A stretch of DNA of 64,000 bases from NCBI RefSeq assembly GCF_014873755.1, contig NZ_JADBEG010000001.1, forward strand, positions 6,236,501-6,300,500, written 5' to 3'. The position numbers and the translations under genes were made by a program. Of the stretch, positions 1-64,000 are shown piece after piece. This stretch comes from Amycolatopsis lexingtonensis (GTDB lineage: Bacteria; Actinomycetota; Actinomycetes; Mycobacteriales; Pseudonocardiaceae). Each line of letters starts with the position of its first letter. Position 1 is the first letter of the stretch. Under the pieces are notes generated by a model that had not been told where the DNA came from, made no database searches, and worked only from the letters and a program-made list of their open reading frames with translations.

Positions 1-180
1 CTCGGCGATGTAGTCGAGGGCGCGGGCGGTCCACAGCGTCTTCGCCTTGTCGGTGACCGGCTTGAGCACGAGGTCGCCGCAGCGCCACGCCGTCGAGTCC
101 GGCAGCGGTTCGCTGACGTCGTCGAGGCCGCCGAAGGCCGAGCAGACGTGCGCCGGAGGGCGTTCGAGGGTTGACCGCAC
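1..180 (-). CDS. TIGR02569-family protein, N-terminal part (runs off the window)
   Basis: The minus strand is open from a GTG at 180 to the window edge, giving about 60 residues that begin VRSTLERPPAHVCSAFGG and include WRCGDLVLKPV. An in-frame TGA lies upstream at 234-232, so the start must be near 180. The text fits the actinobacterial TIGR02569 family as I remember it. Rv3205c of M. tuberculosis belongs to that family and sits directly beside moeZ, as here. Function is unknown. The gene is downstream of moeZ on the same strand but separated from it by a strong hairpin at 263-302, so it may have its own promoter. Family assignment rests on short sequence plus synteny. Confidence 0.6.
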   Translation of the reverse strand, partial: MRSTLERPPAHVCSAFGGLDDVSEPLPDSTAWRCGDLVLKPVTDKAKTLWTARALDYIAE

Positions 181-262
181 GAGTCGTGACGTTACCCGGC
201 CGGGTGTTCCACGTTCGAGAAGACGCGCTGGTCACACAGTGTTTTACGACTCGGGCGAAACG

Positions 263-302
263 CCGTGAAGGCCGCCTCCGAAGCCGGAGGCGGCCTTCAC
301 GG
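263..302. terminator. 18-bp perfect hairpin after moeZ (CCGTGAAGGCC family)
   Basis: The arms are CCGTGAAGGCC followed by GCCTCCG, and the exact complement, with a 4-nt loop AAGC. It lies 10 bases beyond the moeZ stop codon. It has the same outer arm word as the hairpins at 7549 and 14014 but a different inner stem and a shorter loop. There is no U-tract, as is usual for actinobacterial terminators. Confidence 0.75.
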
Positions 303-312
303 GCAACCACTG

Positions 313-1488
313 TCAGTAGGTCGGCAGGCTCGGGTCGATCTGCTTCGCCCAGGCCAGCACGCCGCCACCGAGGTGCGTCGCGTCCTTGAAACCGGCCGCG
401 TGCAGGGCCGCGAGGGCCTCCGCCGACCGCGCGCCCGACTTGCAGTGCAGGACGATCGGCTTGTCCTGCGGCAGCTCCGCCAGCGCCTCGCCCGAGAGGA
501 TGCGGTCCTTCGGGATCAGCGTCGCGCCCTTGATGTTGACGATCTCGTACTCGTGCTGCTCGCGGACGTCGATCAGGGCGAAGTTCTCGCCGTTGTCGAA
601 CTTGGCCTTGAGCTCGGCCGGCGTGATCGTGCTGCCCGACGCGGCCTGCGCGGCCTCGTCCGAAACGACACCGCAGAACGCCTCGTAGTCGATCAGCTCG
701 GTGATCTTCGGGGTGTCCGGGTCCTTGCGGATCTTGACCTCGCGGTACTTCATCTCCAGCGCGTCGTAGCTGATCAGGCGCCCGAGCAGCGGCTCGCCGA
801 TGCCGGTGAGCAGCTTGATCGCCTCGGTCACCATGATCGAGCCGATGGACGCGCAGAGCACGCCCAGCACGCCGCCTTCGGCGCAGGAGGGAACCATGCC
901 CGGGGGCGGCGGCTCCGGGTAGAGGTCGCGGTAGTTGAGGCCCTTGCCGTTCGGCGCGTCCTCCCAGAACACGCTGACCTGGCCCTCGAACCGGAAGATC
1001 GAGCCCCACACGTACGGCTTGCCCAGCAGCACCGCGGCGTCGTTCACCAGGTAGCGCGTGGCGAAGTTGTCCGTGCCGTCGACGATGAGGTCGTACTGCT
1101 CGAAGATCTCGAGCGCGTTCGACGAGTCCAGCCGGTCGGTGTGCAGGTGCACCTTGACCAGCGGGTTGATCTCGGCGATCGACTCCTGCGCGGACGCGGC
1201 CTTGAGCTTGCCGACGTCGGACTGGCCGTGGATGACCTGGCGCTGCAGGTTCGACTCGTCGACGACGTCGAAGTCGACGATGCCGAGGGTGCCGACGCCG
1301 GCCGCGGCCAGGTAGAGCAGCGCGGGGCTGCCGAGGCCGCCGGCGCCGATGACCAGGACCTTGGCGTTCTTCAGGCGCTTCTGCCCGGTCACCCCGACGT
1401 CCGGGATGATCAGGTGACGGCTGTACCTGGCCACCTCTTCCTTGGTGAGCTCGGCAGCCGGCTCGACGAGCGGCGGCAGTGCTGACAT
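313..1488 (-). CDS. moeZ: MoeZ-type adenylyltransferase/sulfurtransferase (ThiF domain + rhodanese)
   Basis: This 391-residue protein has an E1-like ThiF/MoeB domain (about residues 15-260) with the nucleotide-binding motif GAGGLGSP at 48-55, and a C-terminal rhodanese domain with active-site loop CKSGARS (Cys349). The family adenylates the C-terminal glycine of ubiquitin-like sulfur carriers and then transfers sulfur to them, feeding molybdopterin and CysO-dependent cysteine synthesis; that role is known from the mycobacterial protein and inferred here. Length equals the M. tuberculosis homologue. The ATG is preceded by GGAGG at good spacing. It is transcribed alone, with a DUF3152 gene upstream in the same direction. 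Confidence 0.93.
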   Translation of the reverse strand: MSALPPLVEPAAELTKEEVARYSRHLIIPDVGVTGQKRLKNAKVLVIGAGGLGSPALLYLAAAGVGTLGIVDFDVVDESNLQRQVIHGQSDVGKLKAASAQESIAEINPLVKVHLHTDRLDSSNALEIFEQYDLIVDGTDNFATRYLVNDAAVLLGKPYVWGSIFRFEGQVSVFWEDAPNGKGLNYRDLYPEPPPPGMVPSCAEGGVLGVLCASIGSIMVTEAIKLLTGIGEPLLGRLISYDALEMKYREVKIRKDPDTPKITELIDYEAFCGVVSDEAAQAASGSTITPAELKAKFDNGENFALIDVREQHEYEIVNIKGATLIPKDRILSGEALAELPQDKPIVLHCKSGARSAEALAALHAAGFKDATHLGGGVLAWAKQIDPSLPTY

Positions 1489-1583
1489 GGGTCCTCCATC
1501 TCGCGCGCGGTTCGCGTCCATCCCACTATGCACAACACGCGCAGGCAAACAGACCTTCCCCCATGCCACATGTTGGGAAGGTC

Positions 1584-2729
1584 CTACGGAGTGGGATTCG
1601 GCCAGGCGTTGGGAGTGCAGACGCGGCCGTCCTTGGCGACCTTGCCCTTGTCGCCGCCGGGGATGTCGTTGAGCATCGAGACGTAGTCGTCGGAGACGCC
1701 GAACGACTGCTGCATCATCACCGGCGCGGGCTGTCCGTTGCCGCCGCAGCCGACGTGCTGGTTGCCGAGCGCGTGCCCGACCTCGTGGTTGATGGCGTAC
1801 TGGCGGTAGCCGGTCATGTCCGCGTTGAACGCCTTCGCGCCGCGCACCCAGCGGGCCAGGTTGATCAGCACCCGGCCCAGGCTCTTGCGGTAGCAGGACG
1901 CTTCGAAAGTGATCTGGAAACCGCACGCGTCGGCGCGGTGCGTCGTCTCGGGCGTGGTGAGACTCACCTTGAACGACGGGTTCGGGAAGTTGCCGTCGAC
2001 GCGCTGGAGCGCGATCTTGCCGTCCCACGTCCAGCTCTTGGGATCGGACAGGGTGCCCTGGACCGCGGCCGCGAAGGCGTCGTCGCCGGCGTAGCTCGAC
2101 GGGTCGATGCCGTCCTCGACCTCGATCGTGTAGGTGTAGAGCTTCCCGGTGCCGATCTTGGGGCCGCTGCCGGGGACGACGTGCCAGCTGCCCCGGCCGG
2201 CCTGGGTGAACGGGCTGCCGTTCGGCAGGTCCGCCGTCGGCACCTTGAGGTCGACCGGCTTGGCCGGGTTCTCCGGGATGCCCTGCCCGCCGTCGTCGAT
2301 GGCGCCGCCCGCCGCGTCGCCGCCCGCCGACTCGACGCCGGGCGGGGCGCTCTGCTCGGCGATCGGCTGGGCCGGGCTGTTGGCCGTGTTGACCACGACG
2401 AGCACGGTCAGCACGACGAGGATCGGCAGGGCGTAGACGCGCCAGCCGTAGGTCTTGGTGAGCTTCGCGAGCCCGGACTTCGGCGGCGGTTCCTTCGGCT
2501 CGCGCGGCGTCTCGACGTGGGGCTTCCACGACGCGCTCAGCGGCTCGGCGCTGGTCCGCCGCCCGCCCGGGCGGTAGCGGTCCTCGGTGACGCGCAGCGC
2601 GGGCGCCTTCGACGACGGGCGGTACTGCCCCGTGCGCGGCGGCTCCCCGGGCTCCGGCGTCCGGCGGGCCGACGCGCGGTGGGGAGCCCGCCGATCGTCG
2701 CCTCGCGCGTCCTGCTTCACCCGGTCCAC
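1584..2729 (-). CDS. DUF3152 membrane-anchored zinc-protease-like protein
   Basis: A proline- and charge-rich cytoplasmic N-terminus (about 80 residues) is followed by one transmembrane helix (VYALPILVVLTVLVVV) and an extracytoplasmic domain. The domain carries HEVGHALGNQH, an HExxH-type metallopeptidase motif, and several cysteines that probably pair outside the cell. This is the DUF3152 family, equivalent to Rv3207c, which also sits next to moeZ and a TetR gene. Substrate is unknown. The reading frame stays open far upstream, so the start is uncertain: GTG 2729 is used, GTG 2720 (preceded by GGTGGA) is an equally good choice. The protein is about 380 residues. Confidence 0.82.
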   Translation of the reverse strand: MDRVKQDARGDDRRAPHRASARRTPEPGEPPRTGQYRPSSKAPALRVTEDRYRPGGRRTSAEPLSASWKPHVETPREPKEPPPKSGLAKLTKTYGWRVYALPILVVLTVLVVVNTANSPAQPIAEQSAPPGVESAGGDAAGGAIDDGGQGIPENPAKPVDLKVPTADLPNGSPFTQAGRGSWHVVPGSGPKIGTGKLYTYTIEVEDGIDPSSYAGDDAFAAAVQGTLSDPKSWTWDGKIALQRVDGNFPNPSFKVSLTTPETTHRADACGFQITFEASCYRKSLGRVLINLARWVRGAKAFNADMTGYRQYAINHEVGHALGNQHVGCGGNGQPAPVMMQQSFGVSDDYVSMLNDIPGGDKGKVAKDGRVCTPNAWPNPTP

Positions 2730-2809
2730 CGCACCAGGGTGCCACAGCGCCACCGAACCGTTATCGGCGACTGGCTGACCACGCAGGGGTTTGTTGTCAC
2801 TCGATCGGA

Positions 2810-3787
2810 CTACCAGGCACCGGCTTCGACGTGCTCCCACATGCCCAGGACGGCCTTGGCGACGACCACCGGACGTTCCATCTGGGCCACGTGCCCGGTC
2901 CGCGGCAGCACCAGCAACCGGGCCCGCGGGATCGCCCGCGCGGTCCGCACCGCCCGCTTCACCGAGATGACGCGGTCCTCCCGGCCCCAGACCACCAGTG
3001 TCGGCGCCGTCACCCGCGGCGCGACCGACCACAGCGACGCCTTCCCGAGCGTCGACCAGGCCCGGAAGATGGCGAACGTGCTGCGCGCCAGCGCGGGCGC
3101 CGCCCAGTCGAAGCCCGCGCGGGCGCCGTGCTCCTCGGTCAGCTCGTCGAGCCGGCTTTCGGGGAACCGCGACGGGTCCGCGAAGCACAGCTTGATGACC
3201 TGCGCGGCGCGTTCCCGCGGCCCGAGCGCGGCCAGCTGGGCCCGCACGCGCGCGCCGACCAGCGGCAGGTAGGCGAGCGCCATCCGCGGGTCCGACAGCC
3301 GCCGCGGGTCGGGGCGCCGGTCGGGCACCGCGGGCGAGATCAGCGTGAGCGTCTTGACCAGCTCCGGGCGCCGGGCGGCGACGAGCAGCGCGATCGCCCC
3401 GCCCATCGAGTTGCCGAACAGGTGCACCGGCGCGCCGACCGACTCGATGTGCCGCGCGACGACCTCGGCGTGCTCGTCCAGGGTGAAGTCGAAGCCGGCT
3501 TCGGGCTCGGAGTAGCCGAACCCGGGCAGGTCGGGCGCGGTGCCGCAGGCGACCGGCGCGAGCAGCGCGGCCAGGTCGGTCCAGTTCGTCGAGGAGCCGC
3601 CGAGCCCGTGCACGTAGACCGCGGGCACGCCGTCGGGGCCCGGCGTGCGGCGGATGTGGAGCCGCGCGGTGCCGACCTCTTCGAAGGCGGCCGGCCACGG
3701 CGGTTTGACCGGCTCGAGGGACGGCAATTCCCTGCTCGACAGGGGCACGTGGGTCAGCGGCGCCCGCGCGGTCACGACGGTGTTCAC
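2810..3787 (-). CDS. alpha/beta hydrolase
   Basis: This 325-residue alpha/beta-fold hydrolase has the oxyanion motif HGLGGSS, nucleophile elbow GNSMGG (serine), an acid in the WGREDRV segment and a C-terminal histidine in RTGHVAQMERP, so the catalytic triad is complete. Substrate cannot be read from the sequence. It is divergent from the TetR gene at 3901 with about 110 bases between them, and a regulator-target relation is plausible. Start GTG 3787 gives VNTVVTARAPL; an upstream ATG at 3823 is also in frame and neither has a strong ribosome binding site. Confidence 0.8.
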   Translation of the reverse strand: MNTVVTARAPLTHVPLSSRELPSLEPVKPPWPAAFEEVGTARLHIRRTPGPDGVPAVYVHGLGGSSTNWTDLAALLAPVACGTAPDLPGFGYSEPEAGFDFTLDEHAEVVARHIESVGAPVHLFGNSMGGAIALLVAARRPELVKTLTLISPAVPDRRPDPRRLSDPRMALAYLPLVGARVRAQLAALGPRERAAQVIKLCFADPSRFPESRLDELTEEHGARAGFDWAAPALARSTFAIFRAWSTLGKASLWSVAPRVTAPTLVVWGREDRVISVKRAVRTARAIPRARLLVLPRTGHVAQMERPVVVAKAVLGMWEHVEAGAW

Positions 3788-3900
3788 GGATCCAGGATGC
3801 CCGACCCGTGGCACGGCATACATACCGGCGAGTAATCTTCAGGTCGACTTCACGCGGTGGCGACCCCGCCCGTCGAAGAAGCGATGACGGGAGGACGAGC

Positions 3901-4527
3901 ATGACGGAGATGACGCGGCTGCAGCAACGTGGGGTGCGCCTGCCCCGGACCGAACGGCGGGCGCAGCTCCTCGCCGCGGCGCAGCGGGTCTTCGCCGAGA
4001 ACGGCTACCACGCCGCCGCGATGGACGAGATCGCCGAAGTGGCCGGTGTCAGCAAGCCGGTGCTCTACCAGCACTTCCCCGGCAAGCTCGACCTGTACAT
4101 CGCGCTGCTGGAGAGCCACGTCGACGAGCTGGTGAAGCGCGTGCAGACGGCGCTGGACTCGACGACGGAGAACCGCCAGCGCGTCCCGGCGACGGTCGGC
4201 GCGTTCTTCGACTTCGTCAGCGAGGACGCGGGCGCGTTCCGGATGGTGTTCGAGTCCGACCTGCGCGGCGAGCCGGCGGTCCAGGAAGCGGTCGACCGCG
4301 CGACGTCGGCGAGCGTGGACGCGATCACCGAGACGATCACGGCGGACGCGGGCCTCGACGAGGACAAGGCGCGCCTGCTGGCCGTGGGGCTGGTCGGGAT
4401 GAGCCAGGTCAGCGCCCGGTTCTGGCTGCAGCACCACCAGTCGATGAGCCAGGAGGAAGCGGTGGCCCTGACGGCCAACCTCGCCTGGCGCGGCATCGGC
4501 GGCGGCTTCCCCCTCAAGGACGCCTGA
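3901..4527 (+). CDS. TetR/AcrR-family regulator (Rv3208-like)
   Basis: The 208-residue protein has an N-terminal helix-turn-helix of TetR type (about residues 16-62, with MDEIAEVAGVSKPVLYQHF as recognition region) and an alpha-helical C-terminal ligand domain. The ATG has GGGAGG 6 bases upstream. Position and sequence fit Rv3208, which lies beside Rv3207c in M. tuberculosis. The ligand is unknown. The divergent hydrolase at 2810-3787 is the likely target along with autoregulation. The gene ends in the hairpin at 4534. Confidence 0.88.
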   Translation: MTEMTRLQQRGVRLPRTERRAQLLAAAQRVFAENGYHAAAMDEIAEVAGVSKPVLYQHFPGKLDLYIALLESHVDELVKRVQTALDSTTENRQRVPATVGAFFDFVSEDAGAFRMVFESDLRGEPAVQEAVDRATSASVDAITETITADAGLDEDKARLLAVGLVGMSQVSARFWLQHHQSMSQEEAVALTANLAWRGIGGGFPLKDA

Positions 4528-4533
4528 CCCGGT

Positions 4534-4586
4534 GTCTTGAATGACTCATTCAGGACCTCCGAAGACCTGAATGAGTCATTCAAGAC
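4534..4586. repeat. 53-nt double-palindrome hairpin, copy 1 (bidirectional terminator)
   Basis: Two 21-nt arms, each containing a palindrome (TGAATGACTCATTCA left, TGAATGAGTCATTCA right), flank an 11-nt loop ACCTCCGAAGA. The arms pair perfectly with each other. It fills almost the entire 61-base gap between two convergent genes. Three further copies of exactly 53 nt lie at 19582, 30807 and 51434; this copy is inverted relative to the last two, since its loop is their reverse complement. Confidence 0.85.
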
Positions 4587-4588
4587 GT

Positions 4589-5500
4589 TCAGCGGGAGGC
4601 GGCCGTGCGGACCAGGACGGAGATGCGGCGGGCGACTTCGTAGGGGCGTTCCTGCGGGAGCATGTGGCCGGCGCCGGGGAACCGGACGAACTCCGCGTGC
4701 GGCAGCTCGTCCGCGATCACCTTCGCGTGGGCCAGCGGGCACAGCCGGTCCTTCTCCCCCGCCAGCACCACCGACGGGACGTCGCACAGCGCGCCCAGCC
4801 CGCCCACGCCGCGGTGGGACGCGATCGCGTCCAGGAACAGCCCCGCACTCGCCGGGTGCGCCGCCAGCAGCTGCTCGACGACGCTGTCCACCTGCGCACG
4901 CCCCGGGCGCACCCCGAACACCAGCCGCCGGGCGCCCGAGCGGACCATCCCCGGCCGCAGCCGCAGCGTGTCCGACCGCAGGCCCGCCAGCAGCTTCGCC
5001 AGCCGCGGCTCGAAGCGCGTCACGCTCCGCCCGGCCAGGCCGGGGAACCCCAGCGTCAGCTTGTCCATGTCCCCCGACGACGTCGCCACGAACGCCGCGC
5101 CCGCCAAGCGCTCCCGGACGAGGGCAGGGTGCCGTTCGGCGAGCACCATCAGCGTCATGCCGCCCATGGAGTGCCCGGCCAGCACCACCGGCCCTTCGGG
5201 CACGCGGTCGGCGATCAGCTCGGCGAGGTCGTCGGCCAGCCGGGCGATCGTCGCCGAGCCGGGCCGCGCGTGCGCCGAACCGCCGTGGCCGCGCAGGTCG
5301 TAGCGCAGCACGCGCACGCCGGGGTCCAGGTGCGGCAGCACGAAGTCCCACGTCCGGTGGTCCTGCGTCCAGCCGTGCACCAGCACCAGCGTGACCGGCG
5401 AGCCGGCCGGGCCCGATTCCGCGACGTGCAGCGCGGCGCCGTCGCTCGCGACGAACCGGTGCCCGAGCGAGGGGTCGCGCAGCCGCGACGCGGTGGTCAC
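4589..5500 (-). CDS. alpha/beta hydrolase, translationally coupled to the diiron protein
   Basis: This 303-residue alpha/beta hydrolase shows LVHGWTQDHRTW (oxyanion region), the nucleophile elbow GHSMGG, an acidic residue in GEKDRLCP and the catalytic histidine in GAGHMLPQERP. Its GTG start at 5500 overlaps the TGA of the upstream AurF-like gene (GTGA), so the two are made from one message and probably work together. Substrate is unknown. The partnership suggests hydrolysis of an ester or amide formed or oxidised by the diiron protein, but that is inference. Confidence 0.85.
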   Translation of the reverse strand: MTTASRLRDPSLGHRFVASDGAALHVAESGPAGSPVTLVLVHGWTQDHRTWDFVLPHLDPGVRVLRYDLRGHGGSAHARPGSATIARLADDLAELIADRVPEGPVVLAGHSMGGMTLMVLAERHPALVRERLAGAAFVATSSGDMDKLTLGFPGLAGRSVTRFEPRLAKLLAGLRSDTLRLRPGMVRSGARRLVFGVRPGRAQVDSVVEQLLAAHPASAGLFLDAIASHRGVGGLGALCDVPSVVLAGEKDRLCPLAHAKVIADELPHAEFVRFPGAGHMLPQERPYEVARRISVLVRTAASR

Positions 5501-6405
5501 CGGCCCGCCGGGAGCAGGAACGACTTGCGCCAGAAGTACTTCCCGGGCAGTCCGACGAGACCGGACTCCTCGAGGAACGGCATGATCTTCTCCCCGGCCC
5601 ACGCGATCGTCCCTTGCCAGTGCGGGTTGTTCAGCGCCGCTTCGACGCCGTCACGCGGCCGGATGCCGACCGCCTTGTAGACGTTCGGGTTGATGAACGC
5701 CCGCGTCACGAAGTACGAGATGACCGCGATGATGAACTGCTGGTAGGCGATCTCGGCCTTCGACAGCTTCGCCATGCCGCGCGTGACCTCTTCGCGGGCG
5801 AAGGTGACGTGCCGGGCCTCTTCGAGGACGTGGATCCGGTTGACCATCCGGACCAGCGGCTGCACGCCTTCGTCATTCATCTGCTCGCGCTGCAGCCGGT
5901 CGAGGACCTCCTCGGCGACCAGGATCGCGCCGTAGCGCGCCGGGCCGTAGGAGATGGTCGGCATCAGCTTCGCGAGGCGCCGCAGCCACGGCACCGGGCC
6001 GTAGGCGGGGCAGCCGATCCGCGACGCCATCCGCGCGAACATCGTCGAGTGCCGGCATTCGTCGGCGATCTCGGTGAGCGCGAACTGGGCGTGCGAGGAC
6101 GTCGGGTCCTGTTCGTAGACCTCCTTGAGCAGCATCTGCATCAGGAGGATTTCGAACCACAGCCCGGTGGTCGCGACGCTGGCGACCTCGTGCTTGCCCA
6201 GCTCGATGCGCTGCTCGGGGGTCAGCTTGTCCCACAGCTCGGTGCCGTAGAGCGAGGAGCGCTCGTCCAGGATGAAGCGCTTGCCCTCGACCAGCGGCGC
6301 GGTCCAGTCGATGTCGACGTCCGGGTCGTAGAACTTGTTCGCCGACGACTTCAGCAGGCGGTCCGCGGTCTTTTCGCGATCCGGTTCCTTCAGCGTCCGC
6401 GTCAT
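5497..6405 (-). CDS. AurF-like diiron oxygenase (ferritin-like fold)
   Basis: The 302-residue helical protein carries paired carboxylate/histidine motifs typical of diiron proteins: EIADECRHSTMF and EEARHVTF, with an earlier HEVASVATTGLWFE segment. This is the pattern of the p-aminobenzoate N-oxygenase AurF family. Whether it is an N-oxygenase, a hydroxylase or something else cannot be decided. ATG 6405 has GAAGGGG upstream. It is divergent from the TetR gene at 6461; a perfect operator palindrome lies in the 55-base gap. It is co-transcribed with the hydrolase downstream. Confidence 0.82.
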   Translation of the reverse strand: MTRTLKEPDREKTADRLLKSSANKFYDPDVDIDWTAPLVEGKRFILDERSSLYGTELWDKLTPEQRIELGKHEVASVATTGLWFEILLMQMLLKEVYEQDPTSSHAQFALTEIADECRHSTMFARMASRIGCPAYGPVPWLRRLAKLMPTISYGPARYGAILVAEEVLDRLQREQMNDEGVQPLVRMVNRIHVLEEARHVTFAREEVTRGMAKLSKAEIAYQQFIIAVISYFVTRAFINPNVYKAVGIRPRDGVEAALNNPHWQGTIAWAGEKIMPFLEESGLVGLPGKYFWRKSFLLPAGR

Positions 6406-6436
6406 TGCCGACACCCCTTCCGCAATGTGTAACTTG

Positions 6437-6451
6437 AGGTAACAGTTACCT
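6437..6451. promoter_or_regulatory. Palindromic operator between the diiron gene and tetR
   Basis: AGGTAACAGTTACCT is a perfect palindrome around a central A. A further GTAAC half-site lies just 5' at 6429-6433. It ends 9 bases before the ATG of the TetR gene and is 32 bases from the divergent diiron gene start. This is the expected place and size for a TetR dimer site controlling both promoters. Confidence 0.7.
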
Positions 6452-6460
6452 GTGCGTAGC

Positions 6461-7231
6461 ATGAGCCCCGTGATCGAACGTGTCAAGCGCTCCGGCAAGC
6501 AGTCCAGGTCCTCGTCGCGCGACGAGGAGGCGACCGGCGACGCCCGGCGCGACCGCTGGCGCAAGCACCGGATCGCGCGGCGCAAGGAGTTCGTCGAAGC
6601 GGCGCTGCGTGCGCTCGACAAGCACGGCCCCGACCTCGGCATGGAGGACGTCGCCGCGGAGGCCGGTGTCACGAAACCGGTGCTGTACCGGCACTTCGAC
6701 GACAAGGCCGACCTCTACGTCGCCCTCGGCCAGCGCGGCACGGAGATCCTGTTCGAGCGGCTGATCCCGGCGATCAACGCGGAGCTGGCGCCGGTGCCGC
6801 GGATCCGGATGGCGCTCGACGCGTTCTTCACCGTGATCGAGGAGCACCCGAACCTCTACCGGCTGCTCGCGCACGGGCGGCCGGAGAAGCCGGTGTCCTC
6901 GGACGTCGTGGCCGAGGACAAGGAGCTGATCGCGTCGGCGCTGACCGCGCTGCTCGGCGACTACATGAGGATGTTCAACATGGACTCCGGCGCGGCCGAG
7001 CCGTGGGCGCACGGCATCGTCGGCATGGTCCAGAACACCGGCGAGTGGTGGCTGGACCGCCGCTCGATGGGCCGCGACTCGGTCGTGGAGTACCTGACGC
7101 AGATCATCTGGGCGGCGATCGACGGCCTGACCCGCCAGAACGGCGTGGTCATCGACCCGAACCAGCCCCTGGAAGCCAACAAGGTGGTCCAGCTGGGCCG
7201 CGCTTCGGAGTCGGTGGAGGAAACGTCATGA
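6461..7231 (+). CDS. TetR/AcrR-family regulator of the diiron operon
   Basis: The protein has 256 residues. A basic N-terminal extension of about 35 residues precedes the helix-turn-helix (EDVAAEAGVTKPVLYRHF), followed by a helical effector domain. It is divergent from the AurF-like gene with the palindrome at 6437-6451 between them, so it probably represses that operon and itself. Its stop overlaps the ATG of the DUF4873 gene (ATGA), indicating coupled translation. GTG 6470 is a possible alternative start. Confidence 0.86.
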   Translation: MSPVIERVKRSGKQSRSSSRDEEATGDARRDRWRKHRIARRKEFVEAALRALDKHGPDLGMEDVAAEAGVTKPVLYRHFDDKADLYVALGQRGTEILFERLIPAINAELAPVPRIRMALDAFFTVIEEHPNLYRLLAHGRPEKPVSSDVVAEDKELIASALTALLGDYMRMFNMDSGAAEPWAHGIVGMVQNTGEWWLDRRSMGRDSVVEYLTQIIWAAIDGLTRQNGVVIDPNQPLEANKVVQLGRASESVEETS

Positions 7232-7545
7232 GCGAGCACGACGAAGACGGCTACAGCGGTTCGGCCACGCTGGTGGTCGACGGGGTCTCGGTGACGGCGA
7301 CGGTGGAGCTGCGCGGCTACTTCCAGCCGATCGACGGCTATTACCGCTGGTACGGCCGGGTGGCGGTGAACGAGGAGCTGACGAAGCTGGCGGGCGGCAA
7401 GAAGAAGCCGGTGACGATCCAGGCCGGCGGCCACACCGCGGAGGGCGAGCTTTCCGACCCGGACCCGTGGGGCCGCTACCGGATCATGGGGACGAGCACC
7501 CCGCCCTTCCACGTGCCGACGTCCCTGGAAGAACTCAACGCCTGA
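7228..7545 (+). CDS. DUF4873 domain protein
   Basis: A 105-residue soluble protein of the DUF4873 type: it contains GSATLVVDGVSVTATVELRG near the start and ends in a segment with DPWGRYRIMGTSTPPF. In other actinobacteria this domain occurs alone or fused to flavin monooxygenases, from memory of the family. The biochemical role is unknown. Coupling to the TetR gene ties it to the neighbouring diiron/hydrolase operon. Confidence 0.75.
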   Translation: MSEHDEDGYSGSATLVVDGVSVTATVELRGYFQPIDGYYRWYGRVAVNEELTKLAGGKKKPVTIQAGGHTAEGELSDPDPWGRYRIMGTSTPPFHVPTSLEELNA

Positions 7546-7548
7546 AAG

Positions 7549-7599
7549 CCGTGAAGGCCTCCTTACCGGCGTTTTCGACCGGTAAGGAGGCCTTCACGG
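7549..7599. terminator. 51-nt hairpin between convergent genes (CCGTGAAGGCC family, copy 2)
   Basis: Perfect 21-bp stem with a 9-nt loop CGTTTTCGA. Both arms are identical in sequence to those of the hairpin at 14014-14064; only the loop differs. It starts 3 bases after the DUF4873 stop and ends 8 bases before the stop of the convergent gene, so it can serve both. Confidence 0.85.
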
Positions 7600-7607
7600 A
7601 CTTCGGG

Positions 7608-8057
7608 TCAGGGCAGGCGCGGGCCGGGCAGCTCGACGCCGGGGAGCAGGCCGTTGGCGATGTCCGTGGCGCGCCACTTCTGCACGGTCAGCTTGACGGC
7701 CGTGACCGGCGCGTCGAGGAACGGCGCCGCCTCCGGGACCTTGGCGACGAGCAGCTCGCGCACCCGCGCGTCCCCCTCGGCGCCGACGACCTCGGCGAGC
7801 GCCTGGGCCTGCAGGAACGGCTGCATCGGCGAGCCCGTCGAGACCACCACCGAGACCACCGGGTTCTCCCGGATCGCGGCCAGCGTCCGGCCCCGGTCCT
7901 CGAGCACGAGGTTCAGCGTGAACTCGCCGCTTTCGGCGAAGTACACCCCGCCGACCCACGGCCCGGTGCTACCCGAAGTGGCGAGGAACAACGACTTGTG
8001 CGCGGAGAGCGTGCTCCGCACGAGGTCCGCGACGGCGGACTGCTCGAGAGTGGTCAC
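7608..8057 (-). CDS. Pyridoxamine-5'-phosphate-oxidase-fold (FMN-binding split barrel) protein
   Basis: This 149-residue single-domain protein has the pattern of small split-barrel flavin or F420 proteins (SLFLATSGSTGPWVGGVYFAES, then NLVLEDRGRTLAAIRENP and VSVVVSTG). Such proteins reduce or bind small molecules using FMN, F420 or heme; the cofactor is not clear here. GTG 8057 is the start. It is a single gene ending at the hairpin 7549-7599. Confidence 0.72.
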   Translation of the reverse strand: MTTLEQSAVADLVRSTLSAHKSLFLATSGSTGPWVGGVYFAESGEFTLNLVLEDRGRTLAAIRENPVVSVVVSTGSPMQPFLQAQALAEVVGAEGDARVRELLVAKVPEAAPFLDAPVTAVKLTVQKWRATDIANGLLPGVELPGPRLP

Positions 8058-8130
8058 CGGCCGAAGCTAGGCGGCGGAAAAGCGACACTCCAAACAAAAC
8101 GCCACAATCCGGTGAACCCCGGGCATGCGA

Positions 8131-8163
8131 AAGGCCACCCCGGGAACGTCCCGGAGTGGCCTT
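8131..8163. terminator. Hairpin downstream of the DUF3107 gene
   Basis: AAGGCCACCCCGGGA, a 3-nt loop ACG and a complementary arm with one mismatch, ending 12 bases before the DUF3107 stop on its 3' side. A rho-independent-type stem without U-tract. Confidence 0.65.
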
Positions 8164-8175
8164 GGCCGCGCTGAG

Positions 8176-8406
8176 TCAGTCGCCGACGCCGAAGCCGACC
8201 TTCCGGACGTCGGACGGGGCGATCTCGACGTACGCGATCCGGTCGGAGGGGACGATGTACTTGCGCCCCTTCTCGTCGCTGAGGCGGAAGAGCCCGTCAC
8301 CGGCCGTCAGGGCCTCGGCGACCAGCTTCTCCACCTCTTCGGGAGACTGGCCACTGGACACCACCAGCTCGCGCGGTGTGTCCTTGATGCCGATCTTGAC
8401 CTCCAC
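8176..8406 (-). CDS. DUF3107 protein (Rv3208A/TB9.4-like)
   Basis: A 76-residue acidic protein starting VEVKIGIKDTPRELVV with a conserved middle DEKGRKYIVPSDRIAYVEI. It matches the small DUF3107 family found across actinobacteria; Rv3208A in M. tuberculosis is at the same place relative to the TetR gene and rhlE. Function unknown. GTG 8406 has GGAGGT at ideal spacing, which fixes the start. Confidence 0.86.
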   Translation of the reverse strand: MEVKIGIKDTPRELVVSSGQSPEEVEKLVAEALTAGDGLFRLSDEKGRKYIVPSDRIAYVEIAPSDVRKVGFGVGD

Positions 8407-8525
8407 GTGGGACCTCCGCTGGAAATTCGTAAGGGATGTGCTCGGCAAGGCTAACCGAACGGGCTCGTTCCGGTGGCGCATGACCGCGCCTGACCGCGTC
8501 GTCAATTCCGGGTACTCCATCGGGG

Positions 8526-9179
8526 TCAGCCCAGGCCGAGCGCCTGCATGCGCTTCGTGTGCCCCTGTTGCAACCGCCGGAACAGCGCCGCAATTCCGGA
8601 GAGGTCGCCGGAGCCGCCGATGATGAGCTCGGCCAGGCCGTCGCGTTCGGCGACGACGTACTGGGCCTGGGTCAGTGCCTCGCCGAGCAGGCGGCGGCCC
8701 CACAGGGCGAGTTTGTCGCGGGTCTTGGGATCGGCTTCGATCCCGGCGGCCACTTCGCGTTCGGCGAACGCGGAGTGGCCGGTGTCGGCGAGGACCGTGA
8801 GCACGAGGTCCTTGGTCTCCGGGTCGAGCCAGCTGGCGATCTCCCGGTAGAGATCCGCGGCCAGCCCGTCGCCGACGTAGGCCTTGACCAGCGATTCCAG
8901 CCACGACTTCGGCGGCGTCGAGGCGTGCCAGGCGTCGACCTGGGCCACGAACGGCGCCATCGCGTCCTCGATCTTGACGTCCTGCGCGGCCAGGTGCTGG
9001 GCGAGCAGCCCGTAGTGACCGATCTCGGCGGCCGCCATGGTCGCCAGCGCGGCGCGGCCGGCCAGGGTCGGGGCGCTGCGCGCGTCCTCGGCCAGCCGGT
9101 CGAAGGCGGACAGTTCGAGGTAGGCGATCACACCCAGCAGGTCGACAACGCCTTCGCTGATCTCTTTCGGGTCGGTCAC
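8526..9179 (-). CDS. Ferritin-like fold protein (MiaE-like, Rv3210c position)
   Basis: The 217-residue helical protein has spaced E and ExxH motifs ([30 protein letters not shown], then DTGHSAFAE), suggesting a ferritin-like diiron site. Similar actinobacterial proteins are annotated as tRNA-hydroxylase MiaE-like, but that activity is not established. GTG 9179 is taken as start. It is divergent from the rhlE helicase gene, which matches Rv3210c-Rv3211. Confidence 0.72.
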
Positions 9180-9504
9180 GGCGGCCAGGGTATCGCCGAA
9201 GCACCCGGGCGTGCCGCGACGAGACCGATCCCACTGGTTCCGGCGCGGCGGGTACTGTCGAAAAACTGCTGACCAGGTACACTGCCTTTGATAAAGAAGC
9301 TTCCGTACGCCATACCGGCGTCGGGAAACAGGCAGGTCACGTTGGCTTGCCGACGTACTGCAATGTGCGTGCACGCCTCTTCCGGCATTCCCGGGACGGA
9401 CCGGTTCCGCGCTCCAGATCAGCGCCAGGGACCAGCGTTTACTCCCGGTCGAGTGTCGAGCGGACCCACGGCTGTGCGCGCTGGTCACGAGAGAGGCGAT
9501 CACC
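9180..9504. promoter_or_regulatory. Divergent intergenic region and long rhlE 5' leader
   Basis: No gene is seen in these 325 bases. The stretch 9250-9320 is the most AT-rich part of the neighbourhood. A candidate -10 TACACT at 9278-9283 faces the helicase, which would give a leader of more than 200 nt. Long leaders are common on DEAD-box helicase messages. Nothing palindromic stands out. In the helicase frame there is no stop from 9295 onward, and no ATG, GTG or TTG before 9736. Confidence 0.45.
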
Positions 9505-11199
9505 CTGACCGCAGAAATTCCCACAACCGAACAGCCCCCCGCCGTCGCGCTGGAGCACAGCGAGACCGGCCCGGCCGCGCTCGACACCTCGCACCCGCTG
9601 CAGGCGGGCGTCGAGGTCGAGCCCGAGGCCCCGACCTTCGCGTCCTTCGGCGTCAAGCCGGAGATCGTCAAGGCACTCGGCGAGGCCGGCATCGAGCGCA
9701 CCTTCGCGATCCAGGCGCTCACGCTCCCGCTGGCGATGGCCGGCGACGACCTCATCGGCCAGGCCCGCACCGGCATGGGCAAGACGCTGGGCTTCGGCGT
9801 CCCGCTGCTGCACCGCGTGCAGGTGCCCGGCGACGGCACCCCGCAGGTGCTCGTCGTGGTCCCGACCCGCGAGCTGTGCATCCAGGTCGCCAACGACCTC
9901 AAGGGCGCCGGCAAGCACCTCGGCATCCGCACCCTGGCCATCTACGGCGGCCGCCCGTACGAGCCGCAGATCGAGGCGCTCCGCAAGGGCGTCGACGTCG
10001 TGATCGGCACCCCGGGCCGGCTCCTCGACCTGGCCGAGCAGCAGCACCTGGTGCTGGGCAAGGTCCGCGGGCTCGTGCTGGACGAGGCCGACGAGATGCT
10101 CGACCTGGGCTTCCTGCCCGACATCGAGCGCATCCTGCGGATGGTGCCGGACGAGCGGCAGACCATGCTGTTCTCGGCCACCATGCCCGGCCCGATCATC
10201 ACGCTGGCCCGCACGTTCCTGCGCCAGCCGACGCACATCCGCGCCGAAGAGAACGACGCGAGCGCGATCCACGAGCGCACGACCCAGTTCGTCTACCGGG
10301 CGCACTCGATGGACAAGCCCGAGGTCATCGCCCGCGTGCTGCAGGCCGAAGGCCGCGGCCTCACGATGATCTTCAGCCGCACCAAGCGCACCGCGCAGAA
10401 GGTGGCCGACGACCTGGTCGAGCGCGGCTTCGCGGCCGCCGCCGTGCACGGCGACCTGGGCCAGGGCGCCCGCGAGCAGGCGCTGCGCGCGTTCCGCTCG
10501 GGCAAGGTGGACGTGCTGGTCGCGACCGACGTCGCCGCCCGCGGCATCGACATCGACGACGTCACCCACGTGATCAACTACCAGTGCCCGGACGACGAGA
10601 AGACCTACGTCCACCGCATCGGCCGCACCGGCCGCGCGGGCCGCACCGGTGTCGCCGTCACGCTGGTCGACTGGGACGAAGAGCCGCGCTGGAAGCTGAT
10701 CTCGGACACCCTCGGGCTGGACAAGCCGGAGCCGGTGGAGACGTACTCGTCGTCGAAGCACCTGTACGAGGACCTGGGCATCCCGGCGGGCACGACCGGC
10801 CGGCTGCCGCTGGCCAACCGCACCCGCGCGGGCTTGGCCGCCGAGGAAGAAGAAGACCTGGGCGGCAAGAAGCGCGGCCGCGGCCGTGGCAAGCCCGGCG
10901 AGTCCTCCGAAGAGGCGCCGCGCAAGCGCACCCGCGCCCCGCGCAAGCGCACCCGTGGTGGCTCGCGGGCGGCCGAGGCGGTCGAAGCCGCCGACAACGC
11001 CGCTGCCGCTTCGACGGACGAGGCTCCCGCTTCCGAAGGCCGCACCCGGTCGCGCCGCCGCACCCGCAGCGGCAACGCCCCGGAAGCGACCGGCCCGGCC
11101 GTCGAGAAGGAAGCCGGCGAGAACGCCGAGCGCCCGGCTCGCCGACGCCGCCGTCGCCGCCCGGCCGCCACGTCTGATACACCTGCGTCGGCAGACTGA
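9505..11199 (+). CDS. rhlE: DEAD-box RNA helicase (RhlE type), probable CTG start
   Basis: The protein is about 564 residues. The Q-motif region [19 protein letters not shown] precedes motif I (ARTGMGKT), DEAD as [14 protein letters not shown] motif III, and motif [13 protein letters not shown]; a C-terminal tail of about 110 residues is rich in Arg, Lys and Ala. The family unwinds RNA in decay or ribosome assembly. The first in-frame ATG (9736) would delete the Q motif, so translation must begin earlier. CTG 9505, with GAGAGG upstream, starts [10 protein letters not shown] and is the best candidate. Motif I has GMGKT instead of the usual GSGKT. Synteny matches Rv3211. Confidence 0.85.
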
Positions 11200-11224
11200 G
11201 GCCTACGCAGCGGGGGTCGGGTAA

Positions 11225-12568
11225 GTGAGCGAAGACGAGAAGGCGCCCGAAAGCGCGCCCGAACCGGTCGAGCCCGCCGAAGAACCGGCCCCCGAGTACG
11301 GCTCCGAAGACGTCCTCGAGGACGTCGAACCCACCCCGCCCGCCCCGCGGGTCAAGGCGCGCCGGTCGCCCTGGAACCGCGGACGGGACCGGGTGCTGGC
11401 CGCGGTGATCGCGGTGGTGGTGCTGGCGGTCGCGCTGGTCATCGGTGCGACCAGCGACAGCGCGGCCACCGACCACACCCAGGCGGCGCCGCCCCCGCCG
11501 TTGCCCGCGGCGCCGGACAAGGTGCCGGGCTCGCTGGCGGAACTGTGGAGCGCCCGCAGCGGCGCGACCCCGGTGCCGGTGGTGGCCGGCGACACGGTGG
11601 CCACCGCGGACGGCGGCGAGGTCGCCGCCCGCGACCCGCTCACCGGCCAGATCCGCTGGCACTACGCGCGTGACCTGCAGCTTTGCACGATGAACGAGAC
11701 GTGGGGGCGGCTGAACGCCGTCTACCACAAGGACGTCAACTGCAGCGAAGTGACGCAGCTGGACCCGGGCACGGGCCGCATCACCGCCCAGCGCAACGGC
11801 AACGCCGAGATGGGAACCCAGCTGGTCAGCGACGGTTCGCACGTGACGGCGACGGGCAAGAAGCTCCTCGACACCTGGCGCGACGACCTGGTGAAGAGCG
11901 CCGAGTACGGCGAGGTCCCGGCGCTGGTCAACGCGGGCAAGCAGCCCCGCACGGGCTGCACGTACGGCACGGTGGCGGCGGCGTCGGGCAAGGTCGGCGT
12001 GATCGAGCGCTGCCCCGGCGACCCGGCCGACCGCCTGACGGTCTACAAGGCCGCGCCGGAGAAGGACGACGAGCCCCAGGTCAGCTTCAGCTCGGTGCTG
12101 GCGGGCAAGCGCGCCCGCGTGGTCGCGATGTCGGGCGACCTGACGGCCGTGGTGCTGCCAGACCAGAAGCTCCTGGTGACCTACAACGGCGACGGCACCC
12201 AGCGCGCCGCGTACCCCTTGGACGTGCCGCCTTCGGACCTGGCCCAGGACCCGCCCGCGGGCGTCGAGGCGACGACCCAGACGGCGGCGAACGTGTACTG
12301 GTTCAGCGGCTCGAAGGTGCTGGCCCTCTCGCGCGACGACCTGTCGCCCCGCTGGACCCTGAGCAGCGCGATGGGCCCGGGAATCACGTTCGCGAACCAG
12401 CTGGTGATCCCGATCAAGGGCGGCCTGGCGGTGCTGAACGAGAACGACGGCTCGACGATCCGCACGGTCGGCGTGGACCGGCGTGGTTATTCGGGCGTCG
12501 TCCGCCTGGGCGCGGCCGGGCCGGTGCTGCTGGAGGAGCGCGGGGACACGCTGACCGCGCTCAAGTGA
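11225..12568 (+). CDS. Membrane-anchored PQQ-like beta-propeller protein (Rv3212-like)
   Basis: The 447-residue protein has an acidic, proline-rich cytoplasmic tail of about 55 residues, one transmembrane helix (LAAVIAVVVLAVALVIG) and an extracytoplasmic domain with repeated propeller-blade motifs (VATADGGEVAARDPLTGQ, GSKVLALSRDDLSPRWTL). GTG 11225 lies 25 bases after rhlE, so they are likely co-transcribed, as Rv3211-Rv3212 are. Role unknown; a scaffolding or binding role at the cell surface is possible. Its 3' end overlaps the convergent gene by 8 bases. Confidence 0.8.
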   Translation: MSEDEKAPESAPEPVEPAEEPAPEYGSEDVLEDVEPTPPAPRVKARRSPWNRGRDRVLAAVIAVVVLAVALVIGATSDSAATDHTQAAPPPPLPAAPDKVPGSLAELWSARSGATPVPVVAGDTVATADGGEVAARDPLTGQIRWHYARDLQLCTMNETWGRLNAVYHKDVNCSEVTQLDPGTGRITAQRNGNAEMGTQLVSDGSHVTATGKKLLDTWRDDLVKSAEYGEVPALVNAGKQPRTGCTYGTVAAASGKVGVIERCPGDPADRLTVYKAAPEKDDEPQVSFSSVLAGKRARVVAMSGDLTAVVLPDQKLLVTYNGDGTQRAAYPLDVPPSDLAQDPPAGVEATTQTAANVYWFSGSKVLALSRDDLSPRWTLSSAMGPGITFANQLVIPIKGGLAVLNENDGSTIRTVGVDRRGYSGVVRLGAAGPVLLEERGDTLTALK

Positions 12569-13094
12569 GCCAGAACAGCGTCAACGCGGAGACGGCGAAG
12601 AGCACGACGGCTATGCCCGCACCGACGGCGGCGGGCCCGTTGCGACGGTCGGCGACGCGCTGGGCGAGCAGGGCGAGAACCGCGACGACGGGGTGACCGA
12701 TCAGGAGGGTCACGCCCGGGCCGGGGGCGCCGGTGTAGAGGCAGACGCCGGCGACGACGAGCACGCCGAGGGCGAGCACGGTCAGCCCGGCGGCCAGTGA
12801 GCCGGTGAAGCCCCGCCACCAGCGACCGGATTCTTTCGCCGGTGCTTCGGTTTCCGGCTCGATGCGCTCGGGCTCGACGCGGTCTTGCGGCACGGTGTGC
12901 ACTTCGCCCTCGCCGACGGTCTCCGCCGCACCGGGCGCGGCACCAGCTTCAGCCTGACCCGGCCCTACCTGCTCGCGCACGCCCGGCTCCGGCGCCCCGG
13001 CCCCCTCCGGCTCCCGCTGTGGCGGTGCCGGCTCGGATGCGCCCGTCGGCAAGGGCCGCGTCGCCAACTCGTCGGTGTCCGGTGAAGCCAACAT
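12561..13094 (-). CDS. Small membrane protein with acidic, proline-rich N-terminus
   Basis: This 177-residue protein has a disordered N-terminal 95 residues rich in Glu, Pro and Ala, then three predicted membrane helices (GSLAAGLTVLALGVLVVAGV, VTLLIGHPVVAVLALLA, AGIAVVLFAVSALTLF). ATG 13094 has GGAGGG upstream. I do not recognise a named family. It overlaps the 3' end of the beta-propeller gene convergently and is 10 bases downstream of the nuclease gene, so it is probably in an operon with it. Confidence 0.75.
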   Translation of the reverse strand: MLASPDTDELATRPLPTGASEPAPPQREPEGAGAPEPGVREQVGPGQAEAGAAPGAAETVGEGEVHTVPQDRVEPERIEPETEAPAKESGRWWRGFTGSLAAGLTVLALGVLVVAGVCLYTGAPGPGVTLLIGHPVVAVLALLAQRVADRRNGPAAVGAGIAVVLFAVSALTLFWLT

Positions 13095-13104
13095 TCCCTC
13101 CCGT

Positions 13105-13968
13105 TCAGGGCGCGAGCAGGTCCCACGGCTGCGCCTGCGGGGCTACTTCCTGGCCTGCCGCGCAGCTCGGCCTGAAGTCGCACCACGCGCAACGCCGGTT
13201 CGGGCGGGCCGGGAACAGCACGTCCCCGTCTCCGCCCGCCTTCAGGGTATCCGTGGCGAGGCGGAGGTCCCCGGCGGTCTCACCGGCGCGTTGCAGGTGC
13301 CGCTTCAGACTTTCCGGGGTGTGCTCCGCCGCCGCGATCGTGCCGGTCGGGAGGTGGTGCAGCTCGACCGTCGTGCACGGCATCCGCAGCGTGCGCGCGG
13401 CCGCCACCGCGTACAGCGCCAGTGCCTGCGACGCCCGCGCTTCGTACTCGTCCGGTGGCCGCCGGCCCGTCTTGTAGTCGACGATGACCAGCGAGCCGTC
13501 ACGCGCGTCGATGCGGTCCGCGCGGCCCTCGATGATCATCGACGGCCGCTCCCCCGGCTCCGGGTTGACCGGCGCCGACACCCAGCGCTCCAGCCCGGCC
13601 GGGTCGTGCGTGACGTCGTTGTCCTCGACGTACTCCGCCACCCAGCCCTTGGCCCGCGCCCGGTAGCGCGCCGCCTGCTCTTCGCTCTCGAAGCCCGCGT
13701 CCTTCCAGAACTCGGCCACCAGCGCCACGGCCCGCTGCGGCACCCGCTTGAGCGCCGGCAGGTCGAACAGCGCCCGCAACGCGTTGTGCACCACCGCGCC
13801 GAGCGTGCTGTGCGCCCACGGGCCGGTGCGCTGCGGCGTCGGCCGATCGAGGTACGCGAGGCGGTACCGGCGCGGGCAATCGTCGAAGGTCGCCAGCCGC
13901 GCCGGCGAGACCTTCGTGAGCCGCACCGGTTGCGCCACGCCGAAGTCGAACCCCATCTGCTCCTTCAC
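13105..13968 (-). CDS. RecB-family PD-(D/E)XK nuclease with a four-cysteine cluster
   Basis: About 287 residues. The core has GRADRIDARDGSLVIVDYKTG, that is, the D...D-x-K nuclease motif. One cysteine near the N-terminus (DDCPRRYRLAYL) and three near the C-terminus (CAWCDFRPSC) form the pattern that binds a 4Fe-4S cluster in AddB and Cas4 nucleases. It is a stand-alone Cas4/RecB-like exonuclease, probably in DNA repair. No CRISPR genes are nearby. Start GTG 13968 or ATG 13956 (AAGGAG three bases upstream); the difference is four residues. Confidence 0.85.
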   Translation of the reverse strand: MKEQMGFDFGVAQPVRLTKVSPARLATFDDCPRRYRLAYLDRPTPQRTGPWAHSTLGAVVHNALRALFDLPALKRVPQRAVALVAEFWKDAGFESEEQAARYRARAKGWVAEYVEDNDVTHDPAGLERWVSAPVNPEPGERPSMIIEGRADRIDARDGSLVIVDYKTGRRPPDEYEARASQALALYAVAAARTLRMPCTTVELHHLPTGTIAAAEHTPESLKRHLQRAGETAGDLRLATDTLKAGGDGDVLFPARPNRRCAWCDFRPSCAAGQEVAPQAQPWDLLAP

Positions 13969-14013
13969 GCCGCCCACGCTACGCACCACCACCGACACTT
14001 TCCGCGCGCAGGT

Positions 14014-14064
14014 CCGTGAAGGCCTCCTTACCGGTCGTAAAAGCCGGTAAGGAGGCCTTCACGG
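14014..14064. terminator. 51-nt hairpin after the glycosidase gene (CCGTGAAGGCC family, copy 3)
   Basis: Perfect 21-bp stem, loop TCGTAAAAG. Arms are identical to those at 7549-7599. It lies 6 bases past the stop of the minus-strand glycosidase and about 45 bases upstream of the nuclease start. Unlike most relatives it separates two genes on the same strand. Confidence 0.82.
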
Positions 14065-14070
14065 CTTTTC

Positions 14071-16533
14071 CTACCGCACCACCAGCACCGTGTGGGTGCC
14101 GCCGGAGACGGTCAGCGGGCCGGCCGCGCGCAGCGGGCGGCCGTCCAGCAGCACCACCCGGCCCGACGGCACCACCAGCGACCCCGACGTCCCGCGCGGC
14201 GCGGAAACCGTCAGGGAGAACACCGAACCCTGCTGCGACCACGAAGCCGACAACGCGCCCTTCGGCGTCGGCACCGCTCCCCGCGCCCAGGCCACCGAGC
14301 CGGGATGCGGCGAAACCGTCCACGTCGCGAAGCCCGGCGACGTCGGCGAAACGCCCAGCAGGTCGTTCGTCAACGCCGGCACGACGCCCGTCGACCAGCC
14401 GTGCGCCGCCGACGTGTAGCCCTGCTCGTAGTGCGAGCCGCCTTCGCCAATGCCTTCCCACGCCGTGATTCCCGGGTCGTGCGTGGCCATCCAGCCGTAC
14501 ATCCGCTTGATCTGGCCGATCGCCGAGTCCGCCTGCCCGCTCCGGAACCGCGCCTGCAGCTCCGGGAACGACGTGAACGCGTACACCCGCTTCGTGCCGT
14601 CGGAAACGAGGGTGTCGTTGTCCATGAACGGGTTCCCGTACGGCAGCGCCCCGGCCGCGAGCCGCGCCAGCGCCGAAGAAGCCTGCGCCGGCGACGCGAT
14701 CCCGGCCACGATCGCGTGGCTGTTGCCGTCCTGGCCGTGCCGCACCGCGCCCGTCGCCGAGTCGAGGTACGCGCCCGCCGCCGGGTCCCACAGGTACTGG
14801 TTCACCGCCGCGGCGACGCCGGAAGCACGCGCGAGCCACCGGTCGGCGTCCGCGGGATGCCCGGTCGCCCGCGCCAGGCCCGCCGCGCCTTGCAGCGCCC
14901 GCACGTACAACGCGTTGTAGTACGTCACTTCGCCGGTCCGCGGCAGGAACGCGTAGTCGCCGTAGCCGCCTGTGCCGTTGAGCCCCTTCGCGAGCAACCC
15001 GCGCGAATCGGTGACCGACGGGTACCACGTGTCGAGTGTCTTCACGAGGTGCGAGTAGTACGAAGCCGCGTACGCGGTGTCGCCGCTGTAGAGCACGTAG
15101 TCCCAGCTCGACGTGACCCACCAGAGCGGGTAGTCGAACAGCGGCAACGTGTAGTTGTTGATCGACGCAGGCGGGATCCAGCCGTCCGCGCGCTGGTGGT
15201 CGGCCAGGTCGGCGAGGACGTTCTTCGCCGCCGTGCCGTCCTGGTGCGTCAGGTACTGGGTCAGCCCGGACACCGCGACGTCGCCGACGTACGGGTCCCG
15301 GTCGCGCTTCGCGCCGTCGTGCAGCACGAGCTTCCCGTCCAGTGACGGCGAAAACGCGCCGCGCGGGTCCACATCGGACTCGCGGAACGTGTCCATGCCC
15401 AGCTCGTTGGTGTACGAAGCCGCGTACCAGTAGCGGTTCAACGCGTCGTCGGACGACTCGAACCAGCCCCGGTAGGTGTCCGGCGTGCCGAGGAACGGCG
15501 TGAAGTCGAGCGAGACGCCACTGATCCGCACCTCACCGGAAGGCTGGGCGAGCGGCGCGTCGGACGCCAGCGCGTCGAGGCTGATCCGCAGGTAGCGGAA
15601 GCCGTGCAGGCCGTCCGCGCAGACCTGCGTCCCGCTCAAGCAGCTCTTCGTGTCCCGCCAGACCGTCGGCGACGCGGGCACGGCGTACTGGTCGCTCCCT
15701 GGCCCGCCGGAGAAGTCCGACCGCGTGAAGTCGGAGCGTTCCCCCAGGTACTGGAGGGTTTCCGAGAACGACAGCCGGACCCCGGGCCGGTTCGCCGACG
15801 CGCCCGCGAAGGCGATCTTCGGGTACCCGGCGACGACCTGGCCGAAGTCGACGACGGCCGTCGGCACCGGCGGGTCGGCGACCAGGCCGGGCCAGACCTC
15901 GGCGACGCGGCTGAACTCGCCGGACGGCGTGTTCTGGTCCTTCGTGACGGTGATCCGGACCTGCGTGGCCGTCGCCGGCCGGTCGAACGCGACCGCGCGC
16001 TGCACCGCCGTGTTGCCGGTCACCGAAGCCGCGACGCGCCACGCGCCGCCGTCCAGCACCTCGACCGTGAAGTCCTGCGGCACGCCGTCCACATTGGACA
16101 GCACGGTGACGCCGGCCAGCGTGGCCGGCGCGCCCGCGGTGATGGTCAGGACGTCCGGGTAGGCGCCGATCGTGTCGTCGTTCCAGAACGTGTCCGGGTT
16201 GCCGTCGACGGCGTTGCCCGGGTCGTACGTGCGCGGCTGGCCGTTCCCGCCGTTGTTCGGCGCGTGGAACGACGACGCGGTGGCCGTCGTCCCCGCGGGC
16301 CACGCCGGTTTCGGCGGCGGCGCCTGCCGCTTGAACGTCGCGACACCCCGGCCGAGCAGGCCGTCCGGGTTCGTGACGTCGCCGGTCGTCGACAGCACCC
16401 GCACCGGCCGGACGTCCCGGCTCGATGGTGCGACGACGTACTTCTGCCAGCCCGGCGCGGCGTCCGCAGGGGTGGCGGCTACGCCGCTCGCCACCAGCAC
16501 CGCGACCGGCAGGACTGCTCTGAGCCACTTCAT
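14071..16533 (-). CDS. Secreted GH78-like glycosidase with discoidin domain
   Basis: This 820-residue protein has a signal peptide (MKWLRAVLPVAVLVASGVAA). It continues with an F5/8-type C discoidin domain (about 80-200, with TYDPGNAVDGNPDTFW), a beta-sandwich region, an alpha/alpha six-hairpin catalytic domain and a C-terminal beta-domain. The segment LVLHDGAKRDRDPYVGDV and the later SAAHGWSTG match the layout of alpha-L-rhamnosidases (GH78), but the usual acidic catalytic motif is altered, so the substrate could be another plant or cell-wall glycan. ATG 16533 has GGAGG. A LacI-type operator sits 20 bases upstream, pointing to sugar-inducible control. Confidence 0.78.
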   Translation of the reverse strand: MKWLRAVLPVAVLVASGVAATPADAAPGWQKYVVAPSSRDVRPVRVLSTTGDVTNPDGLLGRGVATFKRQAPPPKPAWPAGTTATASSFHAPNNGGNGQPRTYDPGNAVDGNPDTFWNDDTIGAYPDVLTITAGAPATLAGVTVLSNVDGVPQDFTVEVLDGGAWRVAASVTGNTAVQRAVAFDRPATATQVRITVTKDQNTPSGEFSRVAEVWPGLVADPPVPTAVVDFGQVVAGYPKIAFAGASANRPGVRLSFSETLQYLGERSDFTRSDFSGGPGSDQYAVPASPTVWRDTKSCLSGTQVCADGLHGFRYLRISLDALASDAPLAQPSGEVRISGVSLDFTPFLGTPDTYRGWFESSDDALNRYWYAASYTNELGMDTFRESDVDPRGAFSPSLDGKLVLHDGAKRDRDPYVGDVAVSGLTQYLTHQDGTAAKNVLADLADHQRADGWIPPASINNYTLPLFDYPLWWVTSSWDYVLYSGDTAYAASYYSHLVKTLDTWYPSVTDSRGLLAKGLNGTGGYGDYAFLPRTGEVTYYNALYVRALQGAAGLARATGHPADADRWLARASGVAAAVNQYLWDPAAGAYLDSATGAVRHGQDGNSHAIVAGIASPAQASSALARLAAGALPYGNPFMDNDTLVSDGTKRVYAFTSFPELQARFRSGQADSAIGQIKRMYGWMATHDPGITAWEGIGEGGSHYEQGYTSAAHGWSTGVVPALTNDLLGVSPTSPGFATWTVSPHPGSVAWARGAVPTPKGALSASWSQQGSVFSLTVSAPRGTSGSLVVPSGRVVLLDGRPLRAAGPLTVSGGTHTVLVVR

Positions 16534-16552
16534 CGAGGCCTCCGCAAGGCGA

Positions 16553-16566
16553 TTGAATCGTTTCAA
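16553..16566. promoter_or_regulatory. LacI-family operator in front of the glycosidase
   Basis: TTGAATCGTTTCAA is palindromic around a central CG except for one pair, matching the LacI-family operator layout. It lies 20 bases before the start codon, where bound repressor would block transcription. No LacI gene is present in the window, so the regulator is encoded elsewhere. Confidence 0.68.
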
Positions 16567-16658
16567 GCGCTGAGCTGAGGTTCAGGCTGCGCGAGCGGTG
16601 CCAACGATGTCAACGAACGCGGGCGTTCCTGTCCGGCAGGACAACCCGAAAGGCGGGG

Positions 16659-17288
16659 TCAGCTGCCGCCGGCGATGAAGCCGCGCACGGAGTTCGCGAC
16701 CAGCTCGACGGCGATGGCCGCGAGCAGCAGGCCGGCCACCTTGGCCAGCAGCGTGATGCCGCTTTCCTTGATCAGCCGGATGACGACGCCGGAGTAGCGC
16801 ATGCAGATGTAGATCACGAAGTGCGTCATCACGATCGCCGCCGCCAGCGCGATGTACGCGCCGATGTGGCCGTCGGCCTGCCGGACGAACACGATGGTCG
16901 CGGCGATCGCGCCGGGCCCGGCCAGCAGCGGCGTGCCGAGCGGCACGAGCGCGACGTTGACGTCCTCCGCGGCGGCCTCCGGCTCGTGGCCGCTGCCGGT
17001 GAGCAGCTGCAGCGCGATCAGCAGGAGCAGCAGGCCACCCGCGCCCTGCAGCGCGGGGATACCGATGCCGAGGTAGGCGAGGATCGCCTGGCCGGCGACC
17101 GCGAACAGGCTGATGACCAGCAGCGAAACCAGGACCGCCTGCCGAGCGGCGCGCGCCCGCGTCGCGACCGGCTTGCGGCCGACCAGGCTGAGGAACACCG
17201 GCACGGTGCCCGGCGGGTCCATGATGACGACGAGGGTGATCGTCGCGCTCATGAAGAGCTTCGCGTCGAAGACGTCGGCGATCGCCAT
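16659..17288 (-). CDS. MarC-family integral membrane protein
   Basis: The 209-residue protein has six hydrophobic segments and the MarC-family features DPPGTVPVFLSL near residue 24 and the duplicated PLGTPLLAGPGAI. Despite the name, the family's transport role is not established. The ATG is one base after the stop of the PHP gene, so both are on one message. A short inverted repeat CCTGTCCGGCAGG around 16628 may help terminate it. Confidence 0.88.
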   Translation of the reverse strand: MAIADVFDAKLFMSATITLVVIMDPPGTVPVFLSLVGRKPVATRARAARQAVLVSLLVISLFAVAGQAILAYLGIGIPALQGAGGLLLLLIALQLLTGSGHEPEAAAEDVNVALVPLGTPLLAGPGAIAATIVFVRQADGHIGAYIALAAAIVMTHFVIYICMRYSGVVIRLIKESGITLLAKVAGLLLAAIAVELVANSVRGFIAGGS

Positions 17289-17289
17289 G

Positions 17290-18162
17290 TCAGCCCTTCA
17301 CGACCTGGTACCCGGTCGCGCGCGCCACCAGCTCCTCCAGCTGGCCGGGGTCGGTGGTGCACGCCCCAAGCGGGATCGTCTTGTTCGTGCCGTGGTAGTC
17401 ACTCGACCCGGTGACGAGCAGGCCGAGCTCGCCGGCGAGCTCACGGGTGCGGGCACGCGTCGGCTCGTCGTGGTTCGGGTGGTCGGCCTCGACGCCGGTG
17501 AGGCCGCGCGTGGCCAGGCCCGCGAGGGTGTCCTCACTGATGGTGGCGCCGCGGCTGAAGGCGAAGGGATGCGCGATGACCGTGACCCCGCCGGCCGCGG
17601 CGATCATGTCGATGGCCTCCTCGACCGGGGTGTCCCGGCGGGCGACGTAGTAGCCGCGGCGCGGGCTGAGGTAGTCGGCGAAGGCCTCGTCGACGGACTT
17701 GACCAGCCCGGCCCGGACCAGCGCCTGGGCCAGGTGCGGGCGCCCGGGCGGCGAGTCCTCCGGTAGCAGGCCGAAGATCTCGTCGGCGTCGATCGGCAGG
17801 CCGTCGGCGGCCATCCGCTCGGCCATCCGGCGCAGCCGCGTCCGGCGCTCGACGCGCAGCCGCGTCTGCTCGGTGACGACCGGCTCGGATGTCGGGTCGA
17901 AGAGGTAGGCGAGCAGGTGGACGCTGATCTGACGCCCGGTTTCGGGGTCGATCGACACCGTGGAGAGCTCGGCGCCGGGCACGAGCGTCAGCCCCGGCGG
18001 CACCGCCTCGGCGGCGGGCGCCCAGCCCGCGGTGGTGTCGTGATCGGTGATCGCGACGACGTCGAGCCCGGCTCTCGCGGCCGCGGCGACGAGCCCGGCC
18101 GGCGTGTCGGTGCCGTCGGAAGCGGTGGAATGGGCGTGCAGGTCGATGCGCATCGTGTCCAT
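17290..18162 (-). CDS. PHP-domain metal-dependent phosphoesterase
   Basis: About 290 residues with the PHP metal-binding motifs in order: DLHAHSTASDG, AITDHDT, then PGAELS, VIAHPF, and SSDYHG near the end. Related proteins act on nucleotide phosphates such as 3',5'-bisphosphates. ATG 18162 or ATG 18153 (MRIDLHAHS) could start it; the second looks more like family members, and neither has a clear ribosome binding site. It is the first gene of an operon with marC. Confidence 0.88.
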   Translation of the reverse strand: MDTMRIDLHAHSTASDGTDTPAGLVAAAARAGLDVVAITDHDTTAGWAPAAEAVPPGLTLVPGAELSTVSIDPETGRQISVHLLAYLFDPTSEPVVTEQTRLRVERRTRLRRMAERMAADGLPIDADEIFGLLPEDSPPGRPHLAQALVRAGLVKSVDEAFADYLSPRRGYYVARRDTPVEEAIDMIAAAGGVTVIAHPFAFSRGATISEDTLAGLATRGLTGVEADHPNHDEPTRARTRELAGELGLLVTGSSDYHGTNKTIPLGACTTDPGQLEELVARATGYQVVKG

Positions 18163-18200
18163 TGTCGACGATGCGCTACGTCACACGCTCGGCGGGACGG

Positions 18201-18761
18201 TTAGCCGACCGGCTTCTTGCCGCGCGCAGCCCGCTGAGCCTTGATCATCGAGAAGCGCTCGGCCTGCTTCTGCTTGTCGCCGAAGACCAGCTCGGAGATC
18301 GTGTCGTAGAACTCTTCGGGCCGCGGCAGGAAGTCGATCTTGTTGAGCGCCTGGATCTGCCCGGCCGACTCGACGACCATCGTGCCGTAACCCATCATGC
18401 GGCCGGTGGCGGTGCGCACGTAGCTGAGGTCGGTGACCTTGCTGATGGGCATCATCAGCACCTTGGTCGTGAACACCCCGGTGGTCATGACGAACCGCTT
18501 GTCGGTGACCACCAGCCGCTCGACCCACCACTCCATCACCACGTAGGCGAACCGCAGCACGACGAGCAGCGCGACGTACCAGAGGATGTTCTGGCCGATG
18601 TAGAGCGCCGGTGGCAGCAGGTAGGACACCAGCACGCAGATGGCCAGGAGCGAGGCCGCCTCGAAGGTGTCCCACAGCAGCACCGCCCAGTGGCGGCGGA
18701 TCCGGATGACCCGCCGCTCGGTGTCGAGGAGGTACTCGTCGGGGTCGCGTGGCGCGAACAT
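18201..18761 (-). CDS. Membrane protein with bacterial PH domain (bPH2)
   Basis: 186 residues: a short N-terminal segment with DPDEYLLDTERRVIRIRRHW, two adjacent transmembrane helices (about 27-48 and 55-72), then a PH-like domain beginning ERLVVTDKRFVMTTGVFT. This matches the actinobacterial bPH2 family of unknown function. It stands alone, with a small membrane protein gene upstream. Confidence 0.82.
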   Translation of the reverse strand: MFAPRDPDEYLLDTERRVIRIRRHWAVLLWDTFEAASLLAICVLVSYLLPPALYIGQNILWYVALLVVLRFAYVVMEWWVERLVVTDKRFVMTTGVFTTKVLMMPISKVTDLSYVRTATGRMMGYGTMVVESAGQIQALNKIDFLPRPEEFYDTISELVFGDKQKQAERFSMIKAQRAARGKKPVG

Positions 18762-18781
18762 AGGTCGAGGGTAGCCCTCGA

Positions 18782-18946
18782 TCAGCCCTTGAAGACGTTG
18801 CTGACGAAGGTGATCACCGATTCGGCCGAGTCACGGAGGAACTGGATGATGTTGCCGACGAGGCCAGCGGCCTGCCCCGGCTGGGCAATGACGAAGAACA
18901 GCACCAACGCGATACCGGCGAGGCCCGCAATCTTCTTCACGTTCAC
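18782..18946 (-). CDS. 54-residue membrane/secreted peptide
   Basis: GTG 18946 (or GTG 18940) starts a 54-residue product with a hydrophobic helix KIAGLAGIALVLFFVIAQP and a second amphipathic stretch ending VITFVSNVFKG. No family is recognised with certainty. Similar tiny proteins next to PH-domain genes occur in related actinomycetes, from memory. It is divergent from the Nudix gene. Confidence 0.65.
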   Translation of the reverse strand: MNVKKIAGLAGIALVLFFVIAQPGQAAGLVGNIIQFLRDSAESVITFVSNVFKG

Positions 18947-19131
18947 CGCGATCAAATCCCGTCTCTTACGGTGACACCGGACAACAGACTTTTTACGTTG
19001 TACCGCACTCAACTGGCGCACGGGAGGTAAGTCCCGCGCTTGGGTCAGCACGTGGTCCGAAGTGTACCGTACGGCTACTCTCCGTGTACAGGACATCCGT
19101 TTTCAGTTCGGTCACGTCTACCGTTGGGGAC

Positions 19132-19545
19132 ATGGACGCCCCCACCAGCACCACGATCCGCTGCGTCGGCGGCATCGCGTTCGACGACCACGGCCGTTTA
19201 CTGCTCATCCGGCGCCGCAATGACCCCGGTTCGGGTCAATGGTCGCTGCCGGGTGGCCGAGTCGAACCGGGCGAAACGGACGAAAAGGCGGTCATCCGGG
19301 AGCTTCGGGAGGAGACGGGACTGGACGTGATTCCGGGCACAGTGATCGGGAGCGTCCGGCGGGGGCCGTACTTGATCTTCGATTACGCGTGCACGGTGAC
19401 CGGTGGAGTGCTCACGGCGGGTGATGACGCGACGGATGCGCGTTGGTCCGAAGCGGCAGACCTTTCGGAGCTGGAGGCGCGCGGGGAGCTGGTGGATCTC
19501 CTGTACGTGACTTTGCGTGACTGGGACGCCTTGCCGCGGGCTTGA
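19132..19545 (+). CDS. Nudix hydrolase
   Basis: The 137-residue protein carries a complete Nudix box running from GGRVEPGETDEKA to REETGLD (G-x5-E-x7-REUXEEXGU), which binds the divalent metal. MutT-like proteins hydrolyse nucleoside diphosphate derivatives; the substrate cannot be told. TTGGGGA lies just before ATG 19132. Confidence 0.9.
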   Translation: MDAPTSTTIRCVGGIAFDDHGRLLLIRRRNDPGSGQWSLPGGRVEPGETDEKAVIRELREETGLDVIPGTVIGSVRRGPYLIFDYACTVTGGVLTAGDDATDARWSEAADLSELEARGELVDLLYVTLRDWDALPRA

Positions 19546-19581
19546 AGTCCGGTTTGTCCGGGCCGCGGGGGTCGTTGGGAT

Positions 19582-19634
19582 GTCTTGAATGAGTCATTCA
19601 GGACATCCCAGGCCCTGAATGACTCATTCAAGAC
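19582..19634. repeat. 53-nt double-palindrome hairpin, copy 2 (bidirectional terminator)
   Basis: Same arms as the element at 4534 (TGAATGAGTCATTCA left, TGAATGACTCATTCA right), with a diverged loop ACATCCCAGGC. It sits between the convergent Nudix and DUF2332 genes, 17 bases from the DUF2332 stop. Confidence 0.85.
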
Positions 19635-19651
19635 GCTCGGGGTGCCCGGGA

Positions 19652-20746
19652 CTAGAGCGGCAGCCAGGTCATCCGCTGCCCGTGCGGAGCGGTCCGGGCC
19701 AAGGCGTGCGCCTCCGCCTTCCCGTCCTCCCACCGGACCACACCCAGCGTCGCCAGCCCATCCCCACCGGCGAGATCCGCACGGCCAGGCAGCACCAGCT
19801 CCAGCCCGGCCCCGTAGAACTCCTCCGAAACCCACCACAACGGCCGCGAAGCCGCCAGCGAAGCCAGCGCCGCAACGAACTCAGCCCGCCGCGAAGCCCC
19901 GAAGTAGGCCAGCGCGTGGCTGGTCACCACCACCAACGGCCCCTCCAGCGACTCAGCCGCCGCGGCGAAGTCCGAAACCCCGTCCCCCGCGATCAACCGG
20001 GGCCGGTGCTTCGCCTGCTCGGCCGCCGCCGTGCGCAGCAAGCGGATGCGGTCCGGCTGGTCGGCCCACACGCAGGCCTCGAGCCACGCCAGCTCGTCCT
20101 CGTCCGACAGGTCCACCGGGGCCCGGTCGAGCCCGGCCCGGTCCGTGATCGCGAGCTTCTTCGGCAGCTTCGGCGCCACCGCGCCCGGGGCCAGGTCCAG
20201 CGCGCAGTGCAAGCCGACCGCCGACTTGGCCGGGCCGGCCGTCAGCTGCTCGCCGCCGTCGCACTGGTAGCGGTAGCCGAAGCGGTCCAGGCCCAGCAGG
20301 AGACCCGCGCTGCAGCCGACCTCCAGCAGCGCCACCTTGCCGCCCGCCTCGCGCGCCGCCCGTGCCACGCCGGGGTACAGCAGCGCCGCCCGGCGGACTT
20401 CGTTCGTCTGGGTGTACCGCGACGAAATCAGCGCCCGCGCCTTCTCGGCCCGCTCCAGCAGGAACGACCGGAACAGCGGCCACGTCTCGGAGTCGACGCC
20501 GTCGAAGCCACCCAGCGACGGGTAGTAGCGGGACAGCGGGTGGATCGGGTCGGCCTGGACCAGGCGGTGCGCGGTCGCCATCAGCAGGGTCGCGCGCACC
20601 TCGCCGTCGCGGGCCACCGACAGCAGGCCCGCGACGTCGTCGTCCTCGGCCGCCTGCCGGGCCAGGTGCTCGTACAGCGGCGAGACCCCGCGGGCCTCGA
20701 CTTCCGCGAACGTGCGCAGTACGTCCTTGATCGCGTCCAGGTCCAT
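19652..20746 (-). CDS. DUF2332 protein
   Basis: 364 residues. The middle has a glycine-rich motif LLEVGCSAGLLLGLDRFGY that looks like the SAM-binding loop of class I methyltransferases, followed later by PLVVVTSHALAYF. This is the DUF2332 family; enzymatic activity is unproven. ATG 20746 has GAGG nearby and begins 7 bases after the MaoC-like stop, so the two are one operon. Confidence 0.8.
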   Translation of the reverse strand: MDLDAIKDVLRTFAEVEARGVSPLYEHLARQAAEDDDVAGLLSVARDGEVRATLLMATAHRLVQADPIHPLSRYYPSLGGFDGVDSETWPLFRSFLLERAEKARALISSRYTQTNEVRRAALLYPGVARAAREAGGKVALLEVGCSAGLLLGLDRFGYRYQCDGGEQLTAGPAKSAVGLHCALDLAPGAVAPKLPKKLAITDRAGLDRAPVDLSDEDELAWLEACVWADQPDRIRLLRTAAAEQAKHRPRLIAGDGVSDFAAAAESLEGPLVVVTSHALAYFGASRRAEFVAALASLAASRPLWWVSEEFYGAGLELVLPGRADLAGGDGLATLGVVRWEDGKAEAHALARTAPHGQRMTWLPL

Positions 20747-20753
20747 CAAAGCC

Positions 20754-21257
20754 TCATTCGTGCGGCACCGGCCGGCCCGGCTGCTCCCCGCCCCGAGTTT
20801 CCCCGTACGAGCGCTTCGGCACCATCACCTTCCGCCGGAAGGTGCACACGATCAGGCCGTCCTGCTTGTAACCGCGCGTCTCGACGTACACGACGCCGCG
20901 GTCGTCCTTCGACTTCGACGGCGTCTTGTCGAGCACCTCGGTCTCGCCGTAGATGGTGTCGCCGTGGAACGTCGGCTTGACGTGCTTGAGGGACTCGACC
21001 TCGAGGTTCGCGATGGCCTTGCCGGAGACGTCGGGCACGGACATGCCCAGCAGCAGCGAGTAGACGTAGTTCCCCACCACGACGTTCTTGCCGAAGTCGG
21101 TCGTCTCTTCGGCGTAGTGCGCGTCCAGGTGCAGCGGGTGGTGGTTCATGGTGATCAGGCAGAACAGGTGGTCGTCGTATTCGGTGACCGTTTTGCCCGG
21201 CCAGTGCTTGTAGACCGCACCGACCTCGAACTCCTCGTAGTACCGACCGAACTGCAC
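20754..21257 (-). CDS. MaoC-like hot-dog dehydratase
   Basis: This 167-residue single hot-dog domain includes LFCLITMNHHPLHLDAHYAE, the hydratase-2 motif region, and a central NYVYSLLLGM helix. MaoC-like proteins hydrate trans-2-enoyl-CoA; the usual D/H pair is not fully evident, so the reaction is uncertain. GTG 21257 has GGAG 7 bases upstream. It leads the operon with the DUF2332 gene and is divergent from corA. Confidence 0.8.
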   Translation of the reverse strand: MQFGRYYEEFEVGAVYKHWPGKTVTEYDDHLFCLITMNHHPLHLDAHYAEETTDFGKNVVVGNYVYSLLLGMSVPDVSGKAIANLEVESLKHVKPTFHGDTIYGETEVLDKTPSKSKDDRGVVYVETRGYKQDGLIVCTFRRKVMVPKRSYGETRGGEQPGRPVPHE

Positions 21258-21380
21258 TCGTCATCTCCTGTCCCGCGTAACACCGCGTGAGGCGGGTACG
21301 ACACGCATCCGTAGTGAGGAGTACCCTCAACCATCGGTTCTCGCGCGTCAACGCGAGCCCCACCACTCTGCACCCGGCCC

Positions 21381-21522
21381 GAAGGAGGTGAGGAACCCGA
21401 TGAGCAGTGGCGATAGTCCGCTCCCTAGTAGTCCCAGCGTTCCCACCTCACGGGTCGTCTCCAGGTAGGCCTTCTCACACCCCCCGGGAACGCTGGTGTC
21501 GCCGGGCGGACGCGGTCCGCCC
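21381..21522 (+). promoter_or_regulatory. corA leader with candidate attenuation structure
   Basis: The leader holds, in order: an almost ideal ribosome binding site (GAAGGAGGTGAGG at 21381-21393), a 22-codon ORF (21400-21468), an 11-bp perfect stem pairing CCAGCGTTCCC (21434-21444, inside the ORF) with GGGAACGCTGG (21486-21496), and a compact GC hairpin GGGCGGAC/GTCCGCCC (21504-21522). CACCTC at 21444-21449 can also pair with GAGGTG of the ribosome binding site. A ribosome stalled in the ORF would keep the 11-bp stem open. It does not clearly match the M-box riboswitch, though I cannot exclude one. Confidence 0.55.
21400..21468 (+). CDS. Proline-rich 22-residue leader peptide upstream of corA
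   Basis: ATG 21400 to TAG 21468 encodes a 22-residue peptide containing SPLPSSPSVPTSR, with four prolines at positions 7, 9, 12 and 15. It has the strongest ribosome binding site in the window. Codons such as AGT, GAT, CCT and TCA are unusual for this GC-rich genome. In Salmonella the mgtA leader peptide MgtL is also proline-rich and couples Mg2+ and proline supply to transporter expression; an analogous role here is inference. It is in a different frame from corA, which starts 100 bases later. Confidence 0.6.
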   Translation: MSSGDSPLPSSPSVPTSRVVSR

Positions 21523-21568
21523 CTGGTCAGTCGTCTCGCACGACCACGCACGACGCCCAGGAGATCCC

Positions 21569-22651
21569 ATGCCTGCCATTCCCTCGCTCGGCGGCCTTCG
21601 CGGCCGCGGCAACAAGGGCGCTGTCCCCGTGCGGCCGGTCCCGGTGCCGCTGTCCGCGTACGTCGTCGACTGCGCGGTCTACGTCGCCGGCGAACGCCTG
21701 CCCGGCCGCTGGACCCACACCGAAGCCATCAAAGAGGTCCGGAAGCGGCACGAGGGGTTCGTCTGGATCGGGCTGCACGAGCCGGACGCCGAGCAGATCC
21801 AGGGCGTCGCCGACACGTTCGGGCTGCACGAGCTGGCGGTCGAGGACGCGCTCGAAGCGCATCAGCGGCCGAAGCTCGAGCGCTACGACGACACGCTGTT
21901 CCTCGTCGTGAAAACCGTCCGGTACGTCGAACACGAATCACCCACAACGGCGAACGAGATCGTCGAAACCGGCGAGCTCATGGTGTTCCTCGGCCGCGAC
22001 TTCGTCATCACCGTGCGGCACGGGAACCACTCGGGACTGGCGCGGCTGCGCCGGGAGCTGGACGACGACCCCGAGCGCCTGCAGCTCGGCCCGGCCGCGG
22101 TCGTGCACGCGATCGCCGACCACGTCGTCGACCACTACCTCGACGTCACGGGCCGGATCGAGAACGACATCGACGTCATGGAGGCGCAGGTCTTCGCGCC
22201 CCGGTCGCAGATCAGCGCCGAGCAGATCTACCTGATGAAGCGGGAGGTCCTCGAGCTGCGGCGCGCGGTGATGCCGCTCGCGACGCCGGTGCAGCGCCTG
22301 GCCGAGGGCTACACGCGGCTGGTGCCGGACGAGGTCCGCTCCTACTTCCGCGACGTCGCCGACCACCTCACGACCGTGTCCGAACGGGTGGCGGCGTTCG
22401 ACGAACTGCTGTCCACTCTGGTCGACGCGACGGTCGCGAAGATCTCCTTGCAGCAGAACACCGACATGCGCAAGATCACGTCGTGGGCGGCGATCATCAC
22501 CGTGCCGACGATGATCGCGGGCATCTACGGGATGAACTTCGACTACCTGCCCGAGCTGCACTGGAAGTTCGGGTACCCGCTGGTGATCACCGTGATCCTC
22601 GGCATCTGCCTGTTGCTGTACCGAATATTCCGGAAGAACGGCTGGCTCTAG
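21569..22651 (+). CDS. corA: CorA-family Mg2+/Co2+ channel
   Basis: The 360-residue protein has a large cytoplasmic N-terminal domain and two C-terminal transmembrane helices. The signature YGMNF lies at the end of the first helix, near residue 315, followed by the short periplasmic loop DYLPELHWKFGYP. It functions as a pentameric divalent-cation channel, mainly for Mg2+. ATG 21569 has AGGAG upstream; the frame is open further 5' but that extension overlaps the leader and lacks homologous character. A short membrane protein gene follows at 22693. Confidence 0.93.
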   Translation: MPAIPSLGGLRGRGNKGAVPVRPVPVPLSAYVVDCAVYVAGERLPGRWTHTEAIKEVRKRHEGFVWIGLHEPDAEQIQGVADTFGLHELAVEDALEAHQRPKLERYDDTLFLVVKTVRYVEHESPTTANEIVETGELMVFLGRDFVITVRHGNHSGLARLRRELDDDPERLQLGPAAVVHAIADHVVDHYLDVTGRIENDIDVMEAQVFAPRSQISAEQIYLMKREVLELRRAVMPLATPVQRLAEGYTRLVPDEVRSYFRDVADHLTTVSERVAAFDELLSTLVDATVAKISLQQNTDMRKITSWAAIITVPTMIAGIYGMNFDYLPELHWKFGYPLVITVILGICLLLYRIFRKNGWL

Positions 22652-22692
22652 GTCCCCTTTCTTTCACCGGAATCAGTGCAGGAGAATTCGTG

Positions 22693-22809
22693 ATGCCTCG
22701 GATGCTGTCCAACCTCAAGTTCTGGGCGCTCGCGCTCAGCGTGCTCTGGATCGTCGTCATCACTTTCGTCATCGTCGCCGACCCGGGGTTCGCGCACGGG
22801 ATGAAGTGA
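22693..22809 (+). CDS. 38-residue single-helix membrane protein after corA
   Basis: ATG 22693, preceded by AGGAG, encodes 38 residues: a short basic N-terminus (MPRMLSNLKF), one hydrophobic helix (WALALSVLWIVVITFVIVA) and a short tail. It is only 41 bases after corA and probably on the same message. Small single-helix proteins can regulate Mg2+ transporters in other bacteria (for example MgtS with MgtA), but no homology is claimed here. Confidence 0.65.
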   Translation: MPRMLSNLKFWALALSVLWIVVITFVIVADPGFAHGMK

Positions 22810-22834
22810 CGCCCGGAAGTCGTACCCTGGGTGC

Positions 22835-23485
22835 GTGCCGAAAGCGCTGGTGGTCTCCGACGAGGTCGACGAGCGGCTGTGGACCGACGCGGTCCGCGCC
22901 GTCTCCGTCGACCTGGTCATCGGCGCCGGCGACCTCCCCTACGACTACCTCGCGTTCCTGGCCGGCGCGCTCGACGTGCCGTGCGTGTTCGTGCCCGGCA
23001 ACCACGACCCGGACCTGAGCGGCTACACCCGCTACGGCGGGCTGTCCATGAAGGACGGTTTCCCGACGGTCTGGCCCGGTCCGGCGGGCGGCGTCAACGC
23101 GGACGGCCGGGTCGTCGACGTCGCCGGCCTGCGGTTCGCCGGGCTGGGCGGCTCGATCCGCTACAACGACGGGCCGAACCAGTGGACGCAGCGCCAGCAG
23201 GCGCGCCGGGCCCGCGGCCTGGTGCGGCGCGCGAAGTGGCGGCGGCGCCGCGACGGCCGTGACGTCGACATCCTGCTGACGCACTCGCCGCCGCTGGACC
23301 TCGGCGACCGGCCGGACCCGCCGCACCGCGGGTTCGCGTGCCTGCACCGGACGATCGAGGCGCTGCGACCGAAGTGGCTGTTGCACGGGCACATCCACCC
23401 CCACGGCGAGCCGGTGCCGGACCGGGTCGTCGGCGGCACCCGGATCCGCAACGTGGTGGGCCACCGGATCATGGAGTTCGCATGA
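22835..23485 (+). CDS. Calcineurin-like metallophosphoesterase
   Basis: This 216-residue protein has metallophosphatase motifs: GAGDLPYDY, GNHDPDL, THSPPLDLG and HGHIHPHGE, giving the two-metal site. The first D-x-H motif is replaced by SDEVDE, as in a subgroup of these enzymes. Substrate unknown. GTG 22835 starts it. Its stop overlaps the ATG of the ParB-like gene (ATGA), so the two proteins are probably made together. Confidence 0.85.
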   Translation: MPKALVVSDEVDERLWTDAVRAVSVDLVIGAGDLPYDYLAFLAGALDVPCVFVPGNHDPDLSGYTRYGGLSMKDGFPTVWPGPAGGVNADGRVVDVAGLRFAGLGGSIRYNDGPNQWTQRQQARRARGLVRRAKWRRRRDGRDVDILLTHSPPLDLGDRPDPPHRGFACLHRTIEALRPKWLLHGHIHPHGEPVPDRVVGGTRIRNVVGHRIMEFA

Positions 23486-24321
23486 AAGAGACGGGATTCC
23501 CCCGCGCCGACGCGGAAAACGACTTCCTCCGCGCGCGCCGGGGCCAGGTGCTTTCCCGGCTTTCGACGTGGCTGCGCCGCGAGCCGGACGACGTCAACAT
23601 CATGCTGCCGTTCCACGAAGTCGTGGAGGCGCTCGGCTACCTCGGCGAGCACCGGATCGGGCTGCGGGTGATCAAGCTGGACTCGATCGTCGGCACGGTC
23701 GACCGCAGCCGCGACTTCGACCGCCGCTTCCGCCCGACGTCGGCCCGCGTCCGCGAACGCTGGGAACGCCTGGCGCTGGCCGCGCGCCGCGGCGAGGAGA
23801 TCCCGCCGATCGAGGTGTACCGCGTCGGCGAGCTGCACTTCATCATCGACGGCCACCACCGGGTTTCGGTCGCGATCGCGCAGGGACTGTCCACAATAGA
23901 GGCCGCGGTGACGGTGGTCCGGACCAAGCTGGACCCGAGCGGCATCCGCCACCGCGGCGACCTGATCGTCAAGGACTACCGGCGCCTGTTCCTCGAGCGG
24001 GTTCCGCTGACGGGCCACGCCCGGGCGTCGGTGATCGTGTCGGACCCGTGGGACTACGCGCGGCTGGGCGAGCACGTGGAGGCGTGGGGCTTCCGGCTGA
24101 TGCAGGACGAAGGCAAGTTCTGCGACCGCGCGAGCGTGGCGCAGCGCTGGTTCGACGAAGAGTTCGGCCCGGTGGTGGCGATGCTGCGCCAGGCCGGCCT
24201 GATCGGCGACCGCACGGACGCCGAGGCGTACATGTGGGTGGCGGCGGAGCGCTACCGGCTGATCCGGACCCACCGCTGGGACGACGAGGTCATCGAGACG
24301 CTGCGGTCCCGGCGGCACTAG
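23482..24321 (+). CDS. ParB/sulfiredoxin-fold nuclease-like protein
   Basis: 279 residues. The core IEVYRVGELHFIIDGHHRVSVA is the ParB N-terminal domain motif (the GHHR box). A C-terminal helical region follows. It lacks an obvious ParB helix-turn-helix, so it is not a chromosome partition protein. ParB-fold enzymes use CTP or ATP, or act as nucleases; activity here is unknown. It is coupled to the phosphoesterase and ends 2 bases before the repeat at 24323. Confidence 0.8.
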   Translation: MKETGFPRADAENDFLRARRGQVLSRLSTWLRREPDDVNIMLPFHEVVEALGYLGEHRIGLRVIKLDSIVGTVDRSRDFDRRFRPTSARVRERWERLALAARRGEEIPPIEVYRVGELHFIIDGHHRVSVAIAQGLSTIEAAVTVVRTKLDPSGIRHRGDLIVKDYRRLFLERVPLTGHARASVIVSDPWDYARLGEHVEAWGFRLMQDEGKFCDRASVAQRWFDEEFGPVVAMLRQAGLIGDRTDAEAYMWVAAERYRLIRTHRWDDEVIETLRSRRH

Positions 24322-24322
24322 A

Positions 24323-24411
24323 AGCGCCCCAATGTGGCGTTGGTTGCGTCCAACGCACCCAATGTGGCGTTCGGTGCGTCTGACGCACCGAACGCCACAT
24401 TGGGGCGCTTG
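24323..24411. repeat. 89-nt compound hairpin repeat, copy 1
   Basis: It is identical over 89 bases to 44709-44797. The word CCAATGTGGCGTT occurs twice in the left half; its complement AACGCCACATTGG occurs once at the right. The right arm can pair with either left copy. With the nearer one it makes a 21-bp perfect stem with loop TCTGA, with the farther one an outer stem closed by GCGCCCC/GGGGCGC. It fills the gap between convergent genes. Confidence 0.88.
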
Positions 24412-24420
24412 GGGCCGGCC

Positions 24421-25161
24421 TCAGAAGTCCAGGCCGGGAGTCAGCGCCAGCTGCCGCACCTGGGCCTCCGTCAACGTCGGTTCCGGGCGCTGGCCCGGCA
24501 ACCGCACCCCCGACTGCGCCAGCACCCCGCTGTTGTTCGACCAGAACTGCACGAGGAAGCCCGTCCCGGACCGCGTCACCCGGTGGGTCACGACGTCGCC
24601 CGAGCGCAGCGTCGACAGCATCAGGCCGCCGGCGGACGTCTGTTCCGAGCGGCACGAAACCTCTTCCGGCTCGCCGCACGGCGGGCCGCCCGCGTTGCCC
24701 GGCAGCATCAGGACGTAGACCGAACCGGAGCCCGACGCGTCCGTCACCCGGACCCCCATGTGGAACAACGCTTCCCGCGGCTCATCCCCGGCCGGGTCGG
24801 CGATCAGGCGGAACGGGTCCGCCGGCGGGGTCTCCCCCGGGATCGTCAGCCGCGTGATCCGCACGTCCGGAGCCAGCAGCGAGCGCACGGCGCGACCCAC
24901 CACGCAGCTGAGCCGGTCGACCAGCGCCTCCCGCGTGCCGGACGCCGTGGGGCACGGAGCGTCCGCCACCTGACCCCGGTGCGGCAGGACCACCACCGCC
25001 AGCGTCAGCGCGAGGACCACCACGGCCAGTGCCGCCGCTCCCGTGAGGAGGTGACGGCGGCGCGACAGCCGCGCCGCCGAAAGGACCGCGTCTCCCGACA
25101 GGCCGATCGGGGGTTCGTCTTCGGTCACGTACGCCGCCAGCAGGGACCGGACGTCTTCCAT
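24421..25161 (-). CDS. Membrane partner of the SigE-family sigma factor (probable anti-sigma)
   Basis: 246 residues. A cytoplasmic N-terminal 35 residues (MEDVRSLLAAYVTEDEPP) precede one transmembrane helix (LTGAAALAVVVLALTLAVVVL) and an extracytoplasmic domain with four cysteines. The ATG overlaps the sigma factor stop (TGATG). The topology and coupling fit a membrane anti-sigma factor or co-expressed sensor, but no HxxxCxxC zinc motif is present, so direct sigma binding is inferred only from position. Confidence 0.72.
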   Translation of the reverse strand: MEDVRSLLAAYVTEDEPPIGLSGDAVLSAARLSRRRHLLTGAAALAVVVLALTLAVVVLPHRGQVADAPCPTASGTREALVDRLSCVVGRAVRSLLAPDVRITRLTIPGETPPADPFRLIADPAGDEPREALFHMGVRVTDASGSGSVYVLMLPGNAGGPPCGEPEEVSCRSEQTSAGGLMLSTLRSGDVVTHRVTRSGTGFLVQFWSNNSGVLAQSGVRLPGQRPEPTLTEAQVRQLALTPGLDF

Positions 25162-25655
25162 CACCACTCCTCGCTCGTCGGCGCCGGCAGGGCCGCGCGC
25201 AGGGCTTCGACGCCGCGGGCCGTCTGGGACTTGACCGTGCCTTCCGCCACGCGCAGCAGCGCCGCCACTTCGGCCACCGGCAGGTCCTCCAGGAACCGCA
25301 GCACGACCATCGCGCGCTGCCTCGGCGTCAGCCCGGCCAGCGCCCGCTCGACGTCGAGGCGCAGCGGGGTGTCGCGGCCCGGTGGCGACGCCGCTTCGGG
25401 CGGCGACGACGTCACGTACTCGCGCCCGGATTTCTTCCGCCCGGCCAAGAAGAGGTTCAGCAGGACGCGGCGCGCGTAGGCGTCGGCGGTGTCCGGCCGC
25501 ACCCGGCGCCAGCGGCGGTACAGCTGGACGAACATCGCCTGCACGAGGTCCTCCGCGCCGTGCCAGTCACCGCACAGGGCGAACGCCACCCGGCGGAACC
25601 GCTGGACCCGCGCGGCGAAGTATTCGCTGAAATCGAGGTCTCTCGACGCCCCCAC
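25161..25655 (-). CDS. SigE-family ECF sigma-70 factor
   Basis: The 164-residue ECF sigma factor has region 2 (YFAARVQRFRRVAFALCGDWHGAED broken by the motif AEDLVQAMFVQLY) and region 4 (LTPRQRAMVVLRFLEDLPV to GTVKSQTARGVEALR). It belongs to the short SigE/SigM-like group abundant in Streptomyces-type genomes. GTG 25655 has GGAGG upstream. It drives an unknown regulon; the coupled membrane protein probably controls it. Confidence 0.9.
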   Translation of the reverse strand: MGASRDLDFSEYFAARVQRFRRVAFALCGDWHGAEDLVQAMFVQLYRRWRRVRPDTADAYARRVLLNLFLAGRKKSGREYVTSSPPEAASPPGRDTPLRLDVERALAGLTPRQRAMVVLRFLEDLPVAEVAALLRVAEGTVKSQTARGVEALRAALPAPTSEEW

Positions 25656-25835
25656 CCGGCCTCCTTCGCCCGTTCCTCAGTCTTAACTAGTGCGCGAAGG
25701 GCCGGAAAGGTTCAAGCGTCCCCCGTGCGAGCTACGCGCGGGTGTCCACCGCGCGGGGACGATTCCGGGCCGCCGGATCCCTAGCGTTCTTCGCAGTCGC
25801 GGCACATCGGCCGCGGAATCGGCGAAGGAGTTCTG

Positions 25836-26663
25836 ATGAGGCTGCTCTGGCAGTTGCTGGCCGTCGCGGCGATCGCGTTCCTCGGTGGCCAAGCCGTCAA
25901 CGTGGTGGCCGGGAACCCGTGGCTCACCCTCGTCCTCGGTGCGCTGACCGCCGTCCTCGCGGTCGTGGTGTACCGGTGGGTGGTACGGCGGACCGAGCAG
26001 CGCCCGGTCACGGAACTGGCCAGGCCGGCGACCGGGCTGGGCTGGGGAGCGCTGGTCGGGGTCGCGCTGTTCTCGTTCGTCATCGCGAACATCGCGCTCC
26101 TCGGGGACTACGAGGTCCGCGGCTGGGGCACGGTGACCGGCGCGGTGGGGCTGCTCGGCTTCATGGCCGCCGCCGCGGTGACGGAGGAACTGCTCTTCCG
26201 CGGCGTGCTGTTCCGGATCATCGAGGAGCGCACCGGCACCTGGATCGCCCTGGTGCTGACCGCGGTGCTGTTCGGGCTTTCGCACCTGTTCAACGAGCAC
26301 GCGACGCTGTGGGGCGCCCTCGCCATCGCGATCGAGGCCGGCGGCCTGCTGACCGCCGCGTACGTCGCCACGCGCAAGCTCTGGGTGCCGATCGGCGTGC
26401 ACTTCGGCTGGAACTTCGCCGCGGCCGGCCTGTTCGGCACGGAGGTTTCGGGCAACGGCACCCCGCAGGGCCTGCTGGACGCCGTGACGTCGGGCCCGGT
26501 CGCCGTCACCGGCGGCGCGTTCGGCCCGGAAGGCAGCCTGTACTCGCTGCTGTTCTGCCTCCTGGGGACGGGCGTGTTCCTGTGGCTGGCCCGCCGTCGC
26601 GGCACCCTGGTGCCCCGCGGGGGCGCCGAGCGGGTCGACGCCGTCACTACACTTTCCCGGTGA
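25836..26663 (+). CDS. CPBP-family intramembrane metalloprotease
   Basis: This 275-residue protein has about eight hydrophobic segments and the Abi/CPBP motifs EELLFRG (motif 1), FGLSHLFNE (motif 2) and HFGWNF (motif 3). These make a glutamate/histidine active site within the membrane, related to CAAX prenyl proteases. ATG 25836 has AAGGAG. Its stop overlaps the kinase start (GTGA), so the protease, kinase and regulator form one operon. Confidence 0.88.
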   Translation: MRLLWQLLAVAAIAFLGGQAVNVVAGNPWLTLVLGALTAVLAVVVYRWVVRRTEQRPVTELARPATGLGWGALVGVALFSFVIANIALLGDYEVRGWGTVTGAVGLLGFMAAAAVTEELLFRGVLFRIIEERTGTWIALVLTAVLFGLSHLFNEHATLWGALAIAIEAGGLLTAAYVATRKLWVPIGVHFGWNFAAAGLFGTEVSGNGTPQGLLDAVTSGPVAVTGGAFGPEGSLYSLLFCLLGTGVFLWLARRRGTLVPRGGAERVDAVTTLSR

Positions 26664-27793
26664 TCGAGCGGTTCCTGAAGCGGTGGCGCCGCTGGGACGT
26701 CACCGCGCGGGACTTCCCGCTCGGGCTGCTCTTCCTGGCGGCCGCGTTCCTGCCGGCGGTCCAGAGCCACGGGACGCAGCTCGGCGGCCTCCCGCAACGC
26801 CCCTTCGACGCGCTGGCCTTCGTGGCCGTCGGGTTCGAATGCCTCCCGCTGGCCCTCCGGCGGCGGTGGCCCGCCCTGTGCCTCACGCTGGTGTCGCTCG
26901 GGTTCGCCGTCGACCAGCTCCGCGGCTACCACTCGGTCTCGGGCGCGGCACTGGCCGTCGCGCTGATGAGCGCGGGCACCCACCTGGAGTCGCGGCGGCG
27001 GGTCACAGCGGTGCTGTTCTCCGTCGCGTACGTCCCGCTGGCGGTCGTCCTCTTCCGGCTCGGCACGGAGCCGGTCGAAGAGTTCGTCACGTTCTACCTG
27101 CTGCTGGTGTTCGCCTGGGGCATCGGGGCGTGGCTGCGCGCCACCCGCACCGCCGAGACCGAACGCCGCCGCCGCGTCGCCGAGGACACCCGCGCCGCCG
27201 AACGCGCCCGCATCGCCCGCGAACTCCACGACGTCGTCACCCACCACGTGACGGCGATGGTCGTGCAGGCCGAAGCGGCCCGGTACCTGACCGCCGCTCC
27301 CGAGCGCCTCGGCGAGTCGCTGACCGCGATCACCGGCACCGGCCGCCGGGCCATCGCCGACCTGCGGCACCTGCTGGACCTGCTCAACCCGGACCACGGT
27401 CCCGAAATCACGCCGCCGGCGGGCGGGCTCCGCGCGCTCGTGGACCACGCGATCGAGGCCGGGCAGCCGGTGGAGTTCGCCGAGGAGGGCACGCCGTCCG
27501 ACGCCGCCGGCAGCGCCGACCTCGTGGCCTACCGGGTCGTGCAGGAAGCTTTGACGAACGCGCTCAAGCACGCCCGCGGCAGCCGCACCTCGGTGCGGGT
27601 GCGCCACGGCGAACAGGAGATCGAAGTGGCGGTCGGCACGGAAGGCCCGGGCAGCGAGTCGCCCGGCGGGAGCGGGCGCGGCCTGGCCGGGCTCCGCGAA
27701 CGGGTCGGCGTCCTGGGCGGCGACTTCAGCGCGGGACGGCACGGCGCCGCGTTCGTCGTGCGCGCCCGGATCCCCACCGGGACCCGGGCGTGA
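26660..27793 (+). CDS. NarL-type sensor histidine kinase
   Basis: 377 residues: an N-terminal membrane domain of about five helices, then HisKA_3 dimerisation domain with the phospho-accepting histidine in ARIARELHDVVTHHV, and an ATPase domain (VVQEALTNALKHA N-box, GRGLAGLRERVGVLGG). The G1 motif is degenerate. GTG 26660. It pairs with the response regulator at 27790; the signal is unknown, and the CPBP protease in the same operon suggests membrane stress or peptide sensing. Confidence 0.9.
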   Translation: MIERFLKRWRRWDVTARDFPLGLLFLAAAFLPAVQSHGTQLGGLPQRPFDALAFVAVGFECLPLALRRRWPALCLTLVSLGFAVDQLRGYHSVSGAALAVALMSAGTHLESRRRVTAVLFSVAYVPLAVVLFRLGTEPVEEFVTFYLLLVFAWGIGAWLRATRTAETERRRRVAEDTRAAERARIARELHDVVTHHVTAMVVQAEAARYLTAAPERLGESLTAITGTGRRAIADLRHLLDLLNPDHGPEITPPAGGLRALVDHAIEAGQPVEFAEEGTPSDAAGSADLVAYRVVQEALTNALKHARGSRTSVRVRHGEQEIEVAVGTEGPGSESPGGSGRGLAGLRERVGVLGGDFSAGRHGAAFVVRARIPTGTRA

Positions 27794-28446
27794 CCGCGCC
27801 GATCCGGGTCCTGGTCTGCGACGACCAGATGCTGATCCGCACCGGGCTGGTGACGATCATCGGCGCGCAGCCGGACTTCGAGGTCGCGGGCGAGTGCGGG
27901 GACGGGAAGGCCGCGGTCGAGCTCGCCGGCCGGCTGCGCCCGGACGTCGTGGTGATGGACGTGCGGATGCCGGTGCTCGACGGCATCGAAGCCACCCGCC
28001 TGCTGGCCGGGCCCGGCGTCGCGCACCCGGTCAAGGTGCTCGTGCTGACGACGTTCAACCTCGACGAGTACGTCTACGAGGCCCTGCGCGCGGGGGCGAG
28101 CGGGTTCCTGCTCAAGGACGCGCCGCCGGAGCACCTGCTGCACGGCATCCGGACCGTGGCCACCGGCGCGGCGCTGCTCGACCCGGAGGTGACGCGCCGG
28201 CTCGTGGGACGGCACGCTGCCCGGATCCGGCCCGCCGGCACCCTGCCCGAGCACCCGCTGACGCCTCGGGAACTGGAGGTGCTCCGCCTGATCGCGGACG
28301 GCCTCTCGAACGCCGAAATCGCCGGGAAACTCTTCATCAGCCCGGAAACCGTGAAGACCTTCGTCTCCCGCATCCTCACCAAGCTCGACCTGCGCGACCG
28401 CGTGCAGGCGGTCGTCTACGCCTACCGCCACGGCCTGGTCACCTGA
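27790..28446 (+). CDS. LuxR/NarL-type response regulator
   Basis: 218 residues. The receiver domain has DDQ near the N-terminus, phospho-acceptor Asp in VVVMDVRMPVLDG and the lysine in FLLKDAPPE. The C-terminal LuxR helix-turn-helix reads LTPRELEVLRLIADGLSN to GTVKTF-like ETVKTFVSRILTKL. The GTG overlaps the kinase stop. It is expected to be phosphorylated by the upstream kinase and to regulate this operon or the neighbouring transporter genes. Confidence 0.92.
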   Translation: MTAPIRVLVCDDQMLIRTGLVTIIGAQPDFEVAGECGDGKAAVELAGRLRPDVVVMDVRMPVLDGIEATRLLAGPGVAHPVKVLVLTTFNLDEYVYEALRAGASGFLLKDAPPEHLLHGIRTVATGAALLDPEVTRRLVGRHAARIRPAGTLPEHPLTPRELEVLRLIADGLSNAEIAGKLFISPETVKTFVSRILTKLDLRDRVQAVVYAYRHGLVT

Positions 28447-28451
28447 CGCGC

Positions 28452-28486
28452 CGCCGGCGCGGGCCCCCCGAAGGCCCGCGCCGGCG
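28452..28486. terminator. 14-bp GC hairpin between convergent genes
   Basis: CGCCGGCGCGGGCC, loop CCCCGAA, and the exact complement. It fills the space between the response regulator stop and the stop of the convergent MFS gene. Unrelated in sequence to the recurrent hairpin families. Confidence 0.8.
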
Positions 28487-28490
28487 GGTC

Positions 28491-29990
28491 TCACATGTGG
28501 ACGGCGCCGGGAGCGGCTTCGCCCTTCGGGACGCCCGGGCGCAGCAGCAGGCCGCTGAGCACCGCGCCGACCGCGAAGATCACGGCCGCCCAGGTGAACG
28601 CCGTCGTGTAGCTCTCGATCGAGGCCTCGGCCGCCAGCTGCGGGGTCGGGACCTTGCCCGCGAGGTACGCCGTGGCCGCGTTGCCGGCCAGCGTCGACAG
28701 CAGCGCCGTGCCGATCGAACCGCCGACCTGCTGCATCGTGTTGACCGCGGCCGACGCGACCCCCGCGTCGTGCGCTTCGACCCCGAAGGTCGCGACGCTC
28801 ATCGCCGGCGCCATCGCCAGGCCGATGCCGAAGCCCATCACCAGCAGCGGGCCGAGCACGCCGGAGGCGTAGGTGCTCTCGAGGCCGATGCCGCTCAGCC
28901 AGAACAGGCCGACGGCGGCGATCGCCAGGCCGGTCGGGACGAGCGGCCGCGGGCCGAACCGCGGCAACAGCACGGCCGTCGCCGTTGTCGCGGACAGCAT
29001 CAGGGTGGCGACCATCGGCAGGAAGCCGACGCCGCTCTCGATCGGCGTGAACTGCAGGTTCTGCTGCACGTAGAACGTCAGGAACAGGAAGATCGCGAAC
29101 ATGCCGATGGCGAGCAGGAACATCGCCAGGTACGAGCCGCCGCGGTTGCGGTCGAGCAGCACGCGCAGCGGGAGCAGCGGGTGCGAGACGCGCTGCTGCA
29201 GCCACACGAACGCGCCCAGCAGCACCACACCGGCGGTGAGGAAGCCCCACACCGAGACCGACGACCACGAGTCGGATTCCGCGTTCGCGAAGCCGTAGAC
29301 CAGGGCGAACAGGCCGGCGGACGCGGTGATCGTGCCGGGCAGGTCGAGCTTCGGGCGCGGGCCGTCGGACTCCTGGCGGCGGAGCAGGAACGAGCCGCCG
29401 ACGAAGGCCACGACGGCGAAGATGATGTTGACGAACATGCACCAGCGCCAGTCGAGGTACTCGGTCAGCACGCCGCCGAGCAGCAGGCCGATCGCCGCGC
29501 CGCCACCGCCGATGGCACCGAAGACGCCGAACGCGCGGCCGCGCTCCTTCGGGTCGGTGAACGTCGTGGTCAGCAGCGAAAGCGCGGCCGGCGCGAGCAG
29601 CGCGCCGAACACACCCTGCGCGGCGCGCGCGATCAGCAGCATCTCGATGTTGGCGGCCGCGCCCCCGAGCGCGGACACCGCGGCGAAGCCGGCGAGGCCG
29701 ACCAGGAACGCGTTCTTGCGGCCGAAGAGGTCCGCGAGCCGCCCGCCGAGCAGCAGCAGGCTGCCGAACGCGAGCGCGTACGCGGTGACGACCCATTGGC
29801 GCGCGTCGTTGGAGAACCCCAGGTCGACCTGGGCCGACGGCAGCGCGATGTTCACGACGGTCGCGTCCAGCACGACCATCAGCTGCGCGATGCCGATCAT
29901 CACCAGGATCAGCCATCTACGGCTGTGGTGGGGGTTCTCGGCGGCGCGCGCGTCCCCCGGCGGCGCGACGGCGAGAGTGGATTCGGACAT
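28491..29990 (-). CDS. MFS drug transporter, DHA2 (14-helix) type
   Basis: 499 residues with 14 predicted helices. Motifs: LDATVVNIALP (DHA2 motif D), GGRLADLFGRKNAF (motif A) and GAIGGGGAAIGLLLGGVLTE (motif C, antiporter signature). It probably exports toxic compounds by proton antiport. It is divergent from the TetR gene at 30111, the usual arrangement for a repressor and its pump. The intergenic stretch has no operator I could identify with confidence. Confidence 0.92.
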   Translation of the reverse strand: MSESTLAVAPPGDARAAENPHHSRRWLILVMIGIAQLMVVLDATVVNIALPSAQVDLGFSNDARQWVVTAYALAFGSLLLLGGRLADLFGRKNAFLVGLAGFAAVSALGGAAANIEMLLIARAAQGVFGALLAPAALSLLTTTFTDPKERGRAFGVFGAIGGGGAAIGLLLGGVLTEYLDWRWCMFVNIIFAVVAFVGGSFLLRRQESDGPRPKLDLPGTITASAGLFALVYGFANAESDSWSSVSVWGFLTAGVVLLGAFVWLQQRVSHPLLPLRVLLDRNRGGSYLAMFLLAIGMFAIFLFLTFYVQQNLQFTPIESGVGFLPMVATLMLSATTATAVLLPRFGPRPLVPTGLAIAAVGLFWLSGIGLESTYASGVLGPLLVMGFGIGLAMAPAMSVATFGVEAHDAGVASAAVNTMQQVGGSIGTALLSTLAGNAATAYLAGKVPTPQLAAEASIESYTTAFTWAAVIFAVGAVLSGLLLRPGVPKGEAAPGAVHM

Positions 29991-30110
29991 GGGTGTCCCC
30001 TCACTGGGAGTGATCAGGAAGCTATGTGGAGTAGGTATCTCCCCTTACGCGACCCAAGGTACACACAAACCGGAGAGGGTGCCTCTACTTGACGAGCTAG
30101 ACTGGCCGGT

Positions 30111-30776
30111 ATGGCACGGGACGCTGGTCCCGCCGCACCGGCGCGGCCGCTGCGGCGTGACGCTGAACTCAACCGCCGTCGCATCCTGGCGTCGGCCCGC
30201 GTGGTGTTCGGCCAGCGCGGGCTCGAGGCCACGCTGGACGACATCGCGCACCACGCCGGCCTCGGCGTCGGCACGGTCTACCGCCGGTTCCCCAGCAAGG
30301 AACACCTGGTCGAGGCCATGTTCGCCGAGCGCATGGAGGAAATCGGCGACCTCGCCGAGAAAGCGCTGAAGGCCGAAGACGCGTGGCAGGCGTTCGTGGA
30401 CTTCACCTGGAAGTCGATCGAGCTTCACTCGGGCGACCGCGGGCTGCGCGAGATCATGCTGTCCAACAAGTTCGGCCACGAGCACGTCGCCGAGGAAAAA
30501 GCCCGCCTGGTGCCGTTGATCACACAGCTCGTCGAACGGGCCCAGCGGGCGGGCGGCCTGCGCCCCGACTTCTCCCCGACGGACACCCCGCTGGTGCACA
30601 TGATGATCGGCTCGGTGATCGAGTTCACGTCCGCGGTGGAACCGGACCTGTGGCGCCGCTGCCTCGCGATGCTGCTCGACGGGCTGCGCGCGGAGCCCGG
30701 CAAGCCGTCGAAGCTGCCCCGCCCGCCGCTCGGGGTGGACGAGGTCGACGAGGCCATGACCTGCTGGCGCCCCTGA
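30111..30776 (+). CDS. TetR-family repressor of the MFS pump
   Basis: 221 residues with the TetR helix-turn-helix LDDIAHHAGLGVGTVYRRFP and a helical ligand domain similar to the multidrug-type regulators. It is divergent from the DHA2 transporter with 120 bases between, so it is likely to repress both. It ends at the 53-nt hairpin 30807-30859. Confidence 0.9.
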   Translation: MARDAGPAAPARPLRRDAELNRRRILASARVVFGQRGLEATLDDIAHHAGLGVGTVYRRFPSKEHLVEAMFAERMEEIGDLAEKALKAEDAWQAFVDFTWKSIELHSGDRGLREIMLSNKFGHEHVAEEKARLVPLITQLVERAQRAGGLRPDFSPTDTPLVHMMIGSVIEFTSAVEPDLWRRCLAMLLDGLRAEPGKPSKLPRPPLGVDEVDEAMTCWRP

Positions 30777-30806
30777 CGCGGGGGTCGCCTGGCCGGCTTC
30801 GCCGAC

Positions 30807-30859
30807 GTCTTGAATGACTCATTCAGGTCTTCGGAGGTCCTGAATGAGTCATTCAGGAC
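30807..30859. repeat. 53-nt double-palindrome hairpin, copy 3 (bidirectional terminator)
   Basis: Arms contain TGAATGACTCATTCA and TGAATGAGTCATTCA; loop TCTTCGGAGGT is the reverse complement of the loop at 4534, so the whole element is inverted. It lies between the convergent TetR and PspC-domain genes. Confidence 0.85.
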
Positions 30860-30883
30860 ACCGCAGGCCCCCGCTGCGGCGCC

Positions 30884-31078
30884 TCACTCGGACGGGATGA
30901 CCGCCCACAGGATCAGGTACGCCACGAACTGCGGCCCGGGCAGCAGGCAGGAAAGCACGGCCAGCAGCCGGACCGTGCCGGGCTTCATGCCCCACCGCTG
31001 CGCGAGGCCCGCGCAGACGCCGCCGAGCATGCGGCCGTGGCGGGGGCGGGACAGGCGGCGGGTGACCGGTGCGCTCAT
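30884..31078 (-). CDS. PspC-domain membrane protein
   Basis: 64 residues: MLGGVCAGLAQRWGMKPGTVRL is the PspC domain signature, followed by a hydrophobic segment LLAVLSCLLPGPQFVAYLILWAVIP split by a proline turn. PspC-domain proteins respond to membrane stress. ATG 31078 has AAGGAAAC upstream. It is a single gene; the 244 bases 5' of it hold no other gene. Confidence 0.85.
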   Translation of the reverse strand: MSAPVTRRLSRPRHGRMLGGVCAGLAQRWGMKPGTVRLLAVLSCLLPGPQFVAYLILWAVIPSE

Positions 31079-31322
31079 CGTCGTTTCCTTTTCCTCGAAG
31101 TTCCGATGAACCCACTTCACCACCGTTCCGCCCGCCACCGCATCGCTCGCAGGAAGGATCGCTCCCTTAGGGGACGGCAAAGCCGAAAATCATTCGTAAG
31201 TCCGGCAAAACTTGTTCGCCCGGCGGCAAATCCGCCTGAACTGCGGGTTCGCGACCGCCGGTGCCGAAAATACTGAGAGATGTCCCCGTCAGGGCTGGTT
31301 TTTCCGGCGGATGTGGTGATAC

Positions 31323-32225
31323 TTGCACCCCGTGTACCCGCGTTGGAAAAGCTTGGCCGTCGCGATGTTCTGCGCCCTGCTCGCCGCGGCGTGCTCGACG
31401 ACGCAGGCGGCGCCCGACCACTCCGGCCCGTCGCCGCTGACGGCGTCCGCCGCGCTCGGCGACTTCGGCACGGTCGACTACTGCAGCCTCCTGGACGTGG
31501 CCCGGGTGGCGCCCGGCGCGGTCGCCGTGCCGACGTTCGAGAGCTGCCAGGCCGCGCGCGGCGCGCAGACGATCCGGCTCGGGCCGCTGGCGTTCGACTC
31601 CGACCCGAACATCAAGCCCTACGACTACCCCGGCCCGGTGCCCGACGGCGTGGCGATCCAGCAGTCGATGTTCAACGACCGCAGCGCGTGCACCCGCGCG
31701 ATCACCTTCGCCGACGGCAACCGGATCGACCTGTCGGTCACCGACACCGGGAGCGACCAGGCGGGCCGCTGCGGTGTCGCGGACGCCACCGTCGGTTCGG
31801 CGCTGACCGCCATTACCGCGGGCAAGGTCGGCAGGCTGACGTTCCCGGACCGCTCGTGGGGCCGGGTGGCGCCGTGTGTGCTGCTCGACAACCACGACCT
31901 CGACGCCGCCGCCGGCCCGGGCAGCCGGCCGACGACCGGCCTGTCCGGGCACAGCTGCATCCGCGGCAAGGTCAGCCTCGCGCTGACGGTCGAGACGACG
32001 GAACCCGCCGCCCCACCGGAAAACCTGGGCGGCCGCCCGGCCCGGGTCCGGACCGCGGGCGCGTTCTGCCTGGTCGACACCACCCAGCCGGCGCCGGGCC
32101 TGCCGGGCCGCCGCGAGCTGGCCGAGATCAGCGTGGTGGAGACGGCGGGCACGGCGAACGACGCCACCTGCGCACTGGCCCGCACCGCCGCGGCGTCGAT
32201 CCTCCCGCGGCTCCCGACGCCCTGA
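31323..32225 (+). CDS. Secreted lipoprotein, possibly DUF3558-like
   Basis: 300 residues with a lipoprotein signal peptide (SLAVAMFCALLAAAC, lipobox LAAAC). The mature part has repeated cysteines in segments such as DYCSLLDVARV, ESCQAARG, SACTRAI and HSCIRGKV that probably form disulfides; the pattern resembles DUF3558 proteins of actinomycetes but I am not certain. Start is TTG 31323 or GTG 31332. It may bind a surface ligand; no partner gene is evident. Confidence 0.68.
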   Translation: MHPVYPRWKSLAVAMFCALLAAACSTTQAAPDHSGPSPLTASAALGDFGTVDYCSLLDVARVAPGAVAVPTFESCQAARGAQTIRLGPLAFDSDPNIKPYDYPGPVPDGVAIQQSMFNDRSACTRAITFADGNRIDLSVTDTGSDQAGRCGVADATVGSALTAITAGKVGRLTFPDRSWGRVAPCVLLDNHDLDAAAGPGSRPTTGLSGHSCIRGKVSLALTVETTEPAAPPENLGGRPARVRTAGAFCLVDTTQPAPGLPGRRELAEISVVETAGTANDATCALARTAAASILPRLPTP

Positions 32226-32229
32226 AACG

Positions 32230-32280
32230 CCGTGAATGCCACATTGAGGGACTTTAGGTCTCTCAATGTGGCATTCACGG
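32230..32280. terminator. 51-nt hairpin between convergent genes (CCGTGAATGCC variant)
   Basis: The 21-bp stem contains one wobble pair; the loop is ACTTTAGGT. The ends CCGTGAATGCC resemble the CCGTGAAGGCC family, and the inner part GCCACATTG is shared with the 89-nt repeats at 24323 and 44709. It is a link between the families. It fills the gap between the lipoprotein gene and sugC. Confidence 0.82.
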
Positions 32281-32289
32281 ACTTGCGGG

Positions 32290-33471
32290 TCAGTCCTCGT
32301 ACGTCAGGTTCTTGCCGTTCGAGGGGTCGAACAGCTTGATCTTGTCCGCGTCGTACCAGACCTCGACGTCCGCGTTCTCCCTCGCGCCCGACTCGGCCGA
32401 CAGGCGGGCCACGATCTGGGACTCGGCGCCCGGGACGTCGGACGAACCGCTGTCGGCCGCCAGCTCGGCCAGCTCCTCGGCGGTGGCGACCTCGCCCTCC
32501 AGCGTGAAGTGGGCGAACTTCTCCGACCCCATCGACTCGAGCACGTCGATGTGCGCGGTGAAGGTGGCGCCACCGGCCTTCTGGCCGGCCTCCACCAGCG
32601 ACGCGTCCTCGAAGTGCTCCGGCCGGATGCCGACGATCAGCTCGCGCGGGGCGTCGGCGCGCTCCACCAGCCGGCGGACGCGGTCGGTCAGCGGGGTCGT
32701 GCCCAGCGCGCTGTGCAGCTCGTTGTTCTCCAGCGTCGCCGGGACGAAGTTCATCGACGGGGAGCCGATGAACCCGGCCACGAACAGGTTCGCCGGGTTG
32801 TCGTAGAGGAACTGCGGCGAGCCGATCTGCTGCACGTACCCGGCCCGCAGCACGACGACCCGGTCGCCGAGGGTCATGGCCTCGGTCTGGTCGTGCGTCA
32901 CGTACAGCGTCGTGGTGCCGAGCTGCTTCTGGATCTTCGACACCGACGTCCGCATCTGGCCGCGCAGCTTGGCGTCCAGGTTGGACAGCGGCTCGTCCAT
33001 CAGGAACGCCTTGGGGTTGCGGACGATCGCCCGGCCCATCGCGACGCGCTGGCGCTGGCCACCGGAGAGGTTGGCCGGCTTGCGGTCCAGGTGCGCGGTC
33101 AGGTCGAGGATCGTCGCCGCCTCTTCGACCTTCGCCCGCACCGTCTTGTCGTCCACTTTGGCCAGCCGCAGCGGGAAGGCCATGTTCTCCCGCACGCTCA
33201 TGTGCGGGTAGAGCGCGTAGGACTGGAACACCATCGCGATGTCCCGGTCCTTCGGGGCCTTCTCGTTGACGCGCTTGCCGTCGATGCGCAGCTCACCCGA
33301 GGAGATGTCCTCCAGGCCGGCGACCATGTTCAGCGTCGTCGACTTCCCGCAGCCGGACGGGCCGACCAGGATGATGAACTCGCCGTCGGCGATGGTGATG
33401 TCCACTTCGGACACGGCGAGGGCGCCGTCGGGGTACTTCTTCGACACCTTGTCGAGCACGATCTCTGCCAT
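32290..33471 (-). CDS. sugC: ABC transporter ATP-binding protein SugC (trehalose import)
   Basis: The 393-residue ATPase has Walker A GPSGCGKST, Q-loop, signature LSGGQRQRVAMGRAI, Walker B FLMDEPLSNLDA and the C-terminal MalK-type regulatory TOBE domain (IGSPSMNFVPA, GIRPEHF). Length equals the M. tuberculosis SugC. It energises the importer of the lpqY-sugABC operon, which recycles trehalose in mycobacteria; the substrate is inferred from gene order and length. Start ATG 33471 is 4 bases after sugB. Confidence 0.88.
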   Translation of the reverse strand: MAEIVLDKVSKKYPDGALAVSEVDITIADGEFIILVGPSGCGKSTTLNMVAGLEDISSGELRIDGKRVNEKAPKDRDIAMVFQSYALYPHMSVRENMAFPLRLAKVDDKTVRAKVEEAATILDLTAHLDRKPANLSGGQRQRVAMGRAIVRNPKAFLMDEPLSNLDAKLRGQMRTSVSKIQKQLGTTTLYVTHDQTEAMTLGDRVVVLRAGYVQQIGSPQFLYDNPANLFVAGFIGSPSMNFVPATLENNELHSALGTTPLTDRVRRLVERADAPRELIVGIRPEHFEDASLVEAGQKAGGATFTAHIDVLESMGSEKFAHFTLEGEVATAEELAELAADSGSSDVPGAESQIVARLSAESGARENADVEVWYDADKIKLFDPSNGKNLTYED

Positions 33472-33475
33472 AGCG

Positions 33476-34315
33476 CTACCCCTTCACCGCACCGGAGGTC
33501 AGCCCCGCCACGATGCGACGCTGGAAGAACAACACGAACACAATGATCGGGATGGTGATCACGACGGCCGCCGCGCTCACCTGCCCGGTCGGGTCCTCGA
33601 ACTGCGAGGACCCGGTGAAGAACGACAGCGCCGCCGGCACCGTGCGCGACGCCGTGGTCGACGTCAGCGAGATGGCGAACAGGAAGTCGTTCCAGCAGAA
33701 GATGAACACCAGGATCGCCGTGGTGAACACGCCCGGCGCGGCCAGCGGCGCGATCACCTTCCGGAAGGCCTGGGCCGGCGTGGCGCCGTCCATCTTCGCC
33801 GCTTTTTCCAGCTCCCACGGGATTTCCCGGAAGAACGCCGAGAGCGTGTAGATCGACAGCGGCAGCGCGAACGTGATGTAGGGCAGGATCAGCCCCGGCC
33901 ACGTGTCGAACAGCGCCAGGTTCCGCTCGATGTTGAACAGCGGCGTCACCAGCGACACCTGCGGGAACATCGCGATCAGCAGCGAAAGCCCGACCAGCAG
34001 CTGCTTGCCGGGGAACTCCAGCCGCGCGATCGCGTACGCGGCCATCGTGCCCAGCACCACCGCGATCACCGTCGAGATGATCGCGATGCCGATGGAGTTG
34101 ACCAGCGCCAGCAGGAACTCCGACGTCTGGAAGATGTCCGCGTAGTTCTGCCAGGTCCACGACCGCGGGATGAAGTTCCCGTCGGTCAGCGTGTCCTTGG
34201 TCTTGAACGACAGCGAAACCACCCAGAGCACCGGCACCAGCGCGAACACCAGCACGAGGATGTCGACCAGGCCCCACCTGACTTTGCGGCCCGTCGTGAC
34301 GGTTCCCATCACCAT
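33476..34315 (-). CDS. sugB: ABC transporter permease SugB (trehalose import)
   Basis: 279 residues with six membrane helices and the permease EAA loop [25 protein letters not shown] that contacts the ATPase. It is a MalG/LacG-type permease. Its ATG overlaps the sugA stop (TGATG). It forms the channel with SugA. Role inferred from operon structure. Confidence 0.87.
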
Positions 34316-35274
34316 CAGCGCTTACCCCCGTCGTCCGAACCCGGTGCGGCCGTGCCGAACACCTTGATGAAGATGAAGGCGATGATCGCCACGGTGATGA
34401 AGATCAGCACCGCCATCGTCGACCCGATCCCGAGGTTGAGCCCCTTGACCAGGTTGTTGTAGGTCTGCATGGAGACCGACCCGGTGTCCTGCGCGCCCGA
34501 GGTGAGCACGTAGATGTTGTCGAAGATGCGGAACGCGTCCAGCGTGCGGAACAGCAGCGCCACCAGGATCGCCGGCTTCATCACCGGCAGCATCACCTTG
34601 GTGAACCGCTGCCACGCGCTCGCGCCGTCCATCGCGGCGGCCTTGAGCAGGTCGTCCGGCACCAGGGCCAGGCCCGCCATCAGCAGCAGCGCCATGAACG
34701 GCGTGGTCTTCCACACCTCGGCGCCGATGATGATGAACAGCGACGGCCACTGCTGGGTGAGCGGTGCCGCGTCGGCGGCCAGCCAGTTCGCCAGGTAGCC
34801 GGTCTTCGGCGTCCACGCGTAGTACCACGAGAACGCCGCGACGACCGTGACGATGCCGTACGGGATCAGCGCGACCGTGCGCACCAGCCCGCGCCCCACG
34901 AGCGTCCGGTGCATCACCAGCGCCAGCGCCATGCCGAGGACGAACTCGATCGCCACCGACACCACGGTGAGGAACATCGTGGTGCCGAACGCGGTCCACC
35001 AGTACGAATTGGACAGCACGGCCCCGTAGTTGTCGAAGCCGACGAACTCCTGCTGCGCCGGGAACCTGAGGTCGTAGCGCTGCAGCGAAAGCCAGATCGA
35101 GTAGAGGATCGGGTAGCCGGTGACCGCGATCATCACGATGAACGCGGGCGCGCACAGCCAGAGCCCGAGCCGCCGCTCGGCCTTCTTCCCTTCGGACAGC
35201 GCGGGCTTGCCCTTCTTGTGGGACACGGGTTCGGCGGCCGTGGCCCCCGCCGTGGTCGGGTCCTGGACGGTCAC
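34315..35274 (-). CDS. sugA: ABC transporter permease SugA (trehalose import)
   Basis: 319 residues: a cytoplasmic N-terminal segment ([19 protein letters not shown]), six helices and the EAA loop [20 protein letters not shown]. MalF-type permease. GTG 35274 overlaps the lpqY stop (GTGA). It pairs with SugB. Confidence 0.87.
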
Positions 35275-36593
35275 GGGATCACTCCCTTCGACTGGAGCGC
35301 GTCGTTGAGCTGATCGCGCAGCTTGTCCGCGGTGGCCTTCGGATCGATGGCGGACGGCGGGGAGAGCACCTTGGACATCACCGTCGACATGTTCTGGTAG
35401 GCCGGGGTCAGCGGCCGCACCGCGGAGTCCTTGATGGCCTTGATGATCGCGTCCCGCATCGGGTACTTGAGCGCCATGTTCGGGTTGTCGGCGCTCGCCG
35501 GCTTCGACGCGTCGAGCGGCGTGTCGTCGTGGTACACCGATTCGATGGTCGGCGGGACGCCGTCGTTGATCGCCGAGAACTTCTGGTTCTCCGCGTTGCG
35601 CAGGCACAGCGCCGCTTCGAACGCCTCGGGCTTGTGCGCCGACAGCGAGCTGACGGCGAGGTCGTACCCGCCGATCGTGGTCTTGGCCGGCGTGCCCGCC
35701 TTCGCCTCGGGGTAGACGGCCCACTTCATGTGCGAGACGTCCTTCGGCTTCTCCTTGGCGTAGGAGGCGTAGACGAACGGCCAGTTGAGCTCGAAGGCGG
35801 CGTCACCGCGCTGGAACGCCTGCCGGACGTCGTCCTCCTTGGAGTTGGTCAGCGACGGGTCCGTGATGCCCGAGGACGTGACCTCCTTGAGCAGGGAGAG
35901 CGCTTGCACGGCGCCGTCGTCCAGGACGACGGACTTGCCGTCCTCGGAGAGGATGTGGCCGCCCATCGAGTTGACCAGCGTGTTGTAGAAGACGACGAGG
36001 CCTTCGTACTGCGCGCCGGTGAAGACGATGCTGTACGGCTTGCCCTGCGCCTTCAGCTCCTTCGACTTCGCGATCATCTCCTGCCACGTCTTCGGTGGCG
36101 ACGGCGTGATCCGGTCGTCGTACCAGAGCAGCTGGACGTTGGTGTTCTTCGTGGCCGCGTAGAGCTTCCCGTTGTAGGTGGCCGTCTCCAGCGGCCCTTC
36201 CAGGACGCCCTGCGTCGCCTCGGCCTTGTCCTGGCCCTTCCACTCCTCGACCCAGCCGGCTTCGGCGAACTCCGAAACCCAGGTCACGTCCAAGCCGAGG
36301 ACGTCCATCGCGTCGTCACCCGCGGCGAGCCGCCGGGCCATCTGCAGGCGCTGGTCGTCCGCGCCGCGTTGCAGTTTGTTGTAGACGATTTCGTAGCGGC
36401 CGCCCGCCGCCTGGTTGCAGTTGTCGACGACTTTCTGGAAGCTGTCCTCGGGCGCGTAGTAGACGTTGATCTTCAGTCCACCGCCCGATCCGCAACCGGC
36501 CAGCAGACCGGTCACCAATGCCCCTGCCCCCAGCAGGACCGCGGCACGGCCGGGCGAGCGTCCCCGTTCGCCCGCGCCGATCCTCTTCCCCAT
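35271..36593 (-). CDS. lpqY: Trehalose-binding lipoprotein LpqY
   Basis: 440 residues. A lipoprotein signal ends at GLLAGC (cleavage before the cysteine). The mature part is a family-1 solute-binding protein (INVYYAPEDSFQKVVDNCN, then YGKLYAATKNTN-type hinge as YNGKLYAATKNTN). It would capture trehalose outside the membrane and deliver it to SugAB. ATG 36593 has AGGAGG upstream. First gene of the operon; possible operators lie 5'. Confidence 0.88.
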   Translation of the reverse strand: MGKRIGAGERGRSPGRAAVLLGAGALVTGLLAGCGSGGGLKINVYYAPEDSFQKVVDNCNQAAGGRYEIVYNKLQRGADDQRLQMARRLAAGDDAMDVLGLDVTWVSEFAEAGWVEEWKGQDKAEATQGVLEGPLETATYNGKLYAATKNTNVQLLWYDDRITPSPPKTWQEMIAKSKELKAQGKPYSIVFTGAQYEGLVVFYNTLVNSMGGHILSEDGKSVVLDDGAVQALSLLKEVTSSGITDPSLTNSKEDDVRQAFQRGDAAFELNWPFVYASYAKEKPKDVSHMKWAVYPEAKAGTPAKTTIGGYDLAVSSLSAHKPEAFEAALCLRNAENQKFSAINDGVPPTIESVYHDDTPLDASKPASADNPNMALKYPMRDAIIKAIKDSAVRPLTPAYQNMSTVMSKVLSPPSAIDPKATADKLRDQLNDALQSKGVIP

Positions 36594-36849
36594 AAGGCCT
36601 CCTCACCCGCGTGCACGCCGGTTACCGCGGTACCCGGTGGGCACCGCGACGCGATGAGGCGAACCGCGCCAGCACCCCGACGTGCTAGTGCTCGGGCCGC
36701 CGCGCTGGTTGGGCGAGGCCGCCCGACTGGTGTCGGACAACTTATGCCGGGCGATCACACCCCGCAAGCAGTATCGGTAACGATTCAGCCCACCGCGCGC
36801 CGAATCGTGATTTTTCGCTGGTAGAGGCGGAGTTCTAGGGGGTTCGCGC
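36594..36849. promoter_or_regulatory. lpqY promoter region with candidate operators
   Basis: These 256 bases hold no gene. A perfect 10-bp palindrome TACCGCGGTA (36623-36632) lies 30 bases before lpqY, and a weaker one ATCGGTAACGAT (36773-36784) further away. Both have a CG-type centre or flanks like LacI-family sites, as expected for a sugar-uptake operon, but no regulator is encoded nearby. Confidence 0.4.
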
Positions 36850-37365
36850 TTAGGGGTTCGGCTTGAGCGCGAGCTTGGCGAGCAATTCGCGCCCCTGTTC
36901 GGCGGAACGCGGCTGGCACAGCACGTCGTACCGGCCGGCGACGAGCTGGCTCGCCGAGGAGAAGTCCCGCCGTCCCCGCGACATGCTGTACCCGATGGCG
37001 GCGAACATCAGCCCGGACAGCACGCCGAGCACCAGCCCGGTGAGCAGCTGCAGCGCGAAGCCCTGGTTGACGAACAGCCCGAGCAGCAGCCCGGCGAACA
37101 GGCCGAACCAGGCGCCGGACACGGCGCCGGTGCCGAGCACGCGCCCCCAGGACAGCTTCCCGATGACGCGTTCGACCAGCATCAGGTCGACGCCGACGAT
37201 GGTGACGTCGGAGACGGAGAACTCGCTGTCGGCGAGGAAGTCGACGGCCTGCTGCGCCTCGCCGTAGGTCGCGTACGACCCGATCGGCCAGCCGGTCGGC
37301 GGAGTCGGCAGCCGTGGCAGGTTGCCGGGCGCCCGGTTCCCGCCGAAGGGACTACTCACCATCAT
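36850..37365 (-). CDS. General-stress-protein-17M-like membrane protein (Rv1234-like)
   Basis: About 171 residues: an N-terminal domain (WPIGSYATYGEAQQAVDFLAD, SDVTIVGVDLMLVERV) typical of the 17M family, two to three helices rich in glycine and leucine (WFGLFAGLLLGLFV, LLTGLVLGVLSGLMFAAIGY), and a short cytoplasmic end (AGRYDVLCQPRSAEQ). Its place beside lpqY matches Rv1234. Function unknown. Starts ATG 37365, ATG 37362 or GTG 37359 are all possible. Confidence 0.75.
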   Translation of the reverse strand: MMVSSPFGGNRAPGNLPRLPTPPTGWPIGSYATYGEAQQAVDFLADSEFSVSDVTIVGVDLMLVERVIGKLSWGRVLGTGAVSGAWFGLFAGLLLGLFVNQGFALQLLTGLVLGVLSGLMFAAIGYSMSRGRRDFSSASQLVAGRYDVLCQPRSAEQGRELLAKLALKPNP

Positions 37366-37474
37366 CACCTGCGCACTCGTGGTCTCGGGCGTCCATCTTG
37401 TCAAGAACGCCCGGGCCGTGCGAGCCGCTTACCCCGAAAGGCCGGACGCTTCCCCATGTCGACAAGTCGCTTCG

Positions 37475-37535
37475 CACTTTCGGTAGGAAAGATGCGCGGG
37501 AAGCCCCCTCCCGCGCATCTTTCCCTATGAAAGTG
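37475..37535. terminator. Extended hairpin after the acyl-CoA dehydrogenase gene
   Basis: A 16-bp perfect stem GGAAAGATGCGCGGGA (37486-37501) closes on loop AGCCCCC. Beyond a 4-nt internal loop, a further CACTTTC/GAAAGTG stem extends it to 37475-37535. It begins 7 bases past the stop of the minus-strand gene. It is not one of the recurrent families. Confidence 0.8.
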
Positions 37536-37541
37536 GCGGCC

Positions 37542-38738
37542 TCAGGACCGGGACTTGTATTCGCGCAGCAGACCCCGGCTGATGATCGTCTTCTGGATCT
37601 CGCTCGTGCCCTCGCCGATCAGCAGGAACGGTGCCTCGCGCATCAGGCGCTCGATCTCGTACTCCTTCGAGTACCCGTAGCCGCCGTGGATGCGGAACGC
37701 GTCCTGCGTGACCTCCGCGCAGTACTCCGAAGCGATCAGCTTCGCCATGCCGGCCTCGACGTCGTTGCGCTCGCCCGAATCCTTCAGGCGCGCCGCGTTC
37801 ACCATCATCAGGTGGGCCGCTTCGACCTTCGTCGCCATCTCGGCCAGCTTGAACGCCACGGCCTGGTGCTCGGCGATCGCCTTGCCGAACGTCTTGCGCT
37901 GCTGGGCGTACTCCACCGCCAGCTCGAACGCGCGGATCGCGATGCCGCACGCCCGCGCCGCGACGTTCACGCGGCCGACCTCGACACCGTCCATCATGTA
38001 CGCGAAGCCCTTGCCGGGCGCCTCGCCGAGGACCATGTCCGCGCCGATCTCGTAGCCGTCGAAGACCGCTTCGGTCGTGTCGACGCCCTTGTAGCCCATC
38101 TTGTCGATCTTGCCCGGGATGGTCAGGCCGGGCGCCACCTCGCCGAAGCCCTCCGGCTTCTCGACCAGGAACGTCGTCAGGTTCTGGTGGGCCTTCTCGG
38201 CCCCTTCGTCGGTCTTGACCAGCAGCGCGATCAGGTTCGACGAGCCGCCGTTGGTCAGCCACATCTTCGAGCCGTCGATGACGTAGCCGTCGCCGGTCTT
38301 CTTCGCCTTGGTCTTGATCGCGGCGACGTCCGAGCCGAGGTCCGGCTCCGACATCGAGAACGAGCCGCGGACCTCGCCGGTGGCCATCCGCGGGAGGAAG
38401 TGCTGCTTCTGCGCTTCGGTGCCGTGGCGGGAGATCATGTGCGCCACGATGAAGTGGGTGTTGATCACGCCGGACACGCTCATCCAGCCCCGCGCGATCT
38501 CCTCGACGACCAGCGCGTACGTCAGCAGCGACTCGCCGAGCCCGCCGTACTCCTCCGGGATCGTGATCCCGAACAGGCCCATCTCCTTCATGCCCTCGAC
38601 GATGTCCGCCGGGTACGTGTCGGAGTGCTCGAGCTCCTGGGCGTGCGGGATGACCTCCTTGTCCACGAACTGGCGGACGGTCGCGAGGATCTCCGACTGC
38701 ACGTCGGTGAGGCCGGCGGTCTGGGCGAGACGGGCCAT
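37542..38738 (-). CDS. Acyl-CoA dehydrogenase
   Basis: 398 residues with the full family architecture: N-terminal helical domain, the FAD-contacting segment SFSMSEPDLGSDVAAI, the beta-domain (GYVIDGSKMWLTNGGSSN), and the C-terminal helical domain with QQRKTFGKAI and IGEGTSEIQKTIIS. It oxidises acyl-CoA to trans-2-enoyl-CoA with electrons to ETF. Chain-length preference is not visible. ATG 38738 has GGGAG. Single gene. Confidence 0.93.
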   Translation of the reverse strand: MARLAQTAGLTDVQSEILATVRQFVDKEVIPHAQELEHSDTYPADIVEGMKEMGLFGITIPEEYGGLGESLLTYALVVEEIARGWMSVSGVINTHFIVAHMISRHGTEAQKQHFLPRMATGEVRGSFSMSEPDLGSDVAAIKTKAKKTGDGYVIDGSKMWLTNGGSSNLIALLVKTDEGAEKAHQNLTTFLVEKPEGFGEVAPGLTIPGKIDKMGYKGVDTTEAVFDGYEIGADMVLGEAPGKGFAYMMDGVEVGRVNVAARACGIAIRAFELAVEYAQQRKTFGKAIAEHQAVAFKLAEMATKVEAAHLMMVNAARLKDSGERNDVEAGMAKLIASEYCAEVTQDAFRIHGGYGYSKEYEIERLMREAPFLLIGEGTSEIQKTIISRGLLREYKSRS

Positions 38739-38869
38739 CACGGCTCCCTTTCCGGAATACGACGCCGCTCCCGGCGCTGGGTTACCGGTGAGTATGACCC
38801 GAAAAGCCGGACCCTGCTATGAGGGCGCTCACGATTCCCGCCGTAGAGTGCGGCCCGGAGGGGAGCACC

Positions 38870-39232
38870 ATGACTTATCCGCAGGACCCGAACAACCCGT
38901 ACGGCCAGCAGTACGGCTACCAGCAGCAGCCCGGTTACCCGCAGTACCCCGGCTACCCGGGCTACCCCGGCGGGATGCAGCAGCCCCAAGAGGGTTCGGG
39001 CCTCGCGGTCGGGTCGCTGGTCTGCTCGATCCTCGGGCTCGTCCTGTGCTTCGTCGTCGGCATCGCGGGCATCATCATGGGCCACATCGCCTACGGCAAG
39101 GCCAAGCGCGGCATCGCCGACGGCCAGGGCATCGCGCTGGCGGGGATCATCATCGGCTACTGCGCGGTCGCGCTGAACATCGGGCTGTTCGCCCTCTTCA
39201 TCGGCATCGGCGCGTTCAGCGGCTGGCGCTAG
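38870..39232 (+). CDS. DUF4190 membrane protein with Pro/Tyr/Gln-rich tail (paralogue 1)
   Basis: 120 residues: a low-complexity N-terminus of about 40 residues (YGQQYGYQQQPGYPQYPG) then two membrane helices (GSLVCSILGLVLCFVVGIAGI and ALAGIIIGYCAVALNIGLF) linked by the conserved GHIAYGKAKRG loop, the DUF4190 signature. Function unknown. ATG 38870 has GGAGGGG. It is followed 34 bases later by a longer paralogue. Confidence 0.82.
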   Translation: MTYPQDPNNPYGQQYGYQQQPGYPQYPGYPGYPGGMQQPQEGSGLAVGSLVCSILGLVLCFVVGIAGIIMGHIAYGKAKRGIADGQGIALAGIIIGYCAVALNIGLFALFIGIGAFSGWR

Positions 39233-39266
39233 CCTTGGCTTCCCGCACGCACCGAGGGGACCCTTC

Positions 39267-39905
39267 ATGACCGACCCGTCCGGGGACAAGGACACCGACC
39301 GTCCGGCCGCCGATCCGACCGTGGCCTACGACCCGCCGCCCCCCGCGGAACCGCCGTCCTACGCGCCGGCGGAGTACGACCCGCCCGCGGGCGACGCCAC
39401 GATCGCCGACACCACGGTCGCGGACACGGCGGACACCAGCGTCGCGGACACCGCGGCCGCCGCCGCACCGGAGCAACCCGCTCCGTTGCCGCCGGGCTCG
39501 TTCGAGACGCCGGCCGCGTACATCCCCGGCACGCCCTACGCCGCGCCCGGCCAGCCCCAGCCGGTGTACGCACCGCCCGGCTACCCGCAGCAGCCGTACC
39601 CGCAGTATCCGTCGTACGTGACGCCGCCGCAGTACCCGCAGCCGTACGGGACCTCGGCCCGCGGGCAGGACAACGCGCTGGCGATCGGCGCGCTGGTCTG
39701 CTCGATCCTCGGCTTCTGTTCCTTCGTCACGGCGATCGCCGGGCTGGTCATGGGCCACATCGCGCTGAGCAAGACGAACCGCGGCGAAGCGGGCGGCCGC
39801 GGCTTGGCCACGGCCGCCGTGATCGTCGGCTACGTCGTCATCGCGCTCTGGGTCGGGTTCTTGACCACCTTCATCATCCTGGGCGCGAACGGGCAGCTGA
39901 CCTAG
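39267..39905 (+). CDS. DUF4190 membrane protein (paralogue 2, long disordered N-terminus)
   Basis: 212 residues. The first 130 are disordered and rich in Pro, Ala, Asp, Thr and Tyr (repeats of AD-T such as ADTTVADTADTSVADT), followed by the same two-helix DUF4190 module (GALVCSILGFCSFVTAIAGL, GHIALSKTNRG). Tandem duplication with the upstream gene is clear from the module. It overlaps the slipin stop by 4 bases (shared CTAG). Confidence 0.82.
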   Translation: MTDPSGDKDTDRPAADPTVAYDPPPPAEPPSYAPAEYDPPAGDATIADTTVADTADTSVADTAAAAAPEQPAPLPPGSFETPAAYIPGTPYAAPGQPQPVYAPPGYPQQPYPQYPSYVTPPQYPQPYGTSARGQDNALAIGALVCSILGFCSFVTAIAGLVMGHIALSKTNRGEAGGRGLATAAVIVGYVVIALWVGFLTTFIILGANGQLT

Positions 39906-40753
39906 TCCGGCAGCACCGCGTCGCCCGGGCTGCGCGGCGCCGGGGTCGCGTGGCCGTTCACCTCCGGCTTCGCCTCGGCCGGCGGTTCCGGCGGCGCGGG
40001 CTTCGGCGTCTGGGCGTCGAGGAACCGCAGCAGCTCCACCGGGAACGGCAGCACCAGCGTCGAGTTCTTCTCCGCCGACACCTGCACGACGGTTTCCAGC
40101 AACCGCAGCTGCAACGCCGAAGGGGTATCTGCCATCGTCGCCGCGGCCTGCGCGAGCTTGTGCGACGCCTGCAGCTCGCCGTCGGCGGAGATGACGCGCG
40201 CTCGCCGTTCCCGCTCCGCCTCGGCCTGCCGCGACATCGAGCGCTTCATCGCCTCCGGCAGCGCGACGTCCTTGATCTCGACGCGGTCGATGTGGATGCC
40301 CCAGTCCAGCGCGGGGCTGTCGATCATCAGCTCCAGGCCCTCGTTGAGCCGCTCGCGGTTGGAGAGCAGGTCGTCGAGGTCGCTCTTGCCGATGATCGAG
40401 CGCAGCGACGTCTGCGCGACCTGGCCGACCGCCGACCGGTAGTCCTGCACGTTGACCGCCGCGACGACCGGGTCGATGACCTTGAAGTAGACGACCGCGT
40501 CGACCCGGACGGTGACGTTGTCGCGGGTGATGCCGTCCTGGGCCGGGATCGGCATGGTGATGATCTGCATGTTGACCTTCTGGATCCGGTCCGCGAACGG
40601 CACCAGCAACGCCAGTCCCGGTTCCCGCACCTTCGCCCGCACCCGGCCGAACCGGAAGACGAGCCCGCGTTCGTACTGCTTCACGACGCGCACACTGGCC
40701 GCGAGCCAGGCTCCGCCCGCGACGACGACGGCGCTGAGGATCTCCACCACCAT
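39902..40753 (-). CDS. SPFH/band-7 protein (slipin type)
   Basis: 283 residues: one N-terminal membrane helix (VEILSAVVVAGGAWLAASV), the band-7 domain (VVKQYERGLVFRFGRV, ITRDNVTVRVDAVVYFKV), a helical region rich in Glu/Arg/Ala (QAEAERERRARVISADGE) and a Pro-rich tail. Slipins scaffold membrane microdomains. Usually an NfeD gene is adjacent; none is seen. ATG 40753 has GGGAG. Confidence 0.88.
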   Translation of the reverse strand: MVVEILSAVVVAGGAWLAASVRVVKQYERGLVFRFGRVRAKVREPGLALLVPFADRIQKVNMQIITMPIPAQDGITRDNVTVRVDAVVYFKVIDPVVAAVNVQDYRSAVGQVAQTSLRSIIGKSDLDDLLSNRERLNEGLELMIDSPALDWGIHIDRVEIKDVALPEAMKRSMSRQAEAERERRARVISADGELQASHKLAQAAATMADTPSALQLRLLETVVQVSAEKNSTLVLPFPVELLRFLDAQTPKPAPPEPPAEAKPEVNGHATPAPRSPGDAVLPD

Positions 40754-40848
40754 GGCTGCTCCCGGGGTTGCGTTTTCCCCTGAAAACCCAGCGTACGCCC
40801 GCCACGACGCCGGGGAAACGCGCTGGACGGGACTGCCAGGCTGGGGAG

Positions 40849-41757
40849 GTGACCGAGCTTCGCGTGCCCCCGCTGTTCGCCGCCCGCGCGCCCCGGGTCC
40901 TCGGCCCCGACGCCGTCCCGTGGCTGGCGGACCTGCCCCGGCTCGCCGCCCGGTACGCGCGCGAGTGGGGCCTGACGTTCGAGGGCGAGGCGATGCACGG
41001 CTACGTCGGCCTGGCGCAGCCCGCGCGGCTGCCCGACGGCACGCCGGTGGTGCTGAAGCTCGGCTGGCGCGACGAAGAGTCGGCCGACGAGCCGCTCGCA
41101 CTGTCCACATGGGCCGGTCGGGGCGCGGTGCTGCTGCTGGACTCCGCGCCGGAGGACGGCGTCCTGCTGCTCGAACGGCTCGACGCCGGCCGGACCCTCG
41201 ACGACCTCCCGCTGCGCGAAGCGATACCCCTGATCGGCGAGCTGGCCCGGCGGCTCGCCGTCCCCGCGCCGTCGTCGATGCGGCGGCGGCTGAGCGACGA
41301 AGCCGCCCGCCTCGCCGAGGAGCTCCCCCGCCGGTGGGCCGAGCTCGGCGAGCCGATCGAGAAACGGCTGGTCGACGACGCCGTCGCGATCTGCCGCGAA
41401 CTCGGGCCGGACGCGGGTGAGCTGCTCGTGAACGAGGACCTGCACTTCGAGAACGTCCTCGCGGGCACGCGCGAGCCGTGGCTGGTCATCGACCCCAAGC
41501 CGCTGGCGGGCGACCTCGAGTGGGGCGTGATCCCGTTGTTCTGGAACCGCTTCACCGAGTCCACACTGGACGAACGGTTCGCGCTGATCGTCGCTTCGCA
41601 CGAGCTGGACGCTTCGAAGGCGCGCGCCTGGACGCTCGTGCGAGCCGTGCAGAACTGGATCTGGATGGTCGAGGAGCTCACCGAGACCGGTGAGGACAGC
41701 GACGACCCGGCCTTCGTCACAGTGGCGGAAATCGCCCCCTGGGCGGCCAGCCGATAG
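40849..41757 (+). CDS. APH(6)/hydroxyurea-phosphotransferase-like kinase
   Basis: About 302 residues of the aminoglycoside/hydroxyurea antibiotic kinase fold: VVLKLGWRDEE (ATP lysine), LLVNEDLHFENVL (catalytic loop with NEDLH in place of the common HGDLH) and WLVIDPKPLAGDLEW (metal-binding Asp). Family members phosphorylate streptomycin-type aminoglycosides at position 6, but in soil actinomycetes many have other substrates, so resistance is not proven. GTG 40849 lacks a spaced ribosome binding site and the start is uncertain. Confidence 0.78.
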   Translation: MTELRVPPLFAARAPRVLGPDAVPWLADLPRLAARYAREWGLTFEGEAMHGYVGLAQPARLPDGTPVVLKLGWRDEESADEPLALSTWAGRGAVLLLDSAPEDGVLLLERLDAGRTLDDLPLREAIPLIGELARRLAVPAPSSMRRRLSDEAARLAEELPRRWAELGEPIEKRLVDDAVAICRELGPDAGELLVNEDLHFENVLAGTREPWLVIDPKPLAGDLEWGVIPLFWNRFTESTLDERFALIVASHELDASKARAWTLVRAVQNWIWMVEELTETGEDSDDPAFVTVAEIAPWAASR

Positions 41758-41767
41758 TGTCAGCCCC

Positions 41768-43045
41768 ATGGCCGCGGTCAACAGGGTTTTCGCAGCTCAG
41801 CTGTCCGGTCTGCCGGTATTCGGGCCGGACGGCGAGTCGATCGGCCGGGTCCGCGACCTGGTGGCGGGGCTGCGGCTGGACGCGCAGCCGCCGCGGATCC
41901 TCGGCCTGGTCGTCGAGCTGAGCACGCGGCGGCGCGTCTTCGTGCCGATGCTGCGGGTCACCGCGATCGAGCCGACCGCCGTGACGCTCGCCACCGGCTC
42001 GGTCAACATGCGCCAGTTCGTCCAGCGGCCCAACGAGGTCCTGGTGCTCGGCCAGCTGCTCGACGCGCACGCCGCCCTGACCGCGTCCGGCACCCGGATC
42101 ACCGTCGTCGACGCCGGGATGGAGCCGACCCGCACCCGTGACTGGGTGCTGGCCAAGCTGGCCATCCGGGAACGGCGGGTGGGACTGGGCCGCCGCCGCT
42201 CCGCGATGCAGGTGCTGCCGTGGTCGGAGGTCGCCGGGCTGGGCCTCGCCGACCTCGGGGCGCAGCCCCAGGGCGCCGGCCAGCTGCTCATGCTGTTCGA
42301 CACCATGCGCCCGGCCGACATCGCCGCGACCGTGCGCGACCTGCCGCTCAAGCGGCGCCACGAGGTCGCCGACGCGATGGACGACGAGCGCCTCGCCGAC
42401 GTCATCGAGGAACTGCCGGACGACGACCAGAAGGAGCTGCTGGCCTACCTGGCCGAGGAGCGCGCGGCCGACGTCCTGGAGGCGATGAACCCCGACGACG
42501 CGGCCGACCTGCTGGCCGAGCTCGCCCCGGCCGACCAGAGCCGGCTGCTGGAACTGATGGAGCCGGAGGAGTCCGCGCCGGTCAAGCGGCTGCTGGAGTA
42601 CTCGTCCGACACCGCGGGCGGCTTGATGACGCCGGAGCCGGTGGTGCTGACCCCGGACACGACGATCGCCGAAGCGCTGGCCCACATCCGCAACGCCGAC
42701 CTGCCACCGGCGCTGGCCAGCATGGTGTTCGTCTGCCGCCCGCCGACCGCGACGCCGACCGGGCGGTACGTCGGCGTCGTCCACTTCCAGCGGCTCCTGC
42801 GCGAGCCGCCGGCGGAGCTCGTGGCCAGCGCCGTGGACACCGGGCTGCCGCCGCTGAAACCGGGCGCGTCGCTGGCCGAGGTCACGCGGTACTTCGCGGC
42901 CTACAACCTGACCTGCGGGCCGGTCATCGACGCCGAGGACCACCTGATCGGCGCGGTGACCGTCGACGACGTCCTCGACCACCTGCTGCCGGAAGACTGG
43001 CGCGAGACCGGCCTGCACGACACGTTGGAGGAAGACCGTGCCTGA
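41768..43045 (+). CDS. Soluble MgtE N-domain/CBS protein with PRC-barrel-like N-terminus (Rv1232c-like)
   Basis: 425 residues. The N-terminal ~110 residues look like a PRC-barrel (GLPVFGPDGESIGRVRDLV). A MgtE N-domain follows: superhelical repeats DLPLKRRHEVADAMDDERLA and EERAADVLEAMNPDDAADL. The C-terminal part is a CBS pair (PVVLTPDTTIAEALAHIR, GAVTVDDVLDHLLPEDW). There is no membrane domain, so it is not itself a transporter. It overlaps the DUF1003 gene by 8 bases, as Rv1232c and Rv1231c are adjacent. Probably a Mg2+ or nucleotide sensor. Confidence 0.85.
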   Translation: MAAVNRVFAAQLSGLPVFGPDGESIGRVRDLVAGLRLDAQPPRILGLVVELSTRRRVFVPMLRVTAIEPTAVTLATGSVNMRQFVQRPNEVLVLGQLLDAHAALTASGTRITVVDAGMEPTRTRDWVLAKLAIRERRVGLGRRRSAMQVLPWSEVAGLGLADLGAQPQGAGQLLMLFDTMRPADIAATVRDLPLKRRHEVADAMDDERLADVIEELPDDDQKELLAYLAEERAADVLEAMNPDDAADLLAELAPADQSRLLELMEPEESAPVKRLLEYSSDTAGGLMTPEPVVLTPDTTIAEALAHIRNADLPPALASMVFVCRPPTATPTGRYVGVVHFQRLLREPPAELVASAVDTGLPPLKPGASLAEVTRYFAAYNLTCGPVIDAEDHLIGAVTVDDVLDHLLPEDWRETGLHDTLEEDRA

Positions 43046-43547
43046 GCTGACTCCGGGACGGCGGCTCGACCAGCCCCGCGGCCAGAACCGGTTCAGGCTG
43101 AACATCGACCCGGACACCTTCGGCCGGCTGTCCGAACGGCTGGCGCGGTTCCTCGGCACCGGCAAGTACCTGTTCTGGCAGACGCTGATCGTGATCGTCT
43201 GGGTCGTGCTGAACATCACGGCGGTGTCGCTCCAGTGGGACCCGTACCCGTTCATCCTGCTCAACCTGGCGTTTTCGACGCAGGCGGCGTACGCGGCACC
43301 GCTGATCCTGCTCGCGCAGAACCGCCAGGACGACCGCGACCGCGTCTCCCTCGAGGAGGACCGGAACCGGGCGACCCAGACGAAAGCCGACACGGAGTAC
43401 CTGGCCAGGGAGCTGGCGGCGCTGCGCCTCGCGATCGGCGAGGTGGCGACACGGGACTACCTGCGCAGCGAGCTGGACCGGCTGCGGGAGGACCTCGACG
43501 TCCAGCCCAGGAAGGCCAAGCCGAGCCGCACTCCTACCAGCTCGTAA
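43038..43547 (+). CDS. DUF1003 membrane protein (Rv1231c-like)
   Basis: 169 residues with two helices (YLFWQTLIVIVWVVLNITAV and FILLNLAFSTQAAYAAPLIL) and a long C-terminal coiled-coil-like region (SLEEDRNRATQTKADTEYLA). The signature PYPFILLNLAFSTQAAYAAP is DUF1003. Function unknown. GTG 43038 lies within the 3' end of the CBS gene, indicating coupled translation. Confidence 0.87.
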   Translation: MPELTPGRRLDQPRGQNRFRLNIDPDTFGRLSERLARFLGTGKYLFWQTLIVIVWVVLNITAVSLQWDPYPFILLNLAFSTQAAYAAPLILLAQNRQDDRDRVSLEEDRNRATQTKADTEYLARELAALRLAIGEVATRDYLRSELDRLREDLDVQPRKAKPSRTPTSS

Positions 43548-43557
43548 CATGGGTGGG

Positions 43558-44703
43558 GTGACCAGTACTCAGCAGCTCCCCAGCGTCGACGACGTCCGCA
43601 GCGCGCTGAAGAGCGTGCAAGACCCGGAGATCCGGAAACCCATCACGGACCTGGGGATGGTCAAGGACGTGGTCGTCGGCGACGACGGCGTCGTGACGGT
43701 CGGGATCTACCTGACGGTCGCGGGCTGCCCGCTGAAGGCGACGCTGACCAACGACACGAAGGAAGCCGTCTCGAAGCTCCCCGGCGTCGTCGACGTGCGC
43801 GTCGAGCTGGACGTCATGAGCGACGAGCAGCGCTCCGAGCTGCGGAAGTCGCTGCGCGGGGACGCGGCCGAGCCGGTGATCCCGTTCGCGCAGCCGGGCT
43901 CGATGACCCGCGTGTACTGCGTGGCCTCGGGCAAGGGCGGCGTCGGCAAGTCGTCGGTCACGGTGAACCTGGCCGCGGCGATGGCCGCGCGCGGGCTGTC
44001 GGTCGGCGTCGTGGACGCGGACATCTACGGCCACTCGATCCCCCGCATGCTGGGCGCGCGCGAGAAGCCGACCAAGGTCGACACGATGATCATGCCGCCG
44101 CAGTCCCACGGCGTGAAGGTGATCTCGATCGGCATGTTCACCCCGGGCAACACGCCAGTGGTGTGGCGCGGGCCGATGCTGCACCGCGCGCTGCAGCAGT
44201 TCCTGGCCGACGTATTCTGGGGCGACCTGGACATCCTGCTGCTGGACCTGCCGCCGGGCACCGGCGACATCGCGATCTCGGTGGCCCAGCTGATCCCGAA
44301 CGCGGAGATCCTGGTGGTCACCACCCCCCAGCAGGCGGCGGCCGAGGTGGCCGAGCGCGCGGGCGCGATCGCGCTGCAGACGCGCCAGCGCGTGGCGGGC
44401 GTCATCGAGAACATGTCGTGGCTGGAGCAGGCCGACGGCTCCCGGCTCGAGATCTTCGGTGCCGGCGGCGGCCAGAGGGTGGCCGATTCGCTGACGAAGT
44501 CGATCGGCTCCGAGGTCCCGCTGCTCGGCCAGGTCCCGATGGACCCGCGCGTGGTCGCCCAGGGCGATGCGGGCACGCCGATCGTGCTGTCGGAGCCGGA
44601 AGCGCCCGCGTCGGTGGTGCTGAGCGACGTCGCGAAGAAGCTCTCGGTCCGGGCCCGCGGCCTGGCCGGGATGATGCTGAACGTGACCCCGGCGGGCCGC
44701 TGA
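43558..44703 (+). CDS. mrp: Mrp/NBP35-family iron-sulfur carrier ATPase
   Basis: 381 residues: an N-terminal DUF59/MIP18-type domain (DVRSALKSVQDPEIRKPITD) and a P-loop ATPase with SGKGGVGKSSV (deviant Walker A), VVDADIYGHSIPRML and LLLDLPPGTGD. It is the apbC/Mrp type that carries Fe-S clusters. The C-terminal CxxC seen in proteobacterial and archaeal relatives is absent (ENMSWLEQADG), as in the mycobacterial protein from memory. GTG 43558 is favoured; an in-frame ATG lies at 43549. Confidence 0.88.
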   Translation: MTSTQQLPSVDDVRSALKSVQDPEIRKPITDLGMVKDVVVGDDGVVTVGIYLTVAGCPLKATLTNDTKEAVSKLPGVVDVRVELDVMSDEQRSELRKSLRGDAAEPVIPFAQPGSMTRVYCVASGKGGVGKSSVTVNLAAAMAARGLSVGVVDADIYGHSIPRMLGAREKPTKVDTMIMPPQSHGVKVISIGMFTPGNTPVVWRGPMLHRALQQFLADVFWGDLDILLLDLPPGTGDIAISVAQLIPNAEILVVTTPQQAAAEVAERAGAIALQTRQRVAGVIENMSWLEQADGSRLEIFGAGGGQRVADSLTKSIGSEVPLLGQVPMDPRVVAQGDAGTPIVLSEPEAPASVVLSDVAKKLSVRARGLAGMMLNVTPAGR

Positions 44704-44708
44704 CCCCC

Positions 44709-44797
44709 AGCGCCCCAATGTGGCGTTGGTTGCGTCCAACGCACCCAATGTGGCGTTCGGTGCGTCTGACGCACCGAACGCCACATTGGGGCGCTTG
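44709..44797. repeat. 89-nt compound hairpin repeat, copy 2
   Basis: Base-for-base identical to 24323-24411, including the loops. It lies between the convergent mrp and tatB genes and can terminate both. Same orientation as copy 1. Confidence 0.88.
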
Positions 44798-44808
44798 AGA
44801 AGTGCGGG

Positions 44809-45219
44809 CTACGTGGCGTCCGGGTCGATCGGCGGGCGCTCCCCCGGCTTGAGCGGTTCCGGCGCCGCCTGGGGCTGGCTGACCGTCGTGCCGTTGGTCC
44901 CGTTCGTGCCGTTGCCGCCGTTCGTGATGCCCTTGAGGCCCAGCGGGTCCGCGTCTCCGTCGAACAGGTGCTGCGTCACCACGCGCTTGGGGTCGAAGTT
45001 GCGCAGGCCGCGCAAGTCCTCGAGGGGCTTGCGGAGCTGGTCGAACTCCGGGCCCATCTCCTCGCGCAGCTGCTCACGGGCACCGGTCGCGAAGTCGCGG
45101 ACCTTCTTCACGCTCTTCGCCAGCCAGGAAGCCGCCTCGGGGAGGCGTTCCGGGCCGAGGATGAAGAGACCGGCGATGATGAGGACGAGGATTTCGCCCC
45201 ACCCGACGCTGTCGAACAC
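44809..45219 (-). CDS. tatB: Twin-arginine translocation protein TatB
   Basis: 136 residues with the Tat signature: a short N-terminal helix [24 protein letters not shown] ending in the FxxGPERLPE-like hinge ILGPERLPE, an amphipathic helix ([20 protein letters not shown]) and an acidic, disordered tail containing NGTNGTNGTT. Tat receptor with TatC. GTG 45219. Gene order with htrA, rseA and sigE matches M. tuberculosis. Confidence 0.9.
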
Positions 45220-45297
45220 CAGTCAACCTCCGCAGCTGAACCTACCCGGCCAGGGTACCCGCAGCCCGCCGTGCTCCGGCAGGCCGAACACGGGAAC

Positions 45298-46812
45298 TCA
45301 GTCGGAAGCCAGGGTTACGTCCACGACGAAGCTCGCGCCGTCGCGGGCCAGTGAAACCGGGACCACTTCGCCGACGTCGTGCGCGCGGACCGCGACCGTC
45401 AGTTCCGCGGAGTCGCGCACCAGCCGGTTGCCGATCTTCGTGATCACGTCGCCCTCCTTGATGCCCGCGTTCGCGGCCGGGCCGCCGGGGGCGACGTTCT
45501 TCACCTGGGCGCCCATGGTGGACGAGCCGGCGACCGTCGACGACGCGTTGATGCCGATGTCCGCGTGCCGGACCTTGCCGTCCTTGATCAGCGACTTCGC
45601 GATCTTGATGGCGTAGTCGCTCGGGATGGCGAAGCCGATGCCGATGCTGCCGCCGTCCGCGCTGGACGAGCGGATCGACGAGTTGATGCCGACCAGCGCG
45701 CCGGTGGCGTCGACGAGCGCGCCGCCCGAGTTGCCGTGGTTGATCGCGGCGTCGGTCTGGATGGCCTCGTAGGTGACCGGCGGGGCACCGCTGTCGCCGC
45801 CCGCGGTGATCGGCCGGTTCAGCGCGCTGACGATGCCCGCGGTGACGGAGTTCTGCAGCGCCAGCGGCGAGCCGATCGCCATCACGGTGTCGCCGACCTG
45901 CAGGTCTGCGGACTTGCCGATCTGCAGCACGGTCGGGTTGGTGACGTTCACCTTCACGACGGCGAGGTCGGTCTTCTGGTCGGCGCCGACGAGCTTGGCC
46001 TCGGTGCGGGTGCCGTCGACGAAGATCGCGGTGACCTTGACGCCCGGGTCCGCGGCGGCGGAGGAGATGACGTGCTCGTTGGTGAGGATGTAGCCCTGCG
46101 GGTCGATCATCACGCCGGAGCCCTGCTCACCGGACTCGGCGCCGGGCTTGAAGACTTCGAGCGAGACGACGGCGGGCGCGACGCGCTTGGCGATCTCGGC
46201 GACCGACCCGGCCGGGCGTTCCTTGGCGGCCTCGGCTTCGGAGATCGTGGCGGACCCGGTGAGCTCGGTGCCGGTGTCGCCGACCCACCAGCCGACGAAG
46301 CCGCCGACCGCGCCGATGAGCAGCGCGACGACTCCCAGCAGCGCGAGCGCCTTCGGCTGCACCCGGCGCCCGAACAGCACCTCGGGCAGGCTGAGCAACG
46401 CTCCCGGCGGCCGCTTGGCGGGCTTTTCCTCGTCCTCGGCGGGCATCGCGGGCCCGGCCAGCACGGCCCCGGCCCCCGGATCACGCCACGGATCACTGGT
46501 GCTGTTCCACAGCGGCGGGTCGGCTTCCTTCGGATCGCCGGTGGCCTCGCGCGGCCGTTCGAGCAGCACGCCCTCGGCCCCGGGCGGCCGCCGGAAAGCC
46601 TCGGCGAGCGACTCGGGCGCGGGCGGCGCGAGGTTGACGCCGTTGGCCTGCTTCGGGGTGTAGAGCTTGTCGAACGCCCCGTCGACGCCCTGCGGCCGCC
46701 CGAACACGGCGGCCTGGGCGGGATCGACAGCGGGCCGCGCGAGCGGCCGCGGACCCAGCCGGTCGGCATCACGCGCGCCGGGCTGCTCGGGATTCACGTT
46801 CGGCTCGGTCAT
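45298..46812 (-). CDS. htrA: Membrane-anchored HtrA/DegP serine protease with PDZ domain
   Basis: 504 residues: a long proline-rich cytoplasmic part (about 155 residues), one membrane helix (ALALLGVVALLIGAVGGFV), a trypsin-like domain with catalytic His in ILTNEHVIS, Asp in KTDLAVVKV and Ser in GNSGGALV, and a C-terminal PDZ (GPAANAGIKEGDVITKIG). It degrades misfolded proteins outside the membrane and is linked to the sigE response. Start ATG 46812 (GGGGA upstream) or ATG 46815. Confidence 0.92.
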   Translation of the reverse strand: MTEPNVNPEQPGARDADRLGPRPLARPAVDPAQAAVFGRPQGVDGAFDKLYTPKQANGVNLAPPAPESLAEAFRRPPGAEGVLLERPREATGDPKEADPPLWNSTSDPWRDPGAGAVLAGPAMPAEDEEKPAKRPPGALLSLPEVLFGRRVQPKALALLGVVALLIGAVGGFVGWWVGDTGTELTGSATISEAEAAKERPAGSVAEIAKRVAPAVVSLEVFKPGAESGEQGSGVMIDPQGYILTNEHVISSAAADPGVKVTAIFVDGTRTEAKLVGADQKTDLAVVKVNVTNPTVLQIGKSADLQVGDTVMAIGSPLALQNSVTAGIVSALNRPITAGGDSGAPPVTYEAIQTDAAINHGNSGGALVDATGALVGINSSIRSSSADGGSIGIGFAIPSDYAIKIAKSLIKDGKVRHADIGINASSTVAGSSTMGAQVKNVAPGGPAANAGIKEGDVITKIGNRLVRDSAELTVAVRAHDVGEVVPVSLARDGASFVVDVTLASD

Positions 46813-46972
46813 CATTCCCCGGTGCAGAAGATCAGGTGGCTGGGCGTGACGATACCCAAGCCCAGTGCTCCGAGTCTGCCGGTCCGCCGGTGAAGTGGCT
46901 GTTTCTTGGGCCGCGCGGCGAGGGCTGTCGGGCACCTGCCGAGGCCGATCCGCCGTGCCCCGAACACGACGA

Positions 46973-47004
46973 AGGCCGCCACGAGGGATTCCTCGCAACG
47001 GCCT
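46973..47004. terminator. Hairpin after rseA
   Basis: AGGCCG and CGAGG, separated by CCA, pair with CCTCG and CGGCCT across a GATT loop. It is 15 bases past the rseA stop and separates the sigE-rseA unit from htrA. Confidence 0.68.
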
Positions 47005-47018
47005 CGGTCAAGCTGGGT

Positions 47019-47669
47019 TCAGCGGATCCCGGCGGGTACCGCGGCGGCGGGCGAAGTGGTCGCCGGCATCGACCTCGGCGCCTGCGGTGGCACCGCCAGC
47101 TGGGCCGGGAGCAGGTTCGCCGGCTGGGGCACGCTGCCGCCCTGGTCGGGGCCGCCGTCGCCGTCCGCGGACGTGCCGACCAGCGCCAGCGCGCTCAGCA
47201 CCAGCCCGGACACCACGACCCCGGCACCCTGGGCGGCGCGGCGCTTGAAACGACCGCCGCCGAGGACGTTCGGTGACTGGCCCAGCGGGGCCGACGACCC
47301 CAGCGGTGCCACTCCGCCCAGCACGCCGGCGTCGCGCAGGCCCGCGACCCGGTCGGGGCGCTGGACCGCGACGAGCTGGCCGTCGGCGGTGATCGCCAGG
47401 TTGTCCGGGGTGCCCGGCAGCTCCGTGTGCTGCGGGATCGACTGCAGGCTCGCCAGGAACCCCGCAGACATCGAAGGGGCACCGGCGTGCCGGATCGTGT
47501 CGACCGTCTGCCGCTGGGCGCGGACCTCGGCCGCGCACGCCTGGCAGCGCGTGATGTGCGACGCCGCGCGGTCGCGGGCGCCGTGCGAAAGCTCGCCGTC
47601 GACGAACGCCACGACGACGTCCGGCAGCAGGTGCGACTCGGGGAGTCCCCAGCCTCGCGGTGCGGTCAT
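47019..47669 (-). CDS. rseA: Zinc-binding anti-sigma factor RseA
   Basis: 216 residues. The cytoplasmic ZAS domain has [13 protein letters not shown], the HxxxCxxC zinc motif of ECF anti-sigmas. One helix ([17 protein letters not shown]) follows at about residue 150, then a short extracytoplasmic tail. It holds SigE inactive until its degradation is triggered by envelope stress. The ATG overlaps the sigE stop (ATGA). Synteny matches Rv1222. Confidence 0.88.
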
Positions 47670-48277
47670 ACCGACACCTTCGCAGACTGCGGTGCGTGAG
47701 CGCGCCGTCGCTCGAGCGACGCGCGCAGCGCCTGGCGACCGCGGTGGATCCGGCTGCGGACGGTGCCCAGCTTGACACCCAGCGTCGCGCCGATCTCCTC
47801 GTACGACAGGCCTTCGACGTCGCACAGCACCACGGCGGCGCGGAACTCCGGGGGCAGCTCGTCGAGCGCCGCCTGCAGGTCAGGGTCCAGGTGGGTGTCC
47901 GAGTAGACCTGCTCGGGGCTTGGGTCATCGCCCACGATGCGGTCGGTGTCCTCGGGCAGGCCTTCCATCCGCACGCGCGAGCGGCGGCGGGCCATGTCCA
48001 GGAAGAGGTTGGTGGTGATCCGGTGCAGCCAGCCCTCGAACGTGCCGGGCTTGTACGACGCCAGCGAGCGGAAGACCCGGATGAAGGTCTCCTGCGTCAG
48101 GTCCTCGGCGTCGTGGGTGTTGCCGGTCAGGCGGTAGGCGAGCCGGTAGACCCGGTCGCCGTGTTCGCGCACGACCTCGTCCCAGGACGGTGGCGTCCAA
48201 GCCGCCTCGTCCAGGGTCACCGGCTGAGCCCCGGCGTCGGCAACGGCGTTCTGCATAGCGGGAGCAGGCACCTCCAT
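47666..48277 (-). CDS. sigE: ECF sigma factor SigE
   Basis: 203 residues with region 2 ([38 protein letters not shown]) and region 4 ([38 protein letters not shown]). It controls envelope stress with RseA and HtrA. ATG 48277, with AGGAGAG 8 bases upstream, is preferred to GTG 48301, because a likely autoregulatory promoter at 48301-48330 would place the transcript start downstream of that GTG. Confidence 0.88.
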
Positions 48278-48300
48278 CTGCGTCTCTCCTGTCTGCTCCA

Positions 48301-48330
48301 CCCAACGCGGGCTCTGGCCACGGTGTTCCC
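48301..48330 (-). promoter_or_regulatory. Candidate SigE autoregulatory promoter
   Basis: Read on the minus strand it contains GGGAACACC, about 14 bases, then GCGTTGG, which resembles the GGAAC and CGTT boxes of SigE-type ECF promoters. The predicted start of transcription is near 48294, between the two possible start codons of sigE. Confidence 0.5.
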
Positions 48331-48467
48331 GTGTGTCTGGATTTCAGTCTGTCGGGGTTCCTTATGGTTCTAGTGAGACTGGACTGAGAGCAGGCTGAGA
48401 AGTTCTTCCCGGGTGCTTACCAGGGAGCCTGCGAGGATTTATCGACAACCAACGCTAACCTCCGTGC

Positions 48468-49112
48468 GTGAACACGCCCACCCCTGCGGCCGCACCGGCC
48501 GATTCCGGGTTCGTCGACGGGTACCTGCCCGACGACGAGGTGCTGTCTTCGGCGCGGGCGCGGGCCGAAGACCTGGGCTGCGTCCCGCTGAGCGCGGGCG
48601 CGGGCGCCACGCTGCGCTTCCTGGCCGCGACGCTGCGGGCGAAGGCGGTCGTCGAGGTCGGCACGGGCGCCGGCGTCAGCGGGCTGAGCCTGCTCCGCGG
48701 CATGGCCCCCGACGGCATCCTGACCTCGATCGACGTCGAGCCGGAGTACCAGCGGGCCGCGCGCGCGACGTTCCGCGAGGCCGGCTACGCGCCGGGCCGG
48801 ACGCGGCTGATCATCGGCCGCGCCCTGGACGTGCTGCAGCGGCTCACGCCGGGCGGCTACGACCTGGTCTTCGTCGATTCCGCGCACATCGAGTACCCCG
48901 GCTGCTACGAGCTGGGCGTGTCGCTGCTGCGGCGGGGCGGGATCATCGCGTTCCACAACGTGCTGGCCGGCGGGCGGGTGATCGACCCGTCCCACCGCGA
49001 CCCGGAGACACTGGCGCTGCGCGAGGTGGCGCGAGCGTTCCGCGAGGACGACCGGCTGGTCCCGGCGCTGCTGCCGGTGGGCGGCGGCCTGCTGGTCGCG
49101 GCGGCGATCTGA
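48468..49112 (+). CDS. SAM-dependent O-methyltransferase (Rv1220c-like)
   Basis: 214 residues of the catechol-type O-methyltransferase family: VVEVGTGAGVSGLSLLRG (SAM motif I), SIDVEPEYQRAAR, YDLVFVDSAHIEYPG and GGIIAFHNVL. Substrate unknown. GTG 48468 is divergent from sigE, as Rv1220c is in M. tuberculosis, with 190 bases between. Confidence 0.88.
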   Translation: MNTPTPAAAPADSGFVDGYLPDDEVLSSARARAEDLGCVPLSAGAGATLRFLAATLRAKAVVEVGTGAGVSGLSLLRGMAPDGILTSIDVEPEYQRAARATFREAGYAPGRTRLIIGRALDVLQRLTPGGYDLVFVDSAHIEYPGCYELGVSLLRRGGIIAFHNVLAGGRVIDPSHRDPETLALREVARAFREDDRLVPALLPVGGGLLVAAAI

Positions 49113-49113
49113 C

Positions 49114-50376
49114 TCAGTTGCCCACAGGCTCGTGGGGCTGTGGACAACCCACCTTTCCCGGCCGGGTTCGCCGGGGGGTGCCGATAGACTGGGACGGGGA
49201 CGCCCCCCGGGGCCGGGTGGGGGCTGCCCGGGTCCCGGCGCCGACCGCCGCCACCGCGAGCAGCAGCCAGACCACGACCACCGCGATCAGCCACGGCCAG
49301 CCTTCGTGGCCGTAGACCCACGCGCCCGCCGCGCCGCCGACGCTGCTGCCCAGGTAGTACGTCGCCGTGTACATGCCGCCGACCTGGCCGCGCGCGTTCT
49401 CGGGGGCGTCGGCCGCCGCCCAGCCGTTCGCGACCGCGTGCGCGGCGAAGAACGCGCAGGTCAGCACCAGGAACCCGGCGATGACCAGCGGCAGTGAGTC
49501 GGGCAGCGTCAGCGCCGCGCCGGCCGCCGTCAGCAGCAGGGCGCCGACCAGCGCGCGGCGACGGCCGACCCGGGCGACCAGGCGACCGGCGGCGGCCGAC
49601 GACACCGAGCCGGTCGCGTACGCCAGGAACACCAGCGACGCGATCGCCGGGGACAGGTCGAGCGGGTCGCCGGTCAGGCGGAAGCCGGCGGCGTTGTAGA
49701 GCGCGACGAACGAGCCCATCGCGAGCAGCGCGACCGCATACTGCGCGAGCAGCACCGGCTTGCGCAACGCCGTGACCAGCCCCTGGGCGACCGCGCGGAG
49801 CTGGGCGTTCCCGCGCGGGCGCGTGCCCGGCGGCAGCGTCACGACGGTGATCGCCGAGCACACCGCGCCCACCCCCGCGACGACGTACAGCGCGCCGCGC
49901 CAGCCGAGCGGGCCGGCGGTGAACCCGCTGGCCAGCCTGCCGAGCATGCCGCCGATCGTGTTGCCGGCGATCATCGCGCCGACGGCGGCGGCGACACCCG
50001 CGCGGCCGAGCCGTTCGGCCAGGTAGGCGGCCGCGACGCCGGGGAAGCCGGCGATCGCGATCCCCTGCAAGGCCCGCAGGACGAGCAGCGCCGGGTACGT
50101 CGGCATCAGCGGCAGCAGCAGGCCGAACACGACCGACGCGATGACCGACGTCAGGATCACCGGCCGCCGTCCGACCACTTCGGACAGCGCCGCGATCGGC
50201 AGGACGGCGATGGCGAGCGCGCCGGTCGCGACGCTGACGGCGAGCGCCGCGCCGCCGGGGTCGAGGTGGTACTGCGCGGCGAGCTGCGGCAGCACCGGCT
50301 GCGGCGCGTAGAGCAGGGCGAAGGAGGAGATCCCGGCCGCGGCGACGGCGGTCTTGACTCGGCGCGTGGAGGTCAC
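49114..50376 (-). CDS. MFS transporter (12-helix, YnfM-like)
   Basis: About 420 residues with 12 helices and motif A as LSEVVGRRPVIL. The family exports drugs or metabolites. The last 35 residues (RPRGASPSQSIGTPRR and on) are encoded by the inverted repeat at 49118-49228 and do not look like transporter sequence; the repeat probably replaced the original 3' end. GTG 50376 preferred; an in-frame ATG at 50412 would overlap the divergent LysR gene. Confidence 0.85.
   Translation of the reverse strand: MTSTRRVKTAVAAAGISSFALLYAPQPVLPQLAAQYHLDPGGAALAVSVATGALAIAVLPIAALSEVVGRRPVILTSVIASVVFGLLLPLMPTYPALLVLRALQGIAIAGFPGVAAAYLAERLGRAGVAAAVGAMIAGNTIGGMLGRLASGFTAGPLGWRGALYVVAGVGAVCSAITVVTLPPGTRPRGNAQLRAVAQGLVTALRKPVLLAQYAVALLAMGSFVALYNAAGFRLTGDPLDLSPAIASLVFLAYATGSVSSAAAGRLVARVGRRRALVGALLLTAAGAALTLPDSLPLVIAGFLVLTCAFFAAHAVANGWAAADAPENARGQVGGMYTATYYLGSSVGGAAGAWVYGHEGWPWLIAVVVVWLLLAVAAVGAGTRAAPTRPRGASPSQSIGTPRRTRPGKVGCPQPHEPVGN
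49118..49228. repeat. DnaA-box-bearing inverted repeat, copy A
   Basis: About 110 bases that match 51532-51644 in inverted orientation at roughly 80 percent by eye. One end has two facing DnaA-like boxes: TTGCCCACA (one mismatch) at 49118-49126 and TGTGGACAA at 49139-49147. Shared blocks include CTATCGGCACCC, GGGGGGCGTCC and CGAACCCGGCC. It forms the 3' end of the MFS gene. Confidence 0.75.
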
Positions 50377-50426
50377 GAACTGAAAGTAAGCAGAGCTAAC
50401 CAATACGTCCAATGCGTTCGGCTGGC

Positions 50427-51341
50427 ATGATTCATGCGGTGACGTATGACTCGCTGTCGGCGCAGGTCGCGCCGCACCTGCCGCTGCTGGCCGCCCTCCG
50501 GAAGACGGGGAACATCACACGCGCGGCCGAGCTGCTGGGCGTCCCGCAACCGACGGTCAGCCGCCGGCTCGCGGCACTGGCGGACGCGCTGGGCGCACCC
50601 CTGACGGTGCCGGACGGCCGCGGCATCCGCCTCACGCGTGCGGCGGACCTGCTGGCGGAAGCGGCGGAGCGCGGCTTGGCGGCCCTCGAGACCGGCGTCC
50701 GGCTGGCGCGGGAGGAGGTGTCGCCAGAGTCGGGGCACGTGGTGCTCGGGTTCCTGCACCTGCTCGGCCGGTCGCTGGTGCCGTCGCTGCTGCGCGGCCA
50801 CCGGGCGCGGCACCCGGGGGTGCGGTTCACGCTGGTCCAGGGCTCGCGGCAGGAGATGGTCGACCGCCTGGTCGCCGGTGAGCTGGACCTGGCGCTGCTG
50901 GCGCCGCTGCCGTCTGTTCCGGCGCTGGCTTCCGCGGGCCTGGTCGACGAGGAGATCCTGCTGTCGGTCCCGGCGGGGCATCCCCTGGCCGGGCGGCGGT
51001 CGGTGCGGGTTGCGGAGCTGGCGGACGAGGAGTTCGTGCTGCTGGAGCAGGGCTACGGCGTGCGGACTCTGACGGACGAACTCTGCGCGGCGGCGGGGTT
51101 CACGCCGCGGATCGCGTTCGAGGGCCAGGAGTCGGACACGGTGCGCGGCCTGGTGGCGGCGGGCCTGGGGGTGGCGCTGCTGCCGCGGTTCGGGCCGGGC
51201 AGCCCGGCGGGGGTCGCGGAGGTGCCGCTGTCGCCGCGGCCGTACCGGACGATCGGGCTGGCTTGGCGGGCGGAGGAGCCGATGACCCCGGCGGTGACCG
51301 GCTTCCGCGACCACGTGCTGGCTACCGCAGGCCGCGGCTGA
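50427..51341 (+). CDS. LysR-family regulator
   Basis: About 304 residues: winged helix-turn-helix at the N-terminus (LPLLAALRKTGNITRAAELL, GVPQPTVSRRLAALAD) and a periplasmic-binding-type effector domain. It is divergent from the MFS gene, the usual layout for activator and target. The shared gap has a CCAAT direct repeat (50400-50404 and 50409-50413). Start ATG 50427 or GTG 50439. Confidence 0.87.
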   Translation: MIHAVTYDSLSAQVAPHLPLLAALRKTGNITRAAELLGVPQPTVSRRLAALADALGAPLTVPDGRGIRLTRAADLLAEAAERGLAALETGVRLAREEVSPESGHVVLGFLHLLGRSLVPSLLRGHRARHPGVRFTLVQGSRQEMVDRLVAGELDLALLAPLPSVPALASAGLVDEEILLSVPAGHPLAGRRSVRVAELADEEFVLLEQGYGVRTLTDELCAAAGFTPRIAFEGQESDTVRGLVAAGLGVALLPRFGPGSPAGVAEVPLSPRPYRTIGLAWRAEEPMTPAVTGFRDHVLATAGRG

Positions 51342-51433
51342 GCGCTGAGCAGCGGTTCAGGAGCTTCCGCGATCACGTCGTGGCCACGCTGAGGGGCTCC
51401 GTGGATCACGGCCGGAGGAGGTGTCGGCCGGAC

Positions 51434-51486
51434 GTCCTGAATGACTCATTCAGGTCTTCGGAGGTCCTGAATGACTCATTCAAGAC
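51434..51486. repeat. 53-nt double-palindrome hairpin, copy 4 (bidirectional terminator)
   Basis: Both arms read TGAATGACTCATTCA, so the stem has one central mismatch unlike the other copies. The loop TCTTCGGAGGT equals that of copy 3. It is in the 308-base gap between lysR and the aminopeptidase gene; apart from repeat B at 51532 and this hairpin that gap holds nothing I recognise. Confidence 0.84.
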
Positions 51487-51531
51487 CTTCGCCGAACCGC
51501 CGGCACCCGTCAGGCCACCCCATCCCCCGTC

Positions 51532-51644
51532 GGGCAAGCCCCCGCCCAACCCTGGGGGGCGTCCCTGCTCCAGCCTATCGGCACCCACCGACGAACCCGG
51601 CCACGAACAGCAGGTTGTCCACACCCCAGCCGGGATGTGGACAA
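51532..51644. repeat. DnaA-box-bearing inverted repeat, copy B
   Basis: Inverted partner of 49118-49228. It has two perfect actinobacterial DnaA boxes facing each other: TTGTCCACA at 51615-51623 and TGTGGACAA at 51636-51644, 12 bases apart, the same spacing as in copy A. It ends 5 bases before the aminopeptidase stop. It is not oriC: no dnaA, dnaN or AT-rich stretch is near. Confidence 0.75.
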
Positions 51645-51649
51645 ACCGC

Positions 51650-53104
51650 TCAGCCCAGCGAAGCCGCCAGCTCCACCAGGGTCCGGGCCGCGAAGCCCGT
51701 CGCGCCCGGGACCACCTCGTCGTAGTTCTTCTCCGACCGTGCCGGCCCCGCGATGTCCAGGTGCGCCCACGGCAGCCCGGACGTGAACTCGCGCAGGAAC
51801 AACGCCGCCGTGATGCTGCCCGGGCCACCAGGCGTCTGCCGGACGTCGCCGAACTCGCCGCGGACGTTCTCCGCGTAGTCCTCGACCAGGGGCATGCGCC
51901 ACCACGCCTCGCCCACGCGCGCGCCCGCCGCGATCACCGCGTCCGCCAGCGAAGAATCCGAAGCGAACAACCCGCCCGTCCGCAGGCCGAGCGAGACCTT
52001 CATCGCGCCGGTCAGCGTCGCCGCGTCGACGACGTAGTCCGGGCTGAAGCGGCGGATGCCGTAGGCCAGCGCGTCCGCCAGGACCATGCGGCCCTCCGCG
52101 TCGGTGTTCGCGACCTCGGTCGTCTTGCCGCCGTAGTGGCGGACGATGTCGCCGGGCCGGTACGCCGAGCCCGACACGTGGTTCTCCGCCGCCGGCACCA
52201 GCGCCGTCACGCGCACCGGCAGGCCGAGGGCCGCGATCGCGCGGGTCGCGGCGATCACGGCCGCGCCGCCCGCCATGTCCGTGCGCATCAGGTGCATGCC
52301 GTCGGCCGGCTTGATGGACAGGCCGCCCGTGTCGAACGTGATGCCCTTGCCGACCAGCAGCAGGTGCTTCGAAGCACCCGACGGCTTGTACGCCATCTCG
52401 ATCAGGCGCGGCGGGCGGGCCGAGCCGCCGCCGACCGCCACGACGCCGCCGAAGCCCTGCGTCGTCAGCCACTTCTCGTCCCGGATCGTCACCTCGACGC
52501 CCGGGCCTGCCACCTTCGACGCCGTGTCCGCCAGCCACGCCGGGCTCTTCACGTTCGACGGCGTGTTCGCCAGGTCGCGGGTCAGCGCCGTCGCCGCGGC
52601 CAGTGCCGAAGCGCGGGCGACCAGCTCGCCGGCGGCCGGGTCCGCGGTCACCAGCCGGACCGTCCGCACCGACGGCTTCGGGTCCTCGCCGGACACCTTG
52701 AAGCGGTAGCCGCCCAGCAGCAGCCCGAGCGCCAGCTCGGTCACGTGCTCGCCGGACGCCTCCTCCGGCAGCTCCACCTGCACCGCGCGGAACGCCTTAC
52801 CCCCGTTGTCGACGTCGTCGGCCAGCGCCGCGTTCACCGCGCGGACCAGCGCCGCGCCGGTCTTGCGGTACTGCTTCGGCTCGCCGTCGCCGAGCCCCGC
52901 GACCCACCGGGGACCGTCGCCGGGGACCGTCTGCACGTCGCCCGCCTTGCCGGTGATCCGGACGCCGCCGACCTCGAGGGGCTCGGACTCGGCGTCGTCC
53001 GCGGGCGCGGTCACGAACCGGGCCGTCGGGGTGCCGCGGCGGAGCTCCGCCGTTACCTCGATGTCGAGCAGACTGGTCGGAACGGGGGGTAGCGGATTAC
53101 GCAC
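51650..53104 (-). CDS. pepA: M17 leucyl aminopeptidase
   Basis: 484 residues. The C-terminal catalytic domain has the metal and catalytic residues in LLVGKGITFDTGG, MRTDMAGGAAV and NTDAEGRMVLADAL. It removes N-terminal residues from peptides in the cytoplasm with two metal ions; hexameric in relatives. GTG 53104 is set by GGAGG 9 bases upstream; the in-frame TTG at 53113 overlaps that site. Confidence 0.93.
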   Translation of the reverse strand: MRNPLPPVPTSLLDIEVTAELRRGTPTARFVTAPADDAESEPLEVGGVRITGKAGDVQTVPGDGPRWVAGLGDGEPKQYRKTGAALVRAVNAALADDVDNGGKAFRAVQVELPEEASGEHVTELALGLLLGGYRFKVSGEDPKPSVRTVRLVTADPAAGELVARASALAAATALTRDLANTPSNVKSPAWLADTASKVAGPGVEVTIRDEKWLTTQGFGGVVAVGGGSARPPRLIEMAYKPSGASKHLLLVGKGITFDTGGLSIKPADGMHLMRTDMAGGAAVIAATRAIAALGLPVRVTALVPAAENHVSGSAYRPGDIVRHYGGKTTEVANTDAEGRMVLADALAYGIRRFSPDYVVDAATLTGAMKVSLGLRTGGLFASDSSLADAVIAAGARVGEAWWRMPLVEDYAENVRGEFGDVRQTPGGPGSITAALFLREFTSGLPWAHLDIAGPARSEKNYDEVVPGATGFAARTLVELAASLG

Positions 53105-53136
53105 AGTGAGCAACCTCCGGGCGCTGAGGAACCGCG

Positions 53137-53164
53137 ACCCCGGCCTCCGAAGGGAGACCGGGGT
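53137..53164. terminator. Hairpin after the DUF3117 gene
   Basis: ACCCCGG and CTCC pair with GGAG and CCGGGGT across a GAAG loop, with one mismatch. It lies between the DUF3117 stop and the pepA start, so DUF3117 probably ends here. Confidence 0.65.
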
Positions 53165-53194
53165 GCGACGGAAGGACGGTTCGAGGGAGGCTTG

Positions 53195-53362
53195 CTAGCC
53201 GGTGACCTCCGCCAAAGCGGCGCCGAGGTCCTTCGCTTCTTCCGCGGAAAGTTCGACGACGAGTCGCCCACCGCCCTCGAGCGGTACGCGCATCACGAGG
53301 CCCCGCCCCTCCTTAGTCACTTCGAGGGGACCATCTCCGGTCCGGGGCTTCATGGCCGCCAT
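53195..53362 (-). CDS. DUF3117 protein (Rv1211-like)
   Basis: 55 residues, MAAMKPRTGDGPLEVTKEGR to the acidic AEEAKDLGAALAEVTG. The family is found across actinobacteria and nearly invariant in length; role unknown. ATG 53362 follows GGAGGG. Its neighbours tagA and gpgS are shared with M. tuberculosis (Rv1208-Rv1211). Confidence 0.9.
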   Translation of the reverse strand: MAAMKPRTGDGPLEVTKEGRGLVMRVPLEGGGRLVVELSAEEAKDLGAALAEVTG

Positions 53363-53560
53363 AGCGTGCTCCCTCCGTCTCAACCGGCGCGCCCGGGTCG
53401 CGCTCGCGTGAAAGCCAGCCGGGTCTGGTGTCCATTGTCCCTCATCAGCGGCCGGGCGCATCAGCGGACCGATCTTTTGCCGCCGTATCGGTGCTGGTAT
53501 GCGGCCCGGGGGAGGTGGAAGACTCTCGGCCGACCGAAGTTTTCCGCGCAAGGAGATGAC

Positions 53561-54355
53561 GTGACCACATCCGACGTCCTGTTGACCGCCGACGCCGACG
53601 GGGTCCGCACGCTGACCCTCAACCGGCCGCAGGCGTACAACTCGCTGACCGTCGAGCTGAAGGAAGCACTGCTCGCGGCGCTGCGCGAGGCGTCCGGCGA
53701 CGAAACCGTCCGCGCGGTGGTGCTGACCGGGTCCGGCAAGGCGTTCTGCGCCGGCCAGGATCTGAAGGAGCACGTCGGGCTGCTCCAGGCGGGTGACCCC
53801 GCCCCGCTACACACGGTGAAGGAGCACTACAACCCGATCGTCCAGGCGATCGTGTCGATGGAGAAGCCGGTGATCGCGGCGGTCAACGGCACCGCCGCCG
53901 GTGCCGGGGCCGCCTTCGCCTACGCCAGTGACCTGCGGATCGCCGCCGAGTCGTCGTCGTTCCTGATGGCCTTCGCCAACGTCGGGCTCGGCCCGGACTC
54001 GGGTGCGTCGTGGACGTTGCAGCGGCTGGTCGGCTACGGCCGCGCCGCCGAGCTGATGCTGCTGGCCCGGACCGTCGACGCGGCGGAGGCGCTGCGCCTC
54101 GGCCTGGTCGGCGAGGTCGTGCCGGACGAGGAGCTGCCGGCGCGCGCCCAGAAGGTCGCGGCGAAGCTCGCGGCCGGGCCGACGGTGGCCTACGCGAAGA
54201 TCAAGAGCGTGCTCAACCTGGCCGCGCAGTCGACGTTCGACGAGGCCCTCGACGCCGAGGACGCCGCCCAGACCGCGCTCGGCACGACCGCCGACCACAC
54301 CGAGGCCGTCGAGGCCTTCGTCGGCAAGCGCAAGCCGAACTTCCAGGGCAAGTGA
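53561..54355 (+). CDS. Enoyl-CoA hydratase/isomerase-family protein
   Basis: 264 residues of the crotonase fold: NRPQAYNSLTVELKEAL, oxyanion hole GSGKAFCAGQDLKEH and AAVNGTAAGAGAAFAYASD, and FANVGLGPDSGASW. The second acidic catalytic residue of classical hydratases is replaced by D-S-G, as in PaaG-type isomerases. It may act in phenylacetate or fatty-acid breakdown. GTG 53561 has AGGAG. Confidence 0.9.
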   Translation: MTTSDVLLTADADGVRTLTLNRPQAYNSLTVELKEALLAALREASGDETVRAVVLTGSGKAFCAGQDLKEHVGLLQAGDPAPLHTVKEHYNPIVQAIVSMEKPVIAAVNGTAAGAGAAFAYASDLRIAAESSSFLMAFANVGLGPDSGASWTLQRLVGYGRAAELMLLARTVDAAEALRLGLVGEVVPDEELPARAQKVAAKLAAGPTVAYAKIKSVLNLAAQSTFDEALDAEDAAQTALGTTADHTEAVEAFVGKRKPNFQGK

Positions 54356-54356
54356 C

Positions 54357-54402
54357 GTCGTGAGTGTTCAGTCGGGTTAGAACCCGACTGAACACTCACG
54401 AC
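54357..54402. terminator. 22-bp perfect hairpin between convergent genes
   Basis: GTCGTGAGTGTTCAGTCGGG and its complement with a 2-nt centre AG. It starts 1 base after the enoyl-CoA hydratase stop and its right end overlaps the tagA stop codon. The sequence differs from the other families but is of the same length class. Confidence 0.85.
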
Positions 54403-54962
54403 CCGGCCCGGAAGCAGCCCTCGACGTGGTCGTCGACCATGCCGGTGGCCTGCATCAGCGCGTAGCACGTGGTCGGGCCGAGGAAGACGAAGCCGCGCTT
54501 TTTCAGCTCCTTCGCCATCGCCTTGGACTCGTCGGTGATGGCCGGGACGTCGGCCATCGTCGCCGGCCGCTTGTGCGACGAGGGCGCGAACGACCACAGC
54601 AGGTCGTCCAGCGGCGTGTCCAGCGCGGCGATCGCCTGCGCGTTCTTGATCGCGGCCAGGATCTTGGCCCGGTTCCGCACGATCGACGCGTCCTGCATCA
54701 GCCGCTCGACGTCGGCGTCGCCGAACTTGGCCACCTTCGCCGGCTTGAACCGCTTGAACGCCTTCCGGAAGTTCTCGCGCTTGCGCAGGATCGTGATCCA
54801 CGACAGCCCCGACTGGAACGACTCGAGGCACAGCCGCTCGTACAGCTCGTCCTGCCCGTGGAGCGGCACGCCCCACTCCTCGTCGTGGTAGGCCACGTAG
54901 TCCGGGGCCGAATTGCCCCAGCTGCACCGCGGGACGCCGTCGGTGCCGAACAGCTCACTCAT
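54396..54962 (-). CDS. tagA: DNA-3-methyladenine glycosylase I
   Basis: 188 residues. The N-terminus PRCSWGNSAPDYVAYHDEEWG is the Tag signature (conserved C-x-W and YHDxEWG), and the helix-hairpin-helix region SFQSGLSWITILRKRENFRKAF follows. It excises 3-methyladenine from DNA. ATG 54962 follows GGTGGGG and overlaps the SRPBCC gene by 8 bases. Last of a five-gene overlapping operon. Confidence 0.9.
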   Translation of the reverse strand: MSELFGTDGVPRCSWGNSAPDYVAYHDEEWGVPLHGQDELYERLCLESFQSGLSWITILRKRENFRKAFKRFKPAKVAKFGDADVERLMQDASIVRNRAKILAAIKNAQAIAALDTPLDDLLWSFAPSSHKRPATMADVPAITDESKAMAKELKKRGFVFLGPTTCYALMQATGMVDDHVEGCFRAGS

Positions 54963-55413
54963 CCCCACCCACCGAATAGTCCTCCGCGAACCGCGCGAAC
55001 CGCCGCAGCGACTGGCGCACGCCCAGCGCGAACGCGGGGCGCACCACCGGCCAGCCGAGCCGGCCCAGCGGCCCGAACGGCAGCCGCAGGTGCTCGGCCC
55101 AGACGAACGTCGAGCGCGTCGCGCCCTTCGCCACCACCTGGAACACGCCGGTGCCCTGCACGACGCTGCCGAGGTGCCGGACCGCGCACCGCACCGGCGG
55201 CTCCCAGCTCGTGATCTCCATCTTGTCCGTGAACCCGATGCCGGCCACGCCGGTGAACGCCTGCAGGCGCGACCCGACGCTGCGGCCGTTGCCCGCGACG
55301 ACCTCGACCTGCGTGCCGAGCATCCACTCGCCCTGGCGCGTCCAGTCGGTGAGCGCGAGCCAGGTCGTCCCGGCCGGCGCGCGCACGTCGACCGACAGGA
55401 TCAGATCCGTCAC
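54955..55413 (-). CDS. SRPBCC-fold polyketide cyclase/dehydrase-like protein
   Basis: 152 residues of the START-like fold: ILSVDVRAPAGTTWLALTDW, GSRLQAFTGVAGIGFTDKME and a C-terminal helix (ALGVRQSLRRFARFAED). Ligand unknown. GTG 55413 overlaps the DivIVA-like stop (GTGA). Confidence 0.82.
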   Translation of the reverse strand: MTDLILSVDVRAPAGTTWLALTDWTRQGEWMLGTQVEVVAGNGRSVGSRLQAFTGVAGIGFTDKMEITSWEPPVRCAVRHLGSVVQGTGVFQVVAKGATRSTFVWAEHLRLPFGPLGRLGWPVVRPAFALGVRQSLRRFARFAEDYSVGGDE

Positions 55414-55733
55414 TGGGCCCCTTCGGGCGAGCTCTCCCGTTCGCGCTCGCGCTGCTCCAGCTCGCCGACCCGGGCGCGCAGCTCGTCGATCTCGACGCCG
55501 AGGCGGCGCAGCACCCAGTCCACCTCGGACATCTTGTAGCCGCGCAGCACCAGCTGGAAGCGGACCTCCGTCAGGTCCTCGCCGGTGATGTCCTCGGCGG
55601 GCAGCCGCGTCGGCGAGCTGCCCGGCGGCAGCGGGGCGAGCTCCTCACCCCGGCCGAAGACCACGGCGGCCAGCAGGAACACCACGGCGGCCACCAGCAG
55701 CATGACTACGAGGTAGATCAGCGCGGTCGTCAC
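55410..55733 (-). CDS. DivIVA-domain membrane protein (Rv1209-like)
   Basis: 107 residues: one N-terminal helix (LIYLVVMLLVAAVVFLLAAV), a linker with LPAEDITGEDLTEVRFQLVL, the DivIVA-type RGYKMSEVDWVLRRLG segment and a coiled coil (IDELRARVGELEQRERERE). It may sense curvature or polar growth sites. GTG 55733 overlaps the permease-prefix stop. Confidence 0.8.
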   Translation of the reverse strand: MTTALIYLVVMLLVAAVVFLLAAVVFGRGEELAPLPPGSSPTRLPAEDITGEDLTEVRFQLVLRGYKMSEVDWVLRRLGVEIDELRARVGELEQRERERESSPEGAQ

Positions 55734-56398
55734 GCGACGATCGTGGCATACCCGCCCCAGGATCGTCTCGCGAGCACGACGAGCCGCAGCGAAAGCAGCA
55801 CCCAGGCGACCATCAGCACCGCGCACGGGACGCTCAGGAACAGCCGTGACGCGTCCACGAACCCGGTCGTGCTGATCAGCAGCCCGACCGAAGCCAGGTT
55901 GACGCCGACCGCGAGCGCGATGAGGGTGCCGCAGAACCGCGCGAGCCCGGCGCCGTCCAGGTGCCGGCTCAGCCAGCGGATGCCGAGCAGGGCGAGCACG
56001 CCGATCACCGGCACGACGAACACCGCGCCGTGGCTGACGTGCGTGACGACCTTGTACCACCCCGGCGTCGGCGTCGAGATCCTCGTCCACTCGCCGAAGG
56101 TGAGGATCCGGGCGTAGTCCCACGCCAGCTGCATCGCCGGGACGCCGATGACCAGCTTCCACAGCGTCCGGACGCCGCTGAGCATGCCGAGCTCGGCCTG
56201 GTAGTCGCGGGCGACGACGGCCGCCGGGCCGAAGTCGGCGACCGCGCGGCGCTCGGCTTCCTCGTCGCTCCAGCCGCCCGCGCGGTACGCGTCGGCGGCG
56301 TCGTGCAGGCCGTCCCTGGCCTCCCCCAGCAGGTCGGCCTTGAACCGGCCGCAGCCGTGCAGCCGCCGGTCCAGGTCTCCCAGGTATTCGTCGATCAT
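55730..56398 (-). CDS. Permease-prefix-domain membrane protein
   Basis: 222 residues: an N-terminal helical domain (EYLGDLDRRLHGCGRFKADL, EARDGLHDAADAYRAGGWSD) of the permease prefix domain 1 type, then about five helices. Such proteins are almost always paired with PadR regulators; here the ATG overlaps the PadR stop (ATGA). Role probably in stress or antibiotic-dependent membrane control. Confidence 0.78.
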   Translation of the reverse strand: MIDEYLGDLDRRLHGCGRFKADLLGEARDGLHDAADAYRAGGWSDEEAERRAVADFGPAAVVARDYQAELGMLSGVRTLWKLVIGVPAMQLAWDYARILTFGEWTRISTPTPGWYKVVTHVSHGAVFVVPVIGVLALLGIRWLSRHLDGAGLARFCGTLIALAVGVNLASVGLLISTTGFVDASRLFLSVPCAVLMVAWVLLSLRLVVLARRSWGGYATIVA

Positions 56399-56712
56399 GC
56401 CCCCAGCACTCCCCCGATGACCGTCGTGAACTCCCGCCACTCGGCGCGTTCGGCGGCCAACGCCTGCTGGCCGGAGCGGGTGAGCCGGTAGGTGCGCCGC
56501 TTGCGGCCGGAGACGACGTCCCACTCGCTGGCCAGCCAGCCGGCCCGCTCGAGCCGGCGCAGCGCCGGGTAGACCGTGCCGGTCGGCAGGTCGAGCGCGC
56601 CTTCGCTGCGCAGCTGGAGCGCCTCGATGATCGCGTAGCCGTGCAGCTTCCGGCCGTCGAGGACCGCCAGCAGCAACGCGTCGAGGTGCCCGCGCAAGGT
56701 GTCCGCCTTCAT
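56395..56712 (-). CDS. PadR-family regulator
   Basis: 105 residues: winged helix with LLLAVLDGRKLHGYAIIEAL and LPTGTVYPALRRLERAGWLA, the PadR signature, and a short dimerisation helix. First gene of a five-gene overlapping operon. The 140-base gap to cydA holds two palindromes that could be its operators, though they lie closer to cydA. Confidence 0.88.
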   Translation of the reverse strand: MKADTLRGHLDALLLAVLDGRKLHGYAIIEALQLRSEGALDLPTGTVYPALRRLERAGWLASEWDVVSGRKRRTYRLTRSGQQALAAERAEWREFTTVIGGVLGA

Positions 56713-56814
56713 AGGTACGCAGTCTACGCATCCCACCCCGGAGAGGCTATTGGCCGACGGCAGGGGACGCACCCGGGTATTTCCCGGAGATGACCCGGAT
56801 CTCATGGATTTGGT

Positions 56815-56845
56815 GGCTACATGTAGCCAGACTACGTATATAGTC
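56815..56845. promoter_or_regulatory. cydA promoter with two palindromes; possible leaderless start
   Basis: GGCTACATGTAGCC (56815-56828) is a perfect palindrome; GACTACGTATATAGTC (56830-56845) has a 5-bp inverted repeat. The -10 element TATAGT (56839-56844) lies within the second and ends 8 bases before the cydA ATG. Transcription would then start at or next to the ATG, giving a leaderless message; there is no ribosome binding site. Bound regulator would cover the -10 and -35. Confidence 0.62.
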
Positions 56846-56852
56846 GGGCGCC

Positions 56853-58013
56853 ATGGATGCACTCCCGGTCGCGAGACTCCAGTTCGCGACGACGACTTCG
56901 TTCCACTTCCTGTTCGTGCTGCTCACACTGGGGTTGATCACGATGGTGGCCGTGATGCAGACGCGCGCGGCGGTCGGCGGCAAGCCCGAACTGCTGCGGA
57001 TGACCCGCTACTGGGGCCGCTTGTACGTGATCAATTACGCGCTGGGGATCGTCACCGGAATAGTGATGGAATTCCAGTTCGGGCTGACCTGGACCGGGTT
57101 GTCCACATTCGCCGGTGACGTCTTCGGCGCACCGCTGGCCATCGAGACGCTGGTCGCGTTCTTCCTGGAGTCGACCTTCCTCGGCCTGTGGATCTTCGGC
57201 TTCGGGCGGCTGGGCAAGTGGCTGCACCTGACGCTGATCTGGCTGGTCACGCTGACCGCGTACGCGTCGGCGCTGTTCGTCATGCTGGCCAACTCGTTCC
57301 TGCAGAACCCGGTCGGCAGCCGGCTCGAAGGCGGCACGCTACGCCTCGACGACTTCGGCGCGCTGTTCTCGAACCCGGCGCTGGTCGCATCGCTGCCGCA
57401 CGTCGTCAGCGCCGCGCTGGTGACCGGCGGGTTCTTCGTCGTCGGCATCAGCGCGTACCACTTCCTGAAGCGCACGGCGGAGGTCGAGTTCTTCCGCCGG
57501 TCGATGCGGATCGGCGTGGTCACGGCGCTGATCGGCTCGATCCTGGTGGTCAACCAGGGCTTCGCGCAGTTCGGCGAGCTGAAGATGTACCAGCCGGACA
57601 AGCTGGGCGGGAGCGCGGTGGGCCTGCCGCTGGGCGTGATGATCACGCTCGGCTTCGCCATGCTGCTGTGCGCGCTCCTGGGGACACTGCTGCTGGTCCG
57701 GAACTGGCTCACCAAGGCCCGGTTCCTGCACTACCTGATGGTCGCGGCGATCCCGCTGCCCTTCGTCGCGGCGATCATGGGCTGGCTGGTGCGCGAGCTC
57801 GGCCGCCAGCCCTGGCTGGTCTGGGGGAAGCTGCGCACCGCCGACGCCGTCGCGGACGTCCCGGCCGGCCAGATCCTGTTCTCCTTCATCGCTTTCTCGC
57901 TGCTGTTCGCCGCGCTCGCGGTCGCCGACTGGGTGCTCCTGGCGCGGGTCGCCAAGCGCGGCCCGGAGCCGGTCGACGAGCCCGCCGAGCTGCCCGTCCT
58001 GAGCGGAGTCTGA
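56853..58013 (+). CDS. cydA: Cytochrome bd oxidase subunit I, short form lacking most of the Q-loop
   Basis: 386 residues, against about 520 in E. coli. The heme ligands and proton-path residues can be placed: His18 (TTSFHFLF), Glu98 and Glu106 (IETLVAFFLEST), His183 (SLPHVVSA) and the C-terminal GRQPW at 317-321. The periplasmic Q-loop, about 140 residues in E. coli, is replaced by a stretch of about 20 (GELKMYQPDKLGGSAVGLPL). Lys250 matches the quinol-contacting lysine, but its partner glutamate is missing. First gene of cydABDC. Confidence 0.9.
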   Translation: MDALPVARLQFATTTSFHFLFVLLTLGLITMVAVMQTRAAVGGKPELLRMTRYWGRLYVINYALGIVTGIVMEFQFGLTWTGLSTFAGDVFGAPLAIETLVAFFLESTFLGLWIFGFGRLGKWLHLTLIWLVTLTAYASALFVMLANSFLQNPVGSRLEGGTLRLDDFGALFSNPALVASLPHVVSAALVTGGFFVVGISAYHFLKRTAEVEFFRRSMRIGVVTALIGSILVVNQGFAQFGELKMYQPDKLGGSAVGLPLGVMITLGFAMLLCALLGTLLLVRNWLTKARFLHYLMVAAIPLPFVAAIMGWLVRELGRQPWLVWGKLRTADAVADVPAGQILFSFIAFSLLFAALAVADWVLLARVAKRGPEPVDEPAELPVLSGV

Positions 58014-58016
58014 CCG

Positions 58017-59003
58017 ATGGTGACCTTGTGGTGGTGCGTGCTGGGCCTGCTGACCTGCGGGTACTTCGCGCTCGCGGGCTACGACTACGGCGTCGGGCTG
58101 CTCCTGCCCGCGTTCGAGACCGGCGAACGGCGGCGGCGCCAGACCCTCGGCGCGCTCGGCCCGTTCTTCCTGGCCAACGAGGTGTGGCTGGTGGCGGCGG
58201 TCGGGCTGCTGTTCGGCGCGTTCCCGCACCTGGAGGGCAAGGTGTTCGCCGGGGCCTACGTCCTGGTCGTGACGCTGCTGCTCGGCCTGGTCACGTTCAC
58301 CGCGTCGATGCAGCTGCGCAGCCGCCGCCCGGACGCGCGGCGCGGCGCCTGGACCGCGGGCATCGTCGGCGGCGCGCTGGTGACGGCGCTGTCGTGGGGC
58401 CTGTTCCTCGGCAACCTCGTGGCCGGGCTGCCCCTGGCCGCCGACGGCTCGCCGTCCGGGGACGTCCTCGCGCTCTTCAGCCCGTACGCCGTGCTGTGGG
58501 GGCTCGGGTTCGTGGCGCTGTTCGCCTTGCAGGGCGCGGCGTTCCTGGCCGTGCGCGCCCCGGCCGAGCTGACCGGGCGCGCGGTCCGGCTGGCCCGGGC
58601 GTTCACCGCGCCCGTGCTCGCGTTCCTGGTGATCACGACCGTGTGGAGCGCTTTCACGCTCGACGGCGTGACCGCGCTCGGGGCGGGCGTGGCCGCGCTG
58701 GCCTTCGCCGCGCTCGCCGTCGCCCGGCTCGGCTTGGCGCTGCGCCGCAACCGCGTCGCGCTCGTCGGCTCGATGGTCCTGTCCGCCTGCCCGGCACTGC
58801 TCGCCGGCACGGTGCGGTTCCCCGCGGTGCTGGTCTCGCCCGGGTACGCGCTGACGGTCGACCAGGCGGCGACGGCCCCGGGGACGTTCGCGGTCCTGAC
58901 GTGGTTCGCCCCGCCGTCGCTGCTGGTGCTGCTGGTCGTGCAGTGGCTGACCTGGCGCGCCCACCGCCATCCCGTCGACCAGCGCTCGCTGCTGCACTTC
59001 TAG
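58017..59003 (+). CDS. cydB: Cytochrome bd oxidase subunit II
   Basis: 328 residues, about eight or nine helices, with GYDYGVGLLLPAFE near the N-terminus and the conserved ANEVWLVAAVGLLFGAFP. It holds the complex together with CydA. It begins 3 bases after cydA and is 10 bases before cydD. Confidence 0.9.
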   Translation: MVTLWWCVLGLLTCGYFALAGYDYGVGLLLPAFETGERRRRQTLGALGPFFLANEVWLVAAVGLLFGAFPHLEGKVFAGAYVLVVTLLLGLVTFTASMQLRSRRPDARRGAWTAGIVGGALVTALSWGLFLGNLVAGLPLAADGSPSGDVLALFSPYAVLWGLGFVALFALQGAAFLAVRAPAELTGRAVRLARAFTAPVLAFLVITTVWSAFTLDGVTALGAGVAALAFAALAVARLGLALRRNRVALVGSMVLSACPALLAGTVRFPAVLVSPGYALTVDQAATAPGTFAVLTWFAPPSLLVLLVVQWLTWRAHRHPVDQRSLLHF

Positions 59004-59013
59004 GGGGAACGCC

Positions 59014-60573
59014 GTGCCCGCTCTGCCCGGACTCCGGCGCTACCTGGCCGTGCTGGCCGCGCTCGGGGTGCTCACCGCCGCGTCAGTGCTCGTCCAGGCC
59101 GAAGGTCTCGCCACGCTGCTCACCGGCGGCGGTGTCTCGCTGCTCCTGGTCGTCGCGATCGCCGCGCGGGCACTGCTTTCGTGGGCGCACGGTGTCCTCA
59201 GTGGACGGTTCGCGGCTTCGGTGCGCGCGGGTCTGCGCCGCCGGTTGCTCGACTCGCGCGCCGATCGCGCGGGCGTCGTCGCGACGCAGGTGACGCGCGG
59301 GGCCGACGCCACGGACAGCTACCTGACCGGCTACCTGCCGTCGCTGGTCGTGTCGGTGGTGGTGCCGGCCGCGGTGATCGCGCGGCTGTTCACGACGGAC
59401 CTGGTGTCGGCGCTGATCGTCACGGCGACGCTCCCGCTGATTCCGGTGTTCGCGATCCTGGTCGGCAAGCACACCGCGGCGCGGACCGAGCGGCAGTGGT
59501 CACTGTTGCTGCGGCTGGGTGGTCACTTCCTCGACGTGGTGCGGGGACTCGGGACGCTCCGGCTGTTCGGCCGGGCGGCGGCGCAGGCCTCGACGGTCCG
59601 TTCGATGACGTCCGCCCACACGGACGCGACGATGAAGACGTTGCGGATCGCGTTCCTTTCGGCGCTGGTGCTGGAACTGGTGGCGACGATGTCGGTGGCG
59701 CTGGTGGCGGTGCCGATCGGGTTCCGCCTCCTCGACGGCGGCCTCGACGCGCGGACGGCGATGCTGGTGCTCGTGCTGGCGCCGGAGGCGTACCTGCCGT
59801 TGCGCGCGGCGGGCGCGAAGTTCCACGCGGCGGCCGAGGGGTTGACGGCGTTGCGGGAAGCGCTTGCGGTACCGGTCGTTCCTTCTCGGACGGCGGTTTC
59901 GGTGCGGCGGCGGGGTGCGCCTTCGCTGACGCTGGAGCGGGTTTCGGTTTCTTACGACGGTGTGCCGGTGTTGTCCGATGTGGACCTGTGCGTGCCGGCG
60001 GGGGCGCGGATCGCCTTGGTGGGGCCGAGCGGGTCGGGGAAGAGCACCTTGTTGGCGGTGCTGCTGGGGTTCGTGACGCCTTCGTCGGGGCGGGTGCTCG
60101 TCGACGGGGTGGACCTGCGGTCGCTGTCGCCGGACGACTGGCTCGCCGATGTGGCTTGGGTACCGCAGCGGCCGACGTTGTTCCGGGGGACGCTGGCGGA
60201 GAACATCGCTTTGGGCCTGCCGGCCGACGTCCCGGCCGCGGCTCGTGCCGCGGCGCTGGATTCCGTGGCGGCGGGATTGCCCGCGGGGTATGAGACTCAG
60301 GTGGGCGAGCTGGGCGAGGGCTTGTCGGCGGGGCAGCGGCAGCGGGTGGGATTGGCCCGGGCGCTAGCCCGGACGTCTGCGGGGTTGGTGTTGCTCGACG
60401 AGCCGACGACTCGGCTGGATTCCCGCACGGAGGAGACGGTGCTGTCCGCGACCCGGCGGTTGCTGCCGGGTCGGACTGCGGTGCTCGTGGCCCACCGGCC
60501 GGCGATGGTCACGCTGGCGGAGCGGGTCGTGGAGCTGCGGGAGGGCCGGGTTCGTTCGGAGGTGGCCGCGTGA
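59014..60573 (+). CDS. cydD: ABC exporter CydD (thiol/heme exporter for cytochrome bd assembly)
   Basis: 519 residues: an N-terminal six-helix exporter domain and a C-terminal ATPase with GPSGSGKST, LSAGQRQRVGLARAL and LVLLDEPTTRLD. CydDC heterodimers export glutathione or cysteine, and are needed for cytochrome bd maturation. GTG 59014. It pairs with cydC by GTGA overlap. Confidence 0.9.
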   Translation: MPALPGLRRYLAVLAALGVLTAASVLVQAEGLATLLTGGGVSLLLVVAIAARALLSWAHGVLSGRFAASVRAGLRRRLLDSRADRAGVVATQVTRGADATDSYLTGYLPSLVVSVVVPAAVIARLFTTDLVSALIVTATLPLIPVFAILVGKHTAARTERQWSLLLRLGGHFLDVVRGLGTLRLFGRAAAQASTVRSMTSAHTDATMKTLRIAFLSALVLELVATMSVALVAVPIGFRLLDGGLDARTAMLVLVLAPEAYLPLRAAGAKFHAAAEGLTALREALAVPVVPSRTAVSVRRRGAPSLTLERVSVSYDGVPVLSDVDLCVPAGARIALVGPSGSGKSTLLAVLLGFVTPSSGRVLVDGVDLRSLSPDDWLADVAWVPQRPTLFRGTLAENIALGLPADVPAAARAAALDSVAAGLPAGYETQVGELGEGLSAGQRQRVGLARALARTSAGLVLLDEPTTRLDSRTEETVLSATRRLLPGRTAVLVAHRPAMVTLAERVVELREGRVRSEVAA

Positions 60574-62162
60574 ACCTCTGGGCTGTGTCCACAAGGGACA
60601 CCCTCCGCCTCATCCGCGCCGCCCTCCTCGGCGCCGGAGCCGAACTCGCCGCCCTAGCCCTCATGGCCACCGCCGCCTGGCTGCTCCTCCGCGCCGCCGA
60701 ACGGCCGCCGCTCGGGGCGCTTACCGTCGCCATCGTCGGGGTCCGGACCCTCGCCCTGCTCCGCGGTGGCCTCCGGTACGCCGAGCGCCTCGCCGGGCAC
60801 GAAGTCGTCCTGCGCTGGCTCGGCGCTCTCCGCACCCGCGTCTACCAGGCCCTGGTACCCGGCTCACGGTTCTCCGGCGGCGACCTCGTCACCCGGCTCG
60901 TGTCCGATGTGGACGCACTGCAGGACGCCGTCCTCCGGTGGCTGCTGCCCGCCGGTGTCGCCGCACTCGTGGGAACCGCCGCCGTCGCCGTAACGGCCAC
61001 CGCTTCCGTACCAGCCGCTGCTGCGCTCGGTGCCGGGTTGCTCGTCGCCGGTGGGCTGCTCCCCTGGCTGGTCGTCCGCGTCACCGCCCGGGCAGCGCGC
61101 GAAACCGCCCCGAAACGCGCCGAACTCGCCGAACGCGCTGTCGAACTCGTCACCGGGCACCGCGAACTCGTCGCCGCCGGTGCGCTGGACGAGCACCGGG
61201 CCCGGGCGACCACCGCCGTCGACGGGATCGCCGTGAGCGAGCGGGCCACCTCGGGTGCGGCCGCGCTGCTCGGCGCCGCCGGGGTGCTCGTCCAGCTGGG
61301 CACCACCGTCGCCGTCGCGCTGCTCGCCGACGCCTCCGTGCCCTGGACCGCCGCGCTCACCCTGGCCGCCATGGCGAGCTTCGAGGTCGTCCTCCCGCTG
61401 GTCGGGGCCGCCCGGCGGGTGCCGGAGATCCGCGCGTCGGCCGCCCGGGTGCGGGCCGTCCTCGCCGAGCCGCCCACCCCGAAGGGCACCCGCACGCCGG
61501 AAAAGGGGCACTTCAGGCTCGAAAGCGCCGGCGTCCGACACCCGGGCCGCGCCCCCGCGCTGCAGCGGATCGACCTGGACCTGCCGCCCGGCAAGCGCGT
61601 CGGGATCCTCGGCCCCAGCGGCGCCGGGAAGACGACGCTGCTCCGCCTCCTCCTCGGCAGCCAGCCCGCCACCGAAGGCCGCGTGTTCCTCGACGGCCAC
61701 CCGCTCGGCGAGTACGCGGACCTGTCGAAAGTCATCTCGGGCGCCGAAGCCGACGCGCACGTCTTCCACACGACCGTCCGCGAGAACCTCCTCCTCGCGA
61801 AACCGGCCGCGACCGATGACGAGCTGCGAGAAGCGTGCGAGATCGCCGGGTTCGACCTGGGGCTCGACCGCGAGACCGGCCCGGACGGCGACGCCCTCTC
61901 CGGCGGTCAGCGGCAGCGGCTGGTCCTCGCCCGCGCGGTCCTGGCGGCCCCGCCGGTGCTGGTGCTCGACGAGCCCGTCGAAGGCCTCGACCCCGCGCAC
62001 GGCGACGCCGTCCTGAAGAACGTCCTCACGCACGCCCGAGGCACCGTCGTCCTGGTCACCCACCGCCCCGAGCACCTCGACGGCTTCGACGAGGTGCTCA
62101 CCCTCGAGGACGGGCGAGCACTTCCCGCATCGGCGGCCGGTCGGCGACCCGGACGGTCGTGA
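60570..62162 (+). CDS. cydC: ABC exporter CydC
   Basis: 530 residues: six-helix exporter domain and ATPase with GPSGAGKTT, LSGGQRQRLVLARAV and VLDEPVEGLD. GTG 60570 overlaps the cydD stop. The last 22 codons overlap the convergent gpgS gene by 65 bases, an unusually long overlap. Confidence 0.9.
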   Translation: MNLWAVSTRDTLRLIRAALLGAGAELAALALMATAAWLLLRAAERPPLGALTVAIVGVRTLALLRGGLRYAERLAGHEVVLRWLGALRTRVYQALVPGSRFSGGDLVTRLVSDVDALQDAVLRWLLPAGVAALVGTAAVAVTATASVPAAAALGAGLLVAGGLLPWLVVRVTARAARETAPKRAELAERAVELVTGHRELVAAGALDEHRARATTAVDGIAVSERATSGAAALLGAAGVLVQLGTTVAVALLADASVPWTAALTLAAMASFEVVLPLVGAARRVPEIRASAARVRAVLAEPPTPKGTRTPEKGHFRLESAGVRHPGRAPALQRIDLDLPPGKRVGILGPSGAGKTTLLRLLLGSQPATEGRVFLDGHPLGEYADLSKVISGAEADAHVFHTTVRENLLLAKPAATDDELREACEIAGFDLGLDRETGPDGDALSGGQRQRLVLARAVLAAPPVLVLDEPVEGLDPAHGDAVLKNVLTHARGTVVLVTHRPEHLDGFDEVLTLEDGRALPASAAGRRPGRS

Positions 62163-63018
62163 CGTCCGGCAGCCACTCCTCGTCGACCTGGACGAACTGC
62201 GTGAACGGCGCGTCGGCGGCCGGGACCCCGCAGCGGGCCAGCGCCGTGCCCAGGATCTGGCGGGACATCACGCCCAGCTGGGGCAGCGAGCGGTTCCGGT
62301 GCTTGCGGACGCCGAGGTTGACCTGGGCGAGCCCGTCGAGGCCGTACCGCGCCTCGGCGTCGAGGAGCAGCCCGATCTCGACGCCGTAGCCGGCGGCGAA
62401 CGGCACCGATTCGAGGAACTCGCGCGTGCCCGCGTACTCGCCGCCGAGGGGCTGGACCAGCCCGCCGAGCGCGGGACGCAGCGCCGAAAGCACCGGCCGC
62501 GCCAGCAGCTCCGTGACGCGCCCGCCGCCGCTGCTCTCCAGCCGCAGCGGACGGCGGTAGAAGCCCTTGACCAGGTGCACGCCCGGCTCGGTGACCAGCG
62601 GCCCGAGCAGCGACGGCACGAACGCCGGGTCCGGGTCGACCAGGTCGGAGTCGAGGAAGACGACGAGGTCGCCGCTGGTGGCGGCCAGCGAGCGCCACAG
62701 CACCTCGCCCTTGCCGGGGACCGGCGGCAGGTCCGGCAGCACGTCCTCGCGGCGGACCACCCGGGCGCCCGCGGCCTCGGCGACCCGCGCGGTGGCGTCC
62801 GCCGACCCCGAGTCCACCACGACGAGCTCGTCGACGACCGAGCCGACCAGGGGGCGGACCGACGCGACGACGGCACCCACGGTCCGCTCCTCGTCGAGGG
62901 CCGGTAGCACGACGGAAACCGTGCGGTCACCCTTCGCGGTCACGATGTCCTCGGGCGTCCAACCGGGCTCCTGCCACGTACGCCGCTCGAACCAACTCAC
63001 GAGTAACGATCGTGCCAT
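62098..63018 (-). CDS. gpgS: Glucosyl-3-phosphoglycerate synthase GpgS
   Basis: 306 residues of a GT81-type GT-A glycosyltransferase: SVVLPALDEERTVG, VDSGSADATA, FLDSDLVDPDP (DxD motif), the GGRVTELLARPVLSALRP segment and CGVEIGLL-like GYGVEIGLLLDAEARYGLDG. It makes glucosyl-3-phosphoglycerate, first step to methylglucose lipopolysaccharide. It matches Rv1208. Sequence of M. tuberculosis GpgS as I recall is closely similar in all these blocks. ATG 63018. Overlaps cydC. Confidence 0.92.
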   Translation of the reverse strand: MARSLLVSWFERRTWQEPGWTPEDIVTAKGDRTVSVVLPALDEERTVGAVVASVRPLVGSVVDELVVVDSGSADATARVAEAAGARVVRREDVLPDLPPVPGKGEVLWRSLAATSGDLVVFLDSDLVDPDPAFVPSLLGPLVTEPGVHLVKGFYRRPLRLESSGGGRVTELLARPVLSALRPALGGLVQPLGGEYAGTREFLESVPFAAGYGVEIGLLLDAEARYGLDGLAQVNLGVRKHRNRSLPQLGVMSRQILGTALARCGVPAADAPFTQFVQVDEEWLPDVTTVRVADRPPMREVLARPRG

Positions 63019-63051
63019 GCTGGTGTCACCGCCACCGAGGAGGAGGACCAC

Positions 63052-63726
63052 TTGATCGCGCAGCTTGTCCGCTTCGTGCTGGGGCCGCTGGCCAGGGCGC
63101 TCTACCGGCCCGAGGTGCACGGCGTGGAGAACGTGCCCGCGACGGGCCCGGTGCTGCTGGCGGCCAACCACCGGGCGGCGCTCGACACCGGCGTGATCAC
63201 GTTCACGACCCCGCGGCAGGTCAAGTTCCTCGGCAAGGCGGAGTACTTCGTCGGCAAGGGCCTCAAGGGCAAGGCACTGGCGGGCTTCCTCGGCGGCCTC
63301 GGCTACGTCCCGGTCGAGCGCGGCAACGCCCAGGCCGGGCTCGCCGCGCTGGAAGCGGCGCGCAAGGTCCTCGACGCCGGCGGCGTCTTCGCGATCTACC
63401 CGGAGGGCACCCGCTCCCTGGACGGCCGGCTGCACCGCGGCCACACCGGCGTCGCGGCCCTGGCCCTGGCGACCGGCGCGAAGGTGGTGCCGGTCGCGCT
63501 GACCGGCACCGAACAGCTCCAGCCGAAGGGCGCGAAGATCCCCCGGCTCGCCAAGATCTCCATCACGTTCGGCGAGCCGCTGGACTTCTCGCGCTACGAG
63601 GGCCAGGACTACGCGCCGGCGATCCGCCGGTCGGTCACCGACGAGGTGATGTACGCGATCCTGGAGATCTCGGGCCAGGAGTACGTGGACACCTACCACA
63701 AGCGGCCGAGCGAAGGCGTCGCCTGA
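63052..63726 (+). CDS. 1-acyl-sn-glycerol-3-phosphate acyltransferase (PlsC family)
   Basis: 224 residues with NHRAALD (HX4D catalytic motif), YPEGTRSLDGRLH (acceptor site) and VPVALTGTEQ. It acylates lysophosphatidate or a related acceptor at the membrane. TTG 63052 is fixed by GAGGAGGAGG upstream. Divergent from gpgS with 33 bases between. Confidence 0.88.
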   Translation: MIAQLVRFVLGPLARALYRPEVHGVENVPATGPVLLAANHRAALDTGVITFTTPRQVKFLGKAEYFVGKGLKGKALAGFLGGLGYVPVERGNAQAGLAALEAARKVLDAGGVFAIYPEGTRSLDGRLHRGHTGVAALALATGAKVVPVALTGTEQLQPKGAKIPRLAKISITFGEPLDFSRYEGQDYAPAIRRSVTDEVMYAILEISGQEYVDTYHKRPSEGVA

Positions 63727-63727
63727 G

Positions 63728-64000
63728 TCACCACGGCACCGGGCCCTCGTCGTCGACGAAGGTGCCCGTCGGGCCGTCCGCGGGAATCGTCGCCATCCGG
63801 ACCGCCGCCACCGCGCCCTGTTCCGGGGTGCGGAAGCCCGCGTGGCCGTTGAGGTCGGTCGCGCAGAAGCCCGGGCAGACGGCGTTGACCAGGATCCCGT
63901 CGGGCCGCAGCTCCCGCGCGTACTGCAGGGTCAACGACGTCAGCGCGGTCTTCGACGGGGTGTAGCCCGCCGAGATCGGCAGCTGGACGGCGGGATCGGC
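63728..64000 (-). CDS. Short-chain dehydrogenase/reductase, C-terminal part (runs off the window)
   Basis: The last ~90 residues of an SDR: the catalytic YTPSK (YxxxK) near the window edge, then YARELRPDGILVNAVCPGF (cofactor loop) and a C-terminal segment GFRTPEQGAVAAVRMATI. NAD(P)H-dependent oxidoreductase of unknown substrate. It ends 1 base from the convergent acyltransferase stop. Confidence 0.85.
   Translation of the reverse strand, partial: ADPAVQLPISAGYTPSKTALTSLTLQYARELRPDGILVNAVCPGFCATDLNGHAGFRTPEQGAVAAVRMATIPADGPTGTFVDDEGPVPW

What the first reader, a model, noticed from the sequence alone, without database searches (positions are those of the whole stretch)
21381..21522. corA leader with a proline-rich leader peptide overlapping an attenuator-like stem
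A near-perfect ribosome binding site (GAAGGAGGTGAGG), the best in the window, precedes a 22-codon ORF with four prolines (SPLPSSPSVP). The ORF's last third is one arm of an 11-bp perfect stem, followed by a compact GC hairpin and then corA. Stalling at the prolines would keep that stem open. This parallels the Salmonella mgtL leader of mgtA, where a proline-rich peptide couples Mg2+ and proline supply to transporter expression. I know of no such leader described for actinobacterial corA. Codon use is also atypical for this genome.
Basis: partly seen in the sequence, partly recalled or inferred. Interest (0 to 1): 0.78.

Follow-up and report, generated by a model that had tools for sequence, protein, structure and literature searches.

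The report
Magnesium-transporter leader peptide shared with mycobacteria
In front of the magnesium-channel gene corA sits a tiny, strongly conserved gene whose start matches the unexplained small gene behind mycobacterial magnesium riboswitches, which suggests a shared switch in which ribosomes making a short peptide help set magnesium uptake.

Summary
A 22-codon ORF (21400-21468) with a near-perfect Shine-Dalgarno ends 100 nt before corA. In all 80 same-genus genomes it reads [GS]DSPL at its start and corA follows; a profile finds it in 289 of 390 family genomes, 40 of 46 genera.

A profile built only from corA leaders also found M-box-linked uORFs in Mycobacterium, Rhodococcus and others: the family of M. 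tuberculosis Rv1805A/Rv1535A, called mycobacteria-specific and of unclear role in 2026 (PMC12810186). Of 44 distinct such loci, 43 have an M-box just upstream; the 44th is cut by its contig end. None of 20 corA loci tested has one at gathering score, nor has the host genome.

The ORF's second half can pair with its own SD region or with RNA after its stop; both pairings co-vary, with caveats. Acidic and proline residues sit early, as in MgtL.

Best reading: a Mg2+-responsive leader-peptide attenuator working like mgtL/corL. Translation, Mg2+ response, direction and output are inferred; folding did not show the corA RBS opening.

The parts
21382..21393 (+). Shine-Dalgarno of the leader ORF (AAGGAGGTGAGG)
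   Evidence: only AAGGAGGTGA in the window; GGAGGTGAGG invariant in 30 aligned genus members, nearly so in 53 family members
21400..21468 (+). 22-codon leader ORF MSSGDSPLPSSPSVPTSRVVSR
   Evidence: Ser kept through AGY-to-TCC codon switch (L031, L127)
21412..21426 (+). conserved core codons Asp-Ser-Pro-Leu-Pro (GAT AGT CCG CTC CCT); GAT, AGT and CCT are rare in corA
   Evidence: DSPL in 80 of 80 genus members; codon bias
21378..21396 (+). region 1: SD and spacer, pairs with region 2 (stem 1:2)
   Evidence: swap test: 0 of 2000 shuffles reach own energy; 0 of 5000 within groups; with shorter regions within groups 9 of 5000 by energy, 295 of 5000 by longest helix
21434..21454 (+). region 2: ORF codons 12-19; 21439-21454 pairs with region 1, 21434-21444 with region 3
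21486..21496 (+). region 3: 3' arm of the 11-bp stem (stem 2:3)
   Evidence: 15 of 2000; long regions within groups 817 of 5000; short regions 0 of 5000, within groups 1 and 2 of 5000
21417..21486 (+). C-over-G stretch, candidate Rho loading region
   Evidence: C-G 0.257, reached by 0.45% of 70-nt plus-strand windows; weak
21504..21522 (+). compact GC hairpin without U tract
   Evidence: sequence; no intrinsic terminator found
21458..21462 (+). TCTCC near the uORF stop, can pair with the corA RBS (CTCCTGG:CCAGGAG in some relatives)
   Evidence: MFE; swap test of uORF end with corA RBS 19 of 2000; weak
21560..21564 (+). corA ribosome binding site GGAGA
   Evidence: sequence
21569..22651 (+). 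corA, 360 aa Mg2+ transporter
   Evidence: Pfam PF01544, 210 bits

Best explanation
It is a translated cis-acting leader peptide that tunes corA to the cell's Mg2+ state. Shown in silico: an SD-uORF with a fixed N-terminus (MSSGDSPLP), kept in front of corA across much of Pseudonocardiaceae and behind M-box riboswitches in other Mycobacteriales, and an ORF segment (region 2) that co-varies with two alternative partners, the uORF's own SD region (1:2) and RNA after the stop (2:3). Inferred: at low Mg2+ ribosomes making the early Asp/Pro residues through rare codons slow or drop off; the ribosome's position decides whether 1:2 or 2:3 forms, and this sets corA output, most likely through Rho-dependent termination (no intrinsic terminator was found) and less likely through the corA RBS. 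By analogy with mgtL and corL, poor uORF translation at low Mg2+ should turn corA ON. In M-box leaders the same uORF would be a second lock: the aptamer gates initiation, the peptide gates elongation.
For: Conservation: 80 of 80 genus genomes; 289 of 390 family genomes. Mg2+ link: the downstream gene is corA, and a profile made from corA leaders alone finds M-box uORFs with E to 5.9e-9, with an M-box at 43 of 44 distinct loci, the 44th cut by the contig end. Named records outside Pseudonocardiaceae, 17 chosen from the 80 listed: 16 with an M-box at gathering score, the 17th at 26.6 bits in the same place. Six of 6 M-boxes outside Mycobacteriaceae are followed by an SD and a short ORF. Coding: third codon positions vary most in corA uORFs (0.159, 0.181, 0.291; 113 of 121 leaders, 26 distinct). 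In the 34 DSPL-type of 53 leaders residues 1-9 are 94% identical, 16-end 17%: a peptide whose start matters and whose end is RNA. Acidic residue in the first 9 and Pro in the first 10: 115 of 121. Two competing stems co-vary in both contexts, the controls 1:3, N:3 and N:2 do not. Parallel: in E. coli/Salmonella mgtA and corA leaders a uORF lies in a stem that sequesters its SD, competes with another fold and acts with Rho (PMC11552253, passages); MgtL's EPDP causes Mg2+-dependent drop-off (PMC11282234, passages).
Against: No data on translation, Mg2+ response or termination for this leader. Folding with ribosome masks changes corA RBS opening energy by at most about 0.6 kcal/mol on average over 51 leaders, so a direct RBS switch is not supported. 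RNAalifold on the unanchored alignment gave one weak 5-pair helix between SD and region 2, in another register and without both-sided changes, and no stem 2:3. The 2:3 signal vanished within groups when long regions were used (817 of 5000) and appeared only with shorter regions chosen afterwards; for M-box uORFs within groups 1:2 was reached by 426 of 5000. Only one acidic residue and no adjacent prolines; divergent genera lose P7 (DSA). Of the 6 M-box ORFs outside Mycobacteriaceae 5 lack the DSP motif or anything close to it. 101 of 390 family genomes had no profile hit. PMC12810186 reports strong uORF2-lacZ expression and the main termination site upstream of uORF2.
Confidence: 0.5

Rival explanations
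1. The uORF is a conserved translated leader and RNA switch, but the signal is something other than Mg2+ as such: proline or tRNA charging, EF-P or TrmD state, pH, or general translation rate.
For: Prolines and rare Ser/Asp codons are conserved. PMC12810186 notes an M-box-independent homologue (Rv0115A) with a PhoP/pH-linked promoter.
Against: In the loci checked the module goes with corA or with an M-box. Prolines are not adjacent; divergent genera have few.
Confidence: 0.25
2. The product is a small protein acting in trans, for example a regulator or subunit of CorA or of PE20/PPE31 (the idea of the 2026 paper).
For: High N-terminal conservation; the paper shows strong uORF2 expression.
Against: Residues 16-end are 17% identical in the 34 DSPL-type corA leaders; unrelated downstream proteins (CorA and Nramp by Pfam; a PPE-like protein and small ORFs by my reading); codon-level conservation and RNA pairing suggest cis action; the paper saw no visible effect of Rv1805A expressed with pe20-ppe31 on biofilm.
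Confidence: 0.12
3. Simple translational coupling: a strong SD and short ORF load ribosomes to keep the leader open, with no sensing.
For: Very strong SD; stop 100 nt before corA; uORF end and region 3 pair with the corA RBS better than swapped partners (19 and 7 of 2000).
Against: Does not explain the fixed DSPLP residues and rare codons, nor the M-box association.
Confidence: 0.1
4. DNA-level constraint (promoter or operator of corA or of the divergent MaoC-domain gene), not translated.
For: Intergenic position; DNA conserved almost letter for letter; a further conserved block upstream.
Against: Ser codon switches AGY-TCC, third-position excess, and the same motif behind M-boxes in other contexts.
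Confidence: 0.03

Closest known systems
Mycobacterial uORF2 family (Rv1805A, Rv1535A, Rv0115A; PMC12810186)
   Same: Same strong SD, length and N-terminus with Pro at 7; found by a profile made only from corA leaders; Mg2+ genes downstream; the same pair of competing stems.
   Different: Here no M-box, different family, target is corA. The paper calls the peptide mycobacteria-specific and proposes a regulatory or structural peptide; in the sections read (abstract, Results, Discussion) it describes an anti-SD upstream of uORF2, not stems 1:2 and 2:3 inside it.
mgtL (mgtA leader) of Salmonella/E. coli
   Same: uORF before a Mg2+ transporter, early acidic and proline residues, competing folds.
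   Different: No sequence homology tested; different phylum; MgtL has EPDP with two acidic residues, here one Asp; Rho and Mg2+ response unproven here.
corL (corA leader) of Salmonella/E. coli (PMC11552253)
   Same: uORF before corA itself; stem that sequesters the uORF SD; alternative fold.
   Different: The conserved N-terminal region of CorL is reported to have a single proline; the E. coli leader has a three-way junction; probably convergent.
M-box riboswitch (RF00380)
   Same: The same module lies downstream of it in Mycobacterium, Nocardia, Rhodococcus, Tsukamurella and others.
   Different: Absent from this leader and this genome.
mgtQ (Salmonella mgtC-mgtB; PMC8092293)
   Same: Asp/Glu codons in a tiny ORF, mutually exclusive stems, output on a Mg2+ transporter.
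   Different: Intergenic, 8 codons, acts on translation of mgtB.

Membership tests
Mycobacterial uORF2 family (Rv1805A-like) | Homologous SD plus ORF start | tested here: met
   Profile R2 from 34 corA leaders matches uORFs in 37 of 78 Mycobacterium-genus genomes at E up to 0.001, best 5.9e-9
Mycobacterial uORF2 family (Rv1805A-like) | Conserved proline at position 7 | tested here: met
   Window has P7; 103 of 121 corA leaders; definition from PMC12810186
Mycobacterial uORF2 family (Rv1805A-like) | Lies behind an M-box (most members) | tested here: not met
   0 of 20 corA loci at gathering score. The paper itself lists an M-box-free member, Rv0115A
mgtL/corL-type Mg2+ leader | uORF in the leader of a Mg2+ transporter gene | tested here: met
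mgtL/corL-type Mg2+ leader | Early acidic/proline residues | tested here: met
   115 of 121; only one acidic residue in the window's uORF
mgtL/corL-type Mg2+ leader | Two mutually exclusive folds, one sequestering the uORF SD | tested here: inconclusive
   In silico support; against or weak: and the long-region test
mgtL/corL-type Mg2+ leader | Rho-dependent termination in the leader | not testable with these tools
   Only a C-over-G stretch seen
mgtL/corL-type Mg2+ leader | Mg2+-dependent output | not testable with these tools
   Needs experiment
mgtL/corL-type Mg2+ leader | Common descent with enterobacterial mgtL/corL | not tested
   Too short to align; likely convergent
M-box riboswitch RF00380 | Aptamer match | tested here: not met

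The most novel reading that the evidence does not exclude
An ancient Mg2+-sensing nascent-peptide module of the Mycobacteriales: one SD-uORF cassette (typically M-S-x-x-D-S-P) that works alone on corA in Pseudonocardiaceae and as a second lock behind M-box riboswitches elsewhere, where the aptamer gates initiation and the peptide gates elongation. It would give the unexplained M. tuberculosis uORF2 peptides a cis-acting role.
Probability: 0.4. Interest if true: 0.85.

Novelty: new variant of a known kind. Interest (0 to 1): 0.72.

Why it matters
It links two things not connected in the papers found: the function-unknown uORF behind mycobacterial M-boxes and a leader ORF of actinobacterial corA. 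If right, the uORF is neither mycobacteria-specific nor mainly a protein product; it is a portable Mg2+ control cassette, and sensing through the ribosome would have arisen on Mg2+ transporter genes in both Enterobacteria and Actinobacteria. It also makes the open question of what Rv1805A-type peptides do testable in soil bacteria.

Tried and rejected
M-box in the window: none, none in the host genome. Intrinsic terminator and sigma-70-type promoter in 21200-21700: none. Unusual overall stability of the leader: no. RNAalifold on the 53-sequence alignment A2: one 5-pair helix between SD and region 2 in another register, none compensatory, no stem 2:3; the alignment is not anchored on the stems. 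Direct exposure of the corA RBS by ribosome position: masks at initiation, codon 9, codon 15 and stop gave only small mean changes over 51 leaders. Long-region 2:3 swap test within groups failed (817 of 5000); the shorter-region test was set up after seeing that.

Rows left out: one search took 126 corA-context loci and kept 121; lost were L116 and L117 (corA not recognised), L139 (no uORF recognised), L132 and L138 (no corA start recognised). For the swap tests L118, L120, L123 and L124 (odd or misread uORFs) were set aside and the other 117 dereplicated to 53; one search left out two more (L075, L176). One search took 45 M-box-context loci; L157, L203 and L204 gave no uORF under my pattern, which required Asp, Glu or Asn two before Pro, so the acidic and proline counts for M-box uORFs are biased by selection; 42 were dereplicated to 33. 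Of the 80 loci listed, 17 were scanned with Rfam and 39 read for ORFs. The first translations used a frame off by one base and were redone.

Literature searches for a described actinobacterial corA leader: (none seen in the listings); for mycobacterial M-box uORFs and the Rv names; for mgtL, corL and ribosome destabilisation. Only open-licence PMC papers are held.

Changed on checking: the probability of the novel case went from 0.42 to 0.40, because 5 of the 6 M-box ORFs outside Mycobacteriaceae lack the DSP motif; the two-fold feature in the membership test is now marked inconclusive.

Full report
WHAT IS THERE. Between a divergent MaoC-domain gene (Pfam) and corA (21569-22651) lies a leader with a ten-base match to the anti-Shine-Dalgarno (21382-21391, the only one in the window) and a 22-codon ORF, MSSGDSPLPSSPSVPTSRVVSR. 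The 11-bp stem and GC hairpin are as described. Alone they are not remarkable: 38 of 1500 random 142-nt stretches of this window hold a perfect inverted repeat of 11 bp or more, and the leader folds no better than shuffles.

CONSERVATION. A DNA search found the leader in 80 of 80 same-genus genomes. All 80 uORFs read [GS]DSPL at their start, and corA follows in all 80, 56-121 nt after the stop by the count and 65-121 by the start rule. The DNA from SD to codon 11 is nearly invariant. A sequence profile of it (R1) hit 158 of 390 family genomes; 40 regions outside the genus were fetched and corA was recognised in 38. A broader profile (R2, 34 sequences) hit 289 of 390 genomes, 40 of 46 genera, at E up to 0.01; E-values are per genome and rough, the weakest hits were not read one by one, and 101 genomes had no hit. 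Distant members read MSSADSALPCSTNRIPAG and the like. In a sample of 296 genomes of the class, matches outside the order were at chance level (best E 6.5e-4). Of 39 of these loci read, 19 have corA within 600 bases; the other 20 are L291 (masked, above) and 19 loci of Mycobacterium, Mycolicibacter, Mycolicibacterium, Nocardia, Rhodococcus and Tsukamurella.

CODING OR RNA. Both. Ser codon 2 switches between AGY and TCC without changing the residue (L031, L127). Third positions vary most (mean minor fraction 0.159, 0.181, 0.291; 113 of 121 leaders, 26 distinct sequences). In the 34 DSPL-type of 53 dereplicated leaders, residues 1-9 are 94% identical, 10-15 59%, 16-end 17%. Yet codon choice is frozen: AGT is 56% of Ser codons in 121 uORFs and 0.7% in the neighbouring corA genes, GAT 84% against 5% of Asp. 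That fits a start where peptide and slow codons matter, and an end where only RNA pairing matters.

THE MYCOBACTERIAL RELATIVES. R2 was made from corA leaders only. In the order it also hit Mycobacteriaceae, often several times per genome; in one Mycobacterium-type genus 37 of 78 genomes have a hit at E up to 0.001. The uORFs read MSSSDSPDRSP, MSPGDSPYP, MSSGDSPSRY. Rfam finds the M-box just upstream in 14 of 14 loci, 19 of 20 (the exception, L199, ends 84 bases upstream of the hit) and 11 of 11 (the other 6 sources of that call were fetched by their M-box and are not counted); L155 repeats L173, so 43 of 44 distinct loci. In genome G429 three M-boxes and three uORF hits match one to one. Of 17 named records chosen from the 80 (Nocardia, Rhodococcus, Tsukamurella, Mycolicibacter, Mycolicibacterium, M. 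lepromatosis), 16 have an M-box at gathering score, one of them cut by the contig end, and the 17th (L222) one of 26.6 bits in the same place; some repeat loci of the earlier calls. Six M-boxes outside Mycobacteriaceae, three of them in the window's own genus, are each followed by an SD and a short ORF; only one of these six (MSISDRPQPALPLASH) resembles DSP, so there the peptide has drifted or is unrelated. By contrast 0 of 20 corA loci have an M-box at gathering score, the host genome has none, and 2 of 60 genomes of its genus, own included, do. The stretch between the likely MaoC start (21257) and the SD is about 126 bases, too short for a 169-base aptamer.

WHAT IS KNOWN. D'Halluin and colleagues (PMC12810186; abstract, Results and Discussion read) describe this uORF2 behind the M. 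tuberculosis pe20 and rv1535 M-boxes, show it is expressed, note a universally conserved proline (position 7 in most peptides), state that it is specific for mycobacteria, find no role, and suggest a regulatory or structural peptide. The window's uORF has Pro7. The searches made listed no paper that links it to corA or to genera outside mycobacteria.

COMPETING STEMS. Region 1 (SD and spacer), region 2 (ORF codons 11 on) and region 3 (after the stop) were tested by swapping partners between genomes. In 53 corA leaders, own 1:2 pairing beat all 2000 shuffles and 2:3 all but 15; controls 1:3, codons 1-11 with region 3, and codons 1-11 with region 2 gave 742, 1255 and 1964 of 2000. Pairings with the corA RBS gave 19 (uORF end), 7 (region 3) and 1762 (region 2) of 2000; the meaning of the first two is open. 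In 33 M-box uORFs: 1:2 12, 2:3 2, controls 1961, 556 and 1938 of 2000. Shuffling only within groups: corA 1:2 0 of 5000, but 2:3 817 of 5000; M-box 1:2 426, 2:3 106 of 5000. With shorter regions, chosen after that result, corA 2:3 within groups was reached by 1 (helix) and 2 (energy) of 5000, and 1:2 by 295 and 9. These tests do not fully remove relatedness. RNAalifold on the unanchored alignment gave only one weak SD-region 2 helix and no stem 2:3.

HOW IT PROBABLY WORKS. In enterobacterial mgtA and corA leaders a uORF lies in a stem that sequesters its own SD, competes with another fold and acts with Rho; low Mg2+ hinders uORF elongation and raises transporter expression (PMC11552253 passages). 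MgtL's EPDP motif causes ribosome drop-off at low Mg2+ (PMC11282234 passages); mgtQ uses destabilising Asp/Glu codons (PMC8092293 passages). Here 115 of 121 corA uORFs have an acidic residue within 9 and a proline within 10 residues. I therefore propose that Mg2+-sensitive elongation over codons 5-9 chooses between stems 1:2 and 2:3, with corA ON at low Mg2+. Output is more likely Rho-dependent termination: no intrinsic terminator, a C-over-G stretch at 21417-21486, and little predicted change at the corA RBS. Translation here, Mg2+ dependence, sign and output are inference. In M-box leaders the same peptide would add a second, elongation-level gate to the aptamer's control of initiation.

Noticed in passing
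window 21318-21360 and same block in relatives: A conserved block GAGTACCCTCRACCATYGGT...CGTCAACGCGA lies upstream of the SD in most genus members aligned; it may be the shared promoter region of corA and the divergent MaoC-domain gene. No sigma-70 consensus found.
   Followed up: partly
L118, L120, L124, L245, L272: Prauserella-like genomes have a variant uORF (DDSPL, DDSPP or GDNPL, then GTASSRR) and a much longer spacer to corA (148-224 nt), possibly an extra element.
   Followed up: no
L236, L208, L209, L206 (M-box loci): M-boxes here precede an Nramp-family transporter (Pfam 255.9 bits for L236; the others by my reading) with an unusual GDNDAG motif, perhaps a Mg2+-type Nramp (function is my inference).
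   Followed up: partly
L163/L220 and L261 (Rhodococcus), L195: Two M-boxes on opposite strands a few hundred bases apart, i.e. divergent M-box leaders.
   Followed up: no
L222 1566-1733 (-): Nocardia vaccinii has a degraded M-box (26.6 bits, cut-off 44) still followed by a uORF that keeps DSPYP: a possible intermediate between M-box-linked and stand-alone uORFs.
   Followed up: partly
L075, L077: Two genus members carry an in-frame insertion of about 18 codons, rich in Ala and Pro, in the middle of the uORF.
   Followed up: no
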